From contig NZ_CP015579.1 in NCBI RefSeq assembly GCF_002163585.1, positions 2,790,001-2,854,000 on the forward strand: a DNA stretch of 64,000 nt, given 5' to 3'. The first letter of the stretch is position 1. Each line of letters opens with the position of its first letter. This document shows, piece by piece, positions 1 to 64,000 of this stretch. The stretch is from Tatumella citrea. GTDB lineage: Bacteria; Pseudomonadota; Gammaproteobacteria; Enterobacterales; Enterobacteriaceae. A program made the position numbers and the translations under genes. The notes beneath the pieces are model-generated. The model was not told where the DNA came from, did not search any database, and saw only the letters and a list, made by a program, of their open reading frames with translations.

Positions 1-1347
1 GGTACCCTGAAAAACATGCGCTATGCTTTTGCTTATGGGGCCGACGCCGTCTATGCCGGGCAGCCACGTTATAGTCTGCGGGTTCGCAATAACGAATTCA
101 GCCATGAGAATCTGCGCCAGGGAATTCAGGAGGCTCACGCACTGGGCAAACGCTTCTATGTGGTGGTGAATATTGCTCCGCATAATGCCAAACTAAAAAC
201 CTTTATCCGTGACCTGCAACCAGTGGTAGATATGCAGCCTGACGCATTGATCATGTCTGATCCCGGGCTGATTATGCTGGTTCGCGAGGCTTTTCCTGAA
301 ATGGACATCCACCTGTCGGTTCAGGCAAATGCCGTCAACTGGGCGACCGTGAGATTCTGGAAGCAGTTGGGACTGAGCCGTGTCATTTTGTCCCGAGAAC
401 TTTCTCTGGAAGAAATCGAAGAAATCCGCAACCAGGTGCCAGAGATGGAACTGGAAGTTTTCGTTCATGGCGCATTATGCATGGCCTATTCCGGACGTTG
501 CCTGCTTTCGGGGTATCTGAATAAACGCGATCCGAATCAGGGCACCTGCACCAATGCCTGCCGCTGGGATTATCAGGTTCAGGAAGGAAAAGAAGATAAC
601 GTCGGCAATATTGTGGAAAAATACCAGCCCATTCCGGTACAGCAGGTTGAGCCCACTCTTGGCAGCGGTCCGGTCACCGACAAAGTGTTTCTGATCACCG
701 AGAAAATGCGGCCTGAAGAGCCGATGAGTGCTTTCGAAGACGAACATGGCACTTATATTATGAACTCTAAAGATCTGCGCGCCGTTGCCCATGTGGAGCG
801 GCTGAGCCAGATGGGAGTTCATTCGCTCAAAATTGAAGGACGCACTAAATCATTCTATTACTGTGCCCGCACAGCCCAGGTTTATCGTAAAGCGATTGAT
901 GACGCTGCGGCCGGTAAACCTTTCGATCCATCGTTGCTGGATACCCTGGAGGGGCTGGCTCATCGTGGTTATACCGAGGGATTTCTTCGCCGCCATACCC
1001 ATGACAGCTACCAGAATTATCAGCAAGGATACTCGGTCTCAGACCGCCAACAGTTTGTCGGAGAATTTACCGGACAACGCCGTGAAGACTATGTAGAAGT
1101 CGCGGTAAAAAATAAATTTTTGCTGAATGATAGTCTGGAAATCATGACCCCTGCAGGCAATCTGACATTCACGCTGGATGAAATGCTGAACAGCAAAAAT
1201 CAGCCAACAGACGTTGCCCCGGGCGATGGACATAAAGTCTGGATGCGGGTACCTCAGGATATCAACCTTGAATATGCCCTGTTATTACGTAACCTGCCGG
1301 TTGGAGCGACTACCCAGGCTCCACACGCGTCAGCCGTGCAGGCATAA
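1..1347 (+). CDS. trhP: TrhP/YegQ, U32-family tRNA hydroxylation protein (5' end outside window)
   Basis: The reading frame is open from base 1, and the residues before the internal ATG at 16 (GTLKN) match the E. coli YegQ N-terminus, so about ten residues are missing off the left edge. YegQ/TrhP is a U32 'peptidase-like' protein needed for prephenate-dependent 5-hydroxylation of tRNA wobble uridine; it is cytoplasmic. Counting from the ATG at 16, a conserved cysteine cluster lies at residues 155, 162, 178 and 182 (HGALC, GRCLLSGY, GTCTNAC), the family's expected Fe-S type site. Length and sequence are otherwise colinear with the 453-residue E. coli protein to the natural TAA stop. No defect seen other than truncation by the window edge. 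Confidence 0.96.
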   Translation, partial: GTLKNMRYAFAYGADAVYAGQPRYSLRVRNNEFSHENLRQGIQEAHALGKRFYVVVNIAPHNAKLKTFIRDLQPVVDMQPDALIMSDPGLIMLVREAFPEMDIHLSVQANAVNWATVRFWKQLGLSRVILSRELSLEEIEEIRNQVPEMELEVFVHGALCMAYSGRCLLSGYLNKRDPNQGTCTNACRWDYQVQEGKEDNVGNIVEKYQPIPVQQVEPTLGSGPVTDKVFLITEKMRPEEPMSAFEDEHGTYIMNSKDLRAVAHVERLSQMGVHSLKIEGRTKSFYYCARTAQVYRKAIDDAAAGKPFDPSLLDTLEGLAHRGYTEGFLRRHTHDSYQNYQQGYSVSDRQQFVGEFTGQRREDYVEVAVKNKFLLNDSLEIMTPAGNLTFTLDEMLNSKNQPTDVAPGDGHKVWMRVPQDINLEYALLLRNLPVGATTQAPHASAVQA

Positions 1348-1391
1348 GTTTCGCTATTTAGAATCTGATCACAGTTATCCGTCATTACAGT

Positions 1392-1407
1392 GGTTACAAT
1401 TATCACA
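1392..1407 (+). promoter_or_regulatory. candidate CRP box upstream of the CyaR-like RNA
   Basis: GGTTA, a 6-base spacer, then a perfect TCACA half-site. Its centre lies about 41 bases before base 1441, a class II spacing for an RNA starting in that area. E. coli cyaR is CRP-activated. The left half-site matches only 3 of 5 positions. Confidence 0.35.
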
Positions 1408-1429
1408 CTATAACGAAGGATAAAGATTC

Positions 1430-1490
1430 TCTGATTACCTCAGAATCCACCTCATTCGCCCGCCTGGCCCCCCTGGCGGGTTTTCTTTTA
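1430..1490 (+). ncRNA. cyaR: candidate CyaR-like small RNA downstream of trhP
   Basis: In E. coli and Salmonella the Hfq-binding sRNA CyaR lies directly 3' of yegQ, and this gap has the right parts in the same place and strand. There is a CRP-like box at 1392-1407 (GGTTA-N6-TCACA, 8 of 10 consensus positions), an anti-Shine-Dalgarno-like CCACCTC at 1447-1453 resembling the CyaR seed region, and a GC-rich hairpin with a U-rich tail at 1459-1488. The primary sequence outside these parts is diverged from E. coli CyaR, so identity rests on synteny plus architecture. The 5' end is a guess. It could instead be only a leader and terminator. Confidence 0.42.
1459..1488 (+). terminator. intrinsic terminator after trhP / CyaR-like RNA
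   Basis: CCCGCC (1459-1464) pairs with GGCGGG (1475-1480), followed by TTTTCTTTT. It would end both trhP read-through and the proposed sRNA. Confidence 0.75.
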
Positions 1491-1570
1491 TCTGAGTTTC
1501 CCCGCTGCGGCAACCCACGGTTTTATGGTATAAATTCCGTTAATTCGCATGTCTTTTCAGGAACAGACGC

Positions 1571-2488
1571 ATGAAATCCAGCAGTAAAGCCATGCTCATA
1601 GTCAACGGCAAAAGTGCTGCCGATGAATTCCTGCGCCAGGCTGTTTATCAGCTGCGGGATGAAGGGCATCAGATTGATGTCCGTGTTACCTGGGAACAGG
1701 GTGATATTAGTCGTTTTCTGGAAGAAGCCTGTTCAATTCAGGCCGATACTGTGATTGCTGCCGGTGGTGATGGAACGGTGAATGAGCTGGTTACTGCACT
1801 GGCAAAACTTGCCGTGGAGGCTCGTCCGCTGCTCGGAATATTGCCTCTTGGCACCGCCAACGATTTTGCCCGCTCCGCGGCAATTCCGGAATCCACACAA
1901 GCCGCTTTGCGGCTGGCTTTACAGGGCGACGTGTCGGCTGTCGACCTGGTGAAAGTGAATGAGCAACGTTATTTTATCAATATGGCAACCGGTGGATTTG
2001 GCCCCCGTATAACCACCGAAACACCGGACAAGTTAAAAGCAGCCCTCGGAGGTCTGTCTTACGTCGTCCATGGTCTGTTACGGATGGATACGCTGCAACC
2101 TGATCAGTGCGAACTGATCAGTGATGAGTTTCACTGGCAAGGCGATGCTCTGGTGATTGGTATTGGCAACGCACGTCAGGCAGGTGGCGGGCAGCAATTG
2201 TGTCCGACTGCTTTGATTGATGACGGGCTCCTTGATATTAGTATTGTCACTGCCGAACAGTGGCTACCGTCCCTGTTACATAATCTGGCAGGCACTCCGG
2301 GTAATCCGGGAGTGATCACCAGCCGTTGCCACCAGCTGGAAATCAAAGCCCGACACAGCATGACTTTTAACCTGGACGGAGAACCGCTACATGGTCACCA
2401 TTTTCGGTTCGAACTGTTACCAAAGGCAATTAGCTGTCGGTTGCCTGAACACTGCCCGCTACTCGGCGGTCACACCGGGCAGATTTGA
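1571..2488 (+). CDS. yegS: YegS-like lipid kinase
   Basis: A 305-residue diacylglycerol-kinase-fold protein of the YegS family (E. coli 299 aa); in vitro YegS phosphorylates phosphatidylglycerol, and the physiological substrate is unsettled. The nucleotide-binding motif GGDGTVNE is at residues 65-72 and the second conserved element GTANDFAR at 94-101. No transmembrane segment is evident, consistent with a soluble or peripheral cytoplasmic enzyme. An upstream CAGGAA at about 1559-1564 serves as ribosome-binding site, and a TATAAAT element lies about 40 bases before the start. It converges on thiD with only a 4-base gap. Confidence 0.94.
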
Positions 2489-2492
2489 CTAA

Positions 2493-3293
2493 TTACCACC
2501 AACGATAAAAATGGTGCACCGGGCCGTTGCCCTGCCCGACCTGCAAACTGTCCGCTGCCGCAATTGCCCCGGAGAGCCACTGTTTAGCTGCTGACACAGT
2601 CGCTGGCCAGTCAGGATAGCGTGGCCGTAAAGCTGCCAATGCCGCCGAAAGAGAACATCCGGTGCCATGAGTATTTCGGGTATCAATACGCGGGGTGGTA
2701 AAACGCTGCTCAATCCCCTGACTCACCAGCCAGTCCGGACTTTCCTCCCCCCTCAGATGGCCGCCTTTAATCAATACGGCCTGACATCCGGTACTCAGTA
2801 ACTGGTTTGCCTGGTTTAGCATTTCCTTTTCGCTGGTAGCTTCGCGGCATCCCAGTAGTGCCGCGGCCTCCGGCAGATTTGGCGTAATCAGCGAGACTTC
2901 CGGCAACAGTGAATCCCTTAACAGGGCTACTGCCTGTGGATCCAACAATGGATCGCCGCTTTTAGCCAGCATCACGGTGTCCAGCACCCGCCATGGCACT
3001 GCCGAATTCGACAGTTCGGCCACCAGCATACGAATGATTTCTGCGTTATGCAGCATCCCCAGCTTCAGGGTATCAATCCTGACATCGTCCAGCACCGCCA
3101 ACAACTGTTCGCGGACGAACTCAGTCGGCACACGGGAAACCGATCTAACACCACAGGTATTTTGCGCCACCAGCGCGGTAACTACGCTGGTTCCGTAAGC
3201 TTCCAGCGCAGAAAACGTTTTCAGGTCTGCCTGAATTCCGGCACCACCGCTGGGATCTGTTCCGGCAATCGTCAGTGCATTAATGCGCAGCAT
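2493..3293 (-). CDS. thiD: Hydroxymethylpyrimidine/phosphomethylpyrimidine kinase ThiD
   Basis: Ribokinase-fold enzyme of 266 residues, the same length as E. coli ThiD. It phosphorylates HMP and then HMP-P to HMP-PP, which thiamine phosphate synthase joins to the thiazole unit. The N-terminal substrate-binding stretch NALTIAGTDPSGGAG and the anion-hole signature HGTGC with the catalytic cysteine at 213 are intact. The start overlaps the thiM stop by 14 bases, so the two are translationally coupled in a thiMD salvage operon controlled by the riboswitch upstream of thiM. Confidence 0.96.
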   Translation of the reverse strand: MLRINALTIAGTDPSGGAGIQADLKTFSALEAYGTSVVTALVAQNTCGVRSVSRVPTEFVREQLLAVLDDVRIDTLKLGMLHNAEIIRMLVAELSNSAVPWRVLDTVMLAKSGDPLLDPQAVALLRDSLLPEVSLITPNLPEAAALLGCREATSEKEMLNQANQLLSTGCQAVLIKGGHLRGEESPDWLVSQGIEQRFTTPRIDTRNTHGTGCSLSAALAALRPRYPDWPATVSAAKQWLSGAIAAADSLQVGQGNGPVHHFYRWW

Positions 3294-4095
3294 CAGTCAC
3301 CTCCTGGTGCTGGCCGTGGCGTAATTGCCAGATAGCATCAATCAGCTCAACGGCAAAACTGCCGGGCCCGGCAGACTGGCGGGCAGCCTGTTCTCCGGCC
3401 AGCGACATCAGTTGACAGGCCGCAGCTACATGATTAATCCTTTCCCCCGGCAATGCACTGTAGGCAGCAACCAGCGCCGATAGGCCACATCCTGTACCGG
3501 TAACCGCTGTCATTATCGGCGATCCGCCCTGCACTCTGATAATCTGACGACCATCAGTGACATAATCGGTCTCTCCGGAGACCACGACAATGGTCCGGTA
3601 GTCAGTCGCCAGCCTGACTGCGGCATCCACGGCCCGGGATGAATCCTCCAGGCTGTCGACCCCTCGTCCTCCGGAACCTGCCCCGGCCAGTGCCAGTATT
3701 TCTGAACCGTTGCCGCGGATCACCGCCGGTGAAGCATCAAGCAAACGACGACAAAAACTGGTACGCAATGGCAGTACGCCTACAGCAACGGGATCCAGAG
3801 TCCAGGGAACTCCCGCCTCTCTGGCAGCGTCCACCGCCAGCTGCATCGCTTCGGTAAGTTCCTGCGTTAATGTACCTACGTTGATCAGTAATGCGCCTGC
3901 ATGGCGGGCCATTACCTGCACTTCCTGCGGATCGATCACCATTGCCGGTGACGCACCGGCTGCCAGTAAAATATTAGCGGTCTGGGCCTGTACCACCAGG
4001 TTTGTCATGCAATGTACTAACGGCGGCGCCAGAGAAAATTGCTGCCAGGATGCAGCAGACTGACGGGCAGAATAAACAGAGGTGATTTCAGACAT
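3280..4095 (-). CDS. thiM: Hydroxyethylthiazole kinase ThiM
   Basis: A 271-residue ThiM (E. coli 262), phosphorylating 4-methyl-5-(2-hydroxyethyl)thiazole in the thiamine salvage route. The C-terminal TGTGCGLSAL motif carries the catalytic cysteine at residue 203. The ATG at 4093-4095 is preceded by an AGGAG-type ribosome-binding site (4103-4107) that lies inside a hairpin of the riboswitch expression platform. First gene of thiMD. Confidence 0.96.
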   Translation of the reverse strand: MSEITSVYSARQSAASWQQFSLAPPLVHCMTNLVVQAQTANILLAAGASPAMVIDPQEVQVMARHAGALLINVGTLTQELTEAMQLAVDAAREAGVPWTLDPVAVGVLPLRTSFCRRLLDASPAVIRGNGSEILALAGAGSGGRGVDSLEDSSRAVDAAVRLATDYRTIVVVSGETDYVTDGRQIIRVQGGSPIMTAVTGTGCGLSALVAAYSALPGERINHVAAACQLMSLAGEQAARQSAGPGSFAVELIDAIWQLRHGQHQEVTDAAH

Positions 4096-4220
4096 TTCAA
4101 CGCTCCTGACGGGCGTCAGGAAACAGATACCGGTGTTCCGGCATCAGACTTCCCTCCGCCGGCATTATCCGGTTCAGGTTCAACGGGTATTTCTCAGCCA
4201 TAAATGGCACCCCGAGTCAT
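4096..4220 (-). promoter_or_regulatory. TPP riboswitch (THI element) of thiMD
   Basis: Read on the minus strand, the aptamer runs from ACTCGGGGTGCC (about 4217) through GGCTGAGA, TACCCGTTGAACCTGA and GGATAATGCC to GGGAAGTCTG (about 4145): the canonical conserved blocks of the THI box. Between aptamer and start codon, CCTGACGCCCGTCAGG (4105-4120) forms a near-perfect hairpin whose 3' arm contains the thiM Shine-Dalgarno. This indicates control of translation initiation, as known for E. coli thiM. Confidence 0.95.
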
Positions 4221-4584
4221 TTGATTAAAATTTTGCGGTTATCACAGCGGACTAACCTTAATTGCGGATAGTAATGCCAACCGAAAGTCTTGTAAATCAT
4301 AAAAGGCCCGCGTCTCCGCCCTCCCGATAAACTCAGACTTAGTCGCTGTAAAGGAATCCGCTTATCCCACTGGTTCACCGGGCTTTCGGGGAATCGGGTG
4401 GATAAATGGCAAACTGCGGGAAGATATTCACTGATCACGCCAGATTAACCATCATGGCACTGAAGGTTGATTAAGAACGCTGTTAAGGCAAGGGAAAAAC
4501 TGAACAGGGCACGATTCATCAGAAATAATCACAACGGATTTTTCGCTGAACCGTGCCCCGGATTAACGGTGTTAAACCTGAGTT
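4221..4584. other. intergenic region between thiMD leader and the TonB receptor gene
   Basis: About 360 bases without a convincing gene. It must hold the thiM promoter next to the riboswitch and the 3' region of the receptor gene with the inverted repeat described separately. A 73-codon minus-strand frame at 4217-4438 runs into the riboswitch and has no family resemblance. Confidence 0.6.
4507..4558 (-). terminator. candidate terminator after the TonB receptor gene
   Basis: Inverted repeat of 12 bases (4507-4518 and 4547-4558, GGGCACG core, one G-U pair) with a 28-base loop, just 3' of the receptor stop on the minus strand. A TTTTTCCC run follows at a short distance. The loop is long for a classic intrinsic terminator. 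Confidence 0.45.
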
Positions 4585-6717
4585 TTAGAACTCAACACTT
4601 GCACTCAGAACAAAATTAAGTGGCTCGCCTTCCGGCACACGTAAATTACCGCCGCTGGAAGTGTAATAATGTTTATTGAAAATGTTATTCACGTTCAACT
4701 GCAAGTGGGTCTTTTTACCAATCAGCTGATTATCCCAACCGATAAACGCATCAGCCACTATATAGTCCGGCAGAGTAAAGCTGTTGTCCGGGTCGCCCGC
4801 CCGGGTACCCATATACTGAGCGCCACCACCAATTCTGAAGCTGCCCGGCAACGGATTAACCTGTACAGTATGGCTCAGATAGACACCACCGGAATTCCGC
4901 GGCGCGTTCTGCAGGCGATTGCCATCGTTATCTGAATTAGTTGTGTCATTAACAATTTTGGCCTGGTCGTAGCTGTAATTAGCACTTAAATCCCAGCCCG
5001 GATAAATTTCACCGTTTAACTCAAACTCAACCCCACTGGAGCGGGCTTTATTCACCGAGTAGGTATTACCGTTCAGTGACAGCGGAATATTACGCTCATC
5101 AATGCGATACAGAGCAACGGTGGCTAACAACGACGGATTGATCTGCCACTTGCTACCCACTTCATACGTGGTGCCGTGTTCCGGTGCGGCAACATTTCCG
5201 TAGTCATCCGGGTCGGTTGACGGCGTAAAGGACTTACTCATACTGCCATAGAAAGAAACACTCGGTGTCAGCTTATAGATCAGTCCGGTTTGCGGCAGGA
5301 AGCGGTTACCAATATCGTTGTAAGATAAAGTCGATGCACTGCCCGTCGATTCACGCTGCTCATAATGTTGATAACGGGCGCCGGCAACCACTGTCCAGTG
5401 GGAAGTCAGATCGACATTATCTTTAAGATAAACTGAGCGGCTGTGGAGACGGTTGAGTAAATTCCTGCCAGCGGTCTTTTCTGTTGTGCTGTCGGTAATG
5501 GTCTCTAATCCATACACCGGATTGCTTAAGGTAAAATCTTTATTTACTTTACCGTTGAAAGCACGAGCGCGATAGGTCTGGTCCATTTCATAATCGGTAC
5601 CAAACACCATATTATGCGTCATGCCCAGAATTTCCGGGGTACCAATGATATCCCAGGAAACATATTTCGTTTTGTGGTTAAAGCCACGGAAGGCATCCGG
5701 ACGACGGCTCACCACCCCGGTGGTAGTATTAATGGCAGTAGCCGTCACGGTATTACTGCTGTACTGACGCTGGTTCATTCCCAGGGTGACGCGGGTAGAC
5801 CAGATATCGTTAAACTGATAATCCCAGTGGGTATTAAATGTCTGATTACGACCCCATGCGTGGTTGGAATAATCATCAATACGGGTTTTATAACCAATAT
5901 TAATCGGTTTGCCATTAACAAACGCAGTTCCACGATCGTAAGGAATATCATATTCAAAGCTTTCATAACTGACAAAAAAGCTGGCTTTATCGCCATACCA
6001 CTGTAATGACGGCGCGATTAAGTTATGTTTATCAGTACCGAAATTACGCCAGTAACTTTGATCTTGTTTTTCAGCAATCAGACGGAATGCAAAACCTGCG
6101 CCCAGAGGCCCGGTAACATCAATACTGCCTGCCCCGCCACCGGTGCTGTTATAATGCCCGCCAACAATGGTATGCCAGTCGTACTGTGGCTTTTTACTGA
6201 CTACATTGATCAATCCCCCCGGATTTAAAATTCCGTATAACAGGGACGAGGAACCTTTCAGTACCTCAACATGATCAGTAGTAGCATCCAGATTCAGCCC
6301 CTGGCTGCTGCGGATGCCATCACGGAAAATAGAACCGTCTGAGTTGGAGCCAAAACCACGACGGGTAATCCCGTCCTCGGTTCCCCCCAGGGTATTTGAC
6401 TGAGCGGTGCCACTGACAAAGCGCATAGCGTCAGCCACGCTGCTGGCCTGGTAATCTTCAAGCTGCTTATTGGTCACCACACTGATTGACTGCGCTTCGT
6501 CAAGTTTTGAGGTGGGTGTTTTGCTGGCAATCGAAGATTCCGGGCTGGAATATCCGGTATCAGCTTGTTGCTTTGCGGTATGTGCCGTTACCGTCAGGGT
6601 ATTACTGTCGTCAGCAGCATAGCTATTGACTGAAGAAATTAATATTCCGCCAGAAACGACAAGCCACATTTTACTTAACGGGAACTTGTGGTGTCTGAAG
6701 TTTTTATTTTGATTCAT
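4585..6717 (-). CDS. TonB-dependent siderophore receptor (FhuA/FoxA/FpvA type)
   Basis: A 710-residue outer-membrane receptor for ferric siderophores. It has an N-terminal signal peptide ending near SYA (about residue 34), a TonB-box-like NTLTVTA just after it, a plug domain (about 55-165, including ITRRGFGSN, GLNLDATT and VEVLKGSSSLLYG), then a 22-strand barrel ending in the terminal phenylalanine typical of outer-membrane proteins. Two Fur-box-like sites lie upstream, so iron repression is expected. The substrate cannot be assigned from sequence; hydroxamates (ferrichrome, ferrioxamine) are plausible by family. No siderophore biosynthesis or ABC import genes lie beside it, so it probably scavenges xenosiderophores. 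Confidence 0.9.
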   Translation of the reverse strand: MNQNKNFRHHKFPLSKMWLVVSGGILISSVNSYAADDSNTLTVTAHTAKQQADTGYSSPESSIASKTPTSKLDEAQSISVVTNKQLEDYQASSVADAMRFVSGTAQSNTLGGTEDGITRRGFGSNSDGSIFRDGIRSSQGLNLDATTDHVEVLKGSSSLLYGILNPGGLINVVSKKPQYDWHTIVGGHYNSTGGGAGSIDVTGPLGAGFAFRLIAEKQDQSYWRNFGTDKHNLIAPSLQWYGDKASFFVSYESFEYDIPYDRGTAFVNGKPINIGYKTRIDDYSNHAWGRNQTFNTHWDYQFNDIWSTRVTLGMNQRQYSSNTVTATAINTTTGVVSRRPDAFRGFNHKTKYVSWDIIGTPEILGMTHNMVFGTDYEMDQTYRARAFNGKVNKDFTLSNPVYGLETITDSTTEKTAGRNLLNRLHSRSVYLKDNVDLTSHWTVVAGARYQHYEQRESTGSASTLSYNDIGNRFLPQTGLIYKLTPSVSFYGSMSKSFTPSTDPDDYGNVAAPEHGTTYEVGSKWQINPSLLATVALYRIDERNIPLSLNGNTYSVNKARSSGVEFELNGEIYPGWDLSANYSYDQAKIVNDTTNSDNDGNRLQNAPRNSGGVYLSHTVQVNPLPGSFRIGGGAQYMGTRAGDPDNSFTLPDYIVADAFIGWDNQLIGKKTHLQLNVNNIFNKHYYTSSGGNLRVPEGEPLNFVLSASVEF

Positions 6718-6814
6718 TACTGCCTTTCCCAGATTCTTAACACGGGTTGTGTTGCTTGGTTAATTGCGATGAATTCCCGTACCCGGTTCAAATGGAACAG
6801 TAATGCCCGAAGAC

Positions 6815-6873
6815 AGGAATGATAATTAATTTGTAACAAGACACAGTTGCAAATGAGATTAATAATCATTTCA
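6815..6873 (-). promoter_or_regulatory. two candidate Fur boxes upstream of the TonB receptor
   Basis: Bases 6855-6873 match the 19-bp Fur consensus at about 13 positions (GAGATTAATAATCATTTCA) and 6815-6833 at about 12 (core GAATGATAATTAAT). Both lie 100-160 bases before the receptor start. Because they sit in AT-rich DNA, chance similarity is possible for one of them. Confidence 0.6.
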
Positions 6874-7726
6874 ACATGAAAAAATGTAGTAGTAAATAAA
6901 AAATAAATCTTATTCATTACATTTAAGCCGCTGAAACACCACAATATCTATAGACAGCTAATTAAATTTTAAATCAAAAATATCAACAACCTGAAAAACA
7001 CACCTTGCAAAAACAAGCTCAAAAAAAGATCATAAAGGCAAAAATACCTACTTTTAATGGTGTTTATTCACTACCGAAAAATGTAATGAATCCTGTGAAG
7101 AAAGTGGCCAAAAGCATCCTGCCTCGCCCGCTAAACGGCCGACATAACCCCGGGGATGCCCCCACCAAAATCAATGTGTTATCTCCTGCCATCCGTGGTT
7201 TGAAATTACAAAAATAATAATCAACATGTTATTAATTAATAAGTAACCGCTCTTACTACAGGTTGTTAACTCAGTAGTAAAGTAACGGTAAATGTAAAAG
7301 CCTCCATTTACCTATAAAAGGGAGTCAGTAAAATAATTATTCTTTGCCCGGCTAAACCCTGATCACTTTTAAAGCCGGGGAAAATACAATTAGTAAATAA
7401 ACCAACAGGTTGATATCTGTTACACCGGCACCGTGACTGTCAGGTAATCCAGACCTGGTCTGTTATTTTCTGTTCTTCAGACCGTGTTTGTTTAAAAACT
7501 AAGATTAAAAACAGACGGGTTTATATCACTGCGGGTTTAACTTCACAGTACCGATTGATTCCACCTGAACTCAAACCTCTGGTAACCAGGCTGATTTTAG
7601 CTCTGCCGCCCTCGTGTTATCTCTGTTATTATATCGCTATCTGTATACAGGCTTACGGCAACACCAGTGTTGCTGCACTGCCATACTGGCTGGCCTGCCC
7701 CTGTTAATCGTCTGAGAGTAAACCCT
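6874..7726. other. long AT-rich intergenic region upstream of dbpA
   Basis: About 850 bases with no confident gene. It holds a coding-like, GC-richer patch at about 7080-7205, an inverted repeat CCCGGCT (7347-7353) / AGCCGGG (7373-7379), and the promoter region of dbpA. Otherwise it is AT-rich with no recognisable RNA or operator. Confidence 0.6.
7005..7217 (+). other. doubtful 70-codon frame or gene remnant
   Basis: An open frame starting with TTG and lacking a clear ribosome-binding site. Its second half is markedly richer in GC than the flanks. The reverse strand of the same patch also reads open without stops for over 40 codons. I recognise neither product; it may be a decayed fragment of a transferred gene. 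Confidence 0.2.
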
Positions 7727-9106
7727 GTGACCCAACCTTTTGCTTCCCTGTCGCTGCCTGCCGCGCAGCTAGAAAACCTTGCTGAACTTGGTTATACCAC
7801 CATGACGCCAGTACAGGCCGCAGCCCTGCCGGAAATTTTGCAAGGCCGTGATGTTCGTGCACAGGCCAAAACCGGCAGCGGTAAAACTGCAGCGTTTGGT
7901 ATCGGGCTGTTACTAAAGATTGATGTCTCACAGTTCATTCCCCAGGCAATGGTATTGTGCCCGACCCGTGAGCTGGCAGATCAGGTGACCAAAGAGCTAC
8001 GGCGACTGGCACGCTATATTCCAAACCTGAAAATTCTCACCCTGTGCGGCGGTCAGCCTATGGGGCAGCAACTGGCATCACTGGCTCATGCACCTCATAT
8101 TGTCGTAGGCACACCAGGCCGTATTCAGGAACATCTGGGCAGAAAAACTCTGGATGCCGGACAACTGAAAGTACTGGTTCTGGATGAAGCTGACCGGATG
8201 CTGGATATGGGATTCAGTGAAGCTATCGACGATGTCATCAGCTATCTGCCGGTACAACGCCAGACATTACTGTTTTCTGCCACTTACCCTCAGGGAATCG
8301 AGAGCATTAGTGCGCGGGTACAACAGCAACCGGTGAGTATCACCACCGGTGAAGTCTCCGCATTACCGGATATTGAACAGCAGTTTTATGAAGCTACCCG
8401 CGGTGAAAAACTACCACTGCTACAGACGCTGCTAAGCCACCACCAGCCAGCCTCTTGTGTCGTGTTCTGTAATACCAAACGCGACTGTCAGGAAGTATAT
8501 GATGCACTTACCGACTCCGGCATCAGCGTACTGGCTTTGCATGGTGATCTGGAGCAACGTGACCGGGATCAGGTGCTGGTTCGTTTTGCTAACCAGAGCT
8601 GCCGCGTACTGGTTGCTACTGATGTGGCAGCTCGTGGACTGGATATTAAAGAACTGGCTATGGTGGTTAACTACGAACTCTCTTTTGACCCGGAAGTCCA
8701 TGTTCACCGTATTGGCCGTACCGCTCGTGCCGGTCACAAGGGCCTGGCGGTCAGCCTGGTTGCCCCGTCTGAAATTCAGCGGGCGAACGCGCTTGAAGAT
8801 TATATTAGCCTGAAGCCTCAATGGTTGCAGGCCAGCAGTTTATCCGCCACCTCCACCGCCCCGATGGAAGCGATAATGGTAACTTTGTGTATTGATGGCG
8901 GGCGGAAAGCGAAAATCCGGCCAGGCGATGTAGTCGGTGCTCTGACCGGGGAAGCGGGTCTGGCTGCCGATATTATTGGTAAAATAGATATGTTTCCGAT
9001 GCATGCCTATGTCGCTATTCGTAAGTCTGCGGTCACCAAAACCTTTCGCCAGCTACAGCAGGTGAAGGTCAAAGGGAAAAACTGCAAAATCAGAGTACTT
9101 AAGTAG
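7727..9106 (+). CDS. dbpA: DEAD-box ATP-dependent RNA helicase DbpA
   Basis: From the GTG at 7727 the product has 459 residues against 457 in E. coli, and it starts at the same place relative to the conserved Q-motif (TPVQAAALP), so I prefer it to the longer frame that opens at 7667. All helicase motifs are present: AKTGSGKT (Walker A), PTRELA, DEADRM (motif II), SAT (motif III) and HRIGRTARAG (motif VI). The C-terminal ~75 residues, with IRPGDVVGAL, form the RNA-binding domain specific for hairpin 92 of 23S rRNA. DbpA remodels late 50S ribosome assembly intermediates. Single-gene unit with a GAGAG ribosome-binding site. Confidence 0.94.
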   Translation: MTQPFASLSLPAAQLENLAELGYTTMTPVQAAALPEILQGRDVRAQAKTGSGKTAAFGIGLLLKIDVSQFIPQAMVLCPTRELADQVTKELRRLARYIPNLKILTLCGGQPMGQQLASLAHAPHIVVGTPGRIQEHLGRKTLDAGQLKVLVLDEADRMLDMGFSEAIDDVISYLPVQRQTLLFSATYPQGIESISARVQQQPVSITTGEVSALPDIEQQFYEATRGEKLPLLQTLLSHHQPASCVVFCNTKRDCQEVYDALTDSGISVLALHGDLEQRDRDQVLVRFANQSCRVLVATDVAARGLDIKELAMVVNYELSFDPEVHVHRIGRTARAGHKGLAVSLVAPSEIQRANALEDYISLKPQWLQASSLSATSTAPMEAIMVTLCIDGGRKAKIRPGDVVGALTGEAGLAADIIGKIDMFPMHAYVAIRKSAVTKTFRQLQQVKVKGKNCKIRVLK

Positions 9107-9112
9107 CCGTTA

Positions 9113-9143
9113 CCGGGATGACTCGTTTAACGGGCCATCCCGG
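9113..9143. terminator. hairpin between convergent dbpA and the DUF4056-type gene
   Basis: CCGGGATG (9113-9120) and CATCCCGG (9136-9143) form a perfect 8-bp stem with a 15-base loop just after dbpA. No clear U tract on either side, so termination may be weak or Rho-assisted. Confidence 0.5.
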
Positions 9144-9268
9144 CAATACTGTGGTTACCCTCATCTGCTATGCCAGCAGCCTGCCACCATCATGCTTAAA
9201 TGCAGCATCGCATGATACAGTGCCCTGTGGCTTATCACCCGTAGCCCGGGCTTTTCATGCTTCCGCTT

Positions 9269-10417
9269 TCAATGCGCTTCGGCCTTCAGTTGCAGTAGCT
9301 TCAGTTGGTCACTGCGCTGCGCCTCATTAGCCAGATTCTGAAAGTCAGGCCAGTGATAGTAACTTTGTGTTGCCGGCAACTGCTGCCTGGATTGACCGGT
9401 AAACAGACGTAATTCTCCCAGCGCAGCTATCGATTCTCCCGCACAAACCACTGGCAGAGTAAGAGGCAAACTGGCCTCAGGCTCACCCGGAACCGGGGTC
9501 GGGACACGATCTTCACCAGTCAGATAATTACGCTTAAGCACTAAAAATTTTTCAGGCACTGCTCTGTGGCTGTTCCACCATACACCGTCGAGCATATCGA
9601 AATGAAAACGAGTTCCTTCAGGAGATTCGGCGCCAAGCTGCAACAGTGCTTCCGGTAACACGGTAGTCATTGCCGTGTTAAAACCACGTTTACTGTAACC
9701 ATGCCCGGTCAACAAAAGAGTTGCGGCCAGGCGAACCCCGACCATATTCGAATAGAGATCTTCAGGGGAAAATGCAGAAATTCCCTCAGAAAATCCGGGA
9801 ACCGATTCAAATCCATACCACTGCGCGATTTCGTGCCAGGCTGCTATCTGAAATGCCACTCTTGCTGCTATCCAGACAGCCAGCGTATAAGCAGTAGCGG
9901 GATCGTCTGGCGGCCGAAAAGCGTTGAATACCACGACACGTTTTGCCAGTTCATCTTCACCGGGCAAAATGCTGAAGGCTTTTCCCAGCTTTGGGTAAAG
10001 CTGGCTGAATATCCAGAACGTCATATCTGCACTGTCCCGGATATGGGCAGTATCGATAAACCCGCCACGCCTGGTATAAATTATGCCATTGTGCTCCTGG
10101 TTAAGTCCGGTCAGTGCCAGCAGTGCATTCCAGTGACTATCATTAAAACTGTGCTGACCGGTACTTCCGGCATCAATCACATTATTAATCCGGTAAAAAG
10201 GTACAGGTATTCCCGACAAACGGGTTTTCAGTTGATAGCCAAATGCACAACAAGGGCGCAGCCCTTCCGGAGCTGATAACTGCTTAACTACAGGCCAGGC
10301 TTCACCGGCCTGCTGCTGTGGGATGTGAGCAAAATCGATGCTGATTGGTAGTCTTGCTTCCGTTGGTGGAATGCAGAATAACAGCGTCACTAATATGACA
10401 CTCATCCTTGTCTTCAA
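9269..10417 (-). CDS. Exported DUF4056-type protein, third gene of envelope operon
   Basis: A 382-residue protein with an N-terminal signal sequence (hydrophobic stretch to about residue 20), so it should be periplasmic or outer-membrane-associated. Conserved-looking elements are RPCCAFGY (about 54-61), a WHEIAQWYGF segment that resembles an HExxxxY hydrolase-like site, and FSPEDLYSNMVG, which I associate with the DUF4056 family; the molecular function is unknown. It starts with TTG whose last bases overlap the stop of the upstream gene (TTGA), with AGGAG eight bases before. It is therefore coupled to the two barrel genes. Assignment to DUF4056 is from memory of the family, not a search. Confidence 0.7.
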   Translation of the reverse strand: MKTRMSVILVTLLFCIPPTEARLPISIDFAHIPQQQAGEAWPVVKQLSAPEGLRPCCAFGYQLKTRLSGIPVPFYRINNVIDAGSTGQHSFNDSHWNALLALTGLNQEHNGIIYTRRGGFIDTAHIRDSADMTFWIFSQLYPKLGKAFSILPGEDELAKRVVVFNAFRPPDDPATAYTLAVWIAARVAFQIAAWHEIAQWYGFESVPGFSEGISAFSPEDLYSNMVGVRLAATLLLTGHGYSKRGFNTAMTTVLPEALLQLGAESPEGTRFHFDMLDGVWWNSHRAVPEKFLVLKRNYLTGEDRVPTPVPGEPEASLPLTLPVVCAGESIAALGELRLFTGQSRQQLPATQSYYHWPDFQNLANEAQRSDQLKLLQLKAEAH

Positions 10418-11556
10418 AATGCTTCTCCTGCCTGAAAATAAAATGCACTACTTCCCTTGCCGACACCGTAGTCCAGCCGGATATTCATCCCGGGTTTAAA
10501 TTCAAACCGGTACCCTGCCCCAACCGTGGGTAACCAGCGTTCAGCCAGCAATGTTGAAAAACCCGGAGCCATGGTGCCGCTGCCTATCCAGCCAACAATT
10601 CCGTGTCTCCAGCTCAATGCCTGACGGTATTCCAGTTGCGTGGTTAACACATCCCGGTCCCGGTAACGGCCCGGGTAATATCCCCGAAAATGGTTACTGT
10701 CTCCCAGCAGCGGCAGCATATTCCAGGGGACCTGCCCCCCGGTAAATGCGCCGTTAATTTCAAAGGCAACCACTCGTTTATCATCCAGCGAACGGTATGC
10801 ACTGAAATGAGTAGTCCAGGCATCAAACCGCGTATCACTGCCGGTCTGTCGCCGGTAACTGATATATTGCAGGCTGGCGTCAATCCCTCGATGTGGATTA
10901 GGCACAAAATCACGACTGTCATAACTCAGGCTGAGCAACGGTCCGCTACTCATTACGCCCCGCCCGTCAGCCTGCTGTTCCGGCCCGGGTTTAAAGGTAT
11001 TGTGAATGCCACCAGCCTGCATATTATTCAGCGACCAGCCAGCGCCCAGATAAGTGTCAGGAGCAATCCGGCGCAAAAGCTGAGGTATTAAACTGATTTC
11101 CTGAGAAATGTACTTCACCCGGTTACCATTATGGCTACCGGCAGCAAAGCCCTTTCCCCAGTACCACGTTGGGGTATAGTTCAGCGTCGCTTCTGTGAAT
11201 AACCGCCATCGATCGTTGTCGTAGAAACTGTAATTGTTCAGATGCAGACCGGCAGCTCCGGTACTACTGGCATAGCCACTAAGCGTGACCGATGAGTTCT
11301 GGCTGATATGATCATCCGCATCCGGACGATAAAGGCCGGCGACCACCATACCCAACCCGACACCCAGTTCAGGGGTATAAAATGGGCCGGGCATGATTCC
11401 CCAGTCAATACCGTGCCCGGGATCAAACGTCTGGCTGGCTCCTAACGGTGCCAGCCAGTGGTCAATCTGCTCACGGGACGGCAGATACTGCGCAGTGGCA
11501 AACGAAGACCACAATGCTCCGCCCAACACCCATCCTTTCAGTGCCCGGCAATGCAT
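10414..11556 (-). CDS. Omp85/BamA-like surface-antigen barrel without POTRA domains
   Basis: A 380-residue exported protein (signal peptide ending near ATA at about residue 22). Its C-terminal half matches the bacterial surface antigen (BamA/TamA barrel) pattern: LSYDSRDFVPNPHRGID, then strand pairs and a GFSTLLAERWLPTVGAGYRF segment, ending in Phe. It is too short for POTRA repeats, so it looks like a stand-alone barrel. By family this suggests an outer-membrane pore or exporter; the substrate is unknown. Start ATG at 11556 shares a base with the TGA of the preceding gene (TGATG), and the stop overlaps the next start, so the three genes form one coupled operon. Confidence 0.75.
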   Translation of the reverse strand: MHCRALKGWVLGGALWSSFATAQYLPSREQIDHWLAPLGASQTFDPGHGIDWGIMPGPFYTPELGVGLGMVVAGLYRPDADDHISQNSSVTLSGYASSTGAAGLHLNNYSFYDNDRWRLFTEATLNYTPTWYWGKGFAAGSHNGNRVKYISQEISLIPQLLRRIAPDTYLGAGWSLNNMQAGGIHNTFKPGPEQQADGRGVMSSGPLLSLSYDSRDFVPNPHRGIDASLQYISYRRQTGSDTRFDAWTTHFSAYRSLDDKRVVAFEINGAFTGGQVPWNMLPLLGDSNHFRGYYPGRYRDRDVLTTQLEYRQALSWRHGIVGWIGSGTMAPGFSTLLAERWLPTVGAGYRFEFKPGMNIRLDYGVGKGSSAFYFQAGEAF

Positions 11557-12638
11557 CAGAAACGATATTCTCCGGAAACAAAGATACTGTTACGTTGCGC
11601 GAAACCCACTTCGGTTGAGATGTTAAAATGGCGGGTGATATTGTACTGAGCACCAATCAGGATATTCCACGGCGATTGCAGATGCTGTTTTACGTCGAAA
11701 CGTCCGCCGCCATTTTGATTAGCCATCGCCATCAGCTGCTTTAACGACGCCGGCATCGTCAGATCATTCAGGCTTCCCTTAAATTCCTGCTGAACATTCT
11801 GATACATGGTTCCTGCCCAGACATTCAGTTTTCCCGGTGACAGACCAATCGCCCGAATTCCCGGGGTATCAAACCGGTAACCGATTCGTGGTGAGACTGT
11901 AACTGCATTAATGCTGCCATCGAGAATATCGAAATGGGTCTGGGTATAGTTAAAATCTACCAGTCCGTACCAGTTTCCTACGCCACCTGCCAGCACTGTC
12001 CCCACACCGTAAGTTGTGCCCTTAAATTTCAGCTCAAAATTGAGGTTATCGAACTGACCGGCGTTGTGCATGCTGTGGACGATATTGGAAATCAGCTTTT
12101 CCAGAATATTGTCTTTAAAATCAGCCGGATCAGAATCGACCCCTATCGCTGAAACCGAATGACCGCGGGTCTTGCCCACAATTCCATAGATATTCCAGAA
12201 CGGCAGCACCCAGGCATCCAGCCTCAGGGTACGGGTTTTACTGTACTGCCGCGTTTTGCTGGCATCAATTTTGAACATCGTAGAAGGTAGCGCGACATTT
12301 CCCAAACCGAGCCCGGTGAAATTGATCGAACTGACATCAATATTCTGCCTGATATTCATGTAGTTAATTCCAATACCGAAAGGTTCTGGCAAGTCATAAC
12401 CTTTCTGAATGGCTTTATCGCCAAGCAGCGGGAACCAACGATCATAATGCTTTACCGGTATTGCGCTCTTCGCTGTCGAATAACCGGTGACAGCAGCCTG
12501 AGAGTCAGTCGTCTTCGGTAGCTGGTACAGAGATGAAATATCCTGAGGTGTGGTGCCGTAAGCGTTACAAAACATGCTCTGAAGAACTAACAGACTGAGT
12601 GCCTGATATCTGAATTTCATTGTTTTACGTTCTGCCAT
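11556..12638 (-). CDS. Predicted outer-membrane beta-barrel protein, first gene of envelope operon
   Basis: A 360-residue protein with a signal peptide (hydrophobic LSLLVLQSMF stretch, cleavage near NAYG) followed by alternating amphipathic segments and a C-terminal strand ending in Phe (FVSGEYRF), the outer-membrane insertion signature. I do not recognise the family. The true start may be the ATG at 12620 (MKFRYQAL), giving a more typical signal peptide; neither start has a strong ribosome-binding site. It heads an operon with the Omp85-like barrel and the DUF4056-type protein, suggesting they act together at the outer membrane. Confidence 0.7.
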   Translation of the reverse strand: MAERKTMKFRYQALSLLVLQSMFCNAYGTTPQDISSLYQLPKTTDSQAAVTGYSTAKSAIPVKHYDRWFPLLGDKAIQKGYDLPEPFGIGINYMNIRQNIDVSSINFTGLGLGNVALPSTMFKIDASKTRQYSKTRTLRLDAWVLPFWNIYGIVGKTRGHSVSAIGVDSDPADFKDNILEKLISNIVHSMHNAGQFDNLNFELKFKGTTYGVGTVLAGGVGNWYGLVDFNYTQTHFDILDGSINAVTVSPRIGYRFDTPGIRAIGLSPGKLNVWAGTMYQNVQQEFKGSLNDLTMPASLKQLMAMANQNGGGRFDVKQHLQSPWNILIGAQYNITRHFNISTEVGFAQRNSIFVSGEYRF

Positions 12639-12952
12639 TGCCGGAAATAAGGGAAATTTACCCTTACAAAAGGAGTGGGATTATGCAGGACGATATAGTG
12701 GAATTATCAGCATAACGTGCTAACAAAAAATAAATATAAGATCATTAATCTGAACAAAAATATTATTTAATAATTATATTCTGCTATGTGAATAATCATT
12801 TATCACTTTATATCAACCAGGAAGCTCGCTTATTCCGTAACACGGCTGACAGAGGCCTGGCAGGAGTTTATTCAACAGTGACTAAAAACGGGGAAGAATC
12901 AGCAGGAATGAAGTTTTGCGGTAACGGGAGGCAAACGAATCTGATAAATAAA
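12639..12952. other. intergenic region between ahpF terminator and the barrel operon
   Basis: About 310 bases, AT-rich near 12715-12800. It should contain the promoter of the three-gene barrel operon, but no -35/-10 pair or operator stands out. Confidence 0.5.
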
Positions 12953-12988
12953 AGCCACAGGTGATGTTATGCGAAATCACCTGTGGCT
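12953..12988 (-). terminator. ahpF terminator
   Basis: AGCCACAGGTGAT (12953-12965) pairs with ATCACCTGTGGCT (12976-12988), a perfect 13-bp stem with a 10-base loop. On the minus strand it is followed by TTTTATTTATC. Confidence 0.85.
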
Positions 12989-12997
12989 GGGCGTGGA

Positions 12998-14569
12998 TTA
13001 TTCTTCAGCAGGCGTGGTTCTGATCAGGTAATCAAAAGCACTCAGTGAAGCTTTAGCTCCTTCACCGCTGGCAACAATAATTTGCTTATATGGCACGGTG
13101 GTACAGTCACCGGCAGCAAAAATCCCCTTCTGATTGGTTTCACACTTACTGTCAACTTCGATTTCACCGAAGCGATTCAGAGTGATGCTCTCACTCAGCC
13201 ATTGAGTGTTAGGCAATAAGCCAATCTGTACGAAGATCCCTGAAACGGCAAGATCATGCTGTTCACTGGTCTGACGGTCCTGATAACGCAGCCCTGTCAC
13301 TTGTTTACCATCACCGGTCACTTCCTGCGTCAGAGCATTGACGATGACATCAACATTTTTCAGGCTGTGCAGTTTATCCTGCAGTACCTTATCGGCTTTC
13401 AGTTCACCGGCGAATTCGAGCAATGTGACATGTTCGGTAATACCGGCCAAATCAATCGCAGCTTCGGCTCCGGAATTTCCTCCGCCAATCACTGCCACAC
13501 GTTTTCCTTTGAACAACGGACCGTCACAGTGTGGGCAGTAAGTCACACCACGGGTACGGTATTGTTCTTCTCCCGGCACATTCATATTGCGCCAGCGGGC
13601 ACCGGTCGCCAGGATGACCGAGCGTGCTTTGAGGGTCGCGCCGGATTCAGTGGCCACTGAATGCAATCCACCAGGGACCAGAGCAGGTAATAACTGGCTG
13701 GCAGTCTGGGCCTCGATAACATCAATCTGATAGTCAGAAACGTGCTGGCGTAATGCGCCGGCCAGTTTGATGCCTTCGGTCTTTGGTACCGAAATATAGT
13801 TTTCGATATCAACAGTATCCAGAACCTGTCCACCAAAACGTTCACCCATTAATCCGGTGCGAATGCCTTTGCGGGCTGCATAAATAGCCGCCGCAACACC
13901 GGCAGGGCCACTGCCGACAATCAACACATCATAAGGCTCACGCTGGTTAAGTGCTTCAGCCGCTTTTTTACCGGCACCGGTATCCACTTTAGTGACGATT
14001 TCACTCAGTGTCAGACGCCCCTGAGCAAAACTTTCACCGTTCAGGAACACCGCAGGAACGCCCATGATTTCGCGTTGTTCGATTTCATTCTGAAATACGC
14101 CACCATCAATGGCAGTATGGGTTACCTGAGGGTTAAGAATCGCCATCAGGTTCAGTGCCTGCACTACATCCGGGCAGTTGTGGCAGGACAGAGAATAATA
14201 AGTTTCAAAGTTCAGTTCACCGTCCAGTCCGGCAACCTGAGATAACAATTCCTGACTCTCTTTTGACGGATGACCGCCAGTCTGCAGCAATGCCAGCACC
14301 AGAGAAGTAAACTCATGTCCCAGGGGTGATCCGGCAAAACGCGGACCATGGTTCTGGCCTGGCTGAGTAATCATAAATGAAGGTTTACGAACTGCCAGGC
14401 TGTCATCCAGCGTCAGAGTTAACTTGTCGGACAGTCCGGTAATTTCATTCAGTAATTCCCGCACTTCACCGGAAGCTTTACTGTCATCCAGAGTCGCGAT
14501 TAACTCTACCGGACGGGTCAGTTTTTCAAGATAAATACTGAGTTGGTTTTTTAATGTGGTATCGAGCAT
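12998..14569 (-). CDS. ahpF: Alkyl hydroperoxide reductase subunit F
   Basis: A 523-residue flavoprotein (E. coli 521) that passes electrons from NADH to AhpC. It has a tandem thioredoxin-like N-terminal domain with redox motif CHNC (about residues 129-132), an FAD-binding site ([17 protein letters not shown]), the active-site disulfide CPHC (about 346-349) and the NADH-binding [10 protein letters not shown]. Start chosen at 14569 (MLDTTLK) because it aligns with E. coli and has AGGAG seven bases upstream; a longer in-frame opening exists. It lies 69 bases after ahpC behind an intercistronic hairpin, so less ahpF than ahpC is expected. Confidence 0.97.
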
Positions 14570-14585
14570 AGTGATCTCCTGGCAG

Positions 14586-14609
14586 AAAAACGGGTGCCGT
14601 AGCACCCGT
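14586..14609 (-). terminator. intercistronic ahpC-ahpF terminator/attenuator
   Basis: ACGGGTGC (14590-14597) and GCACCCGT (14602-14609) form a tight hairpin followed on the minus strand by TTTTTC. It should end most ahpC transcripts, a stoichiometry device also seen in E. coli. Confidence 0.85.
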
Positions 14610-14638
14610 ATAAAACAGAACAGTGGCTGGCAGGAAGG

Positions 14639-15202
14639 TTAGATTTTACCCACCAGGTCCAGTGAAGGAGACAGAGTCGCTTCACCTTCTTTCCATTTTG
14701 CAGGGCAAACTTCACCAGGGTGAGTCGCCACATACTGAGCCGCTTTCACTTTACGCAGCAGGTCAGATGCATCACGGCCGATACCTTCAGCGGTAATTTC
14801 GATAGCCTGGATAACGCCTTCCGGGTCAACGATAAAGGTACCACGGTCAGCCAGACCCTGATCTTCACGCATGATTTCGAAATTACGGGTCAGTGCACCA
14901 GTCGGGTCGCCGATCATTGCATAACGGATTTTAGCGATGGTTTCTGAACTGCCATGCCATGCTTTGTGTGTGAAATGGGTATCTGTAGAAACAGAGTAAA
15001 TATCAACACCCAGTTTCTGGAATTCATCGTAGTGGTCAGCAACATCACCTAATTCAGTCGGGCAGACAAAAGTAAAATCAGCCGGGTAGAAGAAGAAAAC
15101 GCTCCATTTACCTTCGGTGTCTTTCTCTGTCAGTTCGACGAACTGACCATCTTTAAACGCATTGTTTTTAAACGGTTTGATTTTAGTATTGATAATAGAC
15201 AT
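14639..15202 (-). CDS. ahpC: Alkyl hydroperoxide reductase subunit C (peroxiredoxin)
   Basis: A 187-residue typical 2-Cys peroxiredoxin, identical in length to E. coli AhpC. It reduces hydrogen peroxide and organic hydroperoxides in the cytoplasm. The peroxidatic cysteine is Cys47 in FTFVCPTE and the resolving cysteine is Cys166 in EVCPAKW. A strong GGAGGG ribosome-binding site precedes the start. An OxyR operator lies 60-95 bases upstream. Operon ahpC-ahpF with internal attenuation. Confidence 0.98.
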
Positions 15203-15260
15203 TCGTTGCCCTCCGTAAAAAGTAGAGTTCTAAAGTAACCCGTCCAATCCGCGACAACCA

Positions 15261-15297
15261 ATACTCTGTCGTTATCAATTTAATAACTAAAATCTAT
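15261..15297 (-). promoter_or_regulatory. OxyR operator of ahpCF
   Basis: On the minus strand the 37 bases read as two 15-bp elements, ATAGATTTTAGTTAT and ATAACGACAGAGTAT, separated by 7 bases. This fits the OxyR pattern of four ATAG/CTAT quarter-sites spaced one helical turn apart. Oxidised OxyR would activate ahpCF. The GNAT gene starts 67 bases away in the opposite direction and could be influenced too. Confidence 0.8.
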
Positions 15298-15363
15298 TAA
15301 ACGATGCTGTAGTAATGTGCTGAACTGTTTCGCTTAACCTGTTCTCCGGTATAGAGTTTGCCC

Positions 15364-15858
15364 ATGAAAAAGTCTGCGAGTCTTATCATACGGCCGTACT
15401 GTGAAGCCGATCGGCCGTTTCTCAGAACATTGTATCTGTCCAGTCGCCGTAATAACTGGCACTGGCTGGCTGGTGATGGCTGGAAGCTGGAAGATTTTGA
15501 CCCGCTAATTCTTGGTGAGCAGGTATGGGTAGCCATGGCAGAACAGCAACGCGCTGGTTTTGCTGCCTGGTCGCCGGTGAATAATTTCCTGCACAGCCTG
15601 TTTGTCAGTCCACAACATCAGGGAACTGGCGTTGGATCCGCTTTGTTACAACAGATTCAACAGCAATTTACTGCTACCGGCAGTCTGAAATGTATGCTGG
15701 AAAATCGTACCGCCCACCATTTTTATCTGCAGCATGGCTGGCAGGATATTGCCCGCGGAGAGGGCGAAGAGGGTCCCTATATTCTGATGCATTATCTGCG
15801 TCATCACCATTCAGACAGCAATGACGCAGCTGGCGTAATTACAAAGCGCGGAAGCTGA
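15364..15858 (+). CDS. GNAT-family N-acetyltransferase
   Basis: A GNAT-fold enzyme of about 164 residues. The acetyl-CoA-binding motif A is clear as SPQHQGTGVGSALL (about 80-94), followed by a Glu-Asn-Arg-rich strand and HFYLQHGW (motif B). Substrate unknown. It is divergent from ahpC across the OxyR region, and its 3' end overlaps the 3' end of mrp on the other strand by 20 bases. The ATG at 15364 is preferred to the in-frame TTG at 15358; no strong ribosome-binding site. Confidence 0.85.
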   Translation: MKKSASLIIRPYCEADRPFLRTLYLSSRRNNWHWLAGDGWKLEDFDPLILGEQVWVAMAEQQRAGFAAWSPVNNFLHSLFVSPQHQGTGVGSALLQQIQQQFTATGSLKCMLENRTAHHFYLQHGWQDIARGEGEEGPYILMHYLRHHHSDSNDAAGVITKRGS

Positions 15859-16951
15859 TATCGGGGGGAATAATCTCACCCTGCCAGTAGAGTTTTGCCG
15901 CCACAGCAGAGGCCATCTGACGATAGAGTTGAGTGAATTCACTCTCCGGTTGGCGGATAACGGTGGGTTCTCCGGCATCCAGATCTTCACGGAGCGAAAT
16001 ATGCAACGGAATCTGCCCCAGTAATTCGATACCATAATCTTCGGTGAGTTTTTCTGCCCCCCCGGTACCGAAAATCGCCTCGTGAAAACCGCACTGGCTA
16101 CAGATATGCACACTCATATTTTCCACCACCCCCAGCACCGGTACATCGACTTTATTAAACATGACGATACCTTTGCGGGCATCCAGCAGTGCAACATCCT
16201 GAGGAGTGGTCACCACCATTGCCGCGGTTACCGGAATATTTTGTGCCAGCGTCAGCTGGATATCACCTGTGCCTGGTGGCATATCAATAATCAGATAATC
16301 AAGTTCCGGCCACAGGGTTTCGTTAAGAAGTTGCAGTAATGCTTTGCTGGCCATCGGGCCGCGCCACACCATCGCATTATCTTCGGTCACCAGATAACCT
16401 ATGGAGTTAGTTGCCAGCCCGTGAGCCATGACAGGAGCCATATGTTTGCCATCCGGAGAGGAAGGGCGCTCATTTTCCGTACCAATCATGAGCGGGATTG
16501 ATGGCCCATAAATATCGGCATCCAGTAATCCAACCCGCGCACCTTCGGCTATCAATGCCAGTGCCAGATTGATGGCGGTTGAAGACTTACCTACCCCGCC
16601 TTTACCCGAGCTGACCGCAATAATATTTTTAACGCCGTGACCTGACGGCAGATTCTTCACCCGTTTCAGAGTTGCTATATCATGAGTCAGACGCCACCCG
16701 ACGTGCGAGGCTCCGGACAGTTGTTGCAATTCGCTGTTGGTGGCCTGTTGCAGAGCCTCAAAACCGGACTGCCAGGCAAACGGCATTACCAGTTCGACAT
16801 GCAATACGTTGTCCAGCAGCGCCACATGATGTAATGCGTTCAGCCGGATCAGATCCTGTTGCAGGGTCGGATGTGCAAAGCGTTGTAAGACGGCGCTCAC
16901 CTGCTGAAACAGAGCTTCCGGTGAATATTGCTGACGGGAATCTGACATCAT
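15839..16951 (-). CDS. apbC: Mrp/ApbC iron-sulfur cluster carrier ATPase
   Basis: A P-loop NTPase of about 370 residues (E. coli Mrp 369) that binds and transfers Fe-S clusters. An N-terminal MIP18-like domain (about 1-95) precedes the deviant Walker A SSGKGGVGKSS (about 108) and the C-terminal CxxC motif (CSQCG) that holds the bridging cluster. Start taken at 16951 (MMSDSRQ) because AAGGAGAAGGG lies directly upstream; the adjacent ATG at 16948 is equally possible. Divergent from metG, the same arrangement as in E. coli. Confidence 0.95.
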   Translation of the reverse strand: MMSDSRQQYSPEALFQQVSAVLQRFAHPTLQQDLIRLNALHHVALLDNVLHVELVMPFAWQSGFEALQQATNSELQQLSGASHVGWRLTHDIATLKRVKNLPSGHGVKNIIAVSSGKGGVGKSSTAINLALALIAEGARVGLLDADIYGPSIPLMIGTENERPSSPDGKHMAPVMAHGLATNSIGYLVTEDNAMVWRGPMASKALLQLLNETLWPELDYLIIDMPPGTGDIQLTLAQNIPVTAAMVVTTPQDVALLDARKGIVMFNKVDVPVLGVVENMSVHICSQCGFHEAIFGTGGAEKLTEDYGIELLGQIPLHISLREDLDAGEPTVIRQPESEFTQLYRQMASAVAAKLYWQGEIIPPDISFRAL

Positions 16952-17138
16952 CCCTTCTCCTTCTGACAGATTACGTTGAAACCACAACGCACAAAAAACC
17001 GCTGTTCAGCGGCTATTGTAACAGATTGCCCCGCTGACCTGCGATCCTGCCATTATCCGCCAGCGCTTGTTTACGTTAAGGGTGCCTTCGGTTACCATTC
17101 AGAACTCATTTCCAAACCAACAGAAAGCTACGCAAACT

Positions 17139-19205
17139 ATGAATCAGGTCGCTAAAAAAATAATGGTAACGTGCGCTCTGCCGTACGCCAATGGGTCAAT
17201 CCATCTCGGACATATGCTGGAACACATCCAGGCAGATATCTGGGTACGTTACCAGCGAATGCGTGGCAATACCGTGTGGTTTATTTGTGCTGATGACGCT
17301 CACGGTACACCTATCATGCTGAAAGCACAGCAACTCGGAGTGACTCCGGAGCAAATGATTGGTGAGATGAGCCAGGAACATCAGACCGATTTTGCAGGGT
17401 TTAATATCAGTTATGATAATTATCACTCTACTCACAGTGACGAAAACCGCGTTCTGTCTGAACAAATTTATGGCCGTCTGAAACAAAACGGTTTTATTAA
17501 GAACCGTACCATTTCTCAGCTCTATGACCCGGAAAAAGGCATGTTTTTGCCGGACCGTTTTGTCAAAGGGACCTGTCCGAAGTGTAAATCACCTGACCAG
17601 TACGGCGATAACTGCGAAGTCTGCGGAGCAACTTACAGCCCGACGGAGCTGATTGAGCCTAAGTCAGTCGTTTCCGGTGCAACTCCGGTGATGCGCGATT
17701 CAGAGCACTTCTTCTTTGATCTGCCATCATTCTCCGCCATGCTGCAGACATGGACCCGTTCAGGGGCTCTGCAGGAGCAGGTGGCTAATAAGATGCAGGA
17801 ATGGTTCGATTCCGGTCTGCAACAGTGGGATATTTCCCGCGATGCACCCTATTTTGGCTTCGAAATTCCTGATGCTCCGGGCAAATACTTTTATGTCTGG
17901 CTGGATGCGCCTATCGGGTATATGGGCTCGTTTAAGAACCTGTGCGATAAACGTGGCGATATCGATTTTGATGAATACTGGAAAAAAGACTCTACTACTG
18001 AGCTGTATCATTTTATCGGTAAAGACATTGTCTATTTCCATAGCCTGTTCTGGCCGGCAATGCTGGAAGGCAGCCAGTACCGTAAACCAGACAATCTGTT
18101 TGTCCATGGCTACGTGACGGTAAACGGCGCGAAAATGTCGAAATCCCGGGGCACGTTTATTAAAGCCAGTACCTGGTTACAGCACCTGGATGCAGACAGC
18201 CTGCGTTACTACTACGCTGCTAAACTCTCTTCACGTATTGATGATATTGATCTCAATCTGGAAGATTTTGTCCAACGGGTTAACGCAGATATCGTCAATA
18301 AAGTCGTTAATCTGGCATCACGTAATGCCGGTTTTATTACCAAACGCTTTGACGGAAAACTGTCCGATCATCTGGCTGACCCTGCGCTGTATCAGACCTT
18401 TGTCGATGCCAGTGAAAAAATTGGCGATGCCTGGGCAAGCCGTGAATTCAGCCGTGCTATCCGTGAAATTATGGCACTGGCAGACCTGGCAAACCGTTAT
18501 GTCGATGAGCAGGCTCCGTGGGTCGTTGCTAAACAGGAAGGTCGTGATGCTGACCTGCAGGCCATCTGCTCAATGGGTATTCACCTGTTCCGGATTCTGA
18601 TGACCTGGCTGAAACCGGTATTACCGGAGCTGGCTCAGCGTACCGAAGCCTTCCTGAACAGTGAACTGACCTGGGACAGCGTGGCACAGCCACTGCTCGG
18701 TCATACTGTTGCGCCGTTTAAAGCACTCTACCAGCGCATCGAGATGACGAAAGTCGCGGCACTGGTGGATGCTTCTAAAGAAGACGCCGCACAGACTCCT
18801 GCCCCTGCTAAAGCAGAGAAAAAAGCATCTGCCGCGGCCGAAAAGCCAGCTAAAAAGGCCGAAGTTCAGGAAGAAGGCGTTATCAGCATTGATGATTTTG
18901 CCAAAGTCGATATGCGCGTCGCGCTGATTGAGCAGGCTGAACTGGTTGACGGCTCCGATAAACTGTTGCGTCTGATGCTGGACGTAGGTGGTGAGAAACG
19001 GCAGATTTTCTCAGGGATCCGTGCAGCCTATCCAGACCCGTCAGTATTGGTGGGTCGCCTGACCATTATCGTGGCAAATCTGGCACCGCGTAAAATGCGC
19101 TTTGGTGTTTCCGAAGGGATGGTGCTGTCAGCCGGTAATGGCGGCAAAGACCTGTTTATCCTCTCTGCAGACAGCGGCGCTCAGCCCGGAATGCCGGTAC
19201 GCTAA
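17139..19205 (+). CDS. metG: Methionyl-tRNA synthetase
   Basis: Class I synthetase charging tRNA-Met, 688 residues (E. coli 677). Start at 17139 (MNQVAKK) aligns with E. coli; an in-frame opening from 17067 is not needed. Visible are the HIGH-equivalent HLGH, the zinc knuckle CPKC...CEVC (about 146-161), and KMSKS in [12 protein letters not shown]-terminal EMAP/Arc1p-like tRNA-binding domain begins at about residue 590 ([13 protein letters not shown]). The linker before it is unusually rich in Ala, Lys and Pro (about 550-580) and accounts for the extra length. Confidence 0.97.
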
Positions 19206-19229
19206 CCGAAGTCTCCTGGTCTGTTAATT

Positions 19230-19258
19230 AAAAGCCGGTCTCTGCCGGCTTTTTTTTC
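19230..19258 (+). terminator. metG terminator
   Basis: AAAGCCGG and CCGGCTTT arms around a short loop, followed by eight T residues. Confidence 0.9.
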
Positions 19259-19357
19259 CTCCGTGTTTTTTCTGTCACCACACGCCAGGCTGTCCTGCGG
19301 ACAACTTTGCGACAGGTCCCGCATAGTTGCAATCAAAACTGGCGGTTACATTGTACA

Positions 19358-19373
19358 TTTGACAGAGATCACA
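19358..19373 (+). promoter_or_regulatory. candidate CRP box upstream of cdd
   Basis: TTTGA-N6-TCACA matches the CRP consensus at 9 of 10 half-site positions; E. coli cdd is under CRP/CytR control. A TATAAAA element follows directly at 19374, which would place the site too close to the start for activation from that -10, so its role is uncertain. Confidence 0.5.
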
Positions 19374-19416
19374 TATAAAAAACTACCGACCTTTGGTTCC
19401 CTCAATGAGGCATGGT

Positions 19417-20310
19417 ATGCACCCACGTTACAGCTCCGCTTTTGCGAATCTTGATGCCACCATCCGGCAGGAATTATTGCCGCTGATCGACAGTCCACAA
19501 TTTAAGGCCATCCTTGATCCGCAAACTATCTCCCGGCTGGTGACCCGAACGGGTTTAGATGAAAACGCACTGGCCCTGGCACTGCTGCCTCTGGCCGCCA
19601 GCTGTGCTCTGACGCCGTTATCCAACTTTAATGTCGGAGCCATCGCCCGTGGAACAAGTGGCCACTGGTACTTCGGTGCCAATATGGAGTTTACCGGTGC
19701 CCCTTTACAACAAACCGTTCATGCAGAACAAAGTGCGGTAACTCATGCATGGCTGTCCGGCGAGAAAAAACTGGCGGCAATTACCGTCAATTACACTCCG
19801 TGCGGACATTGCCGGCAATTTATGAATGAACTGAACAGTGGCGGGTTACTGCAGGTCTGCCTGCCCGGCCAGCCACCACGAACTCTGGCCGAATATCTGC
19901 CGGAAGCTTTCGGCCCGGCCGATTTGCAAATTAGTCAGGTGCTGATGGATGAACACACTCAATCTTTTGTCAGCCATGATGAGCCACTGACCAATGCTGC
20001 AATTCAGGCAGCGGCCGCCAGCTACGCACCCTATTCCGGCGCTTACAGTGGCGTTGCTCTGTTAAGTGATGATGGTACGGTGTACGCGGGACGTTATGCC
20101 GAAAATGCCGCCTATAACCCGTCGTTACCACCGCTGCAATCTGCATTGATTTTAATGAATCTGCGAGGAGGCGACTGCCAGTCAATTCGTCAGGCCGTAC
20201 TGGCCGAAACATCCGCAGCAAAACTTAGCCAGCACAGTGCGACCCGTGCCACGCTGGAGGCATTGGGTTGTCATCAGCTACAGGTTGTCACCCTGGAGCC
20301 AGAGTTCTGA
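19417..20310 (+). CDS. cdd: Cytidine deaminase
   Basis: A 297-residue large-type (enterobacterial dimeric) cytidine deaminase, converting cytidine and deoxycytidine to uridines in pyrimidine salvage. The catalytic zinc site is intact: VHAEQSA with the His and the proton-shuttling Glu, and PCGHCRQF with the two cysteines. The second half (from about residue 190) is the catalytically dead duplicate domain of this type. Start set at 19417 (MHPRYSS), matching E. coli and preceded by ATGAGG; the longer in-frame opening at 19393 adds residues not found in homologues. Confidence 0.96.
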
Positions 20311-20459
20311 GCATTGCTGTACAATTTTGCGGCATCATTAACAATTTATTGATCTTTTCTACTTATCATTCGGCGCTTAACGCTATATTTTTGTCTGACA
20401 CTGACATCTTCGGTGTACCTGTGCGGTCACCGGGGTCTATTCTGAGGAGCATGCACGAC

Positions 20460-22157
20460 ATGGAACTCGATTACGAGAGCAAACGCCCGTTATACATCCC
20501 ATATGCGGGTCCTATTCTTCTGGAATTTCCGTTACTTAACAAAGGCAGTGCCTTTACACGGGAAGAACGCAACGAATTTAATCTTAATGGTCTGCTGCCG
20601 GAAACCGTGGAAACCATTGAGGAACAGGCAGAACGAGCCTGGCACCAGTTTCAGGAATTCAAGAACAACAACGATAAGCACGTTTATCTGCGAAATATTC
20701 AGGACACTAACGAAACCCTGTTTTACCGTCTGCTGGATGACCACCTCGAAGAAGTGATGCCCATCATTTACACCCCAACGGTAGGCACCGCTTGTGAACA
20801 TTTCTCTGAGATCTACCGTCGTGCCCGTGGGGTATTTATTTCTTATCCCAACCGTGAGCATATCGAAGATATGCTGCAAAATGCGACCAAACAGAACGTC
20901 AAAGTCATTGTTGTCACCGACGGTGAAAGGATCCTCGGACTGGGTGATCTGGGAATCGGCGGAATGGGCATCCCTATCGGTAAATTATCACTGTACACCG
21001 CCTGTGGTGGTATCAGCCCGGCATACACACTGCCTGTCGCTCTGGATGTAGGAACCAATAACCAACAGTTGCTTAACGACCCGTTATATATGGGTTGGCG
21101 CAATCCGCGAATTGGTGGCGAAGAATATGCTGAGTTTATTAATGAATTTATCTCGGCAGTAAAACGTCGCTGGCCAAATGTTCTGCTGCAGTTTGAAGAT
21201 TTTGCTCAGAAAAACGCAATGCCATTACTGGAACAATACCGTGATGAACTGTGCTGTTTTAATGATGATATTCAGGGCACCGCGGCGGTAGCTGTAGGTA
21301 CACTTATCGCAGCCAGCCGTGCTGCCGGCGGTAAAATTTCTGATCAGACCGTAGTTTTCCTGGGTGCCGGTTCTGCCGGATGCGGGATTGCTGAACAGAT
21401 TATTATTGAAATGAAAGCCGAAGGGCTGAGTGATGCAGAGGCCCGTCGCCGGGTGATGATGGTCGATCGCTATGGTTTACTGACCGATAAATTGCCTAAT
21501 CTGCTGCCTTTCCAGACCCGCCTTATTCAGTCTTCTGAAGATGTTGCTGACTGGCAGGTGGAAAATGACGCGATTTCACTGCTGGATGTCGTTCGCAATG
21601 CTAAACCGACGGTATTAATCGGAGTTTCTGGTCAGCCGGGACTCTTTACCGAAGAAATTATCCGCGAAATGCATAGCCACTGCCCTCGCCCAATCATTAT
21701 GCCGCTGTCTAACCCGACTTCCCGTGTTGAAGCGGTACCGGCAGATTTGATTGCATGGACCGAAGGTGCAGCGCTGGTTGCTACCGGCAGCCCGTTCGCT
21801 CCGGTGAGCTGGAAAGACAAAACCTATCCGATCGCCCAGTGTAATAATGCCTATATTTTCCCGGGCATCGGGCTCGGAGTTATTGCCTCTAAAGCCAGCC
21901 GGATCACCGATTCCATGCTGATGAGTGCCAGCCGCGCCCTGGCTGATTGCTCACCACTGGCCAGCAAAGGAGAAGGTCCGGTATTACCAGAGCTTAAAGA
22001 TATTCAGAAGGTATCCCGTTACATTGCTATCGAAGTGGCTAAAGCCGCTCAGGCAGCAGGTGTTGCACTGGAAACCTCTGAGGAAATTCTGGCCCAGGCA
22101 GTAGAAGATAACTTCTGGAAACCGCAGTACCGCCATTATCGCCGTACTTCTATCTGA
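20460..22157 (+). CDS. maeA: NAD-dependent malic enzyme MaeA (SfcA)
   Basis: A 565-residue malate dehydrogenase (oxaloacetate-decarboxylating), the same length as E. coli MaeA, producing pyruvate, CO2 and NADH from malate. Conserved blocks seen are YIPYAGP at the N-terminus, [26 protein letters not shown] around the catalytic site, FEDFAQKNA and the Rossmann [13 protein letters not shown]. Start at 20460 has AGGAG ten bases upstream and aligns with E. coli; the frame is open further upstream to 20268, overlapping cdd, but that part has no homology. Confidence 0.95.
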
Positions 22158-22271
22158 TGCCGATGCCCCGGCGATAACGGTTGCGTTTCGCCAGGGCACA
22201 CATCATTCTTGCCTGCCGCAAGTGGCTCAAGTACCCTTGGGTCACTTTCAACTATCAACCATGAGTCATAA

Positions 22272-24126
<1,855 letters not shown>

Positions 24127-24145
24127 TATCACAGCCCTTACTTCA

Positions 24146-25663
24146 TTAAAGATGCAACGATGCCAGTCGGATGATTTCGTTCTGCGTTGCGGTTTTTGTA
24201 TCGACATTGCCTGCAACCCTGCCATTGCTCATGACCAGGATACGGTCAGTGACCCCCAAAAGCTCCGGCATCTCCGAAGAGATGATAATGATGCCCTTGC
24301 CTTTTTTTGCCAGCTCAGAAATTAGCTGGTAAATCTCAAATTTTGCGCCTACATCAATGCCCCGGGTCGGTTCATCCAGCATCAGAATTTCTGGTTGTGT
24401 CAGCAGCCAGCGACCGATAATCACTTTTTGCTGGTTTCCGCCGGAGAGGGAACCAATCGAGGTATGTTGTCCGGGGGTTTTGACACGCATCGCATCAATT
24501 ACCCACTGTGTATCGCTCTTCATCCGGCTGTTATCCAGAAATCCGAAGCTGTTTTTGTACTTTTTAATATTGGAAATCAGCGAATTGAAACCGATATCCA
24601 GATAAGCGTAGATGCCGGTAGTCCGCCGCTCTTCAGTCACCAAAGCAAAACCATGATTAATGGCTTCATTGGCACTGTTATTCTTAATCGGCCGCCCGTG
24701 TAAACGGATAGTGCCGCCGGATTTTTCTCTCAGACCGAACAGGGTCTCGACGATATCTGTGCGCTTAGCGCCTACCAGACCGGCAATACCGAGGATTTCA
24801 CCCTCGTGCAGATCAAAAGAGATATCACGGATAGAGGGCTGACGTAGCGAAGTCAGATTTCTTACTTCCAGAATTACGTTGCCAGGCTGATTTTGTTTGT
24901 CGGGAAAACGTTGAGTCAGGGAACGGCCAACCATCATGGCGATAATCTGTTCCATATTCATTCCTGACAGTGGTTGAGTAGCAATCCACTGTCCATCACG
25001 TAACACCGTAATGTCATCGCACAACTGGAATATTTCTTCCATTTTGTGAGAGATATAGACAATTCCACAGCCACGATCTTTAAGTTTACGGATAATAGTA
25101 AACAGGTGATTGACTTCTTTTTCTGTCAGTGATGAGGTCGGCTCATCCATAATAACAATCCGGGCATCATAAGAGACTGCTTTAGCAATCTCCACCATCT
25201 GCATTTGAGAAACAGATAATGTTGCAACCTTATCCCGTGGATCGATATTAATATCCAGCTCATCAAATATATTTTTAGTGTCCTGGTACATCTTATGTTG
25301 ATCGACAAATATCCCTTTTAACGGATACCGGCCGAGCCACATGTTGTCCATAACACTGCGCTGAGTCACCAGGTTTAACTCCTGGTGTACCATCGAAACA
25401 CCATTTTCCAGGGCTTCTTTAGCGCTTTTAAAATTAACTTCTTTTCCCTGGAATAATATTTTTCCACTGTCTTTGCTATAAATACCAAACAGGCACTTTA
25501 GCAACGTCGATTTTCCGGCACCGTTTTCGCCCATTAATGCATGGATGGAATAAGGCCGGACATTTAAATTCACATGGTCAAGCGCTTTAACGCCAGGGAA
25601 GCTTTTGCTGATATCCTGCATTTGCAGCAAAAATTCACTTTCGTTGTTATCGGGTTCACTCAC
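24146..25663 (-). CDS. mglA: Galactose/methyl-galactoside ABC transporter ATPase MglA
   Basis: A 505-residue tandem ABC ATPase (E. coli 506). The first cassette has Walker [10 protein letters not shown], a degenerate signature ([14 protein letters not shown]) and Walker B with MDEPTSSL. The second has a degenerate P-loop (GLVGAKRTD), a canonical LSGGNQQK signature and LDEPTRGID. This asymmetry is typical of the sugar-importer (RbsA/MglA) class. It powers import of galactose, glucose at low concentration, and methyl-galactosides bound by MglB. Confidence 0.97.
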
Positions 25664-25700
25664 CAGTACATCTCCGGCTATCAGACAACAGACAAAATAA

Positions 25701-25723
25701 GGGCGCAGTCATTGACTGCGCCC
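25701..25723 (-). repeat. perfect palindrome in the mglB-mglA gap
   Basis: GGGCGCAGTCA (25701-25711), one central base, then TGACTGCGCCC (25713-25723). As RNA this hairpin with a TTATTTT tail would protect or partially terminate the mglB message, giving more binding protein than ATPase. Confidence 0.8.
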
Positions 25724-25732
25724 TGCTGATGA

Positions 25733-26728
25733 TTATTTAACAAATTTAGATAAGTTATCGCGGTCAACTGCTATGTAAGGGACACGGACGATTTTATCTT
25801 TCAGAGTAAATGCTGTCCCTTCCGTGGCTGGCTTACCTTCGGCCAGGTTTTTCGACATATCGACGACCGCTTTAGCCTGGTTTTCTGCATCGTTCAGCAC
25901 TGTTCCGGCCATCTGTCCTGATTTAACCAGCGCCAGGGCTTCAGGCAATGCATCAACACCAAACACCGGAATCGAGGTTTTATTATGCGCCTTCAGAGCT
26001 TCGACAGCGCCCATCGCCATTGCATCATTGTTGGCGATAACCACTTCAATCTTGTCAGCATTAGGTCCTGACAACCAGGCATCCATCTTATCTTTCGCCT
26101 GAGCGGTATCCCACATTGCAGTGTCCAGGGCCAGTTGCTGAGTTTTCACGCCATCTTTATTCAGTGTTTCGATAACATAACGGGTACGGGCTTCAGCATC
26201 CGGATGACCCGGTTCACCTTTCAGTAATACATACTGTAAAACACCGTCTTTATTTAAATCCCAGCCAGGATTAGCTTTCCAGTGTTTTTCAATCAGCTGC
26301 CCCTGAATAACCCCGGACTCTTTTGAATCCGTGCCAACATAATAAGCTTTATCATAACTGGCCAGTGCTTTAGCACTTGGTTCTTTATTAAAGAACACTA
26401 CCGGAACATCATTACTGCGGGCCTTATCAATAACCGTAGGTGCAGCTGCCGGGTCAACAAGGTTAACTGCCAGCACTTTTACACCTTTCGCCATTAATAC
26501 ATCGATCTGATCGTTCTGTTTAGATTGATCATTCTGCGAGTCATTCATTAATAACTGCACACCACCGACTGCTTTGGCTTCTTTCTCAATATCCTTGCGG
26601 ACCATTGACATAAAGTTATCGTCATATTTATAAATCGTCACACCAATGCGCGCGTCGGCAGCATGGCTGGCAAATGATGCCATCATTCCTGCCATTAATA
26701 CTGTCAGAGCAAGTACCTTTGTTTTCAT
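25733..26728 (-). CDS. mglB: Periplasmic galactose-binding protein MglB
   Basis: A 331-residue periplasmic sugar-binding protein (E. coli 332) with a signal peptide cleaved after SHA (about residue 23). It binds galactose and glucose, feeds the MglAC transporter and in E. coli is also the Trg chemotaxis ligand carrier. Family features seen are the [12 protein letters not shown] start, [18 protein letters not shown] and [15 protein letters not shown]. First gene of mglBAC, with a leader of about 180 bases downstream of CRP and GalR/GalS sites. Confidence 0.97.
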
Positions 26729-26909
26729 AACGACTCCGGTTAACGACAGGCCAGCATCATTAATATTAGGATGCTTAAAGGCTCAAAAAATATTGCGGTT
26801 TCTCCGCACGAGGGGTCAGGCTATTACCTGTTAACCGACATCACTATCGGTACCGTTTTCCTAAGGTAATATCTGACAGCCCTGCACCGGCACAACTGAT
26901 GCAGGTAAT

Positions 26910-26958
26910 GACGGTATACTATGTGGAGAGATGTTGCCTTAATGTGAAATTAGTCACA
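26910..26958 (-). promoter_or_regulatory. mglBAC promoter with perfect CRP half-sites
   Basis: TGTGA-N6-TCACA at 26943-26958 is a perfect CRP core. On the minus strand a TAGTAT -10 element (26916-26921) places the start near 26909, so the CRP centre is at about -41.5, the class II arrangement known for mgl. Confidence 0.8.
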
Positions 26959-26961
26959 AAT

Positions 26962-26975
26962 TGAAACCGTTTACA
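26962..26975 (-). promoter_or_regulatory. GalR/GalS operator of mglBAC
   Basis: TGAAACCGTTTACA matches the gal operator core (TGTAANCGNTTACA) with one difference and lies next to the CRP box, upstream of it on the minus strand. Confidence 0.75.
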
Positions 26976-27166
26976 TCAGGCAGAATCATGAAGGGTGATC
27001 CACTACACATTTTATGGGGATTACAGCAGGATACACGGCCGTACAGCTTGCCACGGGCGGGCAATTTCTCATCATTCAGAGCTGAACTTAGCGTGAAACA
27101 AGCGACATAAGGCAGAATCCGGCCGTGAAGAATGGAAGCGATTACACAGAAGTTTGCCCGAAAGGA

Positions 27167-28297
27167 TCAGGAGGTTTTTTGGGTCAGCCAGCGCCAGAGT
27201 TTTTCCATGGGTCCCTGACGGAAATAGTGCAACCAGCAAACTGAAAATATCCCGTTAATCAGCCATACCAGTGGCACAATCAGCAAGAGCTGCCAGCGGC
27301 TAAAATGCATAAATAAACCGCCGACGGAAAAAATCAGTGTACATACCACTGTCTGAAGCAGGTAGTTACTCAGAGCCATCCGGCCGATAGCAGAAAACAG
27401 CGTATTGATTCTGCTGGCCGATATTGTTTTCCAGCCACCTAACACCAGCGCAGCATAACCAAGGCTGACCAATGGACTGGCAATTTCTCCCGGCAGTTGC
27501 AGATAAAAACCGCTCCAGCGGAATGACCAGCCGGTCAGCCATTGCGCCAGAGCTCCGGCACATTCCAGTAACAGTCCAGGAATCAGCAGCCGCCGGGCAT
27601 CCCGGAAATATTCAGCCTGGCTGCGTTTGCCAATCAACCAGCCATTATGTACCAGTGCTGCACCCACCAGCATCAGCCCTGAAAGCTCCCAGCCATACTG
27701 ACAGAAAAATGACACCAGCATTGACCCTAAATGATCGAGCCGGTAATCGAAAGCCAGCATACCGCCATGTAGTTTAATCTGCTGTTCGTAGGCCATTTCT
27801 GCCGGGCCTGGCAGCCAGTCACTGCCCCCTTTCCCGCCGGACATCAGACCGAACACCAGTAGCATCAGACAGCCAAATGCATATAACAACACGCCCGTGC
27901 GTAACAACAACTCAGAGGATCGCGCATCACGAATCAACCGCCAGCTCAACATCCCGGCCAGCCCCCAGGCCACCAGAATATCCCCTTCCCACAGGAACAA
28001 GGCATGCAGAACCCCAAAGGCAATCAGCCACCCCAGCCGGGACTGTAACCACGCTGCTCCTTTAGGCATCTGAAATACCAGCCCGGCACCGAACAATAAG
28101 GCAAACAGGTTAAGGAACTTCAACCGGGCAAAGATTTCTGTGAATACCCAACTGACAGTGTCCGGCAGGCTGACACTGCCAGCCCATGCCGGATTCAGAT
28201 ACGCGGCTGACGGCAAGGCAAAACTGACAATATTAAGCAGCAGTATTCCGGCGATAGCAGCACCACGAATAAAATCCAGCTGAGGGTAACGCGGCAT
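27167..28297 (-). CDS. yeiB: YeiB, DUF418-family inner membrane protein
   Basis: A 376-residue polytopic membrane protein (E. coli YeiB 385) with about ten hydrophobic segments. The N-terminal DFIRGAAIAGILLLNI is the DUF418 family opening, and a conserved FRQGPMEKLWR motif lies near the C-terminus. Function unknown in all species. It follows folE by 70 bases on the same strand, as in E. coli, so probably the second gene of a folE-yeiB unit. Confidence 0.93.
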   Translation of the reverse strand: MPRYPQLDFIRGAAIAGILLLNIVSFALPSAAYLNPAWAGSVSLPDTVSWVFTEIFARLKFLNLFALLFGAGLVFQMPKGAAWLQSRLGWLIAFGVLHALFLWEGDILVAWGLAGMLSWRLIRDARSSELLLRTGVLLYAFGCLMLLVFGLMSGGKGGSDWLPGPAEMAYEQQIKLHGGMLAFDYRLDHLGSMLVSFFCQYGWELSGLMLVGAALVHNGWLIGKRSQAEYFRDARRLLIPGLLLECAGALAQWLTGWSFRWSGFYLQLPGEIASPLVSLGYAALVLGGWKTISASRINTLFSAIGRMALSNYLLQTVVCTLIFSVGGLFMHFSRWQLLLIVPLVWLINGIFSVCWLHYFRQGPMEKLWRWLTQKTS

Positions 28298-28367
28298 GAG
28301 GTATCCTGGCGGGGGTCATCAGTAAACGGGACTGCCAGGACTCTGGCAGTCTCCACAGACAGGAAAA

Positions 28368-29033
28368 TCAGTTATGTCTGACTGAGCGTAAAAATTCCTG
28401 ACGGGTATTCTGGCTCGACTTGAACAGGCCGCCCAGCGAAGTAGTGGTGGTAGCACTGGTTGCGTCCTGAACTCCACGTGCCTTAACGCAGTAATGGACC
28501 GCGTCAATACACACAGCCACATTATTGGTACCAAGCAGGGTTTGCAGTGCCACCAGAACCTGTTGGGTCAGACGTTCCTGAACCTGAGGACGACGGGCAA
28601 AGAACTGCACAATACGGTTGATTTTAGACAAGCCGATCACTTTATCTTTCGGAATATAAGCTACGGTGGCTTTTCCGTCGATAGTAACGAAATGGTGTTC
28701 GCAGGTACTGGTCAGTGAAATGTCACGTACCGTTACCATTTCATCAACGTTCATCTTATTTTCGATGACCGTGATTTTCGGGAAATTGGCATAGTCGAGA
28801 CCCGAGAAAATTTCGTCAACATACATTTTAGCAATACGATGCGGGGTCTCTGTCAGACTATCATCCTGCAAATCCAGGTTGAGCAGCTGCATGATTTCGG
28901 TCATATGACCGGCGATAAGGGTTTTACGAGCCTGATCATCCAGTTCACGGGCAGGTTTGCGTAACGGGGTTTCCAGACCGCGCGCCACCAGTGCTTCATG
29001 GACCAGCGCCGCTTCCTGACTAAAAAGGGACAT
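28368..29033 (-). CDS. folE: GTP cyclohydrolase I
   Basis: A 221-residue FolE (E. coli 222), converting GTP to 7,8-dihydroneopterin triphosphate at the entry to folate synthesis; a homodecamer in the cytoplasm. The catalytic zinc ligands Cys111, His114 (STCEHHF) and Cys182 (HYCVKARG) are all present, as are the GLSKINR and RPQVQERLT blocks. Start ATG at 29033 matches E. coli. Confidence 0.97.
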
Positions 29034-29275
29034 TCATTATTCTCCGGCAGGTGAATTCTCTGCCCTTACACGGACGGAGCATCATATACAGTGCATATTG
29101 TGAAGCAGTCGGCACGGATTATCCAGTCTCATCAGGTGATCATCGCTGCTCATTGCTAAAAATTTTTTCACAGTTCCTGCAGAAATATCACGGTTGCCTG
29201 GCTTTGTAGCAGCGCATACAATCCAAAACTCAGATAAATAAGCCGTATTATGTGAATTTCTTAAAGAGAATCATT

Positions 29276-30169
29276 ATGGATTTGGTGCAGCTTCGGATGT
29301 TTTGTGCAGTGGCCGATACCGGTTCTGTCGCCCGTGCGGCAGAGTTACTGCACCGGGTTCCTTCCAATCTGACGACCCGGCTCAAGCAGCTGGAAGAAGA
29401 GCTGGGAACAGATTTACTGATCCGTGAAAAGCAACGGGTCCGTCTGTCGCCGATGGGCCATAATTTTCTCAGCTATGCCAGGCGAATCCTCGCATTAAGT
29501 GAAGAAGCGCTGAATATGACCCGCCAGGGAGAGCCTGCCGGCAATTTCGCCCTCGGTACTATGGAAAGCACAGCCGCTACCCGGCTGCCGGGCTTGTTAT
29601 CGGCGTTCCATCAACGCTATCCGGCTGTATCTCTGTCTCTGATAACCGGCACCTCAGGGGAGATCATCGACCATGTCAGGGAAGGTACTGTCGCGGCGGC
29701 ACTGGCTGACAGCCCGGAGGGCTATGATGAACTGGACAGTTGTGTCGCGTTTGACGAAGAGCTGGTGTTGATTACCAGCAGTGAACACCAGACCGTGACC
29801 TGTCCGCAGGATGTGCAGGGAAAAACTTTTTTTGCCTTCCGGAACAGCTGCTCTTACCGGATGAAACTGGAAGACTGGTTTCGGGATGGCGGTGCGCAGC
29901 CTGGCAATATTATGGAAATTCACTCTTACCATGCAATGATTGCCTGTGTTGCTGGCGGCGCAGGGCTGGCCATTACCCCGGCTTCGGTACTGGCACAAAT
30001 CAGCGACCGTACCCGTATCCGGACCCATGCTCTTCCCCCGCAATATGGTAAGGTGTCAACCTGTCTGATTTGGCGTCGGGATGCATTTACACCGAATGTC
30101 GATGCGATGAAACAACTGATGCTGACATTTTTTGCTCAGCCAGCAGCAAGCGATAGCTCTGCCACCTGA
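29276..30169 (+). CDS. LysR-family regulator, PtrR/YneJ-like
   Basis: A 297-residue LysR-type regulator. The N-terminal winged helix reads MDLVQLRMFCAVADTGSVAR followed by a VPSNLTTRLKQLEEELG recognition segment, which resembles E. coli PtrR (YneJ) more than other paralogues; the effector domain has the periplasmic-binding fold. Start at 29276 has AAAGAGAA six bases upstream; the frame opens earlier at 29252. It precedes yeiG by 95 bases in the same direction and could regulate or be co-transcribed with it. Target genes unknown. Confidence 0.85.
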   Translation: MDLVQLRMFCAVADTGSVARAAELLHRVPSNLTTRLKQLEEELGTDLLIREKQRVRLSPMGHNFLSYARRILALSEEALNMTRQGEPAGNFALGTMESTAATRLPGLLSAFHQRYPAVSLSLITGTSGEIIDHVREGTVAAALADSPEGYDELDSCVAFDEELVLITSSEHQTVTCPQDVQGKTFFAFRNSCSYRMKLEDWFRDGGAQPGNIMEIHSYHAMIACVAGGAGLAITPASVLAQISDRTRIRTHALPPQYGKVSTCLIWRRDAFTPNVDAMKQLMLTFFAQPAASDSSAT

Positions 30170-30264
30170 CTTCACAACGCTCTCTGGCAGCAGACTTACA
30201 ATTACGCAGCACTGTCGGCCAGTGAATGGCAGATCTGCATTCAACAATTATGACAGGAGCTACC

Positions 30265-31119
30265 ATGTCTGAACTGACACTCTGTGAAGAACATCTGATG
30301 TTTGGCGGCCGCCAGCAACGCTGGCAACACACCTCTGCGGTACTGGGCTGCCCAATGAAATTCAGCGTGTTTCTGCCGCCTCAGTCCGGTGAACAGCCGG
30401 TTCCCCTGATTTGGTGCCTTGCAGGGCTGACCTGTACTGATGAGAACTTTTCGGTCAAATCCGGCGCCCAGCGCCTGGCGGCCGAAGCAGGAATTGCCCT
30501 GATTATGCCTGATACCAGCCCACGGGGTGAGGATGTGGCTAATGATCCGGCATATGATCTGGGCCAGGGCGCAGGATTTTATCTGAATGCTACCCGTGCT
30601 CCGTGGAATAAGCATTACCGGATGTATGACTATCTGAATAGCGAATTACCCGCTCTGTTGAACGAACATTTCTCATTCAGTGACCGTCAGGCCATCATGG
30701 GACATTCAATGGGCGGCCATGGTGCGCTGGTTCTGGCACTACGCGAGGCAGGACGATTTACTTCTGTTTCGGCATTCGCACCTATTGTAAACCCTGGCTC
30801 TGTGCCCTGGGGTCAGAAGGCCTTCGCAGCCTACCTTGGGGATGATAAGACTGACTGGCAGCAATATGATGCCAGTGTGCTAATGCAGCAGGCAACACAT
30901 CGTTTACCGGTACTGATTGACCAGGGAAGTGCGGATACTTTTCTGCCTGAGCAGCTTCAACCTCAGGTTCTGGAAGATATTGCGCGCCAGCAACAGTTTG
31001 ATTTTACACTTCGCTGGCAACAGGGGTATGACCACAGTTATTTCTTTATCGCCAGCGTGATTGAAGACCATATACGTTTCCATGCCCGTCATCTGCTGGT
31101 CAGCCTGCCGGAAGAATAA
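30265..31119 (+). CDS. yeiG: S-formylglutathione hydrolase YeiG/FghA
   Basis: An esterase-D-type alpha/beta hydrolase of 284 residues (E. coli YeiG 278). It hydrolyses S-formylglutathione to formate and glutathione in formaldehyde detoxification. The nucleophile is Ser148 in GHSMGGHG, with the Asp in DQGSADTFL and the His in YDHSYFF completing the triad. Start at 30265 has AGGAG five bases upstream; a longer in-frame opening exists at 30226. No formaldehyde dehydrogenase (frmA) lies nearby. Confidence 0.95.
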
Positions 31120-31170
31120 GCGACTCACGAAACAGTGACCCCGTCTTATCTCTGAGTGACCCGATAAAAA

Positions 31171-31195
31171 AACCCATGCCAAAGCATGGGTTTTT
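31171..31195. terminator. bidirectional terminator between yeiG and lysP
   Basis: AACCCATGC / GCATGGGTT arms with a CAAA loop, flanked by A and T runs so it works on both strands for these convergent genes. Confidence 0.9.
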
Positions 31196-31220
31196 ATTAT
31201 CAGGCGTGCAGTATCAGCAA

Positions 31221-32696
31221 TCAGTGATAATTCCTTTCGACTGCCGGAAACTCCATATCCTGATACCTGACAAACCGGGTTCCCCGGCTCCACTTATATC
31301 CCAGCCAGATGATCAGGAACAGTGGAATACCAATATAGGTGGCTGCCACGCCATACCAGTCGATTTTGTCAGCCATAAAGGCCTGGTAATTCTGCCCAAG
31401 GGTAATTAACAGACACAGTACAAAAGCAAATACCGGACCTAACGGGAATAAACCTGAGCGATAAGGTAATGCAGACAGGTCCAGCCCTTTGGCGACATAG
31501 CCACGACGGAACCGATAGTGACTAACCGCAATTCCGAGCCAGGCAATGAATCCGGTCATTCCTGAAGTATTCAGCAACCACAAGTAAACAGTCTGATTTC
31601 CAAACTTCGATGAAAGGAAACACAACGCAGCTACAACAGTAGTCGCAATCAGTGCATTACGCGGGACACCATTGGCCGTCAGTCGGGCAAAAATCTTCGG
31701 TGCTTTACCTTCCTGAGCCAGGGTGAACAGCATTCGGGTAGAAGCGTACATCCCTGAGTTACCGGCAGACAGTACCGCAGTCAGGATCACCGCATTCATT
31801 ACCGCCGCCGCAGACAGTAGTCCTGCATTCTGGAACACCAGAGTAAACGGACTCACGCTGATATCCTGGACATCATTGTGCAGTAACCGGGGATCGGTAT
31901 ACGGCAGTAACAGGCTGATAATTAAAATGGCCAGCACGTAAAACAGCAGGATACGCCAGAAAACCTGTCGCACCGCCCGTGGGACGTTTTTACCCGGATT
32001 TTCAGATTCACCCGCCGCAATACCGATAAGTTCAGTGCCCTGGAAAGAGAAACCGACTATCATTGCTACGCCTATCATTGCCGAAAAACCACCGGCAAAC
32101 GGTGCTCCACCAATCGTCCAGTTATGCCATCCCCCACTTGCTGTACCGCGCATAATCCCGGTCACCATCAGCAGGCCGACAATAATAAAGATCACTACGG
32201 TAACGACTTTAATCAGGGAAAACCAATACTCAGCTTCACCAAAGCCTTTTACCGAAATGACATTCAGCAGAAAAATCACTGCCAGGAACAGGCAACTCCA
32301 TATCCAGCCGGGCACTTCCGGCAACCAGTAACCCATTACCAGTTGAGCAGCCACCAGATCGACGGCAATCGTCACCGCCCAGTTGTACCAGTAGTTCCAG
32401 CCGAGTGCGAAGCCGAAACCCTCTTCAACATATTTGGAACCATAAGTAGCGAAAGAACCGGAGACTGGCATATAAGCCGCCAGTTCACCCAGACTGGTCA
32501 TCAGAAAATAGACCATCAGACCGATAATCGCGTAGGAGAGAAGCGCACCACCAGGGCCGGCCTGAGAAATACTGGCACCCGAGGCAACAAACAGACCGGT
32601 ACCGATTGAACCGCCAATGGCAATCATCGTCAGATGGCGGGCTTTCAGTACACGCTTCAGGGCAGGCTTATCTGTGGTATTTGTATTATTATTCAT
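31221..32696 (-). CDS. lysP: Lysine-specific permease LysP
   Basis: A 491-residue amino-acid permease (E. coli LysP 489) of the APC superfamily with twelve hydrophobic segments; it imports L-lysine with protons and in E. coli also inhibits the CadC acid sensor. Family blocks visible include GGSIGTGLFVASG in helix 1, AYMPVSGSFATYG, GFSFQGTELIGIAAGES and a short cytoplasmic C-terminus. Upstream of yeiE on the same strand, the same order as in E. coli, although cirA, which sits beside lysP there, is absent. Confidence 0.93.
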   Translation of the reverse strand: MNNNTNTTDKPALKRVLKARHLTMIAIGGSIGTGLFVASGASISQAGPGGALLSYAIIGLMVYFLMTSLGELAAYMPVSGSFATYGSKYVEEGFGFALGWNYWYNWAVTIAVDLVAAQLVMGYWLPEVPGWIWSCLFLAVIFLLNVISVKGFGEAEYWFSLIKVVTVVIFIIVGLLMVTGIMRGTASGGWHNWTIGGAPFAGGFSAMIGVAMIVGFSFQGTELIGIAAGESENPGKNVPRAVRQVFWRILLFYVLAILIISLLLPYTDPRLLHNDVQDISVSPFTLVFQNAGLLSAAAVMNAVILTAVLSAGNSGMYASTRMLFTLAQEGKAPKIFARLTANGVPRNALIATTVVAALCFLSSKFGNQTVYLWLLNTSGMTGFIAWLGIAVSHYRFRRGYVAKGLDLSALPYRSGLFPLGPVFAFVLCLLITLGQNYQAFMADKIDWYGVAATYIGIPLFLIIWLGYKWSRGTRFVRYQDMEFPAVERNYH

Positions 32697-32867
32697 CAGT
32701 AAACACTATGCTGGATAAAAATGAGGCGCGATTGTACCAGCAAAGCAGTCACTGTATAGCATTACCACTTCTGTTATTAGTTACCTTCATGATTCAGCGG
32801 GAATTATTAGCAAACCTGCCGAAGCCGGTGATTTCAATGGCCGGGAGTCTTTGTTCTCCGCAGATAT

Positions 32868-33734
32868 TTATTCACGACAATAACTCAGAAACCGCAGCAG
32901 TGACCGGGATAAATGCTTCTGTTGGTGATGGATACGGTACAGAGTCCGTGTCAGTGGCGGTAAGGGTATCGCGATCTGGCGTAGGGCGCCATTTTCCAGC
33001 TGATCGGCAATTACCCGCCGTGACAGACAACTGATGCCCATTCCGTGGCGAACTGCATGTTTTATCGCTTCGGAATTTCCCAGCTCCATCGCCACACTGA
33101 AATTTGGCAGATGGGACAATAGCAGGTAGTCCACAATCTCGCGGGTACCCGAACCTATTTCGCGTAAAATCCACGGTGACATAGCCAGACTTTGCAGAGT
33201 CACCGGATGATTAAAAATTTCTGATTGTGGTGCGGCAAACACCACCAACTCATCCTCCAGCCAGTTCTCACTGACTATCCCGGCAACATGACAAGGCCCT
33301 TCAATCAGACCGACATCTACCCGGAAATCGGCAACGGCCTGAATCACGTCCAGACTGTTACCTACAGTGAGCTCGAGCGGAGCCTGTGGGAAATCATGAC
33401 GATAATTAGCCATCATTTGCGGCAGCATATAATTACCGATAGTACTGCTGGCACCAATACGAATAGCCCCGTCATCATCGCGGAATAACTGTTCCGCTTC
33501 TTTTGCCTGTTCAAGCAACGACACTGCCTTCGGGTATAACAGCCTGCCATGCTCATTAACAATCAACCGTTTTCCCGCCCGATCAAAGAGCTGAACATCC
33601 AGTTGGTTTTCCAGATCCGCCAGTGCAGCACTGACTGCTGACTGTGACAGAGCAAGCTGCCTGGCCGCCTGGGTAGTAGAACCACATCTGACTATCCCGC
33701 AGAACACATCCAGCTGCCGCAATGTAATATGCAT
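32868..33734 (-). CDS. yeiE: LysR-family regulator YeiE
   Basis: A 288-residue LysR-type regulator (E. coli YeiE 293) with an N-terminal helix-turn-helix ([19 protein letters not shown], about 20-38) and a CysB/CbbR-like effector domain. In E. coli and relatives it acts in sulfite stress and iron homeostasis control. It is divergent from yeiH across a 133-base intergenic region, which suits local regulation of yeiH. Confidence 0.92.
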
Positions 33735-33867
33735 CTAACCGCTCTCCCCTGTCCGTACCTGAACTTATTTACCACTTATACTGGTTGGTTATAAGATTAT
33801 AATCGATTTCTCTTTTAAAGAAAATCGCTGCACCATAGACGTCAGTATCCCCACGGAGAGCGCGGCT

Positions 33868-34926
33868 ATGAGCACACAACACCCTGTATTATTCACCGGA
33901 GCCAGTGTCCGGCAACTAAACGGCATCCTGCTGACCACAGCTATCGCTGTCGGCACTATCCTTGTATCACAATTTCATCAGGTGTCTGATTTAGGGTTGG
34001 GCGCTCTGACGCTGGCTATTCTGGCAGGGATTATTATCGGCAATCTGATGCCCGAAATGTTTAGTGAACACTGCTCCAGTGGAATCACGTTTAGTAAACA
34101 CTATCTGTTACGTGGCGGGATTATTCTGTACGGGTTTAACCTGACCTTTCAGCAAATCAGTAATATCGGTTATCAGGGTTTGCTCACCGACATAATTATG
34201 CTGAGCAGTACATTTCTACTGACCTGTCTTGCGGGAATTTACTGGCTAAAACTGGACAGGCAAACTGTCTGGCTGATTGGTGCCGGTAGCAGCATCTGTG
34301 GTGCCGCCGCTGTGCTGGCCACCGGTCCTGTAGTAAAAGCACATCCGGGCAATGTGGCGGTGGCCGTTGCAACAGTAGTCATTTTCGGCACTGCAGCCAT
34401 CTTTATTTACCCGGTAATCTGGGAAGTGATTCATCCTCTGTTGCCGGGACTGAGTGCCGCTCAGTTTGGTATCTACACTGGTTCTACCATTCATGAAGTT
34501 GCGCAGGTGGTTGCCGCCGGGCACTCTATTAGCGCAGACGCAGAAAACAATGCAGTTATTGCCAAAATGCTACGGGTTATGATGCTGGCACCGTTCCTGT
34601 TGCTGCTTGGCCAGTGGATGAGAAGAAGTTCACCTCACCAGGCTGGTCAGAAAAGCAATATAACGTTCCCATGGTTTGCGCTGATCTTCATTCTGGTAGC
34701 CTGTTTTAACTCTTTTCATCTGTTACCTGACCATTTGCTGTCAGTGATTCATCAGGCAGATAATCTGATGCTGGCGATGGCAATGGCGGCTCTTGGATTA
34801 ACCACCAAAGCCGGGCAACTGAAACAAGCCGGTCTGAAACCACTGTTACTGGGTTTTATGGTGTTTATCTGGTTGATTGTCGGAGGCGGTCTGGTCAATC
34901 TGAGTTTATGGCGGTTGATGAACTAA
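33868..34926 (+). CDS. yeiH: YeiH, UPF0324 (PSE family) putative sulfate exporter
   Basis: A 352-residue polytopic membrane protein (E. coli YeiH 349) with about ten hydrophobic segments and conserved loops GIIIGNLMPEMF, GAGSSICGAAAVLATGPV and GSTIHEVAQVVAAG. The family (PF03601) is annotated as putative sulfate exporters; direct proof is limited. Divergent from yeiE, its likely regulator. Ribosome-binding site GGAGAG upstream of the ATG. Confidence 0.93.
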   Translation: MSTQHPVLFTGASVRQLNGILLTTAIAVGTILVSQFHQVSDLGLGALTLAILAGIIIGNLMPEMFSEHCSSGITFSKHYLLRGGIILYGFNLTFQQISNIGYQGLLTDIIMLSSTFLLTCLAGIYWLKLDRQTVWLIGAGSSICGAAAVLATGPVVKAHPGNVAVAVATVVIFGTAAIFIYPVIWEVIHPLLPGLSAAQFGIYTGSTIHEVAQVVAAGHSISADAENNAVIAKMLRVMMLAPFLLLLGQWMRRSSPHQAGQKSNITFPWFALIFILVACFNSFHLLPDHLLSVIHQADNLMLAMAMAALGLTTKAGQLKQAGLKPLLLGFMVFIWLIVGGGLVNLSLWRLMN

Positions 34927-34945
34927 CGATTTGCTCTCACTATTG

Positions 34946-34975
34946 CGCCCTGTAACAGTTCACTGTTACGGGGCG
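34946..34975 (+). terminator. hairpin after yeiH
   Basis: CGCCCTGTAACAG and CTGTTACGGGGCG form a 13-bp stem (one G-U pair) with a TTCA loop; the following T-rich stretch is weak. Confidence 0.6.
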
Positions 34976-35126
34976 TTACAGTCTTATTTTCCGGAAATAG
35001 CACCGGCTGCACTCACTTCCCCACCCTACGGATAGAGGATTCTGCCGGGATGGCATGTTATGAATGAATTCCTCAGGTATTATAGTGTTAAATCGACAGG
35101 AAGCCTGATACTGAGGAGAAACGGCT

Positions 35127-35972
35127 ATGAAGTTTATTGGTGCGCATGTCAGCGCTGCTGGCGGGGTCGAGAATGCGGTCCTCCGTGCACATGAATTGGA
35201 AGCAACCGCTTTTGCTCTGTTTACCAAGAATCAACGGCAATGGCGTGCCGCAGCGCTGACCCGGGAAACTATCAGTGCTTTTCGCCAGGCCTGCGAGAAA
35301 TACAATTTCAGCTCCGCACAAATTTTACCCCATGACAGCTACCTGATTAACCTTGGGCATCCGGTCAATGAAGCGCTGGAAAAATCCAGGCTGGCATTTA
35401 TTGATGAAATGCAACGGGCTGAACTGCTCGGTCTGTCATTGCTCAACTTCCACCCCGGCAGTCATCTGCAACAGATATCAGAATCCGACTGTCTGAAACT
35501 GATTGCAGAGTCGATAAATATTGCCCTCGACCAGACACAAGGTGTGACAGCCGTTATTGAAAATACTGCCGGTCAGGGTAGCAATCTCGGATTTCGTTTC
35601 GAGCATCTGGCCGAAATTATTCACCATGTCGAAGATAAAAGCCGGGTGGGTGTTTGTATTGATACCTGTCATGCCTTTGCTGCAGGGTATGATCTACGTA
35701 GTGTCGAAAATTGCGAAGCCACATTCCGGGATTTCGAGCGAATTGTCGGATTTAACTATTTACGTGGCATGCACCTGAATGATGCGAAAAGTGAATTTGG
35801 CAGCCGGGTTGACCGTCACCACAGTCTGGGTCAGGGAAATATTGGCGAAACGGTCTTTAGCTGGTTAATGAAAGATCCACGTTTTGATGGCATCCCGTTA
35901 ATCCTGGAAACCGTTGATCCGGAAATCTGGAAAGACGAAATTGCCTGGCTGAAAGCACAGCAGACAGCGTAA
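35127..35972 (+). CDS. nfo: Endonuclease IV
   Basis: A 281-residue AP endonuclease (E. coli Nfo 285) of base-excision repair. The TIM-barrel tri-zinc site is recognisable in [35 protein letters not shown] and [12 protein letters not shown]. Works on abasic sites and blocked 3' ends; SoxRS-inducible in E. coli, but no clear soxbox is seen here. GAGGAG ribosome-binding site at about 35113-35118. Convergent with fruA across a strong terminator. Confidence 0.97.
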
Positions 35973-35980
35973 GTAATCAC

Positions 35981-36007
35981 AAAAAAAGGGCGCCAGGCGC
36001 CCTTTTT
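35981..36007. terminator. bidirectional terminator between nfo and fruA
   Basis: AAAGGGCG / CGCCCTTT arms with A and T runs on both sides. Confidence 0.9.
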
Positions 36008-36029
36008 AATCTCAGTGGTACAGCTGCTG

Positions 36030-37733
36030 TCAGGCAGTAGCTGTTTCCGGCCGTTTTAGCATGGCATAGGCAATACCTGCCAGTGCTGTCCCGACGATAA
36101 TCGCTAACAGGTAACCCAGTACCGGCGTAATCGCTCCGGGGATCAGTAATACAAACAATCCACCGTGCGGAGCCATCAGTTGTGCACCGACAGCCATCGA
36201 GATTGCTCCGGTCACCGCTCCGCCTACCATACAGCAGGGGATGACACGCATCGGGTCACGGGCAGCAAAAGGTATTGCACCTTCGGAAATAAAGCACAAG
36301 CCCAGTACCAGTGCCGCTTTACCCCCTTCCTGTTGACCTTTGGTAAACTTATTGCGAGCCAGTAAAGTCGCCACTCCCATCGCCAATGGCGGTACCATAC
36401 CGGCAGCCATAATCGCTGCCATCGGCCCGTAGGTTTTGGTGCTTAACAAACCGACCCCGAAAGCATAGGCTACTTTATTAACCGGTCCACCCATATCGGT
36501 GCACATCATGCCACCTAATACTGCACCCAGCAGGACAGCATTCACGGTACCCATGTTACCCAACCAGTGAGTCAGCCATTCCATGATAGCCGCAACCGGT
36601 TTGCCCACCACGTAGATCATCAGCAAACCGGTGACCAGGCTGGCCAACAACGGAATGATCAGAATCGGCTTCAGGGCTTCCATACTTTGTGGCAATTTCA
36701 GCCGGGTACTGATAAATCTGGCGACATAACCGGCAATAAAACCAGCGATAATCCCCCCAAGAAAACCGGCGTTAGTACTGCTCGCCAGCATCCCGCCAAT
36801 CAGTCCTGGTGTTAATCCCGGCCGGTCAGCAATTGAGAATGCAATATAACCTGCCAGTACCGGTACCATCAGGGCAAAGGCCGTAGTGCTCCCGATTTGC
36901 ATCAGCGCAGCCGCCAGGGTTCCCTGCTCTTTAAAAGCGGTAATACCAAAGGCAAACGATAAGGCAATACAAAGCCCGCCCGCGACCACCATCGGTAACA
37001 TATAAGAAACCCCGGTCAGCAGATGCCGGTAAGCTCCGGATTTCTCTTTATTGCTTTCACTGTTCGATGCCGCAGAGGCATTGCCCGCTGGCGTGAAGGT
37101 TTTGGCTTCGCCCAGCGCTTTATCAAATTCCTGGGCAGTTTTTTTCAGAGCCAGGCTGGTCGAGGTACGATACATCGGTTTTCCGGCAAATTTCGCCAGA
37201 TCGACTTCAATATCAGCAGCAACAATCACCAGATCTGCCGCAGCAACTTCTTCCGGGGTAATCGCATTGCCGGCACCCACAGATCCACGGGTCTCAACTT
37301 TGTACCACCAGCCACGTTTTTTCGCTTCAGCCTCAATCGCCTCAGCCGCCATAAAGGTATGGGCAACCCCGGTCGGACAGGCAGTCACGGCTACAATTCG
37401 TTTTGTGGTAGCCGTAGTGCCAGCAGCTGAATCGTTGGTTGTCGCAGTTATCCCCTGCGGGGCCTGCCACAGTTCAGCCTGCTCTTTTGCCCGGGTCAGG
37501 AAGGCTTCAGCATCGTTCAGCAGTGACTGCAATTCGCCCTGCCACAGTTTTTTTCCGGACAGTGCAGGGTCTGCGGGCACAGTTTTGCCAGCCACGATCA
37601 CCAGTTCAGCGTCCTGAAGGGAAGCTGTCAGTACCAGTCCGCATTTTTCGGCAGCGCTCTGTGCCGCTTTGCCGGCGATGAATGCACTGGCTCTGCCCAG
37701 TGATGCATCAGTTATCAGCAGCATTCTCATCAT
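36030..37733 (-). CDS. fruA: Fructose PTS enzyme IIB'BC FruA
   Basis: A 567-residue fructose permease (E. coli 563). An N-terminal IIB' domain (about 1-90) lacks the active cysteine, as usual. The catalytic IIB domain carries the phospho-accepting Cys119 in VTACPTGVAHTFMAAEAI. The IIC membrane domain starts at about residue 235 and includes CTDMGGPVNK and ISEGAIPFAARD. Fructose enters as fructose 1-phosphate. Last gene of fruBKA. Confidence 0.97.
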   Translation of the reverse strand: MMRMLLITDASLGRASAFIAGKAAQSAAEKCGLVLTASLQDAELVIVAGKTVPADPALSGKKLWQGELQSLLNDAEAFLTRAKEQAELWQAPQGITATTNDSAAGTTATTKRIVAVTACPTGVAHTFMAAEAIEAEAKKRGWWYKVETRGSVGAGNAITPEEVAAADLVIVAADIEVDLAKFAGKPMYRTSTSLALKKTAQEFDKALGEAKTFTPAGNASAASNSESNKEKSGAYRHLLTGVSYMLPMVVAGGLCIALSFAFGITAFKEQGTLAAALMQIGSTTAFALMVPVLAGYIAFSIADRPGLTPGLIGGMLASSTNAGFLGGIIAGFIAGYVARFISTRLKLPQSMEALKPILIIPLLASLVTGLLMIYVVGKPVAAIMEWLTHWLGNMGTVNAVLLGAVLGGMMCTDMGGPVNKVAYAFGVGLLSTKTYGPMAAIMAAGMVPPLAMGVATLLARNKFTKGQQEGGKAALVLGLCFISEGAIPFAARDPMRVIPCCMVGGAVTGAISMAVGAQLMAPHGGLFVLLIPGAITPVLGYLLAIIVGTALAGIAYAMLKRPETATA

Positions 37734-37750
37734 TTATTCCTCTTCTGCTG

Positions 37751-38689
37751 TTATTGCACGGGTTGTAAATCGACACGTGCCATCATGGCTGCCAGTTGTG
37801 TTCTGTCAGCAACACCTACATTGCTCTGACTTACGGCCAGCGCTGCCACCGCAGTTGCCAGTCGCAGGGTATGTTCACTTGATTCACGCATCAGCAATCC
37901 GTAAATCAGCCCTCCGACCATTGAATCACCCGCGCCGACAGTACTGACCACTTCACAGGCTGGAGGTTTTGCCAGCCATTCTCCGGAAGCATTGACCCAT
38001 AAAGCCCCTTCAGCACCAAGGGAAATCACAACATGAGCGATGCCTTCCTCACGTAACTGATGGGCACTGGCGATAACGTCCTGCAGTGTTGGCAAAGATT
38101 TCCCTGCCCAGATTTCCAGTTCACGGCGGTTCGGTTTAACCAGCCAGGGTGCAGCCTTCAGCCCTGCTTCAAGAGCCGCACGACTGCTGTCAAAAATGAT
38201 GCACGGGCATAACAGGCGCAGTGCTTTCATCCATTCAGTGAATGCCGCAGGGTCTACCCCTTCCGGCAGGCTGCCGCTGACACAGACCATATCAAACTGG
38301 CCCAGCCAGCTCAGGGAATCAGTGGTAAAACGTTCCCAGTCCTGGGCGGTAACATTGAAACCGGAAAAGTTAAGATCAGTGACTTCCCCGTCCTGCTCAG
38401 TCAGCTTGACGTTAATACGGGTACGGCCCTGTACCACCTGAAAGCGGTTCGCAATACCCAGCTCGCTGAATAACTGCTGAAAACCATCCTGGTTTTCTTT
38501 GCCGAGAAACCCGCCCACCGTGACATCGATCCCCAGATCCTTCAGGACCCGTGCGACATTAATACCTTTACCCGCCGCATGCAGGCCGGCGGTTTTCACC
38601 AGATTCACTTCCCCGCGTTCAATAGCGGGTGTAAACCCGACTAAATCATAAGCAGGATTCAGAGTAATTGTTGCGACCCGGCGGCTCAT
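37751..38689 (-). CDS. fruK: 1-phosphofructokinase FruK
   Basis: A 312-residue PfkB-family sugar kinase, the same length as E. coli FruK, making fructose 1,6-bisphosphate from fructose 1-phosphate. Substrate motif [11 protein letters not shown] near residue 42 and the ATP/anion-hole motif [10 protein letters not shown] near 250 are present. It overlaps the fruB stop by 4 bases (ATGA). It removes fructose 1-phosphate, the signal sensed by Cra. Confidence 0.97.
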
Positions 38690-39819
38690 GCTGCACCCTC
38701 CCCAAGCCCGCTGTCGATAGCCTGCCTGATGGCTTCAATAGCCGCAGCAGCATCTTCACCACTGGCCGTGAAACGTAATCTGTGGCCTTTTTTGACTCCC
38801 AGAGCCACGACCTTCATCAGGCTTCGGCCATTAGCGGGTTTGCCACTGCCATCCAGATTAGTGACTGTAACATCGCAGTTGAAGCCTTTGATGACGGTAA
38901 CCAGAGCGGTACTTGGTCGGGCATGCAGACCGTGTTCATTGCGAATCACAAACTCAGCGGTTACTGCCTCGCTAACCTCGGAATACTCACTGGTGAGCAG
39001 GGTCAGAATACCGGCAGCATCTTCAGTCAACAGCCGTTCGGCCTTATTTTTCACCAGTATCTGATGCAAATATCCCAGCGCAGTCAGAGGCTGATCATCA
39101 ACAGCTGCCACGGTGATCAGCATCGCTACCGGCTCATTATCTGATGTTGTAAATGCAGTTGTCGGTCGGCTGACGGCAATCGCACTGAACAGATTTCCGC
39201 TGGCGCTGTCATTCAGCCAGATTCCCTGCCCCAGATTCAGCGGGCGTTCAGCAATAACCTGGCTGACAAACGAATTATCAACAGCCCCTGCTGATTTCAG
39301 TCTGCCGGCATTTAACGCCTGCAACGTCATGATCTCGTCTGCTTTAACGTCTGTGACAATCATCGAAGCATCAAAACGAAATTCAGCGGCCTGTTTCTCA
39401 CCCATCAGGATGGCCCGCAGCTCTTCAGCAGACGCGGTTTTCAGTGTTTCAGCCACACTGTCATCACTGAGCACATGAGTCAGCTGGCGCAACAATGTCA
39501 GATGTTCATCAGACTTTGCCGCAATACCAATCACCACATAGGCCAGCTGTTCGTCCCCCCAGCTGATACCTTGTGGAAACTGAAATACCTGCACACCAGT
39601 ATTCAGTACCAGATCACGCGTGTCTGTTGTTCCGTGGGGAATCGCAATTCCGTTGCCCAGGAAAGTAGAAGTTTGTTGCTCACGCGCCAGCATGCCGCTG
39701 ACATACGCTTCAGAAACGTTACCAGCAGCGGCCAGAGCAGCAGCTACCTGACGAATAGCATCGGTTTTATCACTGGCGCTGGCGCCTGTGTGTATCGCCT
39801 TAACATCGAGCTGGAACAT
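38686..39819 (-). CDS. fruB: Fructose PTS diphosphoryl-transfer protein FruB (IIA-FPr)
   Basis: A 377-residue FruB (E. coli 376): N-terminal IIA domain with active His62 ([10 protein letters not shown]), a central modulator domain, and a C-terminal HPr-like FPr domain with active His299 ([12 protein letters not shown]). Passes phosphate to FruA. Start at 39819 (MFQLDV) aligns with E. coli and has GAGGAG five bases upstream. The same frame stays open upstream to an ATG at 39924 that has its own GGAG, giving a possible 412-residue form. Confidence 0.95.
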
Positions 39820-39841
39820 AGGACTCCTCGCTATCTCTTGT

Positions 39842-39853
39842 TGAATCGTTTCA
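39842..39853 (-). promoter_or_regulatory. Cra (FruR) operator, proximal
   Basis: TGAATCGTTTCA, a near-perfect Cra half-palindrome inside GCTGAAACGATTCAA on the minus strand, 23 bases before the fruB start. Confidence 0.85.
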
Positions 39854-39865
39854 GCTATCTGTGCT

Positions 39866-39896
39866 AAAAAAAATCCCGTGGCACGGTAGCAGGGAT
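39866..39896 (-). terminator. candidate attenuator in the fruB leader
   Basis: On the minus strand, ATCCC...GGGAT arms (with an inner CCGT/ACGG alternative) are followed by eight T residues. It sits between the two Cra operators, upstream of the fruB start. Stem is short, so strength is uncertain. Confidence 0.4.
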
Positions 39897-39907
39897 CGGT
39901 ATCAGGC

Positions 39908-39919
39908 TGAAACGTATCA
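39908..39919 (-). promoter_or_regulatory. Cra (FruR) operator, distal
   Basis: TGAAACGTATCA, a second Cra-type site 66 bases upstream of the first; paired sites are known for E. coli fruBKA, which Cra represses until fructose 1-phosphate accumulates. Confidence 0.75.
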
Positions 39920-40094
39920 GTCATACTGCTCCGCAAAAATAGAAGCCGCAACTACTAAGCGGAATTCTCCTGCAAAATTTTGATCCTACGCACAATTTAT
40001 AACTTTTTTTGACCGGTCATTCCGGTTGGAGCTGAAACATGACAAACAGCGGTGAATCAGACAAGGCGTGTCAGCATCACTTCAGCAAACGGAC

Positions 40095-40349
40095 TCAGGG
40101 GGCAGTTGCTTGTTCTAAATCCAGCAACCAGACCATCGCCTGTTGCCTTGAACCACCACACATTTCTGCCGAAGGTTGCAGGCTGGCACAGACTTTCGGG
40201 CGCGATGGCGAGCCAAAGATTCGACAGCGTAAAGATTCATCCAGCTGGATGCAGGGAGTATTTGCCGGTTTGCCGAAAGGCATCCCCGGAATAGGTGAAG
40301 AGATAGACGGAGCTGTACAACAGGCACCGCAATGAGAACGACATTCCAA
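40095..40349 (-). CDS. yeiW: YeiW, UPF0153/YkgJ-type cysteine-cluster protein
   Basis: An 84-residue protein, the same length as E. coli YeiW and clearly its homologue ([45 protein letters not shown]). The conserved cysteines suggest a bound metal, zinc or iron. Function unknown. A slightly longer open frame on the opposite strand over the same bases is only its antisense shadow. Sits between fruB and efpL; setB, found here in E. coli, is missing. Confidence 0.9.
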
Positions 40350-40517
40350 TCAGGGCTCCGGGTTATACAAGGCAGGATAATAAGCGCCATAATAACATTA
40401 ATTCTTTGTGCCGATAGCCGCTGAAAAATAAATTCTCTGTTAACCTATTGCCTGTCGCCTGTTGCACGGGTAACGTTGCGCGCATAAACCTGTATTGCTT
40501 ACATAGAGAGAGATCCA

Positions 40518-41090
40518 ATGCCAAAGGCGAATGAGATTAAACGTGGCATGGCAGTCACCTGGAACGGAAAATTACTGCTGGTAAAAGATATTGATGTCCA
40601 GAGTCCAAGTGCACGCGGCGCAGCAACGCTGTACAAAATGCGTTTTACTGATATCCGTACCGGTCTGAAAGTAGAAGAGCGCTTCAAAGGTGATGACATC
40701 CTTGATGCCATTTCCCTTAGCCGCCGTGCTGTCACCTTCTCTTATATAGATGGTGAAGAGTATGTGTTTATGGATGATGAAGACTATACCCCTTACCATT
40801 TCAATAAAGAGCAGATCGAAGAAGAACTGCTGTTTATCCCGGAAAGCGGCATCCCCGGCATTCATGTACTGACAATGGATGGACAAATACTGGCGCTGGA
40901 ACTGCCACAGACAGTAGATATGGAAATCACGGATACTTCTCCGGGTATTAAAGGGGCTTCGGCAAGCGCACGCACTAAACCGGCGGGAATGATCACCGGA
41001 CTGGTGATTCAGGTTCCTGAATATCTCAGCAATGGCGATAAAATCAGAATTCATATTCCTGAACGTCGCTATATGGGAAGAGCAGATTAA
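40518..41090 (+). CDS. yeiP: Elongation factor P-like protein EfpL (YeiP)
   Basis: A 190-residue EF-P paralogue (E. coli YeiP 190) that relieves ribosome stalling at certain motifs. Domain I contains the tip loop [12 protein letters not shown], with the Arg expected for EfpL in place of the modifiable Lys of canonical EF-P. Two OB-fold domains follow, ending in [23 protein letters not shown] ribosome-binding region upstream. Confidence 0.95.
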
Positions 41091-41105
41091 TTTGCTATGT
41101 TATCC

Positions 41106-41134
41106 GGTGTGGGCAGGACAACCCTGTCCGCACC
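41106..41134 (+). terminator. hairpin after yeiP
   Basis: GGTGTGGGCAGG and CCTGTCCGCACC pair over 12 positions including two G-U pairs, loop ACAAC. The T run (41155-41161) comes about 20 bases later, so termination strength is uncertain. Confidence 0.45.
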
Positions 41135-41513
41135 AAAGAGCCCTGTTTAAGACGTTTTTTTGAAATCCAATCTTTCTCCCGGAAAACACCCGTTCTCTGT
41201 CCTTCGCGATCCTGCTGTGCGCGCTGTAATGTTTAAGTTTTTTTAAGTTCCTTTTCGAAAAGCGCTTCACGGTCAGAAAACCTCTGCATCCGCTGTCGAG
41301 TGTTAAATAGTTACAGTTTTGACATACCGATCACCTGATTCGATCAGTCTCCCTCTTGATTAATCGTTATAATATCCGCGCTTCAAAATTTGTCTTTCCG
41401 CAATGAAATGCCGATACAGGCTGAGTTTGCCGGTCAGAACCTAAGAATATTGAAGATTCGTTTATTCTTATTGTAATAATCTATTCAGTTATTTTTCACT
41501 TTGAGTTAAAAAA
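41135..41513. other. lpxT upstream region
   Basis: About 380 bases with no convincing gene. It contains TTTAAG-T4-TTTAAG at about 41232-41247, which resembles PmrA/PhoP direct repeats with imperfect spacing, a TATAAT at 41368-41373, and a 13-codon mini-frame from 41403. The PmrR peptide gene known in Salmonella at this place is not found. Confidence 0.55.
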
Positions 41514-42212
41514 ATGCGCCCTTCTCGTCTGATTACTATCCTGTTGCTGAATGCTTTAGGTATTGTTTTGTTCTTTTCGTGGTATTTGCCACCTCACCAT
41601 GGATTCTGGTTTGACATTGATAAGTCAGTCTTTTTTGACTTCAACAACCGCATGGTGACACATCCGCTGTTCGCGAAATTTGTGGCAATTACCAATTTCC
41701 GTGGATTTGATTTGGTCTCGCTGATCGCCATGGGGCTGTTGTATTACTCATACTGGCAGAAGAACACCATTGCCGGCCGCCATCGTATGCTGGCTATTGG
41801 TGTCACTATGCTATTAAGCGCGGTAGTTCTGAACCAACTGGGGCATCAGATCCCTGTGGTACATTCCAGCCCGACTTTATTCTTTAAAAATGTTCATCGT
41901 GTGGGTGAGCTGACGGGGATCCCGACCAAAGATGCCTCAGCGGACAGCTTTCCCGGCGATCACGGCATGATGCTGATGATTTTTGCCTGCTTTATGTGGC
42001 GGTATTTTGGTGGTCGCGCGTTTATTAAAGCTGCCATTATTTTCTTCGTATTTGCCATGCCACGGGTTATGGCCGGTGCACACTGGTTTACCGATATAGC
42101 AGTAGGATCACTCTCTGTAGTGTTGGTAGGTATGAGCTGGTGGTTGCTAACTTCAGGCAGTGATCGGCTGGTGAATTTTCTCGACAGAAAATTACCCGGA
42201 CGTCGCCAGTAA
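41514..42212 (+). CDS. lpxT: Lipid A 1-diphosphate synthase LpxT
   Basis: A 232-residue inner-membrane PAP2-family enzyme (E. coli LpxT 237) that moves phosphate from undecaprenyl pyrophosphate to lipid A on the periplasmic side. The PAP2 motifs appear as TKDASADSFPGDHGMM and PRVMAGAHWFTDIAVG, with the catalytic histidines. About five to six hydrophobic segments. Its own terminator has been interrupted by an IS4-family element (next entries), so transcripts now run into the IS end. Confidence 0.93.
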   Translation: MRPSRLITILLLNALGIVLFFSWYLPPHHGFWFDIDKSVFFDFNNRMVTHPLFAKFVAITNFRGFDLVSLIAMGLLYYSYWQKNTIAGRHRMLAIGVTMLLSAVVLNQLGHQIPVVHSSPTLFFKNVHRVGELTGIPTKDASADSFPGDHGMMLMIFACFMWRYFGGRAFIKAAIIFFVFAMPRVMAGAHWFTDIAVGSLSVVLVGMSWWLLTSGSDRLVNFLDRKLPGRRQ

Positions 42213-42232
42213 ATCTGCAAATAAAAAAAGCG

Positions 42233-42243
42233 CCCTGACGGGC
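42233..42243. repeat. IS target-site duplication, left copy
   Basis: CCCTGACGGGC, identical to 43659-43669. The sequence itself is the top of the former lpxT terminator hairpin. Confidence 0.93.
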
Positions 42244-42252
42244 TAATGCCGG

Positions 42253-43575
42253 TCACTTAAGGTGACCGGCATTGTTTTTAAAGGGATATTTCGACCTTTT
42301 CTCCCTCACTTCTCTCACATATTCCCGTTCTCGTCGTGGTGGCAGTTTCAGCATCCCGGCATTACTGTAAAAGTGTTTAAGGTGACCCGGGATGGCTCCC
42401 GGTGAAGCCCACGGCAGACCGATCAGTAGCCGTAATATCTCTGATACTGCACCGCTGAAGCTCAACTGGTAAGGCAGGTAATTTCCTTTCAGGCTGAACG
42501 CCATTTTAATCATCTGGTAACGCACCAGGTTATACGTCAGCAGTATTCCCCATAGCTCCTGCTTCACCAGATCGGGCAACCGGCTTCTCAGCGTCCAGCG
42601 GTTTCCCAGTAAAAACTGCTTTGCCTCACGATATCCCAGCTCGATTTCCCAGCGATGCTTATAAAGTTCTGCCACGTCAGTCGCCGGATAACGCATCGCA
42701 TCTGTCATGGAAGTGACTACCTGCCGTTCCGTCCCGTTCACTTTCCGCCTGATTAGCCTCACTATGAGTTCTTCCGGCAGGCCTTTCCATTGCTTTCTGG
42801 CCTGAGGCGTGGTTTTCAGTCGTATCAGTTCGTCCTGCCTGCCGAGCTTTCGTACCACTTCATACTGAGTGTTCTTTTTCAGCGGCGTTAGCCAGTGGCG
42901 ATTTTCACCTGCATTATGCCAGTCATGTAACAACCCTAAAGAGTAAAAGCCCTTATCAAACAGCGTAATACTGTTATCCGGTGCATTTTCTGCCAGCTGA
43001 GCGGCCAGCCGCATTTCGTTGATATCGTAGCGACCTGACACACTTGCACGCAGCAGATGGCTGCTGAGTTCCATCAGACACACCATACGAACCTGAGGAT
43101 AACCGCGTTCACCATGCTGATTAGATGCTTTGCCGAAGGCCTCTGCATTTTCAGGAGTGTCCTGGGTATGCCAGACAACGCCATCAACAGCATTAAGCGT
43201 CAACCCGTGCCAGAGGGGATGTCTGGCTTCTTCGTGCCAGTGTTGTTGAGTGAGATCAAACAGGACCCGGATGGCATCTTCGCCCAGTGTTTTTCGGCGG
43301 GCAATCACAGAGCTGGGTGCGGTAAATGACCGTCCGGTCCGGTCAACAATATCCATCAAATTCACGATATGGCTCATGGGCTTATTGTTGAATATGGCCA
43401 TACCGATAACCAGCCAGACCATCGACTCAAGGGGAAGTTTGCGCTTACGCAGCGTGACGGTATCAGTGAGGGAAAACGCCTGTCGGATGAGGTCAGGAGA
43501 GAGCAGGTCAGAGAGGCTTTGTACTTCTTCGGGAGCAGTGAGATTAATAATGCCGAGAGCTTGCGAAAGTTCCAT
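42253..43575 (-). CDS. tnp: IS4-family transposase
   Basis: A 440-residue DDE transposase with an N-terminal IS4 domain (VTLRKRKLPLESMVW) and an RNase-H-like catalytic domain. Candidate catalytic residues are the Asp in AVDGVVWHT, the Asp in LFDKGFYSLG and the Glu in YKHRWEIELGYREAK, which is a perfect Y-(2)-R-(3)-E-(6)-K signature of the IS4 family. Length and colinearity match IS4 of E. coli (442 aa). No frameshift. The start codon is immediately downstream of a strong hairpin (43577-43612) near the IS end. Confidence 0.96.
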   Translation of the reverse strand: MELSQALGIINLTAPEEVQSLSDLLSPDLIRQAFSLTDTVTLRKRKLPLESMVWLVIGMAIFNNKPMSHIVNLMDIVDRTGRSFTAPSSVIARRKTLGEDAIRVLFDLTQQHWHEEARHPLWHGLTLNAVDGVVWHTQDTPENAEAFGKASNQHGERGYPQVRMVCLMELSSHLLRASVSGRYDINEMRLAAQLAENAPDNSITLFDKGFYSLGLLHDWHNAGENRHWLTPLKKNTQYEVVRKLGRQDELIRLKTTPQARKQWKGLPEELIVRLIRRKVNGTERQVVTSMTDAMRYPATDVAELYKHRWEIELGYREAKQFLLGNRWTLRSRLPDLVKQELWGILLTYNLVRYQMIKMAFSLKGNYLPYQLSFSGAVSEILRLLIGLPWASPGAIPGHLKHFYSNAGMLKLPPRREREYVREVREKRSKYPFKNNAGHLK

Positions 43576-43576
43576 T

Positions 43577-43612
43577 TAAAAAGGGTCCATGTCTGCACAT
43601 GAACCCTTTTTA
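43577..43612 (-). promoter_or_regulatory. hairpin over the transposase translation start
   Basis: Sixteen-base arms (43577-43592 and 43597-43612, one mismatch, CTGC loop) lie directly before the transposase ATG. In transcripts entering from outside the element the arms would pair and hide the initiation region, limiting transposase synthesis, as described for other IS4-superfamily elements such as IS10 and IS50. Confidence 0.7.
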
Positions 43613-43658
43613 CACCAACCACCGGATCGGTCAAATGATCCTTAAACGATCGGCATTA

Positions 43659-43669
43659 CCCTGACGGGC
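43659..43669. repeat. IS target-site duplication, right copy
   Basis: CCCTGACGGGC, identical to 42233-42243, followed by GCTTTATT, the other arm of the interrupted terminator. Confidence 0.93.
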
Positions 43670-43712
43670 GCTTTATTCAGACAGATACCGAAACAGACTC
43701 AGTTATAAAATA

Positions 43713-45275
43713 TCAGTCCGCCAGTTCTTCATGGTCAACAATTTCCGGAACCGGAAGGCTGGCAACCACACCCCAGTAGTAACAAGCCAGGGCAATTACT
43801 GCTACCAGAATCATATCCATCGGCGCGCTGATCGCATTGGTACCGCCAAAAGTTCCCAGATAAGACACCAGCAACACCAGTACATAATAAACCAGCAACC
43901 ACCAGGAACATTTCAGGTCACGTGCTGAGGTCACTGTTTTCTTACCAAAGATGGCATAACCCAGCCAGGCAAGGATCAGGATAGGAATCAGTAATTCATT
44001 CACCGACCAGCCACTCCAGTAAATCAGCAGTGTACTGGCGACAAATGCCAGTGGGCTCAGGATTGCTGCAATCGGTAAACGAAACGGACGTGCCATATCT
44101 GGCAGATGACGACGGAACGCACCGAGCGTGACAGGGCCTGGCATATAAGTAAAGACCGTGGCCGAAGTCACTGCACCAATCAGACCGCCCCATACCTGAA
44201 ATTCAGAAGGTAATGTCCAGGCAATTGACAGAATCAGCGACAACCATAAAGCGCCACGCGGAACCCCGGATTTTGCATCGACCTGGCCAAAGACTTTAAA
44301 TAAGTGTCCGTTACGTGCCCAGGCAAATAACACACGGCTTGCACCTGCCAGATAAATATTTCCTGTTCCGGCCGGAGAAATAACAGCGTCGACAAGGATA
44401 AGGTTAATAAGCCATGTAATTCCCAGACTGCGGGCCAGATCAGCATACGGAGACTGGAATATTTGCTTCAATCCATCCCAACCATGGGCGGTTAATGCTT
44501 CAGAAGGTACTGCGCCCATAAAGGCGTATTGTAAAGCGATATAGATAACGAAGCTGACACCAATAGCGATCATAATTGACAGCGGAACGTTACGCTGCGG
44601 ATTCTTAGCTTCACTGGCGAAGTCCACTGCCTGACGGAAGCCCAGGTAAGCAAAGACAATACCGGCACCGGTCAGCGAGGTGAAGATTCCGTGAGCTCCG
44701 CCTGGTGGTGGCGGTGGTACATCAAGGTTTGCACCGTGGTAATACATAAATAACGTACCAATTGTCAGTAACGGTACGATAAATTTAAATGTAGTAACAA
44801 TGGTGTTTACCCGGCCAAATACGCTCACGCTCCAGTAGTTCAGCAGGAAGAAGCCTACCAGCAGCAGAATTTGTACCAGAAAACCCAGTCCGGTCGGACT
44901 GCCATCGGCATTACTGATTGCCGGCCACCAGTATTGTGCATACTGGCGAACAGCTTCTACTTCCACACCCGCGGTACTGGTGTAAGCCAGCAGTGAGCTG
45001 ACCCCGATAACGAAACCAACGACATTACCGTGTGAGAAATTTGGATAGCGGACAAATCCACCCGCTCTGGGAATAGCCGCAGAAAGCTCTGCAAACACCA
45101 GACCGATCATTAATACAATAATCGCCCCGAGGATCCAGGCCCATCCGGTTTGTGCGCCAGCATAACCGGAGCTGGTCAAAGCGGCATACAGCCATCCGGA
45201 CCCTATCATTGAACCTATCCCTAGCAGGCTAAGGTCCACCAGCCCTAATTTTTGTTTAAATGCACCCTTTGCCAT
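43713..45275 (-). CDS. APC-superfamily amino-acid permease
   Basis: A 520-residue transporter with about twelve to fourteen hydrophobic segments. The opening LGLVDLSLLGIGSMIGSGWL and later FAYLGFRQAVDFASEAKNP are typical APC permease blocks. Overall it resembles the aspartate:proton symporter type (B. subtilis YveA/AspT), so an acidic amino acid is a plausible but unproven substrate. Start taken at the ATG 45275 with AGAGG five bases upstream; an in-frame GTG lies two codons before. Not found at this place in E. coli, so possibly an acquisition. Confidence 0.85.
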   Translation of the reverse strand: MAKGAFKQKLGLVDLSLLGIGSMIGSGWLYAALTSSGYAGAQTGWAWILGAIIVLMIGLVFAELSAAIPRAGGFVRYPNFSHGNVVGFVIGVSSLLAYTSTAGVEVEAVRQYAQYWWPAISNADGSPTGLGFLVQILLLVGFFLLNYWSVSVFGRVNTIVTTFKFIVPLLTIGTLFMYYHGANLDVPPPPPGGAHGIFTSLTGAGIVFAYLGFRQAVDFASEAKNPQRNVPLSIMIAIGVSFVIYIALQYAFMGAVPSEALTAHGWDGLKQIFQSPYADLARSLGITWLINLILVDAVISPAGTGNIYLAGASRVLFAWARNGHLFKVFGQVDAKSGVPRGALWLSLILSIAWTLPSEFQVWGGLIGAVTSATVFTYMPGPVTLGAFRRHLPDMARPFRLPIAAILSPLAFVASTLLIYWSGWSVNELLIPILILAWLGYAIFGKKTVTSARDLKCSWWLLVYYVLVLLVSYLGTFGGTNAISAPMDMILVAVIALACYYWGVVASLPVPEIVDHEELAD

Positions 45276-46004
45276 ACACACCTCTTAATGTTGTATCCTG
45301 ACATATCGTCTGGTTAGCATTGCTGTTGTTATTTTCCTTCAGCTTAACCAAAGCATTTTATATGCCAGATATATTATTAAATCGGCGAAGCGGTTAATTT
45401 CCGAACAATACACTGCCAGTAAGGGGCTGCAGACAGCAATTTTAACTGTCCGGAACAACTGCAGCAGAGATCTTTGATAAATGATGGCTGTGAGCAGTAA
45501 CAGTGCTGACTGCACCAGAATGCGGCTCACGACAGAAAATATTATTGAATTTTACATTCTGAGACATTCGCCAGTTTCGTGATAAACAATCAGCCAGAAG
45601 ACTCCCGCGGCCACCAGTCATAACTATGATTATGATTAATATGAATTTTAATTGCATCTGGTTGTAACAAATTGATTTTTTTTGGCGAAAAATAGCCCAT
45701 AAATAGCTTAATGGGAGGACTGGTTTAGCCCTTAAATTACCGCAAATGACGTTTAGCGAATTTTTCGAATTAATCTATATCAAAAAATTGCTTAAAAGCT
45801 CTCGCTAGTTGTCATTTTATGCGGTAATCTGCTTTTTATATCAGGGGTTGCTTTTACATAAACACTTAATCATCCCGTGGGTTGCTGTGTATCTGGCCTG
45901 CAGTTGAATTAAACAGTTTATTATCCTCACTGATTATTCTCTTTCTGTTCTGTTATCTGGCTAGCGGCATTTTGTCGTAAGGACTTTGAAGGAAACTACC
46001 TATA
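45276..46004. other. intergenic region between the permease gene and mepS
   Basis: About 730 AT-rich bases between divergent genes. It should carry both promoters. Small open frames on the minus strand lack ribosome-binding sites and resemblance to any family. No RNA gene or operator recognised. Confidence 0.55.
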
Positions 46005-46580
46005 ATGGTCAAATCTCAACCGACTCTGAGATATATCTGGCGGGTTGTGCCCGCAATTGCATTAGCAACGTTACTTTCAGCCTGTAGTACTCCCGGCAAT
46101 AATACAGCCAGAGTAGAGAAGCATGAAGTTAACAACCATAGCGGTTTTTTACTTCAGGCGTCTCAGGATGAATTTGAGCAGATGGTCCGTAATGTGGATG
46201 TTAAAACCAAAATTATGGATCAGTACGCTGACTGGAAAGGTGTACGTTACCGGATGGGTGGTGATACTAAACGTGGTATAGATTGCTCTGCGTTTGTACA
46301 GCGTACCTTCCGTGAACAGTTTGGTCTGGACTTACCGCGCTCGACATCAGGTCAGCAGGATACCGGTTCTAAGATTGCACGTAACAAATTGCGTCCCGGT
46401 GATCTGGTCTTGTTCCGCGCAGGTTCTACCGGCCGCCATGTGGGGATTTATCTGGGCAACAATAACTTTGTCCATGCCTCCACCAGCAGTGGGGTAATGA
46501 TTTCAAGTCTTAATGACAGTTACTGGAAAACTCGCTATCGCGAAGCAAGACGTGTTCTAAGCAACAACGTTCACAGTTAA
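46005..46580 (+). CDS. mepS: Murein DD-endopeptidase MepS (Spr)
   Basis: A 191-residue outer-membrane lipoprotein (E. coli Spr 188). The lipobox LLSAC places the acylated Cys at 27. The NlpC/P60 domain has catalytic Cys94 (GIDCSAF), His145 (TGRHVGIY) and His157 (FVHAST). It cuts mDAP-D-Ala crosslinks to allow peptidoglycan expansion and in E. coli is degraded by Prc/NlpI. Single gene with its own terminator. Confidence 0.97.
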
Positions 46581-46613
46581 TGTCATCAAGCCTTTAAAGT
46601 CTTTAGCCAGACG

Positions 46614-46642
46614 AAAACGCTGCCCCGGGCAGCGTTTTTTTA
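46614..46642 (+). terminator. mepS terminator
   Basis: AAAACGCTGC / GCAGCGTTTT arms around a CCCCGG loop, with a run of seven T. Confidence 0.92.
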
Positions 46643-46660
46643 TTTCCGTAATTGCTGTCG

Positions 46661-46984
46661 TCAACGTTGAGCAAAATTCTCGGTAATTGCGACCCCGTTA
46701 TTTTTCAGGCAACAATTAACGGTAGCCTCATCAGCGCTCGACACCAGCAGACAACTCCCCCCCTGCCATTCCACTACCTTACTGTCAGTATCAATATCTG
46801 CCAGCATCTCCTGTAATGACAACATCATCTGTTGCGACTGTAGTCCCTGTCTGTCCAGCAATTCGAAAATAATCATATCCGAAGCCGATGCAACATCAGT
46901 TGCGTCACAAATACGGAGCGTCCCGGAAGACCAGCGATAAACATGGGGTAAACGACGGATAATTGGCAATGGCTGCTTGTCCAA
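46661..46984 (-). CDS. yejG: YejG family protein, probable TTG start
   Basis: A small cytoplasmic protein of about 107 residues homologous to E. coli YejG (114): RRLPHVYRWSSG, SLQEMLADID and CCLKNNGVAI match the E. coli pattern. Start chosen at the TTG 46984, six bases after a GGGGGG tract (46991-46996), because the distance from start to the conserved RLP motif then equals that in E. coli. The frame is open from an ATG at 47110, but that one has no ribosome-binding site. Function unknown. Same order as E. coli (yejG-bcr-rsuA). Confidence 0.8.
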   Translation of the reverse strand: MDKQPLPIIRRLPHVYRWSSGTLRICDATDVASASDMIIFELLDRQGLQSQQMMLSLQEMLADIDTDSKVVEWQGGSCLLVSSADEATVNCCLKNNGVAITENFAQR

Positions 46985-47142
46985 AAGTATCCCCCCAAAA
47001 TTAGCTGTTGAAAGACCGGATATTGCCGGAAGTGGCCTGATATAACAACGGTTCACAGCCTTACCCACCGGCAGAGCCAACGGAACAGGCATCGACCATA
47101 TATTTATCATTTTAATTACAAATTAGAAACATAAATGACAGT

Positions 47143-47174
47143 AAAGCCCTGTCCTTTGAAAAGAACAGGGCTTT
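47143..47174 (-). terminator. bcr terminator
   Basis: AAAGCCCTGT / ACAGGGCTTT arms (47143-47152, 47165-47174) downstream of bcr. Confidence 0.85.
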
Positions 47175-47189
47175 ATTCTGCAGAGATTC

Positions 47190-48371
47190 TCAGGCTGTTT
47201 TGCTGCGGGAGGCATACCAGAACAACAGCACGGACAATGATGCACAACCGGCAATCATTCCGGCCATTGGCCAGGCTGAAGTGAAGCTAAATAGTGACAA
47301 TACGGCCCCGGTGATAGCCCCGATACCAAACCGTAAGGTTCCGGCCAGCGAAGATACCGTACCGGCAATATGTGGGAACTCATCAAGAATCACCGCCATT
47401 GCATTCGATGCCACCATCGATACGCAACCGATAAATGCGGCAACCCCCAGCACCAGAGGGATAAAACCGAGGTGTAAACCGCAAACCAGCAGCAGCCACA
47501 GCCCCATAATAAACTGGATGATGAGTGCCATTCTGAACAGAAACAACGGTCCGGTTTTACGCACAATCCGGCTATTTATTAACGTCATTACAAATAAAAA
47601 TACGATATTCAGGGCGAAATAATAGCCGAAATGCTGTGGAGAAACGTGATACAGATTGATATATACAAACGGGCCGGAATTCAGAAATGAAAACAAACCG
47701 GCAAAAGAAAAACCACTGGCCATCATCAGACTAAAAACTTTTTTATTCCGAAATAAAATAATGAAATTGCTGATAATAGTCCGAAGGTGCAGAGGCTGTC
47801 GTTTCTCTGCCGGTAACGACTCTTTGATAGCAAATGCCACCAGCAATAGCCCGATAACTGCAGCCGCTGCCAGTACCCAGAAAATAGCCTGCCAGTTTCC
47901 AGCCAGCAACAACCAGCCGCCAAGAATAGGAGCAACCAATGGTGCCAGCGTGGTAATCAGCATCATCACAGACATCATTCGGGAAAATTCTGCACTGGAA
48001 TAACTGTCACGAATCACCGCGTTAATAACCACCCCGGCTGAAGCTGCAGCCAGTCCATGGACTAGTCGCATCCAGATAAGATGGTCGATAGTACCGGCCA
48101 GCGCACATCCTGCGGCAGCCAGAATAAAGATCAGTATCCCTGGCAACAGCACGGCTTTGCGACCCAGGCTGTCAGATAACGGGCCATAAAATAGCTGTCC
48201 GACGGCAAAGCCCAGAATATAGGCATTCAGCGTCATCTGCACCTTGCCATCAGGTGCCATCAGCTCTCTGGCAATCTGAGGCATCGCTGGCAGATACATG
48301 TCGATTGACAGTGGCATCAGCATTGCCAGCAACCCCAGAATAACAATCAGCCTCAAGATATATCTCCGCAA
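47190..48371 (-). CDS. bcr: Bcr/CflA-type multidrug efflux transporter Bcr
   Basis: A 393-residue MFS transporter (E. coli Bcr 396) with twelve hydrophobic segments and the loop 2-3 motif [14 protein letters not shown]. The family exports bicyclomycin, sulfonamides and dipeptides using the proton gradient. N-terminal [13 protein letters not shown] is characteristic of drug:H+ antiporter 1 proteins of the Bcr branch. Follows rsuA by six bases, so they are co-transcribed as in E. coli. Confidence 0.94.
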
Positions 48372-48377
48372 AAATGA

Positions 48378-49109
48378 CTAACGGGCAGCCGCTTTTTTCT
48401 GCAATTCAACCGGTAATCCGACGCTGTCGATCTCTTCACGGGTCAGCTCGCGGTATTCACCCGGCTCAAGCGCGTCATCCAGCACAATTTCGCCAATTTG
48501 CTGGCGATGCAATGCCACAACATGATTACCTACAGCAGCGAACATACGCTTAACCTGGTGATAACGGCCTTCACTGATGGTCAGCAAGACCTCTGTCGGA
48601 CTGAGCACTTCCAGAGAAGCAGGCTTAGTCGCGTCTTTATCTCCACGTAGCTCAATGCCTTTAGCAAACTGCTCTGCCACCTGCTCATCCAGTGGGTTTT
48701 CCAGCGTAACATGATAGATTTTCTGACAATGGTGGCGCGGAGAAGTAATGCGATGCGACCACTGGCCATCATCAGTCAGCAATACCAGCCCGGTGGTATC
48801 AATATCCAGCCGCCCGGCGGCATGCAGTTTCCACGCCATCGGCTCTTCAAGAAAATAGATGATTGTCGGATGTTCTTCATCTTCCGTCGCACAGACATAA
48901 CCTTCCGGTTTGTTCAGCATGAAATAGCGTGGACCCGTCTGCTGCTGAAGGCTGTTGCCGTCATACTCAACCTGATGTTCCGGTTCTAACTTAAAGGCAC
49001 TATCCTTCACAATTTCGCCATCCACTGTGACTTTTTGTGCACGAATTTCTCGTGAGGCGATAGCCCGGCTGATTTCCAGTTGTTGAGAGATGAATTTATC
49101 GAGTCGCAT
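48378..49109 (-). CDS. rsuA: 16S rRNA pseudouridine(516) synthase RsuA
   Basis: A 243-residue pseudouridine synthase (E. coli 231). An N-terminal S4 RNA-binding domain ([20 protein letters not shown]) is followed by the catalytic domain with the essential Asp in [15 protein letters not shown]. Modifies U516 of 16S rRNA during 30S assembly. Start at 49109 aligns with E. coli; the longer frame from 49148 is unlikely. Confidence 0.95.
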
Positions 49110-49252
49110 GAATTTCTTTTTGCCTGTTGCAGCGAAGGGAAAATACAATGACGCTTATCGCCATTTTCGTTCTGCCATTATAACGTGAACCTGTGCAGGC
49201 TGTCAGTGGTGATATGTCATCCGGTGCAATACTCCTTAGAAAAGTGATGTTT

Positions 49253-51007
49253 ATGTCGTTTACTTTACGCCCTTATCAGCAGGAAGCGGTGGATGCCGCT
49301 ATTCGCTACTTCCGTCATCATCCACAACCGGCAGTGATTGTATTGCCGACCGGAGCGGGTAAAAGCCTGGTCATTGCTGAACTGGCACGGAAAGCTCGTG
49401 GCAGGGTTCTGGTACTGGCACATGTAAAAGAACTGGTTTCCCAGAACCATGCCAAGTACCGGGCGTTGGGTCTGCCGGCCGATATTTTTTCTGCCGGATT
49501 ACAGCAAAAACAAAGCCACGAGAAAGTAGTTTTCGGCAGCGTGCAGTCAGTTGCCCGAAATCTGGACGCGTTTGATGCCGAATTTTCGCTGGTTATCGTT
49601 GATGAATGCCACCGTATTGCAGACGATACCGATAGTCAGTATCAGACCATTTTCGGCTTTCTGCGCCAGCGACGTCCTGACCTGAAGTTACTGGGTCTGA
49701 CAGCAACCCCTTTTCGTCTGGGAAAAGGCTGGATCTATCACTTCCACTATCACGGCATGGTGCGTGGTGATGAGCAATCAATATTCCATGAATGTATTTA
49801 TGAACTGCCACTGCGCTATATGATTAAACACGGTTTCCTGGTGGAACCTCAACGCCTGGATATGCCAGTGGTCCATTACGACTTTTCGGCACTCTACGAT
49901 GGCCAGCAGGGGCTGTTTTCGGAACGGGAACTGGATAAGCAACTTCGCCAACAACGCAGAGTGACCCCGGCGATTATCCGGCAGATTATTGAACTGTCTG
50001 AACAACGGCTGGGGGTAATGATTTTCGCAGCCACTGTTATGCATGCCCGGGAAATTCTGGGATTATTACCGTCGGAAAGCGCACTGATCAGCGGGGAGAC
50101 CCCGACAAAAGAACGTGATGAAACCCTGCATGCATTCAAACAACAACAGATTAAATATCTGGTGAATGTGTCCGTTCTGACGACCGGTTTTGATGCGCCA
50201 CATGTGGATGTCATCGCTATTTTACGCCCGACCGAATCGGTGAGTTTATATCAGCAGATTGTCGGACGCGGGTTACGTCTGTCTGAGGGAAAAAAAGATT
50301 GCCTGATTCTAGACTACGCCGGGAACCCCCACGATCTGTACAGCCCGGAAATTGGCAGCCCTAAAGGAGCCAGCGATAATCAGCCAGTACAGGTTTTTTG
50401 TCCTGCCTGCGGATTTGCTAACACCTTCTGGGGAAAGATGACTGCCGACGGGACTATCAGCGAGCATTTCGGCCGCCGTTGCCAGGGGATAATTGAGGCC
50501 CCCGACGAGCCCCGGCAACAATGCGATTTCAGATTTCGTTTTAAATCCTGCCCACAGTGTAATGCGGAAAACGATATTGCTGCCAGAGTCTGCCACCAGT
50601 GTCAGTGTGTACTGGCTGATCCGGATGATATGCTTAGAGCCGCGCTGAAACTGAAGGATGCACTGGTGTTACGCTGCGCCGGAATGACATTATCGCCGGG
50701 TCAGGATAACCGGGGTGAATGGCTAAAAGTAACCTATTACGATGAAGATGGCAGCGACGTCAGCGAAATGTTTCGTCTGCAAACCGCGGCTCAGCGGCAT
50801 ATTTTTGAACTGCTGTTTATCCGCCATCATCACAAAGCACCGGGTACCCCGTTACGCTGGCAGACTGCGATGGATTTGGCCGGTTGTGGCGAGCTGTTCC
50901 GGCACCCGGACTTTATTGTGGCGCGTAAAAGAGGCAATTTCTGGCGAATCCGACATAAAGTGTTTGATTACCAGGGGCGTTATCGTAAAGCCAATCAGTT
51001 ACGCTAA
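49253..51007 (+). CDS. radD: RadD (YejH), DEAD/DEAH-like DNA repair ATPase
   Basis: A superfamily 2 helicase-like ATPase of 584 residues (E. coli 586) that helps resolve recombination intermediates with RecA. Motifs seen are [21 protein letters not shown] and [11 protein letters not shown]-terminal cysteine-rich region (CPACGF, CPQC, CHQC, about 395-460) is the zinc-binding domain of this family. Start at 49253 (MSFTLRP) aligns with E. coli; an ATG two codons earlier (49247) and a longer opening at 49193 are alternatives. Confidence 0.95.
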
Positions 51008-51028
51008 GTCACCGTGCCGGGAATTTAT

Positions 51029-51057
51029 TTGCCCGCAACCAGGGAAGCGGCTATAAT
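51029..51057 (+). promoter_or_regulatory. rplY promoter
   Basis: TTGCCC (51029-51034), 17-base spacer, TATAAT (51052-51057): a strong sigma-70 pair giving a leader of about 80 bases. Confidence 0.75.
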
Positions 51058-51145
51058 GCCGCGCACTTTTACATTCGGTAAAAGTACATTTGGATAACCT
51101 TCTGTTGCTGGGTCGCCTGTAGCAGAATTAAAAAGAGAAATTAAG

Positions 51146-51430
51146 ATGTTTACTATTAACGCAGTAGCACGTAAAGAGCAGGGTAAGGGTGCGAGCCGCC
51201 GCCTGCGTACAGCTAACAAATTTCCAGCCATTATTTACGGCGGAAACGAAGCAGCTGTAGCTATCGAACTGGATCACGACGTAATCATCAACATGCAGAC
51301 TAATCCTGAGTTTTACTCTGAAGTTCTGACTGTTGTTGTTGACGGTAAAGAAGCTAAAGTCAAAGTTCAGGCTGTTCAGCGTCACCCGTTCAAGCCAAAA
51401 GTAACACACATCGACTTCGTTCGCGCTTAA
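51146..51430 (+). CDS. rplY: 50S ribosomal protein L25
   Basis: A 94-residue L25 (E. coli 94), the short enterobacterial form that binds 5S rRNA loop E. Recognisable throughout ([41 protein letters not shown]). Preceded by AAAGAGAAATTAAG with an adequate ribosome-binding site. Own promoter and terminator. Confidence 0.98.
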
Positions 51431-51450
51431 TTGCACAACAAGTCAGAAAA

Positions 51451-51477
51451 ACGCCGCATAATGCGGCGTTTTTTTTA
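51451..51477. terminator. terminator between rplY and yejK
   Basis: ACGCCGCAT / ATGCGGCGT arms with eight T on the plus side and an A run on the other, serving both convergent genes. Confidence 0.92.
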
Positions 51478-51496
51478 TCTCAGAATCCTGCAATCA

Positions 51497-52501
51497 CTAT
51501 TTGCCTGAGGTCCGGCGTTGCAGTTGATCGCGCAGATTAGGCGGAGTGCCTTTTATCGTCAGCGTATCCGTTGTCGGGTCCCAAAAAATCCGCTCACCGA
51601 GCAGCATTGCATCGAAATTCAGCGTTAGTCCCCCACCGCTACCGGCAAATTTAGTCAACTGGCGCAGCGTACCGCGATCTGCCGGGAAACTCTCTTCCAG
51701 CGAATAGTCCTGCTCACGGGTAAAATCTTCAAAACTTTTTTCGCCGAGCGACGGCAGTTCTCCCGAGAGTTCCTGTACCGTAATCTCCTCGCCAGCCTGT
51801 AATTGCTGATTACAGTAGGTATAAACCTGCTGACGGTAGTCCTGACGTTCCTTCTTATCCAGACTGGCTTCATCACAGTAGTCATCAACAGCCTGCAACA
51901 AACTGCGGTTCTGAGCCTTGGTATCCAGCCCTACTCCTGCCCCCAGAAAATCCATAAAGAAATCAGCCACTTTACGTCCAACCCGGCCACGCAGGAAGGT
52001 CAGGTATCGTGAAGATTCCGGTCGGGTATCCCACTCGGTAAGATCAATGCGGGCTACGATATCCGCATGATTAATATCAAGATAATGGGTCGTACTGATA
52101 TCCAGGCTCTCATTCACCCGCATACTACTCTGGCTGTTCAGCACAGAGATCAGCAGATATTCAGTGGCCAGGTAGCGGTAACGGGCAAATAACACCACAC
52201 CGCCATCAGCAAACGGATACTTCGCCAGCTCATCACGCAGGCGACCAGTGGCCGCGCGACTGAATGCCAAAAAGTCCTGGTTTCCGTTACGGCACTCACG
52301 CAGAGATTCCGCAAGCTCACTGTCTTCATTAAACAGACCGTAAGCCTTATTTTTAGCACTGTAGACACGGTGTAATTCTTCCAGCATCTCAGCAACAGCT
52401 TCCGTAGCACTCAACAGCGAATCACGCAGTACCAGCTCAAGCTGATCTTCGCCGCGTTTAATCAACTGGTGTACGACAATCTGGTCAATATCCAGACTCA
52501 T
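51497..52501 (-). CDS. yejK: Nucleoid-associated protein YejK (NdpA)
   Basis: A 334-residue member of the 37-kDa nucleoid-associated protein family (E. coli YejK 335). It opens [19 protein letters not shown] and contains the family blocks [17 protein letters not shown] and [10 protein letters not shown]. In E. coli it binds DNA and interacts with topoisomerases. Divergent from yejL across 279 bases. Confidence 0.95.
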
Positions 52502-52780
52502 GGTAGACTCTCCTTCTCAATCAGATGCGTATTCAACCATTGCCCTGTCCGTCTTTCAATGCAAATCGCCGCTAAAGCACAACAGGCACTCTCTGGCAAA
52601 GATAACGTTGGCTGTAAAGCAGTAAAGGTGTGAAAAAAAGTGAAAAAACGGCGGCAATACGTTACAACAGTAGTTAACAAAAATGCCTGCGTGCTTAAGA
52701 TAAACAAACAATAAAATTGCAGAAAAAAAACGGCGTTTGCAGTAGAATGTCCGCCTTTTACGACTTAGTTAACTGATAAT

Positions 52781-53008
52781 ATGCCTCAATCATCCCGATA
52801 TAGTGACGAACGCGTGGAACAGATCCTCGCAGAACTGGCAGAAGTGCTGGAAAAAAATCAGGCCCCGACCGACCTTTCACTGATGGTGTTAGGAAACATG
52901 GTCACTAACCTGATCAACTCCAGTGTTTCTCCCGCACAACGCCATACACTGGCGCGTTCCTTCGCGGAAGCCCTGCAGGCTTCTGTCCGCGAAGATCATG
53001 CACATTAA
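52781..53008 (+). CDS. yejL: YejL, UPF0352 family small protein
   Basis: A 75-residue protein, the same length as E. coli YejL, nearly all alpha-helical ([20 protein letters not shown]). Unknown function. Immediately upstream of yejM (21 bases), so co-transcribed as in E. coli. Confidence 0.95.
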
Positions 53009-53029
53009 TAATGATATGATCTGATCAAT

Positions 53030-54787
53030 ATGGTAAACAACCAGCAGCGCTACAGGGAAAAAGTCTCCCAGATGATAAGCTGGGGCCACTGGTTCGCCCT
53101 GTTTAATATCTTTTTTGCGCTTATTCTTGGCAGCCGCTATCTGCTGGTCACTGACTGGCCAGCTTCGCTGGCGGGCAGAATTTATGCTTACTGTAGCTGG
53201 ATCGGTCATTTCAGTTTTATTGTTTTTGCCGTCTATTTGCTGATTATCTTCCCGCTAACCTTTGTTGTGATGTCACAGCGTTTGTTGCGGGCATTGTCAG
53301 CGATTCTGGCAACTACCGGGCTAACACTATTGCTGGTTGACAGCGAAGTGTTTGACCGCTTTCATCTCCACCTCAATCCGGTGGTCTGGGATCTGGTCGT
53401 CAATCCACAACAAAGTGAGATGACCCGCGACTGGCAATTGATGTTTATTGCCGTCCCGCTGATGTTTTTGGTGGAGATATTGCTGGCAACCTGGAGCTGG
53501 CAAAAACTACGCAGTCTGAACCGCCGTAGTTTTGGCAAACCACTGGCCGTGTTATTTATTGTGGCTTTTTGTTCCAGCCATCTGATGTATATCTGGGCGG
53601 ATGCCAATTTCTATCGCCCTATTACCATGCAGAAGGCGAATCTGCCGCTGTCATATCCAATGACAGCCCGACGGTTCCTGGAAAAACATGGCTTACTGGA
53701 CCCTCAGGAGTATCAGCGCCGGTTGATCCAGCAAGGTGATCCGGATGCGGTGTCGGTAGCTTACCCGCTGAGTGATATTAGCTTTGATAAAAACACCAGC
53801 CACCACAATCTGTTGCTGATTACGGTCAACGGCATTAATGAATCTACCGTAGCTGAAAACTTCCCGCAGTTAAGTCAGTTTGCCAGCCAGAATGTGCGCT
53901 TTATGCATCATTACAGCTCCGGGCAGAACAACGAGAATGGCTTGTTTGGCCTGTTTTATGGAATTTCATCCAGCTATATGAATGGGATTCTGGCCAGCCG
54001 GACGCCGTCAGCACTGCTGAGCGCTCTTAATACTCAGGGATATCAGTTCGGTTTGTTCTCTTCGGAAGGCTTTAATCAGCCGCTATACCGTCAGGCATTA
54101 CTGGCCGATTATTCTCTGCCGCCAGCCAGAACACAGAATGATCAGCAGACCGTAACGCAGTGGCAGGACTGGTTGCAACAACAGCAGGGATCAACTGCCC
54201 CCTGGTTCTCCTGGGTTTCTCTGGATGGTGTGGATGCCAGCGGTAATACCCCGGCAGCCCGTCTGCAAAATTACCACCGCACCGCTGGTGATACCGATCA
54301 ACAGATTGGACAGATTCTTTCTGTTCTGCAGCAGCAAGGTAAACTGGATAATACTGTCGTTATCATCACTGCGCGTCATGGTGTGGCACTGAGCGGAGAC
54401 GATAATAGTGACGGAAACCGTCAACTATTGCAGGTTCCGCTGGTTGTACACTGGCCGTCGACCCCTGCACAGTCGGTGGAAAATCTGACCGACCATCAGG
54501 ATATTATGACTACGCTGATGCAGCGCTTGTTGCATGTTACCACCGCACCGGAAAGTTACTCTCAGGGTGAAGATCTGTTTAGCCCGCAACAGCAGCATCA
54601 CTGGGTGACTGCCAGCGATAGTAATAACCGGCTGATTATTACCACCCCACATTCAACACTGGTGCTGGATAATGACGGGAATTACACCACTTATAATCCT
54701 GAAGGTCAGCGGTTACGTAACCAAAAACCGGAGCTGGGGCTGTTGTTACAGGTTCTGACGGAAGAAAAACGCTTTATCGCAAACTGA
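53030..54787 (+). CDS. yejM: YejM/PbgA (LapC), lipid A synthesis regulator
   Basis: A 585-residue inner-membrane protein (E. coli 586). Five transmembrane helices occupy the first ~190 residues, followed by a periplasmic sulfatase-like domain lacking a functional sulfatase active site (LLLITVNGINESTVAENFPQ and later TARHGVALSGDD). It senses periplasmic-leaflet LPS and controls LpxC turnover through LapB; essential in E. coli for the N-terminal part. Directly upstream of tRNA-Pro. Confidence 0.96.
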   Translation: MVNNQQRYREKVSQMISWGHWFALFNIFFALILGSRYLLVTDWPASLAGRIYAYCSWIGHFSFIVFAVYLLIIFPLTFVVMSQRLLRALSAILATTGLTLLLVDSEVFDRFHLHLNPVVWDLVVNPQQSEMTRDWQLMFIAVPLMFLVEILLATWSWQKLRSLNRRSFGKPLAVLFIVAFCSSHLMYIWADANFYRPITMQKANLPLSYPMTARRFLEKHGLLDPQEYQRRLIQQGDPDAVSVAYPLSDISFDKNTSHHNLLLITVNGINESTVAENFPQLSQFASQNVRFMHHYSSGQNNENGLFGLFYGISSSYMNGILASRTPSALLSALNTQGYQFGLFSSEGFNQPLYRQALLADYSLPPARTQNDQQTVTQWQDWLQQQQGSTAPWFSWVSLDGVDASGNTPAARLQNYHRTAGDTDQQIGQILSVLQQQGKLDNTVVIITARHGVALSGDDNSDGNRQLLQVPLVVHWPSTPAQSVENLTDHQDIMTTLMQRLLHVTTAPESYSQGEDLFSPQQQHHWVTASDSNNRLIITTPHSTLVLDNDGNYTTYNPEGQRLRNQKPELGLLLQVLTEEKRFIAN

Positions 54788-54818
54788 TTATTTATGAGTC
54801 AGTTAGCGGCTGCGGATA

Positions 54819-54846
54819 TTGCAATCTGCAAAATTATACGTACTAT
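54819..54846 (+). promoter_or_regulatory. proL promoter
   Basis: TTGCAA (54819-54824), 16-base spacer, TACTAT (54841-54846), start near 54853, just before the mature tRNA. Confidence 0.6.
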
Positions 54847-54859
54847 GTGAGTCCAGCGT

Positions 54860-54936
54860 CGGCACGTAGCGCAGCCTGGTAGCGCACTGTCATGGGGTGT
54901 CAGGGGTCGGAGGTTCAAATCCTCTCGTGCCGACCA
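54860..54936 (+). tRNA. proL: tRNA-Pro (anticodon GGG)
   Basis: A 77-base tRNA with acceptor arms CGGCACG / CGTGCCG, D stem GCGC, T arm GGAGG-TTCAAAT-CCTCT and encoded CCA. The anticodon loop ATGGGGT gives GGG. The T-T mismatch in the anticodon stem is also present in E. coli proL, which likewise follows yejM. Confidence 0.98.
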
Positions 54937-54950
54937 AAAATCCCAAAAGA

Positions 54951-54978
54951 AAGCAGCCTGTTACGGCTGCTTTTTTAT
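54951..54978 (+). terminator. proL terminator
   Basis: AAGCAGCC / GGCTGCTT arms with a TGTTAC loop and a run of T. Confidence 0.93.
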
Positions 54979-55230
54979 TGCCTGGAATTTGCAAATGCTA
55001 AGACAAGAGTAAAACTCTGACGTTTTACCCCTCAAAAACGCCCCATCTCAGACGCTCACCATAAATACTCATCATAAATAATGTAGTGCCGTTCATGCAG
55101 GGACACGACTCTCAGTTTTAAGATATAACAGGCAGGAAAACTAAGGCCGGATAACCTGGCCGACCGTAACAATAAAAAAGTGTTTAATGAGTGCAAAAAA
55201 AGCTGCAGCCTGCAGAGTTACCTGCTAAAT

Positions 55231-55250
55231 TACTGGTTATACAACCAGTA
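55231..55250 (+). promoter_or_regulatory. LexA (SOS) box upstream of the DinI-like gene
   Basis: TACTGGTTATACAACCAGTA: CTG-N10-CAG with eight-base perfectly palindromic arms, a strong LexA operator match. It ends 15 bases before the preferred start codon. Confidence 0.85.
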
Positions 55251-55265
55251 ATGAGTACTGCAATT

Positions 55266-55508
55266 ATGTTTGTAGAATTAGTGTACGATAAACGCAATGT
55301 CGCTGGTCTGGAAAATGCCAGAGAGATCATCCTGGAAGAACTGACACGTCGGGTGCACAATATTTTCCCGGAAGCCGAAGTCAGGGTTAAACCTATGCAG
55401 AATAACGGGTTGAACAGCGATGCCAGTAAAAGTGATCGTGAAAAACTCAACCGCATGCTGGAAGATATGTTCGATGAGTCGGATATGTGGCTGGTGAATG
55501 AATTTTGA
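55266..55508 (+). CDS. DinI/MsgA-family SOS-associated protein
   Basis: An 80-residue protein of the DinI family, closest by eye to Salmonella MsgA (MFVELVYDKRNV opening, ARIs replaced by AREIILEELTRRVH, MWLVNEF end). DinI binds RecA filaments; MsgA is a virulence and survival factor of less clear mechanism. The upstream LexA box predicts DNA-damage induction. ATG at 55266 is preferred; ATG at 55251 in frame abuts the LexA box, and the frame opens at 55191. Lies 330 bases after tRNA-Pro. Confidence 0.88.
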   Translation: MFVELVYDKRNVAGLENAREIILEELTRRVHNIFPEAEVRVKPMQNNGLNSDASKSDREKLNRMLEDMFDESDMWLVNEF

Positions 55509-55512
55509 GAGA

Positions 55513-55540
55513 TTCCGCCGGCAGTCCGGCGGAAATTTTT
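55513..55540 (+). terminator. terminator after the DinI-like gene
   Basis: TTCCGCCGG / CCGGCGGAA arms, CAGT loop, then ATTTTT. Confidence 0.9.
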
Positions 55541-56262
55541 CAGGTCGGGTTCACTGCTGCCTGCGAGCGCATATAGCGGATTTCCCATACAGTAACCACG
55601 GCAATCAACAGAATCGGTACCAGGGTACTTAAAAAGCCAGCCACTATATAAGCCACAGCCCCTGCCCCTGCCCCAATAGTAAAACCAGCTACCGACGTTG
55701 ATGACTTTACCAGCTTCGCGCGATTTTCCGCGTCAGGGTTTTTAATCAGCGACATAATATCAATAGTCAGTTGAGTCACGTTTCCGGTCATCATCGTACT
55801 TGGGCTGGTTGACGCCAGTAACAGACGACTGGTGGCGTTTCGAATACCCATTGCCATCACTCCCAGCATACCGGCAATCAGCACATGGATATCACCGGCA
55901 TCCGTAAACGGCTGATAAAGTAACCCTGCCAGTGCAAATAATGCCAGTAACAATATTTCGGCACCAAATAAGCTGGCCAGCAAACCGGCACTGAATGTTT
56001 TTCTGGACTGAATCACCAGGGTGGTCACTGCCACCACCAGCATAAATACCGGGATCGCAACTAATTTTGCCAGAATACCGTCACTGTTACCGGCCAGAGA
56101 AGCCCCGGCAACTACCAGGTTTCCGGTGACATGAGCGGTAAACAGACCAAACAACGCGATAAAACTGATGGTATCAATAGCCCCTCCGGAAGCGGCCAGT
56201 AATACCGGTTCACGATAATGACGCCAGCGTTTTTCCAGCTGTAACAGATTAGTCGGTTGCAT
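55540..56262 (-). CDS. YoaK-like DUF1275 inner membrane protein
   Basis: A 240-residue membrane protein with about six hydrophobic segments. GAIDTISFIALFGLFTAHVT followed by GN, and STMMTGNVTQLTIDI, are hallmarks of the DUF1275/YoaK family, of unknown function. The end of the gene touches the terminator of the DinI-like gene from the other strand. A terminator separates it from the doxX-like gene upstream. Confidence 0.87.
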   Translation of the reverse strand: MQPTNLLQLEKRWRHYREPVLLAASGGAIDTISFIALFGLFTAHVTGNLVVAGASLAGNSDGILAKLVAIPVFMLVVAVTTLVIQSRKTFSAGLLASLFGAEILLLALFALAGLLYQPFTDAGDIHVLIAGMLGVMAMGIRNATSRLLLASTSPSTMMTGNVTQLTIDIMSLIKNPDAENRAKLVKSSTSVAGFTIGAGAGAVAYIVAGFLSTLVPILLIAVVTVWEIRYMRSQAAVNPT

Positions 56263-56287
56263 CGTCTCTCCCGTTATTTTAGGTAAT

Positions 56288-56316
56288 AAAAAGCCGGGGA
56301 TAACCCGGCTTTTTTA
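56288..56316 (-). terminator. terminator of the doxX-like gene
   Basis: AAGCCGGG / CCCGGCTT arms flanked by A and T runs; on the minus strand it ends doxX transcripts before the YoaK-like gene. Confidence 0.88.
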
Positions 56317-56331
56317 ACTCAGACCCGTCAA

Positions 56332-56745
56332 TTATTTACGGTCAATTGAATATTTACCAGGGCCGGTCAGTGCCAGGGCGAGGAAGCCACCAGCAATACT
56401 AATATTTTTGTAGAAGTTAATCATGGCACCGTATTGTTCCATACCAGTCATATGCCAGTACTGATGTCCCATCAACCCGGTGGCAACGGTATAAATCGCC
56501 AGGATAATCGCCAGAGGGCGGGTATAGAATCCAAGAATAATCAGAATACCAAATCCAAGTTCAACGACTACAGCGATCACGGCGGCCACAGATGGTAACG
56601 GTGCACCCACAGAGGCCATATAGCCGATAGTTCCTTCAAATCCGGTCAGTTTCTGCCAGCCAAATAACACAAACAGAATCATTAACAGCACACGAGTCAG
56701 CAGCAGCAGACCATCACGATATTTATCTAAAGACAGATATTGCAT
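56332..56745 (-). CDS. DoxX-family membrane protein
   Basis: A 137-residue protein with four hydrophobic helices. It has FVLFGWQKLTGFEG, ELGFGILIILGFYTR and a C-terminal GGFLALALTGPG segment, typical of the DoxX/YphA family. Related proteins are linked to thiol or redox homeostasis, but no activity is established for this type. AGGTGAGG ribosome-binding site before the ATG. A LysR regulator on the same strand lies about 640 bases upstream and may control it. Confidence 0.88.
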   Translation of the reverse strand: MQYLSLDKYRDGLLLLTRVLLMILFVLFGWQKLTGFEGTIGYMASVGAPLPSVAAVIAVVVELGFGILIILGFYTRPLAIILAIYTVATGLMGHQYWHMTGMEQYGAMINFYKNISIAGGFLALALTGPGKYSIDRK

Positions 56746-57381
56746 TTTATTACCTCACCTTTTAAAAGTGCTTATCCCCCGACTTTCCGGACTGGAAAGT
56801 GTATTTATAAGCACAAAAATTTAACTTCAGGACACTTATCACTTTTCGCCGGACTCATATATCCGGCTGTTTAGCTACCATCAATAATTTGTTCCGAAAT
56901 ACTGGTCCATAAAAGTGCGGCATTGAATATTGGCTGGCACTCTGCGCTTCGCCTCATTTTGCCACCCTTCGCCGACATCATAACCTTACCCGTAACTTAA
57001 CCGGAAGCAGTTGCTTTTTATCTCGCCCGACTGCTTGCGGAATGAGTACATCTTACATCAACTATGCTGAACATCAATATTCTTAAACAATACTTATTAT
57101 CCCCTTCAGGTTGACAATAATCATAAAAAACCAGTGATTCCTGTACACAGACAAAGGTTTAAGGCGAAGAAAAACGATAAACAGAAATCAATAAAATATG
57201 ATTATATTCATTGAGATAGACCAATACCCTTTGCAATAAAAGCAGGGTATTTCGCGCAAAAATGACAGAAACAGCCTTCGCTAAAAAGTTATTCAGTTTA
57301 TTTGTACATGATATACAAAATTTTGGCTCAAATCGCAATCAGCACTACGACAGGTCGCAACCTGTCGCAATACAGTACTAT
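56746..57381. other. AT-rich intergenic region between doxX-like and LysR genes
   Basis: About 640 bases with no coding frame. It holds an inverted repeat AATACCCT (57223-57230) / AGGGTATT (57244-57251) and the hairpin at 57348-57367. The doxX promoter must lie at its left side. No known RNA recognised. Confidence 0.55.
57348..57367 (-). terminator. hairpin after the LysR gene
   Basis: CGACAGGT / ACCTGTCG with a CGCA loop, just 3' of the LysR stop on the minus strand; no U tract. Confidence 0.4.
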
Positions 57382-58278
57382 TTAGCGCTTGCGTGCAGGT
57401 TCAGGTGAAATGTGTTCACTAATAAATGACAATAAAGCACGAATGACCGGGCTGTGCTGACGATGCTGAGGATACATAGCATTTAAGGTCAGTCCCGGAG
57501 GAGTGTACTCAGTCAGGACCGGTATAAGCCGCCCTGCCTGGATTGCTTCCTCAACAATAAAGCGAGGCAGCAGCGCCAGCCCCAGACCGGCTTCAGCAGA
57601 TTCTCTGAGTACCTCACCATTATTACTGGATACCGGGCCTTTAACCGGAAACAACTGATTTTTCCCTTGAACCGGTAAATTCCAGCCGTGCAGGCCTTCC
57701 TTTCCATATAGCAGACAACGATGGCTGGCTAATTCGTCAGGGACAGAAGGAAGACCCGCCTGTTGCAGATAGTCAGGGCTCCCACAAATCACCATAGGCA
57801 AGACTGACAGTTTACGGGCGATCAGGCTGGAATCGGCCAGAACACCAATTCGGAGTGCTATATCAAACCCTTCTCCGATTAAATCGACAAACCGGTCATT
57901 AATTTCAATATTCAGACTGACTGCCGGGTTCTGATGCTGAAAGCGTGAAAGCAAAGGTGCAATATGTTTTAACCCGTAGGTGTGTGGCAGGCTAATTCTG
58001 AAACTGCCCACCAGCTGGCTCTGACGCAAGGAAATAGCTTCTTCTGCCTGCCTGACTTCATCAAGAATACGACTGGCGTGTTGAAAAAAAACCTGCCCGA
58101 CATCGGTGACTGATAATCTTCGGGTGTTTCGCACTAACAACTGAGCTGACAGTCCGGTTTCCAGCGCCGCAACACGGCGGCTGACAAACTGTTTTGACAA
58201 CATTAAACGCTCGGCTGCACTGGTAAAACTGCCGGTATTTACAATGGTGACAAATATACGCATATCATCAAGAGTCAT
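57382..58278 (-). CDS. LysR-family transcriptional regulator (CrgA-like branch)
   Basis: A 298-residue LysR-type regulator. The winged helix covers about residues 1-60 (MRIFVTIVNTGSFTSAAERL, SKQFVSRRVAALE) and the effector domain shows FDIALRIGVLADSSLIARKL, a pattern of the CrgA/AaeR-like group. Target unknown; candidates are the doxX-like gene downstream or the divergent GNAT gene 200 bases upstream. Confidence 0.88.
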   Translation of the reverse strand: MTLDDMRIFVTIVNTGSFTSAAERLMLSKQFVSRRVAALETGLSAQLLVRNTRRLSVTDVGQVFFQHASRILDEVRQAEEAISLRQSQLVGSFRISLPHTYGLKHIAPLLSRFQHQNPAVSLNIEINDRFVDLIGEGFDIALRIGVLADSSLIARKLSVLPMVICGSPDYLQQAGLPSVPDELASHRCLLYGKEGLHGWNLPVQGKNQLFPVKGPVSSNNGEVLRESAEAGLGLALLPRFIVEEAIQAGRLIPVLTEYTPPGLTLNAMYPQHRQHSPVIRALLSFISEHISPEPARKR

Positions 58279-58477
58279 TAACTATTCCCTGCAATCACAG
58301 ATCCAGCCAGAAGTGTTCCGCCGCCATAAATCGCAGTTTACCATTCATTGAGTGCTGATGACTGATTAGCTCACCGATATTTCACGGATGAACACACCGC
58401 GGGTTGCTCACGCCACAACATCAGGCAGGGATGTGTTATGGTGATATTCCGGACCACCAGAGACAGAGCAATCCCTG

Positions 58478-59197
58478 ATGACAGACAGAATTAATCAGTA
58501 CGGACAATCCATCGGAAAAGAGATGGATGGCTGGCAGCCAAGGCCATTTCCTGCCCCGGTGACATTAGCAGGCCAGTATTGTCGGTTACAGCCGCTGGAT
58601 GTGGAGCGTCACGCGGAAGAGTTGTATCAGGCATTTCAGTGTTCCGGTGACAATGACAGTCTCTGGACTTACCTGGCCGCGGGGCCATTTGAATCATTCG
58701 AACAATTCCGGCAATTTATTGCTACTGCAGCTCACAGTCAGGACCCTCTGCATTTTGCAGTCACTGATAACCAGACAGGAAAAGCTATTGGCACCCTGTC
58801 GCTGATGAGAATTGACGCGAAAAATGGTGTGGTGGAAGTTGGCCATGTCATGTTTTCACCGCTGTTACAACGGACGCCACTCTCAACTGAAGCACAGTTT
58901 TTGCTGATGAAACATGTCTTTGAAATCCTTGGCTATCGCCGCTATGAATGGAAATGCGACCATCTGAATTCGCCCTCCCGTAATGCAGCCTTACGGTTGG
59001 GGTTCAGTTTTGAAGGTATTTTCCGCCAGGCCGTGGTTTACAAAGGACGCAGCCGGGACACCGCCTGGTTTTCGATCATCGACAGTAAATGGCCAAAATT
59101 GTCTGAAGCATTCAGCCACTGGCTGGCCTCGGGGAATTTTGATTCTCAGGGTCGGCAGCGCTATCCGTTAAGTCATTTTCAGTCTGCTGTACTATAA
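58478..59197 (+). CDS. RimJ/RimL-type GNAT acetyltransferase
   Basis: A 239-residue member of the Acetyltransf_3 type of GNAT enzymes. Seen are the N-terminal RLQPLDVERHAEEL, VGHVMFSPLLQRTPLSTEAQ and RRYEWKCDHLNSPSRNAALR with the LGF and YKGRSRDTAWFSI blocks, a pattern shared with many uncharacterised enterobacterial and fungal proteins. Substrate not known. Followed after five bases by the phosphopantetheinyl transferase gene, so possibly one transcript. Confidence 0.85.
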   Translation: MTDRINQYGQSIGKEMDGWQPRPFPAPVTLAGQYCRLQPLDVERHAEELYQAFQCSGDNDSLWTYLAAGPFESFEQFRQFIATAAHSQDPLHFAVTDNQTGKAIGTLSLMRIDAKNGVVEVGHVMFSPLLQRTPLSTEAQFLLMKHVFEILGYRRYEWKCDHLNSPSRNAALRLGFSFEGIFRQAVVYKGRSRDTAWFSIIDSKWPKLSEAFSHWLASGNFDSQGRQRYPLSHFQSAVL

Positions 59198-59202
59198 TTC
59201 TG

Positions 59203-59997
59203 GTGCCGGTGCAGGGAGCTCCGGCCTTTACCGCTCCCCTGAAGCTGACAGTACAACCAGGAATGACAATATCACCTGCTGAATTTCCGGCACTTATAAG
59301 CCAGCCGCTAGCTCCGCCTGCGGGACAATTTATTACCAGGGTCGCTCTGACACCCTCCGCTCCGTTGATCGCTTGCGCAGCTTTTGATTTACAGGCTTTC
59401 ACCCCGGATTTATTTGCCACCCTGCGCATCCCCTGCCCGCCAGCTATTCTGCGTGCAGCCCGCAAACGTCAGGCGGAATACCTTGCCAGTCGCTGGTTGG
59501 TCAGAGAAATTGCGGCTTTATGTGATGTGCCTGAGTTTATCCTGACCAATGATGATGATCGTGCCCCATGCTGGCCTTCCGCGTTTACTGCGTCACTTTC
59601 ACATACGGCAGGGCTTATTTTTGTTCTGGCGGATACCGATAAAAGAATTGCAGGTATTGATGTTGAACACTGGATGAGCCAGGAGGTTGCCGAAGAGAGC
59701 AGTAGTATTCTGATGGATGATACTGAAAGGCAACTGATTGATTCTCTTTCTATGCCCCGGGCACAGGCCACAACTTTGTTATTTTCTCTGAAAGAGAGCC
59801 TGTATAAAGCACTGTGGCCGGAGGTCCGGCAATATATTGATTTTCTGCAGGTACGTTTACTGGCTCTCGATGAACAGCAACAAACTGCCACTCTGCAACT
59901 TGAAGAAACATTGTCTGCAGGTTATTCACGGGGTGCCCGTTTTCAGGCACGTTTTACTCTGACCAGCCAATGTGTGTTTACCTGGATCAATCAATGA
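59203..59997 (+). CDS. EntD-like 4'-phosphopantetheinyl transferase
   Basis: An Sfp/EntD-type enzyme that activates carrier proteins by adding phosphopantetheine from CoA. Diagnostic motifs are SLSHT (131-135), GIDVEHW (151-157, Mg-binding Asp and Glu) and FSLKESLYK (194-202), counted from the GTG at 59203. The first 20 or so residues have no counterpart in EntD; the ATG at 59263 may be the real start (244 residues), though neither has a good ribosome-binding site. No NRPS or polyketide genes are near, so its carrier-protein partner lies elsewhere. Confidence 0.85.
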   Translation: MPVQGAPAFTAPLKLTVQPGMTISPAEFPALISQPLAPPAGQFITRVALTPSAPLIACAAFDLQAFTPDLFATLRIPCPPAILRAARKRQAEYLASRWLVREIAALCDVPEFILTNDDDRAPCWPSAFTASLSHTAGLIFVLADTDKRIAGIDVEHWMSQEVAEESSSILMDDTERQLIDSLSMPRAQATTLLFSLKESLYKALWPEVRQYIDFLQVRLLALDEQQQTATLQLEETLSAGYSRGARFQARFTLTSQCVFTWINQ

Positions 59998-60004
59998 TCA
60001 GTCA

Positions 60005-60625
60005 TCACCCTGCATGGCGAAAAGTCATGTTATAGCGAAACTCGTCAGTCAGAGGATGCCAGCCCGGTTTCAGGGGCTGAATTCCGTGAAAACGTAGCCG
60101 CGATCGCCCGCCCCAGACAACAACATCGCCGTGTTCCAGCATCACTTTGATAGTAGGGTCGCTGCGTTCAAAGCCACCGAACAGAAACACAGCAGGCAGC
60201 CCCAGTGATACCGACACTATCGGCTGGCGCAAATCTTTCTCATCTTTATCCTGATGCAATGAGAGTTTACTACCGACAGCATAGCGATTCATCAGGCAGG
60301 AATCAGGATGAAAACCTGAGAAACCTGCACTCGCTGCCATTTGGATAGCATAATCACGCAATGCTGCCGGAAGCGGTGGCCTGGGTGCTATCCCCCTGAC
60401 GGATGACGAATCTGCTGCCCATCCGTGGGTCCCGCAATGGGTCATAGCAACAGACATACGAAACCCGCCAGGAGTGATCCGGTGTTGGAATGGCTGTTGT
60501 CCGGCAACCGCCTGAATCTGGCTAAACAACCATTGATCATCATTTTTTGCGTAACGCCGCAGGATCACCGCATCTTCTGCCAGTGTTTCCTGCCACGGCG
60601 TTTCACCTTCAAACAGATCCAGCAT
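60005..60625 (-). CDS. alkB: Alkylated DNA repair dioxygenase AlkB
   Basis: A 206-residue Fe(II)/2-oxoglutarate dioxygenase (E. coli 216) that oxidatively removes 1-methyladenine and 3-methylcytosine lesions. Iron ligands His124, Asp126 (SLHQDKDE) and His180 (RFHGIQPL), and 2-oxoglutarate-binding Arg197 and Arg203 (RYNMTFR) are intact. Starts 15 bases after apbE on the same strand. In E. coli alkB is the second gene of the ada operon; ada is absent here, so an Ada-independent arrangement is likely. Confidence 0.95.
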   Translation of the reverse strand: MLDLFEGETPWQETLAEDAVILRRYAKNDDQWLFSQIQAVAGQQPFQHRITPGGFRMSVAMTHCGTHGWAADSSSVRGIAPRPPLPAALRDYAIQMAASAGFSGFHPDSCLMNRYAVGSKLSLHQDKDEKDLRQPIVSVSLGLPAVFLFGGFERSDPTIKVMLEHGDVVVWGGRSRLRFHGIQPLKPGWHPLTDEFRYNMTFRHAG

Positions 60626-60640
60626 CGCGCCCTCTACAGA

Positions 60641-61684
60641 TTATTTATCTTCAGAGATCAAAAAGGTTTTAAATAATGGCGAAGCCCAGGTTTCAAATTT
60701 ATTGCCATCGCGGCTAATCAGAAAAACAGCCAGATGCTGTTTTAAAGCCAGTGCTTTGGCTTTCTCAGTTCCCAGAACCATCAGACCGGTATCCCAGCCA
60801 TCGGCTTCGCCGGCTGTGGTGGCAATCACCGTCGCTGAGGCTAGTTTGTGTTCTATCGGCCTGCCTGTCGACGGATCAATAATATGCGAAATCCTGTGCC
60901 CATCCAGTTCGTAATAATTACGATAATTTCCGGAAGTACTGATACCATGCCCTTGCAGGTTAACCACAGCCTGAGCCACATTCTCCAGGTCGGTCGGTTT
61001 CTCTATAGCAACACGCCAGGATTTTCCCTGCGCAGTGTGACCGCGAGACAACAAAGCTCCACCTACGGAAACCAGATAATTGGTAATCCCCTGTGACTCC
61101 ATCAACCTTGCCAGATGATCTGTCGCATACCCCTCTCCCATTGTCGAGAGATCTACATATAGTCCGGGCAAATCTTTCTGCAATGCCTGACCTTGTACAG
61201 TCTGGATAACTTTAAGGTGTTGCAGTCCGGTCAGCGCCTTAGCCTGATCGATTTGTTCCTGTGACGGTGTATGTTGTGGTGCTTTTGTCGGGCCAAAGCC
61301 CCAGAGGTTTACTAACGGTCCGACGGTGATATCCATCGCCCTGTCAGTTTTTGCTCCAATACGCAGTGCCATTGTCACGATATCCGCCATATCTTCGCTG
61401 ACCGGCCACGGTTTATCTCCCTGATACTGGTTAAAACGGGATAATGCCGAGTCCGGTTTCCAGGTGGACAGTTCCTGATCATCATTATCCAGTTGTTGCT
61501 GGATTATCTTCTGCAACTGGTCACGGCGGGATGCGGGTACATCCGCGACCGACACCCGCCAGACAGTGCCCATGGTCTTCCCGGACATAATCAGATTCTG
61601 TGCGGAGGAAGATCCTGAATTATCGCATCCGGCTAAGGCGAAGATTAAAGTGAGCAATACGCTCCTGCAGGAAAAAACGTTCAT
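60641..61684 (-). CDS. apbE: FAD:protein FMN transferase ApbE
   Basis: A 347-residue lipoprotein (E. coli ApbE 351) that attaches FMN covalently to Thr of NqrB/NqrC and RnfG/RnfD in the periplasm. Signal peptide with lipobox LAGC; then MSGKTMGTVWRVSV and ISTSGNYRNYYELDGHRISH, and the conserved IIDPSTGRP. Start at 61684 (MNVFSCRS) rather than the in-frame opening at 61729, matching the signal peptide. Lies between ompC and alkB as in E. coli apart from the missing ada. Confidence 0.94.
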   Translation of the reverse strand: MNVFSCRSVLLTLIFALAGCDNSGSSSAQNLIMSGKTMGTVWRVSVADVPASRRDQLQKIIQQQLDNDDQELSTWKPDSALSRFNQYQGDKPWPVSEDMADIVTMALRIGAKTDRAMDITVGPLVNLWGFGPTKAPQHTPSQEQIDQAKALTGLQHLKVIQTVQGQALQKDLPGLYVDLSTMGEGYATDHLARLMESQGITNYLVSVGGALLSRGHTAQGKSWRVAIEKPTDLENVAQAVVNLQGHGISTSGNYRNYYELDGHRISHIIDPSTGRPIEHKLASATVIATTAGEADGWDTGLMVLGTEKAKALALKQHLAVFLISRDGNKFETWASPLFKTFLISEDK

Positions 61685-61768
61685 TAGTTTTGCTTCCGGA
61701 AAAATAAAAAATGCCTGCCGTAAGTTCACCGGCCATAACAGCGCAACTGCGCACCAAAAAGAGGCGCT

Positions 61769-62044
61769 ATGTTAACAAAAGGTCGCTCACTGTACCGTGA
61801 ATATCTGTGCGATCGGCTGGCATATATTTTGCACGGATTATTACGCAAGATTAACAACTGGCGAGGTACGAAGATGAAAAATATTTCCTCTGTCCGGCAA
61901 CAGGTAAAACAACTGTGGACACAATGGTTATCCTTTGCAGTATTTACCCAGGCAGGATCTGCACTGGAAGGAAACCATCAGCAATTGTATGCAGATGCAG
62001 CGGAGAATTTTAATCGTTACGGAGTCGAAAAACGCAGGATGTAA
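61769..62044 (+). CDS. small hypothetical protein between apbE and ompC
   Basis: A 91-codon frame of unknown family. Two in-frame starts have reasonable ribosome-binding sites: ATG 61769 (AAGAGG before it) and ATG 61874 (GAGG seven bases before; 56 residues, opening MKNISSVRQQVKQLWTQWL). The shorter product is hydrophilic with an amphipathic first helix. Divergent from apbE and convergent with ompC. No membrane segment or recognisable motif. Could be spurious. Confidence 0.45.
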   Translation: MLTKGRSLYREYLCDRLAYILHGLLRKINNWRGTKMKNISSVRQQVKQLWTQWLSFAVFTQAGSALEGNHQQLYADAAENFNRYGVEKRRM

Positions 62045-62068
62045 ATGTGGAACTTAACAGCGGAGAAA

Positions 62069-62097
62069 ACGGGGAATGGATAATATCCATTCCCCGT
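62069..62097 (-). terminator. ompC-type porin terminator
   Basis: ACGGGGAATGGAT / ATCCATTCCCCGT arms, 13 bp, loop AAT; followed on the minus strand by TTTTCTCC. It would also stop the small ORF on the plus strand. Confidence 0.85.
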
Positions 62098-62104
62098 TGT
62101 TATA

Positions 62105-63223
62105 TCAGAACTGGTACACCAGGCCTGTAGCCACGATGTTGTCAGTATTTATACCAGCATCATTGGTGAACTGGTTGTCTTTAAGCAGGTTGATCTGGTA
62201 ATCAACATAGGTAGACATGTTTTTGTTAAAGTAGTAAGTCGCACCCACATCAACATATTTTTTCAGGTTCTGAGAACCATATCCCTGAACACTGGTACCG
62301 CGTGATGAAACAAATGCCAGTGAAGGACGCAGACCAAAGTCAAACTGATACTGAGCTACTAATTCCCAGTTATCCGCTTTATCCGCATAACCGTAAGCAG
62401 TTGAGTCGCTGCTACCGAAACGGGTTGCATTATATGAACGTGTGTACATTGCAGCCAGGTAGACGTTATTAGCGTCATATTTCAGACCACCAGTGTACGC
62501 CTGAGCTTTATCACCCCGGCCAAGGATTCGATTACCATCAGAAACATAGTTATTCTGCTCATCCGTACGATCAGAGGAGAACATCGCACCACCCAGAGAG
62601 AAGCCCTGACCCAGATCGTAGGTCGCGCTCATTCCCCAGCCGTCGCCATTTTGTCCTAACACATCACGGCCATTCGCGCTTTCACTTGAACTGCCATTTT
62701 TACCCTGATACTGAACAGCAATATTCAGGCCATTAATCAGACCCCAGAAGTCAGTATTACGATAGGTCAGCAGGCCGCTGGAGCGTTGGAACATAAAGTT
62801 ATCTGCGCCGTAAGTATCACCACCAAACTCTGGCAGAACGTCAGTCCAGCCGGCAATATCATACAGAACACCGTAGTTACGGCCGTAATCTAAAGAACCA
62901 TCATTATCGAATTTCAGACCAGCAAAACCAACACGGGTATAAGTATCTGCACTGCCGTCAGATTCTGCATTGTTCAGCGCGACCTGATATTCCCATTCAC
63001 CGTAGCCGGTCAGTTGATCACTGATCTGAGTTTCGCCTTTAAAGCCGAAACGTAAGTACGACTGGTCACCATCCGAACCATTATCGCTTGAAAAATAGTG
63101 CAAACCGTCAACTTTACCGAACAGATCTAATTTGTTGCCGTCTTTGTTATAAATTTCAGCAGCGCTGGCAGATCCGGCAACGAGCAGAGCCGGAACTAAA
63201 AGTGAAAGAACGCTAAGCTTCAT
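62105..63223 (-). CDS. ompC: General porin OmpC/OmpF type
   Basis: A 372-residue trimeric porin precursor with a signal peptide cleaved after SASA (residue 21). The mature protein begins [19 protein letters not shown], and the constriction loop L3 motif [11 protein letters not shown] is present; it ends in Phe (LVYQF). Named ompC by position next to apbE and divergent from micF, although OmpC, OmpF and PhoE cannot be told apart with certainty here. Allows passive entry of small hydrophilic solutes. Confidence 0.92.
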
Positions 63224-63345
63224 GTAATTACCCTCGAATGAGACCCGTAACGTCAGACATCGACACAGGAAAAAAAGTATAAAAAAGTAAAGATACAGCT
63301 TTCTACGTCATGTTAATTCAGGGCGAGAAATAATCTATCCTCGAA

Positions 63346-63403
63346 ATGATACTAAAAGAGCTAAACTGCTTCAATTCATTTCAAATTAATTTCAAAATGT
63401 AAA
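63346..63403 (-). promoter_or_regulatory. ompC promoter with OmpR-like sites
   Basis: On the minus strand TTTACATTTTGAAATTAATT (63384-63403) matches the OmpR C1-type site of E. coli ompC, and TTGAAATGAATTGAAGC follows as a second site. The -10 region TTTAGTATCATTTCG (around 63346-63355) is nearly identical to E. coli. Start near 63339, leaving a leader of about 115 bases. Confidence 0.75.
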
Positions 63404-63546
63404 AATCACGGAACTTTTTTATGCCACAGGTTAACTTTTAATGAGCACTAAAGGTTAAATCAACCAAAAGTTTATTAATGAAAAGAATTACGCACTAATT
63501 GTCAAAAAGCTAAAGTGTTTGTAATAATGCCGGAATGTTAAAATTT

Positions 63547-63590
63547 ACAGCACTGAATGATAAATGAAATCACTACGACAGGAATATAAT
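63547..63590 (+). promoter_or_regulatory. micF promoter with MarA/SoxS/Rob box
   Basis: ACAGCACTGAATGATAAATG (63547-63566) fits the marbox consensus AYnGCACnnWnnRYYAAAY with a single mismatch. TATAAT at 63585-63590 places the start at 63598. The box overlaps the -35 region, a class II position, as for E. coli micF. Confidence 0.8.
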
Positions 63591-63597
63591 TATTCCT

Positions 63598-63689
63598 GCT
63601 ATCATCATTTATTTTATTATTACCTTCATTCACCCCGAATGAGTATTGCTTGAAAATTCCCTACCGGACTTCGTGTCCGGTTTTTTTTT
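63598..63689 (+). ncRNA. micF: MicF small regulatory RNA
   Basis: A 92-base RNA divergent from the porin gene. The 5' seed GCTATCATCATT is identical to E. coli MicF, which base-pairs with the ompF translation start. The body is diverged, and the terminator hairpin ACCGGAC-TTCGT-GTCCGGT (63663-63681) with nine T is strong. It has its own TATAAT at the right distance. Expected to repress an OmpF-type porin in response to MarA/SoxS/Rob and osmolarity. Confidence 0.9.
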
Positions 63690-64000
63690 GTCTGATTACA
63701 GACAGATGCATGCTCTCCGACAGGATTTCCGGGGTTACGTTCTGCCCCCTGCTGGCTCTGACTTCGGTATTATTCATTAATGAAAATATCACATGGCGAA
63801 ATTACTCACCCTGCCGTCAGATTTTAAATATTACCTGTCAGCATCAGAATATGCTTATAGAGTATCGTCACCAGATGTCTGAATTATGAATGATTATTTT
63901 TCAGTATTTTCTGATAACAATATCCGGAACTCCGTTGTGAATAAATTTGATCACCTGAAAAAGTTCCAACCCGCAGACTGATTAGCCTTCACTTACTGAT
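63690..64000. other. region after micF to the window end
   Basis: About 310 AT-rich bases. In E. coli rcsD follows here; no rcsD start is recognisable before base 64000. A 31-codon frame at 63886 is too short and featureless to claim. Confidence 0.6.

Follow-up and report, generated by a model that had tools for sequence, protein, structure and literature searches.

A three-gene operon in a Tatumella genome is a real unit that has been kept together in many gammaproteobacteria. It encodes BarrelA, a protein modeled as an outer-membrane barrel; Omp85s, a barrel protein of the Omp85 superfamily that lacks POTRA repeats; and a DUF4056 protein that, judging from its sequence, is exported and probably a lipid-cutting enzyme. 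We propose that the operon is an outer-membrane lipid-remodeling module whose enzyme cleaves phosphate-linked head groups from lipids, or transfers them, and thereby releases a lipid alcohol, a reading for which we consider the balance to be about even. The gene overlaps, the co-occurrence of the genes, the barrel model, the Omp85 match, the conservation of the predicted active site, and the lipid-enzyme neighbors described below are observed, whereas export, catalysis, substrate, bond cut, physical complex, and membrane role are inferred.

Layout and conservation of the operon

All three ORFs lie on the minus strand of the window, by which we mean the whole 64,000-nucleotide stretch of DNA that was analyzed (Table 1). 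BarrelA and Omp85s overlap by 1 base (TGATG), and Omp85s and DUF4056 overlap by 4 bases (TTGA). A preliminary description of this DNA had reported three exported ORFs with these overlaps, the first two ending in phenylalanine strands. The coordinates and overlaps matched, and the expected C termini were seen (...GEYRF in BarrelA and ...GEAF in Omp85s); the signal peptides were called by eye, so export of the three proteins is a prediction. A scan across relatives for regulator patterns upstream of the trio gave no usable signal.

Table 1. Positions of the operon and of predicted functional elements in the window
Feature	Position	Strand	Description
BarrelA	11556..12638	-	First gene, 360 aa; signal peptide (by eye) and predicted 10-strand outer-membrane barrel
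Omp85s	10414..11556	-	Second gene, 380 aa; POTRA-less Omp85-superfamily barrel; PF01103, 26.0 bits
DUF4056	9269..10417	-	Third gene, 382 aa, TTG start; predicted exported lipid head-group enzyme; PF13265
Helix-2 active-site motif, codons 119-131 (G119, D122, H125, D128, D131)	10025..10063	-	Invariant; matches published CapCone motif; follows beta-hairpin clasp
HE segment, codons H195-E196	9830..9835	-	Invariant in 137/137; E196 assigned as the active-site Glu of helix 3; no HExxH motif
S/GxxSxxD motif and N at D+4, helix 4, codons 214-224 (SAFSPEDLYSN)	9746..9778	-	Conserved-motif match
Upstream AT-rich region	12639..12997	-	Presumed promoter, from sequence

The preliminary description had left it to be checked whether the three genes occur together in other genomes. 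Among 198 genomes of the host's GTDB family, BarrelA and Omp85-type matches (E cutoff of 1e-10 for each) were found in the same 38, all of which are among the 42 genomes with a strong DUF4056 match (PF13265, E cutoff of 1e-3); these searches scored only candidates from a loose first look. It is because the two barrels share the same genomes, all of them with DUF4056, that we regard the trio as a real unit. Genera that carry the operon include Citrobacter, Salmonella, Serratia, Edwardsiella, Providencia, Xenorhabdus, and Buttiauxella. In 80 named loci, which are the best 80 of 317 relatives, a gap of no more than 20 bp separated the genes in all 66 BarrelA-Omp85 neighbor pairs and in all 69 Omp85-DUF4056 neighbor pairs, a result that goes against chance adjacency, a doubt raised earlier. 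The three proteins have also codiverged, with distance correlations (r) of 0.86, 0.69, and 0.53 across the 62 of these 80 loci in which all three ORFs fell inside set length ranges. Each of the three deepest clades in a DUF4056 tree contains trio loci; the tree was built from ORFs of 320 to 470 aa from loci L041 to L211 (139 loci, 136 distinct), with shorter or broken copies excluded.

An explanation in which the genes are neighbors by inheritance only and perform unrelated jobs was already disfavored, and we consider it extremely improbable. It could account for DUF4056 without its trio partners, as seen in several lineages and some genomes, but gene order is not constant, differing between locus L129 and the window. 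Moreover, genome G190 keeps all three genes even though Omp85s is on a separate contig from BarrelA and DUF4056, and presence of the genes is nested across the 198 genomes.

The two barrel proteins

Structure prediction yielded a 10-strand barrel for BarrelA; a barrel had been anticipated for the first protein. The omptins OmpT and Pla have the same barrel shape as this model, whereas their identity to BarrelA is only 5 to 7%. Omptin proteases need a catalytic histidine. No invariant histidine was found in 38 BarrelA sequences, and BarrelA was rejected as an omptin protease on the basis of the catalytic His/Asp residues. Lipoprotein patatins adjoin BarrelA homologs in 6 of 43 fetched paralog loci (L213 to L256 without L224), a count that does not represent a frequency because 34 of the 43 loci come from dgkA-clade genomes.

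Omp85s belongs to a superfamily whose barrel has 16 strands. It scored 26.0 bits against PF01103, narrowly above the Pfam cutoff of 24, and 61.9 bits against NF047779, under the cutoff of 200. PF01103 was matched by all 25 sequences in a set comprising Omp85s and 24 homologs, and POTRA was matched by none; the sole other domain match was PF13505, in 2 sequences. The earlier identification of the second protein as an Omp85-type barrel without POTRA repeats was thus upheld. The noNterm proteins of Heinz and Lithgow (2014; PMC4104836) are Omp85 barrels that lack POTRA or any other N-terminal domain, and the 25 sequences likewise have the barrel domain and lack both POTRA and other N-terminal domains. 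DUF4056 goes unmentioned in the text of that survey.

Membrane-protein biogenesis was suggested for noNterm proteins by the authors of the survey (PMC4104836), and this suggestion would be compatible with a split type Vd-like or Omp85 export system in which the barrels translocate DUF4056, anchor it at the surface, or insert proteins. PlpD, a type Vd patatin-Omp85 protein of Pseudomonas, provides a precedent for joining a lipolytic enzyme to an Omp85 barrel. However, PlpD fuses a patatin to POTRA and the barrel, whereas the trio consists of separate genes, lacks POTRA, and has a lipocone in place of the patatin; we therefore rejected the trio as a type Vd system, which is a single patatin-POTRA-Omp85 chain. 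The absence of POTRA in 25 of 25 proteins, the lineages in which DUF4056 is alone, and the inclusion of a second barrel of a different type make export a rather improbable role for the unit.

Family and predicted active site of DUF4056

The third protein, previously labeled DUF4056-type, matched PF13265 in a profile search with 388.4 bits against a cutoff of 23.6. Burroughs et al. (2025; PMC12419801) assigned this family to the Lipocone superfamily as CapCone-DUF4056, and the active-site motifs published for CapCone are present in the third gene. The matching of H125 (H2), E196 (H3), and D220 (H4) to the CapCone motif is our own assignment from that description. These three residues are present in 137 of 137 DUF4056 proteins, and conservation across all 137 extends to ten residues of the predicted active site and motifs. 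The CapCone spacings were also found: G119 is six residues before H125, D122 supplies the xD motif, which begins four residues ahead of H125, and S214, S217, and D220 are followed by N224, with S217 replaced by T in 2 of 137 proteins. In the DUF4056 model (pLDDT 92.4, pTM 0.92), hairpin strands 112-115 and 119-122 lead straight into the His125 helix (123-143), like the hairpin clasp into H2 in the published description of CapCone (PMC12419801). The HE segment, noted earlier as conserved, proved invariant and falls in the predicted lipid-enzyme active site. In some relatives the protein is probably lipid anchored. Lipoboxes were called either by eye or with a homemade pattern, which picked out 12 of 81 DUF4056 ORFs.

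TelC, a member of the same clade as DUF4056, cuts lipid II where it is joined to undecaprenyl. A related role for DUF4056 would be to free or transfer glycans from undecaprenyl- or LPS-type carriers, with the barrels exporting or anchoring the product. Consistent with this role, an Escherichia coli plasmid has genes for a polysaccharide deacetylase, a glycosyltransferase, and VirK next to DUF4056 and BarrelA, and EptA is nearby in two genomes, one of which also has a heptosyltransferase-family gene. We nevertheless find a glycan enzyme unlikely: no recurrent glycan family lies beside the trio in clustered loci, where most neighbor clusters are unnamed, and the partner enzymes that did recur are acyl-lipid hydrolases.

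An antibacterial lipid toxin, secreted or delivered by a type VI system, is very unlikely, even though CapCone-1, CapCone-2, and TelC include toxins and a DUF4056 gene of a Salmonella type VI island has been proposed as an effector. The trio on one Rahnella plasmid does adjoin a type VI cluster, but the Sec-type signals (by eye) and the conserved barrel partners argue otherwise. Further, apart from the barrels, every neighbor family is limited to 16 or fewer of 88 loci, and the conservation of the sequence seems unlike that of polymorphic toxins.

Lipid-enzyme neighbors and proposed mechanism

Lipoprotein alpha/beta-hydrolases are encoded inside the operon at 5 loci, all outside the window's family. 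DUF4056 is paired with the diacylglycerol kinase gene dgkA in 11 genomes of one clade, with a gap of -8 to 5 bp, and the window has no such pair. The paired dgkA is the only PF01219 match in each of the 11 genomes, and the pairing is a single evolutionary event. In genus g158, 43 genomes were over the cutoff and 42 were fetched, including G518, G418, and G433; G689, with fragments only, was left out. Two further genomes have eptA-dgkA within 5 kb of DUF4056. The hydrolases in some operons, the patatins beside BarrelA paralogs, and the DUF4056-dgkA pairs together point to lipids. The pairs resemble published EptA/MCR-DgkA pairs, in which the gene for an exported head-group enzyme accompanies that of the diacylglycerol-recycling kinase, although EptA, a membrane enzyme matching Pfam Sulfatase, is not related to DUF4056 and the DUF4056-dgkA pair is confined to one other clade.

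In the lipid-remodeling module that we propose, BarrelA and the POTRA-less Omp85 barrel would form a physical complex that serves as a platform in the outer membrane, with DUF4056 acting on its periplasmic side. A lipid would be held in the DUF4056 pocket, where His125, Glu196, Asp220, and nearby acids may cut or transfer a phosphate-linked head group. By analogy with TelC, the likeliest bond to be cut would be the lipid-phosphate bond. This would leave diacylglycerol or undecaprenol, lipid alcohols to which a DgkA-type kinase could add a phosphate again. Among the functions suggested in the preliminary description, lipid handling and a hydrolase fit the evidence best; an assembly or export machine, or a chaperone role for DUF4056, is less supported because the predicted lipid-enzyme active site of the protein is complete and its neighbors include lipid enzymes. 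More tentatively, BarrelA and the POTRA-less Omp85 barrel might be a generic outer-membrane platform for varied lipid enzymes (lipocone, patatin, or alpha/beta-hydrolase). The DUF4056 version might then act in the outer membrane as a head-group phosphotransferase or a phospholipase C and return diacylglycerol to DgkA, in some cases with coupling to an MscS-type channel of the inner membrane, so that misplaced outer-membrane lipids are removed or re-headed.

The operon had been put forward as an undescribed system, which holds for the operon itself, since no paper on it was found among open-license texts without supplements, and does not hold for DUF4056, a Lipocone member since 2025. The main-text passages of PMC12419801 that name DUF4056 or CapCone, source data aside, give no genomic context for DUF4056; the links to barrels, hydrolases, and dgkA come from the present analysis. 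YfiM-Griddle, YfiM-DUF2279, and CapCone-2 are also lipocones whose genes accompany one for an outer-membrane barrel, and in some cases a patatin or alpha/beta-hydrolase gene too, but they are different lipocone families, and no pair of POTRA-less Omp85 and 10-strand barrels is described for them in the available text (PMC12419801). We also drew on the available parts of PMC11669294, PMC11566119, PMC12064563, PMC7559476, PMC8027125, and PMC5555719.

If the proposed reading is right, the operon would represent an uncharacterized route of outer-membrane lipid remodeling. An operon of unassigned function in many genera would gain a testable enzymatic job, and POTRA-less Omp85 barrels would gain a functional partner. 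The Lipocone superfamily would be linked to lipid-alcohol recycling, which predicts the bond that is cut. Given the dgkA link, a single lipid extraction could put the question to the test.

Distribution and linkage of the three genes

The T. citrea operon encodes a 10-strand outer-membrane barrel (BarrelA), a POTRA-less barrel of the Omp85 superfamily (Omp85s), and a PF13265 protein (DUF4056). PF13265 exceeded its cut-off in 43 of 198 genomes from the GTDB family of T. citrea, with 42 strong matches and a marginal one (G114, 26.9 bits), and was absent from 14/14 control genomes. Profile searches matched BarrelA in 38/198 family genomes and Omp85s in 38/198. These two sets are identical and lie entirely within the 42 strong-DUF4056 genomes; thus, the three genes co-occur elsewhere, as expected of the module envisaged in the preliminary description. 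The sole Omp85 match in G142 is a second Omp85 type, and a few copies (G050, G162) are split. Strong DUF4056 matches stand without BarrelA or Omp85s in G003, G154, G155, and G180. Across the phylum, 13 of 398 genomes exceeded the PF13265 cut-off, all from the same order.

Coordinates of the genes and sites discussed
Feature	Location	Strand	Length
BarrelA	window 11556..12638	-	360 aa
Omp85s	window 10414..11556	-	380 aa
DUF4056	window 9269..10417	-	382 aa
DUF4056 C56-C57	window 10247-10252	-	
dgkA-family gene, T. citrea	G000:C1:1714159		
dgkA-family gene, T. citrea	G000:C1:3863271		
DUF4056 locus of G027 (L136)	G027:C1:1668000-1679000		

A named-genome scan, from which the best 80 of 317 relatives were kept, matched all three genes in 68/80 loci, including one in T. 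ptyseos (L050) with just ~88 residues of Omp85s. BarrelA and DUF4056 were found in 4/80 loci, with a different Omp85-type barrel upstream, Omp85s and DUF4056 in 2/80, both at contig ends, and DUF4056 alone in 6/80. A full trio in a record titled Chryseobacterium (Bacteroidota; L119) is nested among Enterobacteriaceae in the tree and probably reflects a contaminated or mislabelled assembly. In G027 (loci L136 and L137), one trio has its DUF4056 gene broken into two ORFs, and a separate solo copy elsewhere in this genome is one open frame. G001 (loci L135/L224 and L144) carries a BarrelA-Omp85s pair without adjoining DUF4056 and, at another locus, the second Omp85 type with BarrelA and DUF4056; G153 likewise has more BarrelA matches (two) than DUF4056 matches (one).

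Among these best 80 of 317 relatives, the gap was at most 20 bp in 66/66 neighboring BarrelA-Omp85 ORF pairs and 69/69 neighboring Omp85-DUF4056 pairs, an adjacency beyond the chance arrangement that had been named as the alternative. Simple inertia is also disfavored, because gene order has changed in L129 (BarrelA-hydrolase-DUF4056-Omp85s) and because G190 has BarrelA and DUF4056 together and Omp85s on a different contig. Pairwise protein distances of the trio correlate across 62 loci (r 0.86, 0.69, and 0.53; top of 999 permutations, 0.25), which is partly due to shared species history.

Predicted active site of DUF4056

DUF4056 has been assigned to the ClaspCone-CapCone-TelC clade of the Lipocone superfamily (Burroughs, Nicastro and Aravind, PMC12419801). 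That paper gives as CapCone hallmarks a Gly six residues before the helix 2 (H2) His, an xD motif from His-4, S/GxxSxx ahead of the helix 4 (H4) Asp, an aromatic-Ser pair before this Asp, and, after a small residue, an Asn at Asp+4. The window's protein has the H2 hallmarks (G119, six before H125, and D122 of the xD motif) and those of H4 (S214, S217, and D220; the F216-S217 pair; S223-N224). G119, D122, H125, D128, D131, H195, E196, E219, D220, and N224 are invariant in 137/137 DUF4056 sequences, and S217 and S223 are each kept in 135/137. The HE segment (H195, E196), previously described as conserved-looking, is indeed invariant, and from the published description we take E196 to be the helix 3 (H3) Glu of the predicted active site. 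In a structure model (pLDDT 92.4), a β-hairpin leads into the His125 helix, in agreement with the described clasp; by contrast, sequence and fold comparison matched no solved Lipocone to DUF4056. The vicinal cysteine pair C56-C57 is likewise kept in 137/137 proteins.

Lipid-enzyme neighbors, extended operons, and plasmid copies

In genus g158, presumably Vibrio, DUF4056 exceeded the cut-off in 43 of 196 genomes. The 39 DUF4056 loci examined there comprise 26 full trios, 10 in which dgkA (PF01219) follows DUF4056, and 3 partial ones. With L134, the DUF4056-dgkA pairs total 11 (gaps of -8 to 5 bp), and the paired dgkA is the sole PF01219 match in 11/11 genomes. Because all 11 DUF4056 sequences form a single clade (SH-aLRT 99), the pairing represents one event. 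No barrel gene adjoins DUF4056 in this clade; BarrelA-like genes (3-7 matches per genome) occur elsewhere in 11/11 of its genomes and Omp85-like genes (5-11) in 11/11, both being multi-match families. T. citrea itself carries two dgkA-family genes, both at a distance from the trio.

Outside the window's family, a lipoprotein α/β-hydrolase with GxSxG is encoded immediately upstream of DUF4056 and downstream of BarrelA or BarrelA-Omp85s in five loci (L129, L131, L133, L192, and L195); EptA and DgkA are encoded within 5 kb of DUF4056 in L133 and L195. In genomes of the DUF4056-dgkA clade, a lipoprotein patatin phospholipase gene overlaps a BarrelA homolog (L216, L234, L236, and L239), and L214 and L256 have the order BarrelA-like, patatin, Omp85-type. 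Given these BarrelA homologs with adjoining patatin, the lipid enzyme appears exchangeable, with the barrels retained. Another pair type in g158, in which a BarrelA-like gene lies downstream of a POTRA-less Omp85 gene, was seen in L213, L249-L251, L253, and L255, with an ion-channel gene and nadA upstream in L213.

A second, distinct POTRA-less Omp85 lies beside the operon in 23/88 loci; the two types share 21-25% identity (three comparisons). At 14 loci, ordered mscS-omp85-barrelA-omp85-duf4056, an MscS-family channel gene overlaps the start of the second-type omp85 by at least 4 bases. Plasmids carry the trio in E. coli, Serratia, and Rahnella. A tblastn search of 72,556 plasmid records matched DUF4056 in 18. 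Some of these look chromosomal; L045 and L047, plasmid-labelled records of 5.4 and 4.1 Mb, look like chromosomes. By blastn, only short partial matches were found, on plasmids of 5/5,426 complete E. coli genomes, an insensitive count since tblastn revealed further E. coli plasmids. On plasmid A of E. coli C5 (L041), BarrelA and DUF4056 share a cluster with genes for a polysaccharide deacetylase, a glycosyltransferase, and VirK; Omp85s had no match at this locus, and an 83-aa ORF that matches no Pfam family takes its place. On a Rahnella plasmid (L048), an MscS gene follows the trio, with a type VI secretion cluster a few genes further.

Proposed function

Lipocones of other families encoded beside outer-membrane barrels are already known (PMC12419801), as are POTRA-less noNterm Omp85 proteins (PMC4104836) and PlpD, a lipase joined to an Omp85 barrel. 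The combination of BarrelA, Omp85s, and DUF4056 with its α/β-hydrolase, patatin, and dgkA variants was not found in print among open-licence full texts without supplements and the accessible portions of PMC12419801.

TelC, of the same clade as DUF4056, cleaves the phosphoester linkage to undecaprenyl in lipid II and, at its putative active site, binds calcium. If DUF4056 cut the equivalent bond in a phospholipid, it would release diacylglycerol, the DgkA substrate; DgkA is described as recycling the diacylglycerol that remains from EptA action and periplasmic glucan decoration (PMC12064563, PMC7559476, PMC8027125). TelC-clade chemistry and the dgkA pairing thus converge, by analogy, on a lipid alcohol as the product class. 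Local barrels are not always needed, since DUF4056 occurs without them in K. pneumoniae, Rosenbergiella, Budvicia, and Limnobaculum. Where they accompany DUF4056, the barrels may serve lipid extraction, presentation, or export. We see about an even chance that DUF4056 is exported and acts on lipid head groups as a phosphohydrolase or phosphotransferase, together with a platform of outer-membrane barrels.
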